From a virus, in the IMG/VR virus record IMGVR_UViG_3300026484_000056, positions 1-22,291 of that record: a stretch of 22,291 nt of DNA, one strand, 5' to 3'. The position numbers and the translations under genes were made by a program. Positions 1-22,291 of the stretch are shown one piece after another (the first letter of the stretch is position 1; each line of letters opens with the position of its first letter). The notes below the pieces were generated by a model. The model was given only the letters and a program-made list of their open reading frames with translations, ran no database searches and had not been told where the DNA came from.

Positions 1-665
1 CTGCTGCACTAAAACCAAGTCTTAAGCGTGTAAAAATGCTTAAAGATGTTACTGATGAAGAGCTTAACGAAATGTTAGACTTTAGAAATCGTAACCCTGA
101 GGTAATTAAGAAAGCATTAAAAGAAGCCGAGCTTGACCCTTTGGATATTGATGTAGATGAAGAACTAAACTATACTCCAGGTGATTATAGTATTAGTGAT
201 AAAGAAATTGAATTCGAGGAAGTTATCTCTACTATTGAGAATACTCCCGAATTTGATTTAACATCTAAGGTTGTGTCTGAGACATGGGATGAGGCATCAA
301 GAGCAAAAATGCTTGATAATCCTAACTTAATTGTTGGTTTAAATCAAGAGATTGCTATGGGCAGATTTGATAAAGTAACAGCTATGATGGAACAAGCTAG
401 ACTGCTAGGTAAAGACCAAGGTTTAAATGACCTTGATTTATATCAGGCTTTAGTGTCTACACTTCCTAAAGAGCCTGCTACTCAACAACAAGCCCCAGTG
501 ACTGAACCTAAACCTCAGACAGAAAACCCTGCATTGAACGCTCAGCGTAAACAAGCAGGAGTACGCCAAAAGACAAAAGCTAAAGCTGAAAAGTCTTATG
601 ACCCAACTACGTTGAGTGATGAGGAATTCATGAAGCTAATGGAATCTGGTGCAAAGTTTATTTAA
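1..665 (+). CDS. Probable capsid scaffold/assembly protein, 5' end outside window
   Basis: The frame is open from the first complete codon at position 3, and the first Met codon (36) has no Shine-Dalgarno in front of it. The gene therefore very likely begins upstream of the window and only its C-terminal part (about 220 residues) is seen. The visible part is strongly acidic, with predicted helices, a Pro/Gln-rich linker (roughly residues 148-170 counted from the Met at 36), a short basic stretch and a small C-terminal helix ending DEEFMKLMESGAKFI. That makeup, an acidic helical body with a short charged tail, together with its place immediately before the major capsid gene, fits a scaffolding or assembly protein (position of N4 gp57). 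The family assignment rests on context; no catalytic motif is visible. Its stop is 9 nt before the capsid start, and the AAGGA preceding that start overlaps its end. Confidence 0.55.
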   Translation, partial: AALKPSLKRVKMLKDVTDEELNEMLDFRNRNPEVIKKALKEAELDPLDIDVDEELNYTPGDYSISDKEIEFEEVISTIENTPEFDLTSKVVSETWDEASRAKMLDNPNLIVGLNQEIAMGRFDKVTAMMEQARLLGKDQGLNDLDLYQALVSTLPKEPATQQQAPVTEPKPQTENPALNAQRKQAGVRQKTKAKAEKSYDPTTLSDEEFMKLMESGAKFI

Positions 666-674
666 GGATAACAC

Positions 675-1883
675 ATGAGTATAGTATATGGAGATGGTAC
701 AAATAGTACTGTAGGAGCACAATTTAACACGTATGAGTATAAGAGAAAAGCACTGATTGATTCAGCACAAGCTGAGTTCTTTTCACCACTTGGAGATGTT
801 GAAACATTGACAAAGCATTATGGTCAAACTATGAAAAAGTTTCACTATATTCCACTTTTAGATGATAGAAATATCAATGACCAAGGTATTGATGCTTCTG
901 GTGTAACTGTTGCAAATGGTAACCTTTATGGTTCAAGTAAAGACCCGGGTGTAATTGCCGGTAAACTACCAACACTTACTGAGACAGGTGGTCGTAAAAA
1001 TAGAGTTGGTTTCAAACGTCTTGAAATCTCTGGTTCAATTTCTCAATATGGTTTCTTCTATGAGTGGTCAAAAGACTCTATGGATTTTGATACTGATAAA
1101 GAACTTTATACACACATTAACCGTGAGTCTGTACGTGGTGCAAGAGAAATCTCTGAAGACCTATTACAAATGGATTTGCTAAATGCTGCTGGTGTAGTTA
1201 GATATACAGGTGATGCTTCTAGTATTGCTACAACTGGTTATAATGATGACCCATTACTTAACTCAGAAGTAACATACAATGATTTTGTACAACTTGGTAT
1301 TGCTCTTGATGATAACAGATGTCCTAAAGACACTAAAGCTATCGTTGGTTCAAGAAACACTGATATTGTAAATATCAAAGCTGCTCGTTATATGTTTATT
1401 GGTTCTAAACTTCAATCTACATTGATGCGTATGACTGATTTCCATGGTAACAAAGCATTTGTTCCAGTTGAAAAATATGCAAACTCAGGGGCTGACTCTA
1501 AGTATATGGCTAACCAAACAAATACACTTAACGGTGAAATTGGTGCAATTGCAGGTTTCCGTATTGTTGTAGTTCCTGAAATGATGGAATATGTTGGACA
1601 AGGTGAAGATGTAGGTACTGACCTTTCTTACCTTAACGATGGTAGTAAATATAATGTTTACCCAATGTTAGTAGTAGGTTCTGGTGCATTTGCATCTATC
1701 AAGTTCCAATCAAGTGGTAAATCAAACGATAAGTTCAAAATTATCGTTCGTAAACCTGGTACTTATGCAAATCCAAATGACCCATTTGAGAAAATTGGTT
1801 ATAGTTCAATTCAGTTCTGGCAAGGTACTTTAGTACTTCGTTCTGAGTGGATTGCAAAAGTTCTTACAATGGCTAAAGGGTAA
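675..1883 (+). CDS. N4 gp56-type major capsid protein
   Basis: The 402-residue product has the length and sequence character of the N4 gp56 major capsid family (HK97 fold). It has an N-terminal segment with YEYKRKALIDSAQAEFF, then a core rich in short beta strands (for example KRLEISGSISQYGFFYEWS), a long helix around the SREISEDLLQ-like segment (residues about 150-170), and a C-terminal half with glycine-rich loops. In the virion it forms the icosahedral shell. The start is fixed by AAGGA six bases upstream of the ATG (AAGGATAACACATG). Codon use is biased to well-read codons (GGT, GTT, CGT, AAC), as expected for the most abundant virion protein, more so than in its neighbours. It is followed by an 89-bp gap containing a hairpin, which could set the expression of the capsid apart from downstream genes. 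Confidence 0.93.
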   Translation: MSIVYGDGTNSTVGAQFNTYEYKRKALIDSAQAEFFSPLGDVETLTKHYGQTMKKFHYIPLLDDRNINDQGIDASGVTVANGNLYGSSKDPGVIAGKLPTLTETGGRKNRVGFKRLEISGSISQYGFFYEWSKDSMDFDTDKELYTHINRESVRGAREISEDLLQMDLLNAAGVVRYTGDASSIATTGYNDDPLLNSEVTYNDFVQLGIALDDNRCPKDTKAIVGSRNTDIVNIKAARYMFIGSKLQSTLMRMTDFHGNKAFVPVEKYANSGADSKYMANQTNTLNGEIGAIAGFRIVVVPEMMEYVGQGEDVGTDLSYLNDGSKYNVYPMLVVGSGAFASIKFQSSGKSNDKFKIIVRKPGTYANPNDPFEKIGYSSIQFWQGTLVLRSEWIAKVLTMAKG

Positions 1884-1926
1884 CCCCTAGCCATTTGAGT
1901 TGCTCCTAGAGAGTCAAACACTAGAT

Positions 1927-1947
1927 AAGGAGGTTTCCACCCTCCTT
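1927..1947 (+). terminator. Hairpin after capsid gene (attenuator or processing site)
   Basis: AAGGAGG (1927-1933) pairs perfectly with CCTCCTT (1941-1947) across a 7-nt loop. No long T-run follows (TCCACTAAA), so it is not a classical intrinsic terminator. It may be a weak terminator, an RNase-processing or an mRNA-stabilising stem that separates highly expressed capsid mRNA from the genes after it. The left arm is an ideal Shine-Dalgarno sequence with no start codon at usable distance. Confidence 0.5.
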
Positions 1948-1972
1948 TCCACTAAATAAAAAGGTAAAAATC

Positions 1973-2515
1973 ATGAGTACTGAAAATACACAATCTGAAA
2001 GAGAATCTCTATTTGAGAGAGCTGACCTAATGGGTCTTACATACAAAAAGAATATTTCAACTGACAAATTACGTGAGTTAGTAAATGGAGAAATTGCTCC
2101 TGCTGAGACTAAAGTTGAACCAAAGAAAAAAGGTGCTAAAACACAAGATGAAGTTAGAGCTGATTTTAGAGCTGAACAAACTGCTTTAGAAAGAGTTATA
2201 CTTACTTGTAACGACCCTCAAATGAAAGACTGGGAAACTACTCCTTACCTACATGTAAGTAATGCTGTATTAAGTCTTCCTAGAATTACTATACCGTTTG
2301 GTGTTGAGTGGCATGTACCTAAAATCTATTTGGATTTAATTAAAAATCAAAACTGTACAATTACAGTTAAATCAAAAGATGAGCAAGGTAGACCAATTAC
2401 TGTTCCAAAAGAGATTAAAAAGTACAATGTACAAATGCTTCCTCCTCTTTCACAAGAAGAACTAGCAGAGCTTAAGCAATCACAAATCATGCGTGATGGT
2501 GTTGCAAAAGTTTAA
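1973..2515 (+). CDS. Virion-associated protein, N-terminal HeH/LEM-like helix pair
   Basis: The product is 180 residues. Residues about 12-42 (LFERADLMGLTYKKNISTDKLRE) look like the small helix-extended-helix (HeH/LEM-like) domain seen at the N-terminus of several phage head proteins. A Lys/Pro/Glu linker (about 43-60) follows, then a domain with ALERVILTCNDP and GVEWHVPKIYL segments. This latter pattern recurs in small proteins encoded next to phage capsid genes, many annotated only as structural. It lies directly after the capsid gene, in the position of N4 gp55. A weak AAAGG lies nine to ten bases before the ATG (AAAAAGGTAAAAATCATG). A head-completion or decoration role is inference; no enzyme motif is seen. 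Confidence 0.6.
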   Translation: MSTENTQSERESLFERADLMGLTYKKNISTDKLRELVNGEIAPAETKVEPKKKGAKTQDEVRADFRAEQTALERVILTCNDPQMKDWETTPYLHVSNAVLSLPRITIPFGVEWHVPKIYLDLIKNQNCTITVKSKDEQGRPITVPKEIKKYNVQMLPPLSQEELAELKQSQIMRDGVAKV

Positions 2516-2520
2516 TTTAT

Positions 2521-2542
2521 AGGACTCACTTAGGTGGGTCTT
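2521..2542 (+). terminator. Intergenic hairpin, terminator-like
   Basis: AGGACTCAC (2521-2529) pairs with GTGGGTCTT (2534-2542), including two G-T wobbles, around the loop TTAG. It is followed by ATTAAG, only weakly T-rich. It sits 6 nt after the stop of the preceding gene and 26 nt before the next start. It is probably a partial terminator or a mRNA-end stabiliser within the late operon. Confidence 0.45.
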
Positions 2543-2568
2543 ATTAAGTTAAATATAAAGGATTAAAT

Positions 2569-3051
2569 ATGGCAGTAACACAGATACCATTTACAGATTT
2601 CACACAAAACGTAACTACAGATGCTAACAACGTTGTAACAGGTGATGGTGTATTTGATGATATGATGGAGTCAGTAAACAAACATATTGATGCTCAGTAC
2701 CAATTAGGACGTATTACTGGTGCTGATTACTCACAAGTATATTTAGGTGCTCTACAGAGTGCTATGAGTGAGTCTATGAAGTTCGTACTCCAACATAAGA
2801 TTGCAGAAGAACAAACAGATAGCGAAGCTGCTAAATCTAAACTTATTGAGCGTCAGACTAAAGGGTTTGATGATGATGCTAAAAATAAGTTACTTAAACA
2901 ACAACTTGATAGCTGGTCTGTTGCTTACTCAGTTGCTAAAGATGCACAATCTATCCCAGATTCTATTAAGGTAAACCCTATTGACAGTACTATGAAATCA
3001 GCGATGGATGCTTTAGGTATCACTGTTACGACTAACCCATTGGGAGAGTAA
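2569..3051 (+). CDS. Small helical virion protein (N4 gp54-like position)
   Basis: This 160-residue, mostly helical protein contains GVFDDMMESVNKHIDAQYQLGRITGADYSQVYLGALQSAM (about residues 27-66, quoted here only as a landmark: DDMMESVNKHI then YLGALQSAM). The pattern 'small protein with a KHI-aQ...GaDYa.vYlgalqs' is common in virion proteins of N4-like and other large podoviruses and myoviruses. A Lys/Gln-rich amphipathic helix follows (about 85-130). AAGGA is placed six bases before the ATG (AAGGATTAAATATG). No catalytic residues are apparent. Its stop is one base before the acyl-carrier gene start, so it is the upstream boundary of the accessory cassette. Function beyond virion association is not known to me. 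Confidence 0.6.
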   Translation: MAVTQIPFTDFTQNVTTDANNVVTGDGVFDDMMESVNKHIDAQYQLGRITGADYSQVYLGALQSAMSESMKFVLQHKIAEEQTDSEAAKSKLIERQTKGFDDDAKNKLLKQQLDSWSVAYSVAKDAQSIPDSIKVNPIDSTMKSAMDALGITVTTNPLGE

Positions 3052-3052
3052 C

Positions 3053-3301
3053 ATGAACGAAACTGAACAAGATATACTAGATACAATGAACCAAGTTATA
3101 AGAGAAGAAAAAGGTATGAGAGTTACTATTAATAGCTCTCTTAAAGATGCTAACTTAGATAGCTTTGGTTACACTGTACTGTTTCTTGAGTTAGATGATA
3201 AGTACAACATTTTTATAGATGTCCCTGTTGGTGAAGACCCTTATGCAACTATTGACTGGGATACTATAACTGTACGTGAGGTTATAGAGAGATGTATGTA
3301 A
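3053..3301 (+). CDS. Phage-encoded acyl carrier protein
   Basis: The 82-residue acidic protein has the four-helix length and pattern of an acyl carrier protein: helix 1 about residues 3-19, a loop, and then the LDSFGY motif with the phosphopantetheine-accepting Ser at residue 37 (D36-S37, compare D-S-L in bacterial ACP). Helix 2 reads YTVLFLELDDKYNI, matching the recognition helix that docks partner enzymes, and helix 4 ends TVREVIERCM. It would carry acyl groups as thioesters once a 4'-phosphopantetheinyl transferase, not encoded in this window, has modified Ser37. The start is one base after the previous stop, with GGGAGAG upstream, and the end overlaps the ketosynthase gene by 10 nt. Both point to coupled expression with that likely partner. 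The host ACP could also be a competitor. Peptidyl carrier function cannot be excluded. Confidence 0.85.
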   Translation: MNETEQDILDTMNQVIREEKGMRVTINSSLKDANLDSFGYTVLFLELDDKYNIFIDVPVGEDPYATIDWDTITVREVIERCM

Positions 3302-4158
3302 AAGAGTATAAACATTTAGTACCAACTAATGACAATGGTGACCATATACAAGTAGAAGGTATCTCTAGAGAAGGTTATACCACTAAAGAATATCTAACTA
3401 AAATTAAAGCTCCCACATTAACTACTAGAACCGCTGTGTTATATGCAGGCGGTTTTAATATACATCAATCTGAAAGTCGAGATGTATCATCTGTTAATCC
3501 TCGTCATATTGGTTCAGTAAATTATCAACCAACTAGTATGGTTATTAAAGAAAGTACTGCTTATAGTCTCCATCAATGGATTGGAGCTATGGAACATAAT
3601 GAATTAGTAGTATATGCATCTATAAATTCAAACACATGTGCTAGTTCTATGTTTTCTTTATATGAGGCAGAGAGACTACTTAAAGAAGGTGTATGTGAAG
3701 AAGTAATTATTATTGCTGAAGAACGTACAAGTTTTAACACTCTTCGTATTTTTAAGGAACACAGAGTTCCCCTAGTATGTGGTGATGGTTTTGCAATGTT
3801 AAGATTAACTCTTGAACCTACCCCCTACGAAATAAAAGAGACTAAATGGTTTTACAGTTATGAGAGAAATCCATTCCAAACTACAGGTAAAGCTTATATA
3901 CACGTAGACACTGATGAACCAGTAGATAATATTAAGCCTCATGGTACAAGAACTCCTAGTAACAACTTAGCAGAGGAAGAATTAGTTAAAGATAGAAATG
4001 CTATTTACTATAAAGATATTACAGGACATACACAAGGAGTAAGTGCAATACTTGAAATATGTATGTTAATAGAAGACCTTGATGTACAAGGTAAGACATT
4101 ATGTGTCGCTAGTGGTTTAGGGGGCTTTTATGGGAGCTGTATTTTACACAAGCATTAA
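3292..4158 (+). CDS. Beta-ketoacyl-ACP-synthase-like (thiolase-fold) enzyme
   Basis: The 288-residue protein carries the active-site set of condensing ketosynthases. The nucleophile Cys116 lies in SNTCASSM, followed by an amphipathic helix (SLYEAERLLKEG) and a beta strand EEVIIIAEE, as after the catalytic Cys in FabF/FabB. His217 is in PHGTRTP (canonical HGTGTP), and Lys241 and His246 are in KDITGHTQG (canonical KxxxGHxxG). The C-terminus LGGFYGSCIL corresponds to the GFGGxN strand. It is much shorter than FabF (about 410 aa), and spacings between motifs are compressed. Gly-to-Arg in HGTRT and loss of the following GD are departures that may alter acyl-chain choice. It would condense or transfer acyl groups from the adjacent ACP (inference); decarboxylation-only or acyltransferase activity is possible. 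The start overlaps the ACP gene by 10 nt and the end overlaps the next gene by 29 nt. Confidence 0.82.
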   Translation: MYVKEYKHLVPTNDNGDHIQVEGISREGYTTKEYLTKIKAPTLTTRTAVLYAGGFNIHQSESRDVSSVNPRHIGSVNYQPTSMVIKESTAYSLHQWIGAMEHNELVVYASINSNTCASSMFSLYEAERLLKEGVCEEVIIIAEERTSFNTLRIFKEHRVPLVCGDGFAMLRLTLEPTPYEIKETKWFYSYERNPFQTTGKAYIHVDTDEPVDNIKPHGTRTPSNNLAEEELVKDRNAIYYKDITGHTQGVSAILEICMLIEDLDVQGKTLCVASGLGGFYGSCILHKH

Positions 4159-4645
4159 AGGTGAATATTCAAAAGTTCCTTGTACACTAGATGATATAGA
4201 TACAGATGTACAAACCATTAAAGATATTCTTTTGGCTCAAGGGGAAGTTTTAGAAAATGAACAAGAATACATAGATAATATGGTTCAAAGTATTTACCAA
4301 GATAAAGCTTTCGCTATATATAAAGATGGTGTTAGACTTGGTTTTATGTATAATCGTGAAGATAAAGCATTTCCTCGTAGGCTTGTAGCTAGTAGTTTAG
4401 TAGCTCCAAAAGACCCTATAGCAATGGTTATACTTATGATGACTATTAACTTGGGTAAGTATAAATTTCTGATAGTGTTTCCACATGGTAGAAACCTTAT
4501 ATCGTTTAAATCTTTTATTACTCGTAAAAGTATGCGTATGTATAATTGTGGTGCTAGACCATACGTTAAAATATCCCCTAGAGAGCACTCAACTACAACA
4601 CTTAAAAGATTTATTAAGTTGTTTCAAATTAAAAAGGTTCGTTAA
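4130..4645 (+). CDS. Unrecognised protein of the ACP/ketosynthase cassette, possibly GNAT-like
   Basis: I do not recognise this 171-residue protein. Predicted layout: strand 1 near the N-terminus (AVFYTSIKG), helices about 22-58, a strand-turn-strand (AFAIYKDGVRLGFMYN, about 64-79), strand RRLVASSLV, helix PIAMVILMMTINLG, strand KFLIVFPHG, then a basic C-terminus with SFKSFITRKSMRMY and KRFIKLFQIKKVR. The order of strands and helices resembles a GNAT-type acyltransferase, and such enzymes can take acyl groups from ACP. I see no unambiguous R/Q-x-x-G-x-G/A cofactor loop, so that reading is weak. Its start lies inside the ketosynthase gene behind AGGGGG, and its TAA overlaps the ATG of the next gene by one base (TAATG). 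Its role is therefore probably tied to the ACP and ketosynthase. Confidence 0.6.
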   Translation: MGAVFYTSIKGEYSKVPCTLDDIDTDVQTIKDILLAQGEVLENEQEYIDNMVQSIYQDKAFAIYKDGVRLGFMYNREDKAFPRRLVASSLVAPKDPIAMVILMMTINLGKYKFLIVFPHGRNLISFKSFITRKSMRMYNCGARPYVKISPREHSTTTLKRFIKLFQIKKVR

Positions 4646-6816
4646 TGAGTGCAGTTGTTAAGTTTGTAAAAGATGTTGTAGATGTTGTTGTAGAAGCTGT
4701 TGTGGCTATATGGGATGCAATTGGTGATGTATTGGAATGGATGTGGAAAGAAATAGGTATGCCTATTTTAGAATTTGCTTTTAGTTTGCTAGGTATTACA
4801 GATGAGGATATTATATCCACTGAAGTTATAACTCAACGTATTATTCAAGATACAGATAGTTATAACTCAGCTATGACTAGGTTAGCTTTAATGCATCAAG
4901 ACGACCCAAATGGTAGTGTTATAGAACATTATGTACAAGTAGCTAATAATATTAGAGGTAAATTTGGTTTATTCTATGAAAAAGGTAAAGCCTCCGCTGC
5001 TGGATTACCCTATACTAATATTAGAAGTATGTATCTAAACCCAGCTATAGTAGTAGACCCCATAGAAAGTACTTATGATATTAGTGGTATTACAATTATG
5101 TCTGCTAATAAAGCTGCCCCTGATAAATACCAATGGGTAGGTTATCAACTACGTTCTAGTAATAACTATGATTCTAGTAATATGACATTGGATATAGATG
5201 GTAATGAATATTCCGTTACTGCTATTGATTATGATTATGACACTGATAAGTATGTAGTTACTTGTAGTCGAACAATCACTGAGGATGATGGTACAACATC
5301 CACTGATACACAAACTATTGAAGTAGATGCTTATGTTCCCCAACTACACGCAGTAGTGAAATACTATGAAAATGATGATGACACTAAGTGGTTCTGGTGG
5401 GTATATAAGATTGGTTCAGGAACTTACCCAGCTATTGATGATGCTATTACTGCTATCGGTACTTTAGAACTTATGCCTATTGTACCTTTGAGAAATAATT
5501 TTGTTAATACTAATTCCAATAAATCATCCACTGCTTACATACAAAGTAAAGAATTATTAGATACCTTGGGTGTAGATATTGATGACCTTACTGCCAGTAT
5601 TAATGCAAGTCCTGATATTGGTAATGTAGCAGATGCTTTTGTCCATCTTAGTGTGAATTTAGCTGATAATACACCAGAAATCAATAAGTTAGTTTACGAA
5701 ACATTTGCTCAAATGTATGAAGATTCTGGTTTATACGACCCGGGTACTCTGGACTCCAATGGAGGAGTAGCTAATGATGGTTATGCTGCTGTAATTAAAG
5801 AAGGTGCATACAATGTTATATTAGGATGGAAATCCCAGAATAAAGTAATTACTTATGGACGTATTGGTACTATAGGTACATATAGTAAATCAATTAGTGG
5901 GGATTCTCTAATAATGAGAAAACAAGCTACCGAAGAATACTATATTACTTACACTATGACTGTAGTTAATGGTATGACTCTTATAGACCGTTCTGGTGAA
6001 GTTGGTGCCACACAAAAAAACCTGACAGATGGTATAGAGATACCTCTTAGTTTTTTTGCATTAAATTCTTTGGATACAAGTGAACAAATGAACGTGTTTC
6101 CTTATGCTCTAAAATTTAGTATTTATGCAGCAACTATAACTCACTTAGAATGGTACGAGACAGAAGCCTTTGGTAACTTTATTAGAATATTAGCTATAGT
6201 TGTAGCAGTAATTGTTACAGTACTAACATGGGGTGCAGCTTCTTCTTTTGGGGCTTTTCTAATATCCATGGTTGAAATGATTGGTATTGGTTTAGTTGTT
6301 GGATATGCTATGAAAAAACTTATGGAATCTGGAGCACCTGATTGGTTAAAGGCTGTGGGTGCTGTCATATTAGTTATTGTTGCTATCTACTTAGGTAACT
6401 CAGCGTCAGCCGGTGAATTCCTTAATGCAACTCAATTATCTGCAGCTGTTACTTCTTCTGCATCCTCTGTTATTGGTACAGCTGCAGCAGCAGTATCTGG
6501 ATTAGCCAATGGACTTATTGCCTATGAACGAGTAAAACTAGATGAATTGGAAGATGATTCTAAAGCCTTTCAACGTGAAGCAGACCTAAGACAAGAAACA
6601 ATAGATGATGCTTATGAACATTTAACACAAGGTTTAGATGTTAATGAAATACAGTGGTTGATGGACAAAGAACATCCAGAAGCATATCTTAGAGGTACTG
6701 ATGCTTTCATGTATAGAGCTAAAGGAGGCATACAATATGAGTATGCTGCACTATTTGACTATAATGTACATAAAGATGATTTTATTAGTAACAAATTAAA
6801 CGTTGGGATAATATAG
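4645..6816 (+). CDS. Large virion protein with membrane-active segments
   Basis: The product has 723 residues in three visible parts. The N-terminus (about 3-50) is an almost uninterrupted Val/Ala/Ile/Trp-rich stretch that would form membrane-active or amphipathic helices. The middle (about 60-500) is a soluble, beta-rich domain full of Asp, Thr and Tyr. The C-terminal third has three strongly hydrophobic segments (about 513-533, 537-558 and 570-590), then a small-residue helix and a charged tail. Proteins of this type sit in the virion of N4-like phages and are thought to be delivered into the host envelope with the internal proteins. The exact function is not known. Synteny with N4 gp53 is suggested by order only. 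It starts by a TAATG overlap with the cassette gene before it, so the accessory cassette feeds directly into its translation. Confidence 0.6.
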   Translation: MSAVVKFVKDVVDVVVEAVVAIWDAIGDVLEWMWKEIGMPILEFAFSLLGITDEDIISTEVITQRIIQDTDSYNSAMTRLALMHQDDPNGSVIEHYVQVANNIRGKFGLFYEKGKASAAGLPYTNIRSMYLNPAIVVDPIESTYDISGITIMSANKAAPDKYQWVGYQLRSSNNYDSSNMTLDIDGNEYSVTAIDYDYDTDKYVVTCSRTITEDDGTTSTDTQTIEVDAYVPQLHAVVKYYENDDDTKWFWWVYKIGSGTYPAIDDAITAIGTLELMPIVPLRNNFVNTNSNKSSTAYIQSKELLDTLGVDIDDLTASINASPDIGNVADAFVHLSVNLADNTPEINKLVYETFAQMYEDSGLYDPGTLDSNGGVANDGYAAVIKEGAYNVILGWKSQNKVITYGRIGTIGTYSKSISGDSLIMRKQATEEYYITYTMTVVNGMTLIDRSGEVGATQKNLTDGIEIPLSFFALNSLDTSEQMNVFPYALKFSIYAATITHLEWYETEAFGNFIRILAIVVAVIVTVLTWGAASSFGAFLISMVEMIGIGLVVGYAMKKLMESGAPDWLKAVGAVILVIVAIYLGNSASAGEFLNATQLSAAVTSSASSVIGTAAAAVSGLANGLIAYERVKLDELEDDSKAFQREADLRQETIDDAYEHLTQGLDVNEIQWLMDKEHPEAYLRGTDAFMYRAKGGIQYEYAALFDYNVHKDDFISNKLNVGII

Positions 6817-6833
6817 TAAATATACGCTATAAT
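6803..6833 (+). promoter_or_regulatory. Possible sigma70-type promoter before the ejection-protein genes
   Basis: A perfect TATAAT (6828-6833) lies 19 bases after TTGGGA (6803-6808, 4 of 6 matches to TTGACA) at the junction between the 723-aa gene and the next gene. The spacer is two bases longer than ideal. N4 late genes are read by host sigma70 polymerase, so a late promoter here is reasonable, but AT-rich DNA yields such boxes by chance. Confidence 0.3.
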
Positions 6834-6864
6834 TATGAAATTAAAATAGATGTAAGGATTTAAT

Positions 6865-7302
6865 ATGGCTGAAACAAATAACGACTTCGCACCAGTCAAA
6901 GCGTACGATTGGTCAAACTATAATGTACAAGACAATATTGTAACAACTGACCAGGGTACATTTTTAAGAAACCCCAATGGTACTTTGACACAAATTAAGG
7001 CTCCACAGAGTGCTTGGTCCAGTGGTTTACAAACTGGTTCACAGGTAGTTGGTGCATTATCAAGTGCAATGAACGCATATACAGGTTGGAAAGGTTTAGA
7101 ACTTGCAGAAGACCAGTTCGACTTTACTAAAAAATCTACTAATAGAGATATTGCTAATAAAGCAAAAGTTATCAATAATGAAATTGGACAAGCTAATGAA
7201 GTAGGTCTCGCTCTTGGTGGTGGTGCTATGACTGCAGAACAAATTGCAGCAAGTAGACAAGCAGCAACAGCTCGTAAAGTTAATGGCTCAGCAATAAGCT
7301 AA
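6865..7302 (+). CDS. Small ejection-type virion protein
   Basis: The 145-residue protein has a disordered, Asp/Asn/Gln-rich N-terminal half. It continues into a helical segment with SALSSAMNAYTGWKGLELAEDQF (landmarks AMNAYTGWKGL and LAEDQFDFTKKS), then an Ala/Gly/Gln-rich tail. The 'Y-x-G-x-K-x-L-x-L-A-E-D-Q' pattern recurs in small internal core proteins of T7- and N4-type podoviruses encoded just before the large ejection proteins. AAGGA lies six bases before the ATG (AAGGATTTAATATG). It begins a run of four genes that ends with the virion polymerase. A role in the internal core or its assembly is inferred from context and similarity of pattern. Confidence 0.55.
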   Translation: MAETNNDFAPVKAYDWSNYNVQDNIVTTDQGTFLRNPNGTLTQIKAPQSAWSSGLQTGSQVVGALSSAMNAYTGWKGLELAEDQFDFTKKSTNRDIANKAKVINNEIGQANEVGLALGGGAMTAEQIAASRQAATARKVNGSAIS

Positions 7303-7313
7303 AAAGGAATAAT

Positions 7314-9287
7314 ATGGCTCAATGGCAAAACACAAACGTAAATTTCAGTGGTGCAAACGGTGCTCTTGCCGTTGCGTCAGGTTCTTTTTCTAAAGCTGGT
7401 GGACTAGCTCTACAAATATCTGACCAAATCAGAAAAGAAGAAGAGGATAAAGCTAAGACTGTAGCATTAAATAATGCAGGTATTAGAGCTGCTGAAGCTT
7501 CAATGCAAAACGAGGCTAGACTTAACTATTTACTAGATACAGATAATCGTAACATACGTTTACAACAAAAAAAGAATAATGCTTTAGTTACTGCTGCAGA
7601 TACAATAGCTAGTGATGCTAAAACTAATATGTTAAACGCATTAAATAAAGATGTACAGGCTCACTATGTTCCCGCAGGTACAGAAGGTTTTGACCAATTA
7701 CCAGGACAAGTATATACTAGACCTAAACTTGGTGCAGATGGTAAACCTCTAATTGACCCAACTACACAACAGCCTATTATGGAACAATACAAAGTTGATG
7801 GTTATTCACAAAATAAATATGATACTTTACCTAAAGATATACAAGCATTTGATAGAACAGAATTTATCAATGGTACAGTTAAAAAATTATTAGCAACTGG
7901 TTTATATGACCCTGCTACTGCTCTACAATTGGCTCAAGCTGAAGCTAGTAAAAGAATCGGTGCATTACCTAGTGCAGATACTATCAAAAGTAAAAATGAT
8001 GCTGTAACACATGCTTATGATGCACGTATGAATATTTTAGCTAATGCTACTAAAGGTAAAGGTGGTACAAATATAACTGTCAATGGTACAAATACTAAAG
8101 GTACTGGTGGAAGTGGCTATACAACTTACACTGATGCTAATGACCCAGAAATTAATGATAAGTGGATTATGGAAAAATTTACTAAGAGTCGTGGATTCTT
8201 TGATGGTTTATCCAACGTATTTAATGATGACATGGCACTAAACCAGAATATCATGCGTAAAAATCAAGCAGAGTATGCTACTGATTATGGAGTTACACCT
8301 GCACAGTATAGAGCATTTATGAATGGTATTGTTCAAGATGGTATTATTGGTGACGAGTATGCCCCAGAAACTATCTTTGAAGGAACTCCTGAACAACGTT
8401 TAGCAATAGCGGCTAAAATGAAAAAATATGGACATGATAAAACAACAGGTAAAGTTCCCACAGTCAGTGGTTCAACTAACCCTGCAGCAACACTTAAAGC
8501 ACAGTATAAACAATTTAAAACTGTACTGGCAAAAGGTGATGAAGTTACCCAAGCATATTTACAAGATATTAATCGTAGTTATCAAGCTGCTACCCCAAAA
8601 AGTAAAGCACAAATTATAGCTGCATTTAGAAACAATCAAATAAAATTAATGAAGTCTCAACTTAAAGATACAGCAGTATCTACTGTTGTTAAACCTAAGG
8701 GTACTCCATTATTTGCTGATAAGAAAAATCCTATTAGTGTAGCTATGAGTACAAAAGATGCTCCTGGTACTAGTTCATTGGTTCAACTTTTAAAGAAAGA
8801 CCCTACTGCATATGCTAAAGCAATAAAAGGATTAACTAAAGCTGAGAAGCGTAAAGTTCAGGCTTACATGGAAACTCCAGGGTTCAAAAAAATTATGACT
8901 GCCTATGCTAAACACCAAATTACTTCGGGTGGTAATAGTAATGATAAAGATAATACACCTACAGCTAAAACAAAAATGGATACACTATTAAAAACTAAGC
9001 CACTTACTATAGACCCAAGTGATTTAGGAGATTCTTATGATAGTGTAACTCTACGTAAAGCTGGTTATGTTCCTAAGTATAATGCACTACGTGAGGTTAT
9101 TAGTTGGGAAAATCCTAGACTAATACATCCTAAGAAACCTTCTATGCCTATGAAAGATATCCAAAAATATTACAGAATGTCTGATGATGAAGTGCGTAAA
9201 TTACCAAAGTCTAAAGTTATTAAAATTATGTCTGACTATAAGCTTCCAGCAGAGATTAGAAAAAAATTATCACTACGCCTATATTAA
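7314..9287 (+). CDS. Internal virion (ejection) protein, 657 aa
   Basis: This large soluble protein has a coiled-coil-like N-terminus (about residues 35-90: QIRKEEEDKAK then LNNAGIRAAEA). A Gly/Thr/Asn-rich linker follows (about 245-275), then a mid-region helical domain, and a Lys-rich C-terminus with repeated short helices. There is no signal peptide, transmembrane segment or enzymatic motif that I can identify. Length, composition and place between the small ejection-type protein and the polymerase pair match N4 gp51-type internal virion proteins. Such proteins leave the capsid with the first DNA and help build the trans-envelope channel. AAGGA precedes the ATG (AAAGGAATAATATG). It is separated by 9 bp from the next gene. 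Confidence 0.6.
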   Translation: MAQWQNTNVNFSGANGALAVASGSFSKAGGLALQISDQIRKEEEDKAKTVALNNAGIRAAEASMQNEARLNYLLDTDNRNIRLQQKKNNALVTAADTIASDAKTNMLNALNKDVQAHYVPAGTEGFDQLPGQVYTRPKLGADGKPLIDPTTQQPIMEQYKVDGYSQNKYDTLPKDIQAFDRTEFINGTVKKLLATGLYDPATALQLAQAEASKRIGALPSADTIKSKNDAVTHAYDARMNILANATKGKGGTNITVNGTNTKGTGGSGYTTYTDANDPEINDKWIMEKFTKSRGFFDGLSNVFNDDMALNQNIMRKNQAEYATDYGVTPAQYRAFMNGIVQDGIIGDEYAPETIFEGTPEQRLAIAAKMKKYGHDKTTGKVPTVSGSTNPAATLKAQYKQFKTVLAKGDEVTQAYLQDINRSYQAATPKSKAQIIAAFRNNQIKLMKSQLKDTAVSTVVKPKGTPLFADKKNPISVAMSTKDAPGTSSLVQLLKKDPTAYAKAIKGLTKAEKRKVQAYMETPGFKKIMTAYAKHQITSGGNSNDKDNTPTAKTKMDTLLKTKPLTIDPSDLGDSYDSVTLRKAGYVPKYNALREVISWENPRLIHPKKPSMPMKDIQKYYRMSDDEVRKLPKSKVIKIMSDYKLPAEIRKKLSLRLY

Positions 9288-9296
9288 AGGATAAAT

Positions 9297-12200
9297 ATGA
9301 ATATACAAAAACAACCTCAAGGGTTAGCTTTACTGCAACCCTCTGAAGGTATAAACCCTAATGACCATTCTTATGATATTGGTAATGGTGCTATGGCTAA
9401 TGTACAAATGCAAACTATTGCTAAACCTCTATTTGAAGCTAAGGCTCAAGCTTTAGCAGAAGCTGCTAAACAAAAAGAATTAGCTATTAAAGGTAATCAA
9501 CCTGAAACTCCCGAAATATCTCTTGATGAAGCCTTATATGGTGCTACAGATGGTAATACTAATACTGATGATAGTTTATGGCGATTATTTGGTAGTGAAA
9601 CACAATCATTACTAGCAGATACTGCAGACTTAGTTGCTACAGGTGGTGCTTATTTTCATAAAGGTTTATCTGATTTAACAGGTACAGACTATTATTCACA
9701 AGAAGATTTTGATGCTACACGTAATTACTTTGACCAATTTTCTGGAAAAAATGCAGATGAAGTTTGGGGGTATGATAGAACCCGACTTAATGCACAACAA
9801 GCTGATGTTGGTAAAGCAGTTGAAGAAGGTAGATGGGGTGATGCATTTTTCGGAGGTCTTAGAGCCTCTCCAGGTACTATTACACAAAGTTTACCTACTA
9901 TCCTATCATTCTTTGTAGGTGTAGGTGAAGTTAATGCTGTTAAAGCAGCAGGTACTACTGCGTTCAAAGCTGCTAAAGCTACTGGTATGAGTACTAAAGC
10001 TGCCAAAGCAGTTCAAGCAGAAGCTACTAAAGCTGCTAGAAAACAGTTAAATCTAGCTACCCGTGTATATAATTCAGCTGGAAAAAATGCTGGGCTATTA
10101 AATTTTACATCTGTACAAACTAAAAAAGATGGTGAAGAGTTTGCAAAAAATAATGGTGGGCAATTCCCAACAGCCACTCAATATATGCGTATGTGGGGAA
10201 CTAACTTATTTATGAACAGCCTTGATAAAATGGCATTTAAAGATATTGTTAGTTTCCGTAAATCTGGTACTGCTAAAGAAATTTGGGGTAAATTAGATAA
10301 ACCAGCTAAATACAAGGTAGCTAAAGCTACAGCAAAGTTTATTGCATCTGGTGCTCTAAACGCAGGTAAAGAGGGTATGCAAGAGTACATCCAAGAATGG
10401 GGTCAAATATTCAATCAAAATTGGGGTACTAAAGATACTCAAAATTTCATAGATGTATTTAATAAAAAAGGTAATATTGAAGCCCTAACTGCAGCGTTTC
10501 TTGGAGCTGGTGCTGGGGTTGCTATGGGTACACCTAGTAACCTCAACACTCTTAGACAAGGTCTTAATAAAGATGCCGGGCTTAACGCATTATACAACAA
10601 CCCAAAAAATAATGTTGATGCTGGGTATGCAACTACAGAAGACCAACAAGCTCATTCTGATTTATTGGGTCAAGAATATAATGATGCAGAACAGGCATTT
10701 AATACACTTAGTACCGCAGAAAAAGAAATTAATAGTGTTAATTCGGCTAATACTGCAGCCATTGACCAAGTAAGTAAAATACAAGCTATACTAGCCCAGA
10801 CTGGTACACATGCTACAGATTCTCAAGCTAATGAGCTAGTTAAACAATTTGGTGCTCCTGAAGTACAACAATTACTAAAAGCTATTTCAGCTAATGAAGA
10901 ATTGGCTAGTAGCTTTGATAAAGAACAATTAGCTCAAGTATTAAGTGAGCAACCTAGTAATGCATTTAATGCTCTTGGTTCTATGTTAGCAGAAAGAGCT
11001 GACTTACTAACTCCAGAGATTAAAGAAACATATAATAATGCTAAGACATCACTAGAAAGTCAAGCTGATACAATTATACAATCAGGTGCCCATAAAGTAT
11101 CTTTTGAACAAGCTAAGAAACAACTAAATAGAAGTGGAGATGTTGCTAAATCCACTAAAAACTATATTGACAGTAAAGCTAAACCTGTAACAGGGGATAA
11201 AGCAACAATTGTTGCCTCAGCTAAAACTAAAAAAAGCAAACAAGCTAATATTGTAAAGCGTGCTATTGAAACACTTACTGGTAGAGGTAGTTTAAATGAG
11301 GCTGAGAAACTCTTATCTAGTTATGATGACCAAACACTTAAAGATGTTATAAAAGAGGCTCAGATACAAGCTAATCAATATGCTAAGATACAAAAGGTAC
11401 AACTAAGTTCACCTAATTTATCTAAAGCAGCAAAACTTAAAGGTGCAATGAAAAAATTACCTGAACAAGTTAAAGCTGAACAAATTATAGCTGCAGCTAA
11501 AAGACTCAGAACTATACGTAAAAATGTTGCTAAAACATCTTATGCAAAACCTAAGTCACTTAAAGAACAATTTACAGAATTTACTCAAAGTAAATTAGCC
11601 GATTTAAAGGTTGCTGCTGACAAGGTTAAAGCAGAGCGTAATAAGAATAAAGCTGAACCAAAAAATACAAATAGTAAGCCTGATAAAAATAGAATCTCTA
11701 AAGAAGATAAGAAAATTATTAAAGATGCTAAGGTTATGGTAGTTACAGCTAAAAAAGATTTAGATAGTATTAGTAAAGAAGACTTACCAATATTAGAAGA
11801 AGCTATTGACATATTAGTTAAAGCTGGTAACTTTGGGGAAAAATTTGGTAAGCAATTACTCGCTGATGCTAAGGCTAAATTTGAAGAATCTGGTGTTAAA
11901 GATGTGGACCTATCTACTGAAAATATTAAAGCTGGTGTTAAAAGTGCAAACACAAGAGTTATGAACGCTATTAAAACTGGAACCAAAGAAGATGTAAAAA
12001 ACACTGTAGATAGCGTTATTACAAAACTTACTAATAAAATTAAAAGTAAGCTAACCCTTAGTGAAAAAGAATTTCTGGCTAAGGTTATTGGTAAAGCAGT
12101 AGCTGCAGGAAAACTTACTAATGAAGAAGCCCAGAATCAACTTAACAAATTAGTTAAACTTGATGAAGTAGACTTATCAGTAGATGGACTTAAAAAGAAA

Positions 12201-12572
12201 TTACAGGAAGCCTATGGTTCAATTGTAAACTTTACTAAAAATACTGCTAATAAAGAAACTCGTGAAAATATGGAAACTTCTGTTAAAGAAACAGTGAAGA
12301 AAAAAGTTGATAGTTTCAAAGAATCTGAATTAGGTGCTGAATTATCAGAAGATTTTGGTACAATTACGGAAAGCTTAATAACTGCAAAACGTAAAGGTTC
12401 AGTTGAATTACGTAAACAGTTCAGAAAATTTAAAAAGAAGTATGATAATACTAGTTCTTTAGAAATATATCAAAATATTAAAGGTGTCTTTGAAGACCTT
12501 GTAAAGGGTAAGGATACTAAAATAGTAGATGAAGTTCCTGGAACAGACATAAATACAAATAAGGATTGCTAA
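9297..12572 (+). CDS. Probable N-terminal half of a split virion RNA polymerase / ejection protein
   Basis: The product is 1091 residues. Residues about 75-175 form a compact acidic domain with Trp, Tyr and Asp (SLWRLFGSETQSLLADTAD, NYFDQFSGKNADEVWGYD). Two hydrophobic or glycine-rich segments follow (about 196-212, LPTILSFFVGVGEV; about 396-412, LTAAFLGAGAGVAMG), flanking a helical region with the EGMQEYIQEWGQ motif frequent in giant phage ejection proteins. The remaining 650 residues are Lys/Ala/Glu-rich helices, likely an extended alpha-helical rod. N4 virion polymerase has about 1000 residues before its catalytic core. This protein has that length and ends with TAA directly before the ATG of the catalytic protein, in the same reading frame. 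I read it as the polymerase N-terminal domain encoded as a separate chain. An independent ejection protein is the alternative. Confidence 0.6.
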   Translation: MNIQKQPQGLALLQPSEGINPNDHSYDIGNGAMANVQMQTIAKPLFEAKAQALAEAAKQKELAIKGNQPETPEISLDEALYGATDGNTNTDDSLWRLFGSETQSLLADTADLVATGGAYFHKGLSDLTGTDYYSQEDFDATRNYFDQFSGKNADEVWGYDRTRLNAQQADVGKAVEEGRWGDAFFGGLRASPGTITQSLPTILSFFVGVGEVNAVKAAGTTAFKAAKATGMSTKAAKAVQAEATKAARKQLNLATRVYNSAGKNAGLLNFTSVQTKKDGEEFAKNNGGQFPTATQYMRMWGTNLFMNSLDKMAFKDIVSFRKSGTAKEIWGKLDKPAKYKVAKATAKFIASGALNAGKEGMQEYIQEWGQIFNQNWGTKDTQNFIDVFNKKGNIEALTAAFLGAGAGVAMGTPSNLNTLRQGLNKDAGLNALYNNPKNNVDAGYATTEDQQAHSDLLGQEYNDAEQAFNTLSTAEKEINSVNSANTAAIDQVSKIQAILAQTGTHATDSQANELVKQFGAPEVQQLLKAISANEELASSFDKEQLAQVLSEQPSNAFNALGSMLAERADLLTPEIKETYNNAKTSLESQADTIIQSGAHKVSFEQAKKQLNRSGDVAKSTKNYIDSKAKPVTGDKATIVASAKTKKSKQANIVKRAIETLTGRGSLNEAEKLLSSYDDQTLKDVIKEAQIQANQYAKIQKVQLSSPNLSKAAKLKGAMKKLPEQVKAEQIIAAAKRLRTIRKNVAKTSYAKPKSLKEQFTEFTQSKLADLKVAADKVKAERNKNKAEPKNTNSKPDKNRISKEDKKIIKDAKVMVVTAKKDLDSISKEDLPILEEAIDILVKAGNFGEKFGKQLLADAKAKFEESGVKDVDLSTENIKAGVKSANTRVMNAIKTGTKEDVKNTVDSVITKLTNKIKSKLTLSEKEFLAKVIGKAVAAGKLTNEEAQNQLNKLVKLDEVDLSVDGLKKKLQEAYGSIVNFTKNTANKETRENMETSVKETVKKKVDSFKESELGAELSEDFGTITESLITAKRKGSVELRKQFRKFKKKYDNTSSLEIYQNIKGVFEDLVKGKDTKIVDEVPGTDINTNKDC

Positions 12573-12575
12573 ATG
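12561..12575 (+). promoter_or_regulatory. Shine-Dalgarno deciding the start of the polymerase gene
   Basis: AAGGA at 12561-12565 lies seven bases before the ATG at 12573, the same sequence and nearly the same spacing used before the other late genes. The upstream frame's TAA (12570-12572) sits between them. This makes re-initiation at 12573 the expected event, rather than readthrough, although the two frames are in register. Confidence 0.7.
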
Positions 12576-15500
12576 GCTTGTAATGATTTGCAAATTGTAC
12601 AAACAACACCTGATACAAAAGTTCTTCATAGTAAAGATGAAGTAAAACAAACAAGATATGATGCATCAGTCATAAAAGACTCGATGCTACACACTTTACT
12701 TACTGGGTCAAAAACTGAAGTATCAGAAATGTGGGAGAGTCTATTTGGCGATAAAGGACTTTTATCTGGTTTCCGTTCAGTTAGAGATAAAACTAGGGCT
12801 CTTCGTAAATATTTTAAGACAGAACCTCTTGGAGCTAAGATTGGTGATTTATCAGAGGGAGAAGCTAGACCTATAGCTATCGCTTTAAATCATTTAATGG
12901 CAGTGCAAAAATCTGAAGAAGACTTAATCACTAAGTATAAACTAACTAAAGAAGAGATTGCTCAGGTTACTGACATGGATAATGACATGGAGAACCAATA
13001 TAATACTTCGTATTCAAACATGGCTCGTACAATCGGTAGAGATATACTTAAGTCAAGAGGTTATAGACTGATACCTAAGACTAAAAAAGGTGTTACACTT
13101 GCAATTGAACAAGAGATTAAGGAAGGGGAAAAAGCCCTAGAAATGTTAAATAAACGTGGGCTACTTAGTATTAATGAAGATGGTTCTATTATTAATAGAC
13201 ATTTTAGAAAGAGTGATGGTAGCCCAGATATGTTTAGTGCTGATAGAAAAGAAGATAAGGCTACTCCTCTAGTATCTAATATCAAAACTGTAACACTCAA
13301 AGATTTATTCCCTGAAGACATCTATAAAAATAGTGCTGAGCGTTTAAAAGATATGGAATTATCTCTTGGTAAGATTAAAGCTGTTAATAAACTTGTACTA
13401 CCCTCAAATAGCTCTATACCACATAGTGAAGCTCAACCTATTAATGAAGCTATTCAAGATATGGAAAATACTAAAGCTACTCGTGAAGTTATTGAACAGG
13501 TCCAACAAGCTCCCCTAAAAATACAGGGGATGTTTGGTGAAGCTCTAAAAGAGCTAAAGGACTTAGTAGATAAGTCTGATACTTACCAAACTACTAATGA
13601 CTATTTGATGTCTTTGACTAAGTACGTGAATGGTACTAGAGCTAGTAAATTTGTATTCGGTACAGTTGATACTGCAAATATGTATGATGCATACACAGAT
13701 GATATGACCGGTATTAACCAGCAATATGGAAAGTCTATATCTAAGACTTTAGGATTCACTAAGATGTTTGATGACTTTGATAGTCTTATAGATAGTGAAT
13801 TATACTTTACTTATCAAACAGCTAAACAGAACCGTCTATTCGTATTTGAACAAACACTTAACTACCAGACTGATAACTTCCTTGCTCGTCCTATTCTTGG
13901 TTCACCAGAAGTACAAACTTTAGGTAAAGAAGAAATAGACTATATGCTTGGTTACCTAATTGATGAAACTGGTCTTACTATGGAGGAAATTCTTGGTACT
14001 GGTAAAAGTACAACTAAGAGTGCTTTAGTAGATAAATATATTAAATCACTATCTAATACTAAAGCTAGTAAGCTTGGTGTTATATTAACTATTGGTAAAG
14101 ATATGGAAAAGGGTGTATCACCTATACCTATTGGTAAAGTTAAATCTGCATGGGATGTTGCTAACTATATGAACGCTATTAATGATATTCGTAAAGGATA
14201 TAAAGATGGTCAAGTAAAGACACACTTCCTAGTCAAACCTGATGCAACAGCTTCTGGTGCACTTATAACCGTACTACAGGCTAGTGGTAGAACTGCAAAT
14301 GCTGCTGAAGTAACTAAAGAATTAGTACTAGGTAAAAGAGTGTTTGATAAGGGTACTGAAACAGAGATAGAAAAAGATTTTACAGATATGTATGAGTTGT
14401 CTACATTTGAACTTAAAAAGCGTCTTGATGCCTCTAAGGAAAAAGTTGGGGATGAGATGGATGCATTAGCAGCTCGTAACAATCCTGCTTTAGACTTAAT
14501 GCATAAGATTATTGACCCTGACACTGGAGTTATTAATGGTGCCAGAGATTTGATGAAATTACCTTTTACTAAATTTATCTATGGACAAGCAGCTTACAAT
14601 AATAAGTTAGAAATTTCTAAAGAGATTACTAGTGAAATTATAGACACAAATAATGTTGGTCTTATGAAAGCTATTCTAAACACTAAACCGGATGAGGAAT
14701 TACCTACAGGTTCAGAATTACGTATTAAGCTTATTGCTAAACTTGTTGAGAAAAAGGGTGTAGCTGATGAACTAGTCAGTATTGTTGAAGAAACTACAGG
14801 TGAACAACTATTTAAAGAGCAATCGGAAGAGTTGGAGGCTATCCATGAGCTATTGGAAGCTGCTAGATTTAGTGAGGGTACTCAATATGACCAAATACAA
14901 ATAGTACCCCCATTAGCAGCTTTAGAAGCTGAGAATATAAATGATACTATTAACTACGAAAATATCCGTAGTGACTTTGGCACTACTATTGAAAAATGGA
15001 ATGAAGCTGTTGTAGAAACAGGGGATGCTACTCTTACAACCATTAAAAAACACTTTCCTAATATGAACTCTATTAAAGTTCTGTTACAACACATGACAGA
15101 TGCTGCTATCCTAGTTAAAGCTATGGAAGCTGTATATACTAAACCCGAATTTAAAGACTACAAAAACGGGCTTATGCTTAATCATGATAGTGTTGGTTCA
15201 ACTGCTGCTTTTGCTATTGCACTAGAAGTAGAGTATAAAAAACAAATTATGGAAGTAAATAAGAACTATGACTTTGTTGAAGCTGCCTATAGAGAATTAA
15301 AATATGCTAAAGATAGAGTTAATGACCCAGTATTAAAAGCTAAAATGGAAGATAAGATTGCCAAATTAGAATCTGAATTACCGGCTATAATTAGTAAAAA
15401 ACAAGCAGCTATCGGTAATGAAGTTATTGAAACATCTTTTGGTATTAAACCCAAAGTTAAAAAACTTGTGGCAGAGAGTAATCTTGAGTCAGATGTTACA

Positions 15501-18500
15501 GCAAAAGTTACCGAAGATAGTAATGCTAAGCAAGAAGTAACTACGAGTAACAAAAAAACTTTTACACAGAAAGAGATGAAACAATCTATTGTAAATACTC
15601 TTAATACATTTCAAAATACACCACTTGGTAAAATTGGGCTTGTAGCACTTAGTAAAAATCCGGATGTAAATATTGTTATTGATGAAAAATACAATGATAA
15701 TAATCATTATGACCTTGCCTCTAATACTTTATACTTTGGTTCAAAAGGTAGTAAAGAAATACTAGTACATGAATTAGTCCATGCAGCAACGGCTCAAGCA
15801 ATTGAAACTGACCCTAAATTTGCAGCTAAAGTTAGAGAACTTTATGAAACTGCTAAAAAGGCTAAAAAACAATTTACTCGTATAAGTGCGACTAAACATG
15901 TTGATGGAGTTACTACTAACATTTATGTAAACTTTATGGATAAGTTTGAGGCTATGGATGAAGCAGATGTATTACATGAGTTTATGGCTACAACACTTAC
16001 TAATCCTGAAATGGTTAAGGAATTATCTAAAGTATCTTTTGGTAGAAAACTTATTAATAAAATCAAAGAAACTATTCTTGGTTTATTGGGTCTAGATGAA
16101 AAGACTTATAATACTGTATATGGTCAAATGTTGGAAACATTTACTGCTGCTAAATATGATGGTGATAAGGCTTCACCAGCAAAGACACTAAACTTTATTG
16201 ATGTATTAAATGAAACATATACTCCGTATTCCCCAGACTTAGATAAAAAGACTGAGGGTGTCGATAAAGTTACACAACCAATAGCGGATACATTTGTTAA
16301 TCTTGATGCAAAAATGGCTAAACTTATACAGTCTAGTTTGGATGCATCTATTGACTTCACAGCTAATAAACTTAAAGGTAAAGATTATCATGATAAGATG
16401 ATGAAAAAATCTCGTATATACAGAGATACTTTTAACGCTGTACAACGTCAGTGGGATGAAAATACTCTAATAGGTAAACTTAAAATCTATATGAACTTAG
16501 ATGATAACTTTGACTATAAGGCAATGAATAAAGTTATTACTCAATCTCTTCACGCAGAAGAGCGTAAAGCTGAGCTAGAACAGAAAGAAATCAATAAGCT
16601 ACAGAAATCTATGAAGAAACTATTTAATGCCTCTGAGACAGCTCAAATGCACGCATTACTAAGTGAAACTCCATTATTTAATCTTGAGCCAAAAATGATA
16701 CAAGATATTCTTACAGGTACTATCACTATTGACCAAGCTATTGATACAATTAAAAGTAATCCTAAACTAAACAAGAATCAACTTAAAAATGCTGACACTA
16801 TTGCTGAGGGTCTAGCAGAATTTTATATTAACAAAGTACCACCTAAAACTGGTTTCAAAACAGATTTAAAATTACCTAAAGGTATTAAAGATACAACATC
16901 TAAACTATCTGCTTTATACGCAATGAAAAAAATAAAAGATGTAGATGTTTTACTAGCGGATATTAATGGTAATAAAGCTAAACAAGAATTATTTAGTGAG
17001 TTACTAGATATATCTATAGCTAATAAAACTTTAGATAATGAGTTAGATTCAACTATATCTTATGAAATTGATAAACACTCAGGTAATCTTAACCACATGG
17101 TATTTGAAACTAATAATGAGATTAAAGTAGTAACTACTCGTAATATTAATCAAGTAATGGCTAATGGTTTAGGTTGGAAAATACTTAGAAAACCTACAAA
17201 AACTCAAGCTGGTATTGTATACCGTGATGCTGGAGATATATCTTACCAAGGTGGAGCAGGAGTTAATCTTAAGACAGACCCAAATATAGATTTAAGACTA
17301 CCTAGTGAATTTGAAGCATCAACTAATACTGCTGTTAATAATTCTGGTTCAAGAGCTAAAATCATACTTAAGAACCATGAATTAGACACACTTGGTTATG
17401 TACGTAATCCTGTGTATTCCTTAGTAAAAGGACATACTCACAGAATGATGTTACTAGAAACACAAGCTATTAGAGAAGAAGTTGTAAATAAATTTACTTA
17501 CTCTGACAAAACTAAACCTACTAAAATTGAAAAAGACATAAAAACAGGTAAACATTTATGGTATATTAAATTACCAAAAGGTACTACATTAGCTGATATG
17601 CCTGAATTAGTACAGAAAAAATATACTGCTTCTAGTGCTAAATCTGATGTAGCTGGATTTGAAGGTGAAGTAACTTTAGTGCGTAAAGACATCAAAGATT
17701 TTATCGAAGGTTATAAAGAAATTCAAATAGGTGAAACCGGTACAACATTAAATAAAGCGTTTAATATCCTTAAAAAATCTATCTTACTACAGAAGATACA
17801 CTGGGTTATTACAGCTCCTACAAAAATAGCTAGAGATGCTATATCAAATGTGTCTTATCTAATGAGTAGAAATGTACCTGTAAATGTTATATACTCAAAA
17901 ACTAAAAGAGTCATGAATGAAATGACTGAGTTGAACCAATTAAGAGAAGAATTATTACACGCTGAATTTAAAAATCGTGTAAAAACAACTCCTGCTATGG
18001 TAGCTCGTATAGCTAAACTAGAGAATGACATTAAAATTCATCCATTGGCTGCAGCACACTTTAATGGGTTTATTCAGTCACTAGCAATTGAATTATCTAG
18101 TAAGAATGAACATACAATTAGTGGGTTGCACAAAGATATATCTACTCTATTAGATTACTTATTTAAAGACGACAAAGATGCTCTAAATATTGCAGGTAAC
18201 GCAATAATGAAAATGAGTAAATTTGGTATTAACGGTGAAGACCTTCTTATTGCTGTAGCTAATAAATTTGGGTCAAAAGCTAAAAGTTCTAGTACTAAAG
18301 CTATGGCAGCAAGCCTAAAAGAAATGGGTGAACATATAAAAGATATTAAAGAAGAGGAAGATATTAGTGCTTATGTGCAAGAGTTTTTAGGTACTCCTGG
18401 AACTTCAATGGTAGCTATAGGGTCTGCAGCTGTACAAGCAGTAGATGTAGTTGCTAAAGTTATTGATTATGAACATATAATGGATAGTAAAGTTAAGAAG

Positions 18501-18860
18501 TTTAATAAGGATAATGGAAGAAAACCAAGTAAGACTGAGCTTACTAGTATGAGTGAAGATGCAGCACAAGAAGCTCTAGAGAACTTCATTGATTATAAAG
18601 TAAATATACCTAGAGAGTTTAGATTACTAGAACAAACTGGTATTACAAGCTTTATCTCGTTTACATCTAGAATTCAGAGAATTATGTTTAGAAGTCTTAG
18701 AAATAATCCTGTAAATGCAATGTTTACAATATTGTTTAATGACTTACTAAATTTAGAGGGTGGCTCGACTATATTCGATGCCAATATCTTTGAACGAGAT
18801 ATTATTAGAACTCCATCATTTGGAATGGATGTAATATTTCCTACAAAAGTATTTGGATAA
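12573..18860 (+). CDS. N4-type virion RNA polymerase with zinc-protease motif
   Basis: The 2095-residue protein has the three motifs of T7-superfamily RNA polymerases in order and at suitable spacing. Motif A is KPDATASG with Asp557. Motif B is R658-DLM-K662-LPFTKFI-Y670-G671, an exact R-x3-K-x7-YG pattern. Motif C is MLNHDSVGST with His871-Asp872 (T7: IHDSFGT). These supply the two metal-binding Asp residues and the NTP-contacting Arg/Lys/Tyr. Further on, HELVH (1066-1070) followed by HEFMA (1135-1139) resembles a gluzincin zinc peptidase with a downstream Glu ligand. The last 950 residues are helical and include a hydrophobic-basic region (HWVITAPTKIARDA) and FISFTSRIQRIMFRSL near the end, as in giant ejection proteins. 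The polymerase would be packaged, injected and transcribe early genes from hairpin promoters (known for N4). N4's protein is one chain of about 3500 residues; here the N-terminal part is a separate gene. Confidence 0.87.
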   Translation: MACNDLQIVQTTPDTKVLHSKDEVKQTRYDASVIKDSMLHTLLTGSKTEVSEMWESLFGDKGLLSGFRSVRDKTRALRKYFKTEPLGAKIGDLSEGEARPIAIALNHLMAVQKSEEDLITKYKLTKEEIAQVTDMDNDMENQYNTSYSNMARTIGRDILKSRGYRLIPKTKKGVTLAIEQEIKEGEKALEMLNKRGLLSINEDGSIINRHFRKSDGSPDMFSADRKEDKATPLVSNIKTVTLKDLFPEDIYKNSAERLKDMELSLGKIKAVNKLVLPSNSSIPHSEAQPINEAIQDMENTKATREVIEQVQQAPLKIQGMFGEALKELKDLVDKSDTYQTTNDYLMSLTKYVNGTRASKFVFGTVDTANMYDAYTDDMTGINQQYGKSISKTLGFTKMFDDFDSLIDSELYFTYQTAKQNRLFVFEQTLNYQTDNFLARPILGSPEVQTLGKEEIDYMLGYLIDETGLTMEEILGTGKSTTKSALVDKYIKSLSNTKASKLGVILTIGKDMEKGVSPIPIGKVKSAWDVANYMNAINDIRKGYKDGQVKTHFLVKPDATASGALITVLQASGRTANAAEVTKELVLGKRVFDKGTETEIEKDFTDMYELSTFELKKRLDASKEKVGDEMDALAARNNPALDLMHKIIDPDTGVINGARDLMKLPFTKFIYGQAAYNNKLEISKEITSEIIDTNNVGLMKAILNTKPDEELPTGSELRIKLIAKLVEKKGVADELVSIVEETTGEQLFKEQSEELEAIHELLEAARFSEGTQYDQIQIVPPLAALEAENINDTINYENIRSDFGTTIEKWNEAVVETGDATLTTIKKHFPNMNSIKVLLQHMTDAAILVKAMEAVYTKPEFKDYKNGLMLNHDSVGSTAAFAIALEVEYKKQIMEVNKNYDFVEAAYRELKYAKDRVNDPVLKAKMEDKIAKLESELPAIISKKQAAIGNEVIETSFGIKPKVKKLVAESNLESDVTAKVTEDSNAKQEVTTSNKKTFTQKEMKQSIVNTLNTFQNTPLGKIGLVALSKNPDVNIVIDEKYNDNNHYDLASNTLYFGSKGSKEILVHELVHAATAQAIETDPKFAAKVRELYETAKKAKKQFTRISATKHVDGVTTNIYVNFMDKFEAMDEADVLHEFMATTLTNPEMVKELSKVSFGRKLINKIKETILGLLGLDEKTYNTVYGQMLETFTAAKYDGDKASPAKTLNFIDVLNETYTPYSPDLDKKTEGVDKVTQPIADTFVNLDAKMAKLIQSSLDASIDFTANKLKGKDYHDKMMKKSRIYRDTFNAVQRQWDENTLIGKLKIYMNLDDNFDYKAMNKVITQSLHAEERKAELEQKEINKLQKSMKKLFNASETAQMHALLSETPLFNLEPKMIQDILTGTITIDQAIDTIKSNPKLNKNQLKNADTIAEGLAEFYINKVPPKTGFKTDLKLPKGIKDTTSKLSALYAMKKIKDVDVLLADINGNKAKQELFSELLDISIANKTLDNELDSTISYEIDKHSGNLNHMVFETNNEIKVVTTRNINQVMANGLGWKILRKPTKTQAGIVYRDAGDISYQGGAGVNLKTDPNIDLRLPSEFEASTNTAVNNSGSRAKIILKNHELDTLGYVRNPVYSLVKGHTHRMMLLETQAIREEVVNKFTYSDKTKPTKIEKDIKTGKHLWYIKLPKGTTLADMPELVQKKYTASSAKSDVAGFEGEVTLVRKDIKDFIEGYKEIQIGETGTTLNKAFNILKKSILLQKIHWVITAPTKIARDAISNVSYLMSRNVPVNVIYSKTKRVMNEMTELNQLREELLHAEFKNRVKTTPAMVARIAKLENDIKIHPLAAAHFNGFIQSLAIELSSKNEHTISGLHKDISTLLDYLFKDDKDALNIAGNAIMKMSKFGINGEDLLIAVANKFGSKAKSSSTKAMAASLKEMGEHIKDIKEEEDISAYVQEFLGTPGTSMVAIGSAAVQAVDVVAKVIDYEHIMDSKVKKFNKDNGRKPSKTELTSMSEDAAQEALENFIDYKVNIPREFRLLEQTGITSFISFTSRIQRIMFRSLRNNPVNAMFTILFNDLLNLEGGSTIFDANIFERDIIRTPSFGMDVIFPTKVFG

Positions 18861-18880
18861 AGAGGGCACTAGTCCCTCTT
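18860..18880. terminator. Bidirectional hairpin between convergent genes
   Basis: AAGAGGG (18860-18866) pairs perfectly with CCCTCTT (18874-18880) over a 7-nt loop. It starts at the last base of the polymerase stop codon. The minus-strand small gene ends inside it (its stop is 18869-18871). The stem reads the same on both strands, so it can end late (+) and tRNA/early (-) transcripts. T-runs are short on both sides. Confidence 0.6.
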
Positions 18881-18976
18881 GTATCTTGATGCATTAATTT
18901 CATATAGAACACTTCCTACAAGAATTAATACATTTACGGCAATTTTAATTCTGCCTGGCGTAAATAAAGCTAACAT
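18869..18976 (-). CDS. 35-aa single-span membrane peptide
   Basis: The frame runs from ATG at 18976 to TAG at 18871-18869. The predicted peptide has one hydrophobic segment (residues about 10-27, IKIAVNVLILVGSVLYEI) between a short Arg/Lys-containing N-terminus and a basic C-terminus (RYKRD). AAAGGG sits six bases before the ATG, which supports this start. The longer open frame that continues upstream runs back through tRNA-Trp, and I reject that part. The gene lies just downstream of the tRNA cluster and ends within the convergent terminator hairpin. Small one-span phage proteins can be holin-like, superinfection-exclusion or lysis-timing factors, and nothing here chooses among them. Confidence 0.45.
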   Translation of the reverse strand: MLALFTPGRIKIAVNVLILVGSVLYEINASRYKRD

Positions 18977-18995
18977 TTGGAACCCTTTAATAGTA

Positions 18996-19071
18996 TGGCA
19001 TGCCCGAAAGGATTTGAACCTCTGACTTGAGAATTTGGAATTCCCTACTCTACCAGCTGAGTTACGGACAT
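18996..19071 (-). tRNA. tRNA-Trp (CCA)
   Basis: The full cloverleaf is on the minus strand. The acceptor is ATGTCCG/CGGGCAT (one G-U pair), and the D arm is ACTC/GAGT. The anticodon stem GGGAA/TTCTC encloses loop TTCCAAA, giving anticodon CCA. The T arm is AGAGG-TTCAAAT-CCTTT, the discriminator is G and the CCA end is encoded. It is the last tRNA of the cluster in transcription order. Confidence 0.95.
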
Positions 19072-19102
19072 ATAGCAAGGGTAAATGTTAGTTATTTGAT
19101 TG

Positions 19103-19177
19103 TGGATGGGGTAGTAGGACTCGAACCTACGAATGTCACGCCCAAAACGTGATGCCTTACCGCTTGGCGATACCCCA
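19103..19177 (-). tRNA. tRNA-Gln (TTG)
   Basis: The acceptor TGGGGTA/TACCCCA is fully paired. The anticodon stem TCACG/CGTGA encloses loop TTTTGGG, giving anticodon TTG. The T arm is GTAGG-TTCGAGT-CCTAC and CCA is encoded. The weak 1-72 U-A pair is a typical glutaminyl-tRNA identity element. Confidence 0.95.
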
Positions 19178-19184
19178 ATAATTA

Positions 19185-19272
19185 TGGAAGAGTAGACAGG
19201 ATTCGAACCTGCGGCAGAATTATCTGCGTCTGTTTAGCAAACAGATACCTTAAACCACTCGGTCACTACTCT
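19185..19272 (-). tRNA. tRNA-Ser (GCT)
   Basis: The 88-nt tRNA has a long variable arm, as expected for a class II serine tRNA. The acceptor is AGAGTAG/CTACTCT. The anticodon stem TCTGT/ACAGA encloses loop TTGCTAA, giving anticodon GCT for AGU/AGC codons. CCA is encoded. Confidence 0.95.
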
Positions 19273-19277
19273 ATACA

Positions 19278-19362
19278 TGGTGGAGAGAGTTGGCTTTGCA
19301 CCAACGAACCCTAGGGAACAGATTTACAGTCTGTCTGCTTTGACTAACTTGCATATCTCTCC
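19278..19362 (-). tRNA. tRNA-Tyr (GTA)
   Basis: The 85-nt class II tRNA has acceptor GGAGAGA/TCTCTCC and discriminator A. The anticodon stem ACAGA/TCTGT encloses loop CTGTAAA, giving anticodon GTA. It has a long variable arm and an encoded CCA. Only one base separates it from the next tRNA. Confidence 0.94.
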
Positions 19363-19363
19363 A

Positions 19364-19439
19364 TGGCTGCGAAACCAGGACTCGAACCTGGGACATGAGA
19401 ATTAACAGTTCCCCGCTCTACCGACTGAGCTATGACGCA
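19364..19439 (-). tRNA. tRNA-Asn (GTT) with a defective acceptor stem
   Basis: The anticodon stem GGGAA/TTCTC encloses CTGTTAA, giving anticodon GTT. The D arm and T arm (CCAGG-TTCGAGT-CCTGG) are canonical and CCA is encoded. The acceptor stem TGCGTCA/TTTCGCA has two adjacent mismatches (5-68 U-U and 6-67 C-U), so only five of seven pairs form. It may still be functional, but the stem is unusual. Confidence 0.88.
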
Positions 19440-19444
19440 ATAAA

Positions 19445-19521
19445 TGGTTACCCTAGTAAGACTTGAACTTACGACCTGCGGTATCGCAAACCGCTGCTCT
19501 ATCCAACTGAGCTATAGGGTA
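19445..19521 (-). tRNA. tRNA-Arg (GCG anticodon)
   Basis: The 77-nt tRNA has acceptor TACCCTA/TAGGGTA fully paired. The anticodon stem GCGGT/ACCGC encloses loop TTGCGAT, giving anticodon GCG (reads CGC and, by wobble, CGU). The T arm is GTAAG-TTCAAGT-CTTAC, the discriminator is A and CCA is encoded. Most bacteria read these codons with ACG deaminated to ICG, so GCG is atypical. It is the first tRNA of the cluster in transcription order. Confidence 0.92.
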
Positions 19522-19524
19522 ACT

Positions 19525-19542
19525 TCACCAGTTTCCTGGTGA
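19525..19542 (-). other. GNRA-capped hairpin upstream of the tRNA cluster
   Basis: Read on the minus strand it is TCACCAG-GAAA-CTGGTGA, a perfect 7-bp stem closed by a GAAA tetraloop, three bases before tRNA-Arg begins. The GNRA loop exists only on this strand. It may be the 3'-terminal stem of the upstream structured RNA or a leader/processing hairpin of the tRNA transcript. Confidence 0.6.
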
Positions 19543-19552
19543 GTATGGCAGC

Positions 19553-19581
19553 ATTGTACCAAAAAAGATGTAAAAATACAA
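19553..19581 (-). promoter_or_regulatory. Possible sigma70 promoter for the tRNA cluster
   Basis: On the minus strand TTGTAT (19581-19576) is followed after exactly 17 bases by TACAAT (19558-19553, 5 of 6 to TATAAT). Transcription would begin just before the GAAA hairpin and run through the tRNAs. The -35 box is poor (3 of 6). The tRNAs may instead come from a long transcript through the structured RNA. Confidence 0.35.
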
Positions 19582-19855
19582 TACTACATATTGATGTAAA
19601 TCAACAAAAGGAGTTTATATGAATAAATTTGATGTAAGTCATCACCTTACAACTTATTGTCTGTAGTTGTCAAACAGTGTGCATGCATAGCTAGTTTCCA
19701 TTTGGATAAGCTAATTCGTGGTAGCCTTGATTTTTTACTATGTGCTATTTCAAACCCAATCATTCAGGGATTTCACTATGAGGGAACATCAAACTTTTAA
19801 GAACCCGATAATAAACTTACTAGACAATTTCCGTTGCTAGTATAGAATCTCATTC

Positions 19856-19939
19856 AAGTACTTACTAGAGCCAAGTTGCCAATTTTTACCGTGTTTTTGG
19901 TGGCTGCTTTACTTGTAGTTCTTGGCTCCATAAGTACTT
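19856..19939 (-). other. Long hairpin in the structured RNA
   Basis: AAGTACTTA (19856-19864) and GAGCCAAG (19868-19875) pair with CTTGGCTC (19921-19928) and TAAGTACTT (19931-19939). This gives 17 Watson-Crick pairs with a small 3x2 internal loop, enclosing about 45 nt that can fold further (GCCA with TGGC). It is the strongest single secondary-structure signal in the region. Confidence 0.7.
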
Positions 19940-20285
19940 ATTGCTTTTGGACGATTACTCGCTCCCCTGGCTTCTATAATACTCACTGGCAAATTTTGTG
20001 ATAACTCTTCTGCTCAATATTATAGTTAGCTATTTTAAGTCAATCTCGACTATAACTGCTTCCTCCAGTTACCAGGTATGTATATGGTGATTGTCTATTT
20101 ATAGCCCCCGCACACCGAGTATAGGCTAGTTTTTGTCTTTAAAGATGACGGGTTTAACTTTCCCCACTTCTACTAACTTAAAAGTTAGGATTTCCCTTGC
20201 TCTTGATTTATACAGGCTGCGGATGAAAATTCTAATTCCCTTCCTGTGTAAGGTGACGTACAGACCCAATTGGGAATGTATCCAC

Positions 20286-20357
20286 TGGTGGACTATCTTG
20301 GATTCGAACCAAGGACATAACCCGTTAGGGTCTGCTCTACCGCTGAGCTAATAGTCC
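20286..20357 (-). tRNA. tRNA-like element with no decoding loop
   Basis: The minus strand gives a near-perfect tRNA: acceptor GGACTAT/ATAGTCC, discriminator A and encoded CCA, D arm GCTC-AGCGGTA-GAGC, and T arm CTTGG-TTCGAAT-CCAAG. The anticodon arm is GACCC-UAAC-GGGUU, a 5-bp stem capped by a 4-nt loop instead of seven, followed by a 5-nt variable region. Three loop bases are missing, so no anticodon can be assigned. C(UAAC)G fits the UMAC tetraloop class, which folds like GNRA. The element lies in the middle of the candidate giant RNA rather than in the tRNA cluster. It could be a structural or processing domain of that RNA, or a decayed tRNA; the intact pairing elsewhere favours selection. 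Confidence 0.8.
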
Positions 20358-20500
20358 TTATGATTGACAGTTGTCTATTTTACCAACTAAGTTAATCTAG
20401 AATATGTGGGTATTTAAGTATCGTAGTTGCCCTTCTACGCCATGTATTACACCAATGGAGGCGACCAGATAATCAGTCTGGATTTGTAGCACCCAATGCC

Positions 20501-20560
20501 GGTAATACTAAGCAGGCGGCTATAATTCCTGTCTTTTAGAGTGCTGAGCGGTAGTATACC
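20501..20560 (-). other. Closed stem-loop domain in the structured RNA
   Basis: GGTAATACTA (20501-20510) pairs with TAGTATACC (20552-20560): nine pairs with one bulged base. It encloses a further CAGG/CCTG stem. It marks an independent domain upstream (in RNA sense) of the tRNA-like element. Confidence 0.55.
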
Positions 20561-20623
20561 ACAAAATGTTCAAAGGTTAAAGTCGTCTAACAGGTATAAC
20601 CTGATGTGAACTCTCGACTGTTT

Positions 20624-20653
20624 GGTAAGTTCTCCGAAGAGTTTATAACTACC
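20624..20653 (-). other. cUUCGg-capped hairpin, indicates minus-strand RNA
   Basis: On the minus strand the stem GGTA-GTT pairs with AAC-T-TACC. After a small internal loop it continues as CTC-TTCG-GAG, giving the very stable C(UUCG)G tetraloop. On the plus strand the loop is CGAA, with no special stability. The feature helps orient the candidate RNA. Confidence 0.55.
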
Positions 20654-20819
20654 CTGCCCATTATTTCGGACTACTGTATAAGATAGTTTAAGTCGTTACT
20701 CATACAATTGACTTACCCTAATTCATTGGGTCAATGTGAGAACTGTTACGTTAGTTCACTCTACGGGTACTCTTTGTATCAGAAATACCTAGACTGTGCT
20801 TGTACCATATATTTTTGTT

Positions 20820-20866
20820 TATAGTGAGTAGGTGGCAAACACTCATAACTCACTCACTCACTTATA
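20820..20866 (-). other. Stem with CACT-rich arm in the structured RNA
   Basis: TATAGTGAGT (20820-20829) pairs with ACTCACTTATA (20856-20866): ten pairs and one bulge. The 3' plus-strand arm contains a CTCA/CACT tandem run (about 20846-20862), so the pairing register can slip. Confidence 0.5.
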
Positions 20867-20941
20867 TGTTGTAGTAGTTTTTTACATTCCGCTCTTCCTC
20901 TACATAGGGAACAACCTTACCAACCGTGCACAGCCGTAAGG

Positions 20942-20957
20942 ACGTTATGCTTAACGT
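20942..20957 (-). terminator. Hairpin at the end of the early gene block
   Basis: ACGTTA (20942-20947) and TAACGT (20952-20957) form a perfect 6-bp stem with a 4-nt loop. It contains the stop codon (20951-20953) of the last early gene. No U-run follows on the minus strand, so it may be a processing stem that marks the start of the structured RNA rather than a terminator. Confidence 0.4.
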
Positions 20958-21400
20958 TCATCAAGTATTTTCTGTAACTTTGGTTCAGGTGAAACAAAAT
21001 CTTTTGGTTTCATTTGTTTACCCTCACTATCAGTACCCACTGCTAACTTTGACATATTAGCTTCCATTACAATACCAAGAGCTTTTATTGCTTGTTGAGG
21101 TGTTAGCCCCAACTTATAAATTGACCCAAACGCAAATACAATAGCATCTAAATGTTTATCGAGTCTATCTACATCTGTTAAATCGTCTTTATTTATAGTT
21201 AAGTTGATGATACCTCTAGATACTTCTTTAGCGTTGGCATTTATGTCCTCACCTAATTGGTAAGCTAGTTCTGTTAATACAAAACCCTCTAATGCCTCTT
21301 CTATTGGATAAGCACATTCACGCTCATCATCATAACCTTTATCTAACAACCCAGCTTCTTGGTTGAATTTATATATGGTTTTCAACGGATTCATATTCAT
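20951..21400 (-). CDS. MazG/HisE-like nucleotide pyrophosphohydrolase-related protein
   Basis: The 149-residue, mainly helical protein has an acidic ERECAYPIEEALEGF helix (residues about 27-41). A central helix contains DRLDKHLDAIVFAFGSIYKLGLTPQQA-like features (landmarks DKHLDAIVFAFG, YKLGLTPQQAI), then a conserved-looking EANMSKLAVGTDSEGKQMKP segment and PEPKLQKILDER at the end. This order (EE-containing helix, then a helix with HLD in place of ExxD, then 'a.~aN~sK') is that of phage proteins related to all-alpha NTP pyrophosphatases (MazG / phosphoribosyl-ATP pyrophosphohydrolase). These cleave NTPs or alarmone-like nucleotides. The metal site is not fully canonical, so activity is uncertain. 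The ATG is two bases after the Tad2 stop, with GAGGAAGAG as ribosome site, so the two genes are coupled. Confidence 0.65.
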   Translation of the reverse strand: MNMNPLKTIYKFNQEAGLLDKGYDDERECAYPIEEALEGFVLTELAYQLGEDINANAKEVSRGIINLTINKDDLTDVDRLDKHLDAIVFAFGSIYKLGLTPQQAIKALGIVMEANMSKLAVGTDSEGKQMKPKDFVSPEPKLQKILDER

Positions 21401-21402
21401 AA

Positions 21403-21681
21403 CTACTCTTCCTCAGCAAAAGCAACAACTTCCCAATCATTTGCTAACAAGTCTGATTGACTAGCTAACCATGGAACAATTGTATCATCTGCAGTTTTCA
21501 TATCAATATGTGGTTGATAACTAATCTCTGTACCTTCAGGGTAAATACCTAGTAGTGGTGCACGATTTACTTTAAACTCTGAACCAGGAACCAAGAATAT
21601 AAACATACGTTTACCATTCCAACCTGTCCGAGCAACTTTCTTTCCATTCTCAAGTGCAGCTAATGCTCCTCCGAATTTCAT
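21403..21681 (-). CDS. tad2: Tad2 (DUF2829) anti-Thoeris protein
   Basis: The 92-residue protein is a complete Tad2/DUF2829 domain. It has an N-terminal helix (FGGALAALENGKKVARTGW), then the signature TGWNGKRMFIFLVPG (residues about 23-37), IDMKTADDTIVPWLASQSDLLANDW in the middle to late part, and the terminal WEVV strand with an acidic tail. In characterised members Tad2 binds and sequesters the cyclic ADP-ribose signal (1''-3' gcADPR) made by the Thoeris ThsB TIR protein, so the ThsA effector is not switched on. It acts in the cytoplasm early in infection, fitting its place in the early/middle block. AAAGGA lies six bases before the ATG. Whether this member is active against Thoeris is inference, since not all DUF2829 proteins have been tested. 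Confidence 0.85.
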   Translation of the reverse strand: MKFGGALAALENGKKVARTGWNGKRMFIFLVPGSEFKVNRAPLLGIYPEGTEISYQPHIDMKTADDTIVPWLASQSDLLANDWEVVAFAEEE

Positions 21682-21690
21682 ACTAATCCT

Positions 21691-21780
21691 TTAATGTTTA
21701 TCTTTGGTTCTAAAAAACCATACTGACTGGAGTATAAAATTACCCCAAACACCTACTAAAATAATCATTTCTGTATCCAT
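21691..21780 (-). CDS. 29-aa membrane peptide
   Basis: The frame runs from ATG at 21780 to TAA at 21693-21691, with GGAG six bases before the ATG. Residues 4-23 (EMIILVGVWGNFILQSVWFF) form one hydrophobic span, and the tail RTKDKH is basic. It fills the gap between the 59-aa gene and tad2 with 9-bp spacing to tad2. The tight packing, ribosome site and clean single span suggest a real gene. The function is unknown; it resembles the small membrane peptides common in early regions. Confidence 0.5.
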   Translation of the reverse strand: MDTEMIILVGVWGNFILQSVWFFRTKDKH

Positions 21781-21781
21781 A

Positions 21782-21961
21782 TTAGTCTCCTATATCACTA
21801 TAGTCTGGCATACTATCAACTAACTGTTGTTGTGCAATAGTCTCTGCTGAGTTAGTTGATAGTTTAGCCTCCCACTCTTGTATGGCAGCATCCTTTATTT
21901 CTAAAGGAGCCTCAGATAATTTTAGTCGTTCAATTTTCTGTTTAATTTCATAATCTGTCAT
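21782..21961 (-). CDS. 59-aa early protein, unknown
   Basis: The start ATG (21961-21959) overlaps the TGA of the preceding gene (ATGA), so it is translationally coupled. The peptide begins MTDYEIKQKIERLKL and ends MPDYSDIGD. It is acidic and helical: charged amphipathic helix residues 3-15, helix 20-34 with a Trp, then a Gln-rich segment (TIAQQQLVDS). The following gene's ribosome site GGAG overlaps its end. I recognise no family. ATGA coupling and full use of the gap between neighbours support a real gene. Confidence 0.6.
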   Translation of the reverse strand: MTDYEIKQKIERLKLSEAPLEIKDAAIQEWEAKLSTNSAETIAQQQLVDSMPDYSDIGD

Positions 21962-22263
21962 TGTTGTAATTCATCCACGACAAGTTGTGCATAACCGGCA
22001 ATATCTCTCCAGTTATCATCATAAGCAGGGTCACCATTTGCAATACGAGCTATTTTATGAAATATCATTTCTATAGCTTCTGTCATTACAGGTGTAAACT
22101 CTGCTGGTTGTCCGTAGTCTACAACATGAGCATGAAATATATCTTTAAATTCTTGTGAAAGTGCAGCATGATTTTTAAACTCACCATAACGATTACCTCG
22201 TTGTTTTAAGGTGTCAGCTACAGATATATCTGTGCTTTCACCTGCATCATTAATACCTTCCAT
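21958..22263 (-). CDS. DUF6378-like phage protein
   Basis: The product is 101 residues. The segment TLKQRGNRYGEFKNHAALSQEF (landmarks LKQRGNRYGEF, FKNHAALSQ) followed by EAIEMIFHKIARIANGDPAYDDNWRDIAGYAQLV is the hallmark of a widespread phage family of unknown function (DUF6378): a conserved R-G-x-RYG-F start, then a helix with H-K-I-x-R and a D-W-D-I-AGYa-L end. A very good ribosome site (AAAGGAGGAG) precedes the ATG at 22263. The pattern of conserved Glu, His and Asp hints at a nucleotide- or metal-binding helical bundle, but no activity is established to my knowledge. It is coupled by ATGA to the 59-aa gene downstream. The window ends 28 bp upstream of its start. Confidence 0.8.
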   Translation of the reverse strand: MEGINDAGESTDISVADTLKQRGNRYGEFKNHAALSQEFKDIFHAHVVDYGQPAEFTPVMTEAIEMIFHKIARIANGDPAYDDNWRDIAGYAQLVVDELQQ

Positions 22264-22291
22264 TACTCCTCCTTTTGTAATTGTTGTTGTA

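Follow-up and report, generated by a model that had tools for sequence, protein, structure and literature searches.

The window analysed here, a 22.3-kb virus fragment, bears an N4-like virion operon in which the genes for the major capsid protein (675-1883) and a gp55-like protein (1973-2515) are followed by an N4 gp54-like virion gene (2569-3051, plus strand; phrog_2050, virion structural protein, E = 1e-32). The latter forms the upstream boundary of a three-gene cassette, likewise on the plus strand, that encodes an acyl carrier protein (ACP; 3053-3301, 82 aa), a FabB/FabF-type beta-ketoacyl-ACP synthase with a shortened N-terminus (KS; 3292-4158, 288 aa; phrog_35856) and a GNAT-fold protein (4130-4645, 171 aa), a putative acyl-ACP-dependent N-acyltransferase. 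A sequence-only reading of the same DNA had proposed these three ORFs as one coupled cassette, and both the coordinates and the coupling hold: successive genes overlap by 10 and 29 nt, and the last of them joins a 723-aa gene by TAATG at 4645. This next gene (4645-6816, plus strand; phrog_2220, E = 4e-36), homologous to Schitoviridae gp53-like genes, encodes an N4 gp53-like virion protein, the proposed acylation target, whose hydrophobic/amphipathic N-terminal extension MSAVVKFVKDVVDVVVEAVV... (4645-4794, plus strand) was recognised from a gp53-like alignment, contig comparison, motif statistics and a control in the P22 lineage. Downstream of it lie three more ORFs and then a 2095-aa vRNAP-related ORF ending at 18860.

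Several features of the wider neighbourhood may be recorded here. The vRNAP-related region (9297-18860) comprises an ORF of 1091 aa and another of 2095 aa, of which the latter alone matches phrog_2206 (vRNAP family), and that of the Alteromonas phage PT11-V19 is similarly arranged (1000 + 2082 aa). Seven tRNA genes (Trp, Gln, Ser, Tyr, Asn, Arg, Val) occupy 18996-20357 on the minus strand and run against the virion operon. In relatives, genes resembling GIY-YIG homing endonucleases interrupt this operon (L004:3909-4745, L003:2984-3700).

Single-sequence Pfam and PHROG scans were too weak for the window ACP and the third protein, so that profiles and structure prediction were needed. Pfam alone missed the window's own ACP, and its identity had earlier rested on the LDSFGY motif; it is now supported by a profile of 18 N4-type homologues (A9), which found the rhizobial NodF as its best match in the PDB (1fh1, E = 2.4e-5), followed by other ACPs. 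The corresponding profile of homologues from a second phage lineage with P22-like gene order (A10) retrieved numerous ACPs and can itself be aligned with A9, and phrog_28189 is common to the window ACP and the P22-type ACPs. The Asp-Ser pair expected of the DSL/DSF phosphopantetheine site is invariant in 18 N4-type and 21 P22-type homologues (D36 and S37 in the N4-type; LDSFG with Ser37 in the window), in keeping with the ACP fold indicated by both profiles. We assume from sequence that the phosphopantetheine would be added by a host enzyme: no AcpS-type transferase was found in 14 related records, which supports the dependence on host enzymes that had been proposed earlier.

The KS, barely seen by Pfam alone (PF02801 was found in 16 of 18 members, the window member not among them), was likewise recognised by profile, the combined KS profile A5 matching FabF (5sxo) at E = 6.4e-28. 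Cys116, His217, Lys241 and His246 of the window protein correspond to FabF Cys164, His304, Lys336 and His341 (numbered with Met1), and in an alignment with E. coli FabF, FabB and FabH all four are identical in 74 of 74 phage KS, in contrast to FabH, which has Leu and Asn in place of the Lys and the second His. The KS assignment of the sequence-only reading has thus withstood the two findings that it had named as fatal, a protein outside the thiolase fold, for which the profile now indicates thiolase-family homology, and homologues lacking Cys116, His217 and His246. The phage enzymes nevertheless differ from full-length FabB/FabF (~410 aa, Phe gatekeeper) in size (the window enzyme has 288 aa and the P22-type enzymes have ~370 aa) and in the replacement of the gatekeeper Phe by Leu or Met in all those aligned; a quick tree, used for this point only, showed the phage KS groups to be distinct. 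KS matches from Listeria, Enterococcus and Staphylococcus 'phages', at 24-33% identity and in unannotated assembly fragments, were set aside as probably host fabF. In the deposited record MW202545.1 the KS starts at an internal ATG (L001:11800-12900), the conserved start being a GTG at 11800 that overlaps the ACP stop and gives 366 aa. Both KS and ACP are genuine by sequence and appear to be active.

The third protein had been called unrecognised; the ORF stands, while its lack of identity does not. An AlphaFold2 model (pLDDT 84, pTM 0.79) has the fold b1-a1-a2-b2-b3-b4-a3-b5-a4-b6, and the top Foldseek matches in the PDB were all GNAT proteins (probability 1.00, E = 7e-5) at a modest TM of 0.4-0.5, in agreement with a comparison against a viral structure library. 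A GNAT fold is also predicted for the third protein of the P22 type (pLDDT 94), so that AlphaFold2 and Foldseek place both third-protein families in this class. We do not claim common descent of the two families, as hhalign found no link between them; a PDB sequence search with the P22-type profile matched nothing. The Q/RxxGxG/A loop that binds the CoA pyrophosphate was found by regular expression in 0 of 16 N4-type and, at varying positions, in 9 of 71 P22-type members, unlike T7 gp13, in which the same expression detects it; judged by sequence, both cassette families are without the usual CoA loop. Pfam models of HlyC, NodA and autoinducer synthase matched none of 36 cassette GNAT members. 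Asp95 and His119, which may or may not correspond in position to the His/Asp dyad of HlyC, are conserved in the N4-type family. The tandem GNAT domains and strict Gly2 preference of N-myristoyltransferase are not seen here, the cassette proteins being single domains of 143-171 aa and Ser2 being as frequent as Gly2 in their neighbours.

The genome-neighbourhood search suggested by the sequence-only reading returned the same trio in scores of contigs, which excludes chance; the cassette, and the system it represents, is real. In IMG/VR, 51 close relatives of the KS were found, and a profile search raised the number to at least 334 (profile A7 was too diverse to serve for the contig scan). Gene-order counts were taken over 76 non-redundant KS loci, which lie mostly on fragment contigs with start codons picked by rule and are related in sequence, so that the counts are not independent. 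By HMM, an ACP lies immediately upstream of the KS in 73 of 75 loci and a GNAT downstream in 60 of 74, or ~85% overall with additions by eye (a GNAT-like ORF downstream in L018, L072 and L073; in L064 the GNAT is upstream of the ACP). The second lineage repeats the order ACP-KS-GNAT, again just before a virion gene; among its members are MW202545.1 (Manatee Spring; P22-like in gene order despite its annotation as a siphovirus), where the trio precedes the first ejection-type gene, and a Balneolaceae MAG contig. Both lineages share the coupling by ATGA or 10-29-nt overlaps, with the start of the next gene within a few nt.

Cultured phages refine this picture. That N4-type late operons do not normally include ACP/KS genes holds, in that N4 and seven other cultured N4-like phages are without the cassette, gp54 running directly to gp53; the cultured N4-like Alteromonas phages PT11-V19 and R22Y, however, carry ACP, GNAT and gp53-like genes without a KS. 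In L241/L245 the ACP, GNAT and extension are kept while the KS is reduced to a fragment, and in L306 the GNAT alone is retained, with an MG helix. As ACP, GNAT and extension persist without the KS in PT11-V19, R22Y and L241/L245, it is the GNAT that tracks the extension most closely.

These distributions bear on the possibility that ACP and KS are auxiliary metabolic genes by which the infecting phage stimulates or adjusts the synthesis of fatty acids or membranes in its host, with a GNAT that is unrelated or regulatory. Such a reading has been published for the ACP of Alteromonas phage R22Y (PMC11705849) and for acpP of Rhodobacteraceae prophages (PMC8224337), and ACP+KS pairs without a GNAT do occur outside the virion operon (L033, L074, L095, L103, L113, L117). 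The R22Y ACP, however, belongs to the ACP+GNAT module described here, and it is against a role in host metabolism that both lineages have the cassette embedded among virion genes, where its presence correlates with the N-terminus of the protein that follows, that the KS is dispensable while ACP and GNAT stay, and that AcpS-type transferases are missing from the 14 related records. We therefore regard this explanation as unlikely, and the published interpretation of such phage ACPs fits worse than acylation of a virion protein. In L033, L095, L103, L113 and L117 the KS (and the ACP where checked) is followed by a ~102-aa sigma-like protein of helix-turn-helix appearance. The two loci with the ACP one gene farther up from the KS, L082 and L105, are N4-like and lack a GNAT; directly ahead of their portal gene, a putative integral membrane protein of ~150 aa (phrog_33833) is encoded between ACP and KS (L082:6941-8711, L105:913-2704). 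In L082 no GNAT is adjacent and gp53 has no extension. This arrangement puts ACP and KS to another use.

The N-terminus of the neighbouring virion protein changes with the cassette. In cassette phages the next protein bears a hydrophobic or amphipathic N-terminal extension that usually begins M[SG][AGS][VI][VA], a motif present in 58 of 86 unique post-GNAT targets vs 1 of 350 background ORFs (M[SG] alone: 75/86 vs 48/350), and N4-type and P22-type targets have this motif in common without sharing homology. For these N-termini too, start codons follow from a rule, and p-values would overstate independence because the sequences are related. Control sets were gathered independently of the cassette. 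For P22-like loci, collected by the C-terminal domain of the target, 19 of the 21 with a GNAT start with M[SG] and 16 have the full motif, compared with 6 and 0 of the 89 without; in the cultured Caulobacter phage RW, which has the same gene order and no cassette, the target starts MMGDEILVV. For N4-like loci, collected by gp54 in a 52-contig comparison, the extension is present in 16 of 16 cassette loci (13 with an HMM-detected GNAT and three whose third gene, equal in size, is divergent), whereas most of 39 loci without a cassette lack it (maximum hydrophobicity 0.76 vs 0.27). An alignment of 20 gp53-like proteins revealed that non-cassette versions start with MGLFSSK or similar where the extension of cassette phages ends; N4 gp53 and the majority of homologues without a cassette have no such extension.

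Two simpler rules were discarded. A strict association of the extension with the cassette is ruled out by fragment contigs with an extension and no adjacent cassette (amphipathic in L338 and L342, cationic in L316 and L317), and residue 2 alone is an unspecific marker in the N4 group, because gp53 without a cassette also commonly begins with MG. The non-cassette N-terminus MG(L/I/W)FSSK (L136-L138, L141-L145 and gp54-gathered loci) is itself strikingly conserved and recalls an N-myristoylation motif.

The dependence of the helix on the cassette would fit recognition as well as modification: the GNAT might acylate or acetylate the target elsewhere in its chain, or chaperone it with the helix as docking site, ACP and KS serving as acyl source or assembly factors. 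The acyl-ACP-dependent GNAT-fold enzymes HlyC, CyaC and CdiC do modify internal lysines (PMC8339906, PMC8510554). No conserved lysine is evident in the N-terminal helices of the targets, however, whereas residues 2-5 are conserved, and the invariant ACP serine and the KS active site argue for chemistry, which leaves this alternative rather doubtful.

Recurrence of the same gene trio beside a virion protein with a membrane-seeking front end, in two unrelated groups of short-tailed phages, suggests that these phages lipidate a protein of their own particle. In the reading that we prefer, with a probability of roughly 55%, the phage loads its own carrier protein with an acyl group, which the GNAT then passes to the exposed N-terminus of the neighbouring virion protein. 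Host AcpS would first attach phosphopantetheine to Ser37; the phage KS (Cys-His-His, FabB/F type) would then load or extend an acyl chain on the ACP from host malonyl-ACP, and FabG/FabZ/FabI of the host would carry out any reduction that is needed, a reliance on the host pathway similar to that of rhizobial NodE/NodF; finally, the GNAT, fed by acyl-ACP, would acylate the N-terminal amine of the gp53-like protein, the proposed site being the alpha-amine of Ser2 once Met is removed. Such an acyl-ACP-fed transfer would explain why ACP and GNAT form the minimal unit, why the CoA loop is lost, why Ser or Gly, both exposed after Met removal, stands at position 2, why the N-terminal helix is correlated, and why the KS is optional, as it may supply chain length or type. 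The more far-reaching claim, that phages of two lineages possess all the parts of a dedicated system for protein lipidation (ACP, KS and GNAT-fold N-terminal acyltransferase) for a membrane-penetration virion protein, akin to N-myristoylation and virus-made in bacteria, we rate at slightly below even odds. The sequence-only reading had offered acylation of the adjacent virion protein, host lipid remodelling at lysis and a small acylated molecule as options; the first is supported and the other two are less so. The GNAT transfer step, the second phage lineage and the changing N-terminus had escaped it.

Lipid and amphipathic helix together might insert the N-terminus into a membrane at genome delivery. 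The gp53-like gene lies between the tail-tube gene, as the gp54-like gene is identified by position in Moo19/DEV (PMC11654681, PMC10925440), and the ejection-protein genes, and the Moo19 virion protein list includes the gp53-like gp70 (PMC11654681). We infer the entry function by analogy; work on DEV gives the pore role to other proteins (PMC10925440).

Animal viruses and bacterial toxins provide examples of membrane-breaching fatty-acylated proteins; for tailed phages, no report of one was found in the open-access literature. If true, the proposal would mean that entry of short-tailed phages involves a further chemical step, would assign a virion function to phage acpP genes, hitherto interpreted as serving host metabolism, and would make available small acyl-ACP-dependent N-acyltransferases with linked substrates. 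Acylation can be tested directly in the cultured Alteromonas phages.

Among known systems, picornavirus VP4 and reovirus mu1 are myristoylated, combining an acylated Gly2 with an amphipathic peptide on a membrane-perforating capsid protein; there host NMT and acyl-CoA perform the acylation, and the likeness is an analogy only. T7 offers a small gene, GNAT-like by sequence inspection (gp13), immediately upstream of the internal/ejection protein gene gp14, but gp13 keeps the CoA loop (RLSGKA) and T7 has neither ACP nor KS; the open-access literature held nothing relevant on gp13 as an acetyltransferase. The gp14 product starts MCWAAA, and the pair (L139:808-1819) is a possible parallel to the cassette. 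HlyC/CyaC/ApxIC and CdiC resemble the cassette GNATs in fold, in size (~170 aa), in a gene beside that of the modified protein, in an acyl-ACP donor and in missing CoA-binding elements (PMC8339906, PMC8510554), the RtxC enzyme ApxIC being acyl-ACP-dependent without the CoA loop (PMC8339906). They differ in giving no sequence match, in modifying internal lysines and in using a housekeeping ACP without a dedicated KS.

The trio could also make a small acylated metabolite, acyl-homoserine-lactone-like or a lipoamide, with the GNAT acting like LuxI or NodA. LuxI uses acyl-ACP. So does the N-acyltransferase NodA, with NodE/NodF as ACP/KS pair (PMC5080398, where the usual names are swapped; the ACP is NodF by its PDB entry), and ACP, KS and N-acyltransferase are exactly the parts list of NodF/NodE/NodA. 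Yet the GNATs match neither the autoinducer synthase nor the NodA model, and a metabolite would leave the virion-operon position and the correlation with the target N-terminus unexplained, which makes it highly improbable. For acylation of the virion protein, the rhizobial system is nonetheless instructive. It comprises a dedicated ACP, whose structure is the best PDB match of the window ACP family, a KS of FabF type and an N-acyltransferase that draws its acyl group from acyl-ACP, and takes its other fatty-acid enzymes from the host pathway; the acceptor is a chitooligosaccharide there and would be the linked virion protein in the phage. The precedent of NodF/NodE/NodA thus indicates that a trio of ACP, KS and acyltransferase is workable with host housekeeping enzymes.
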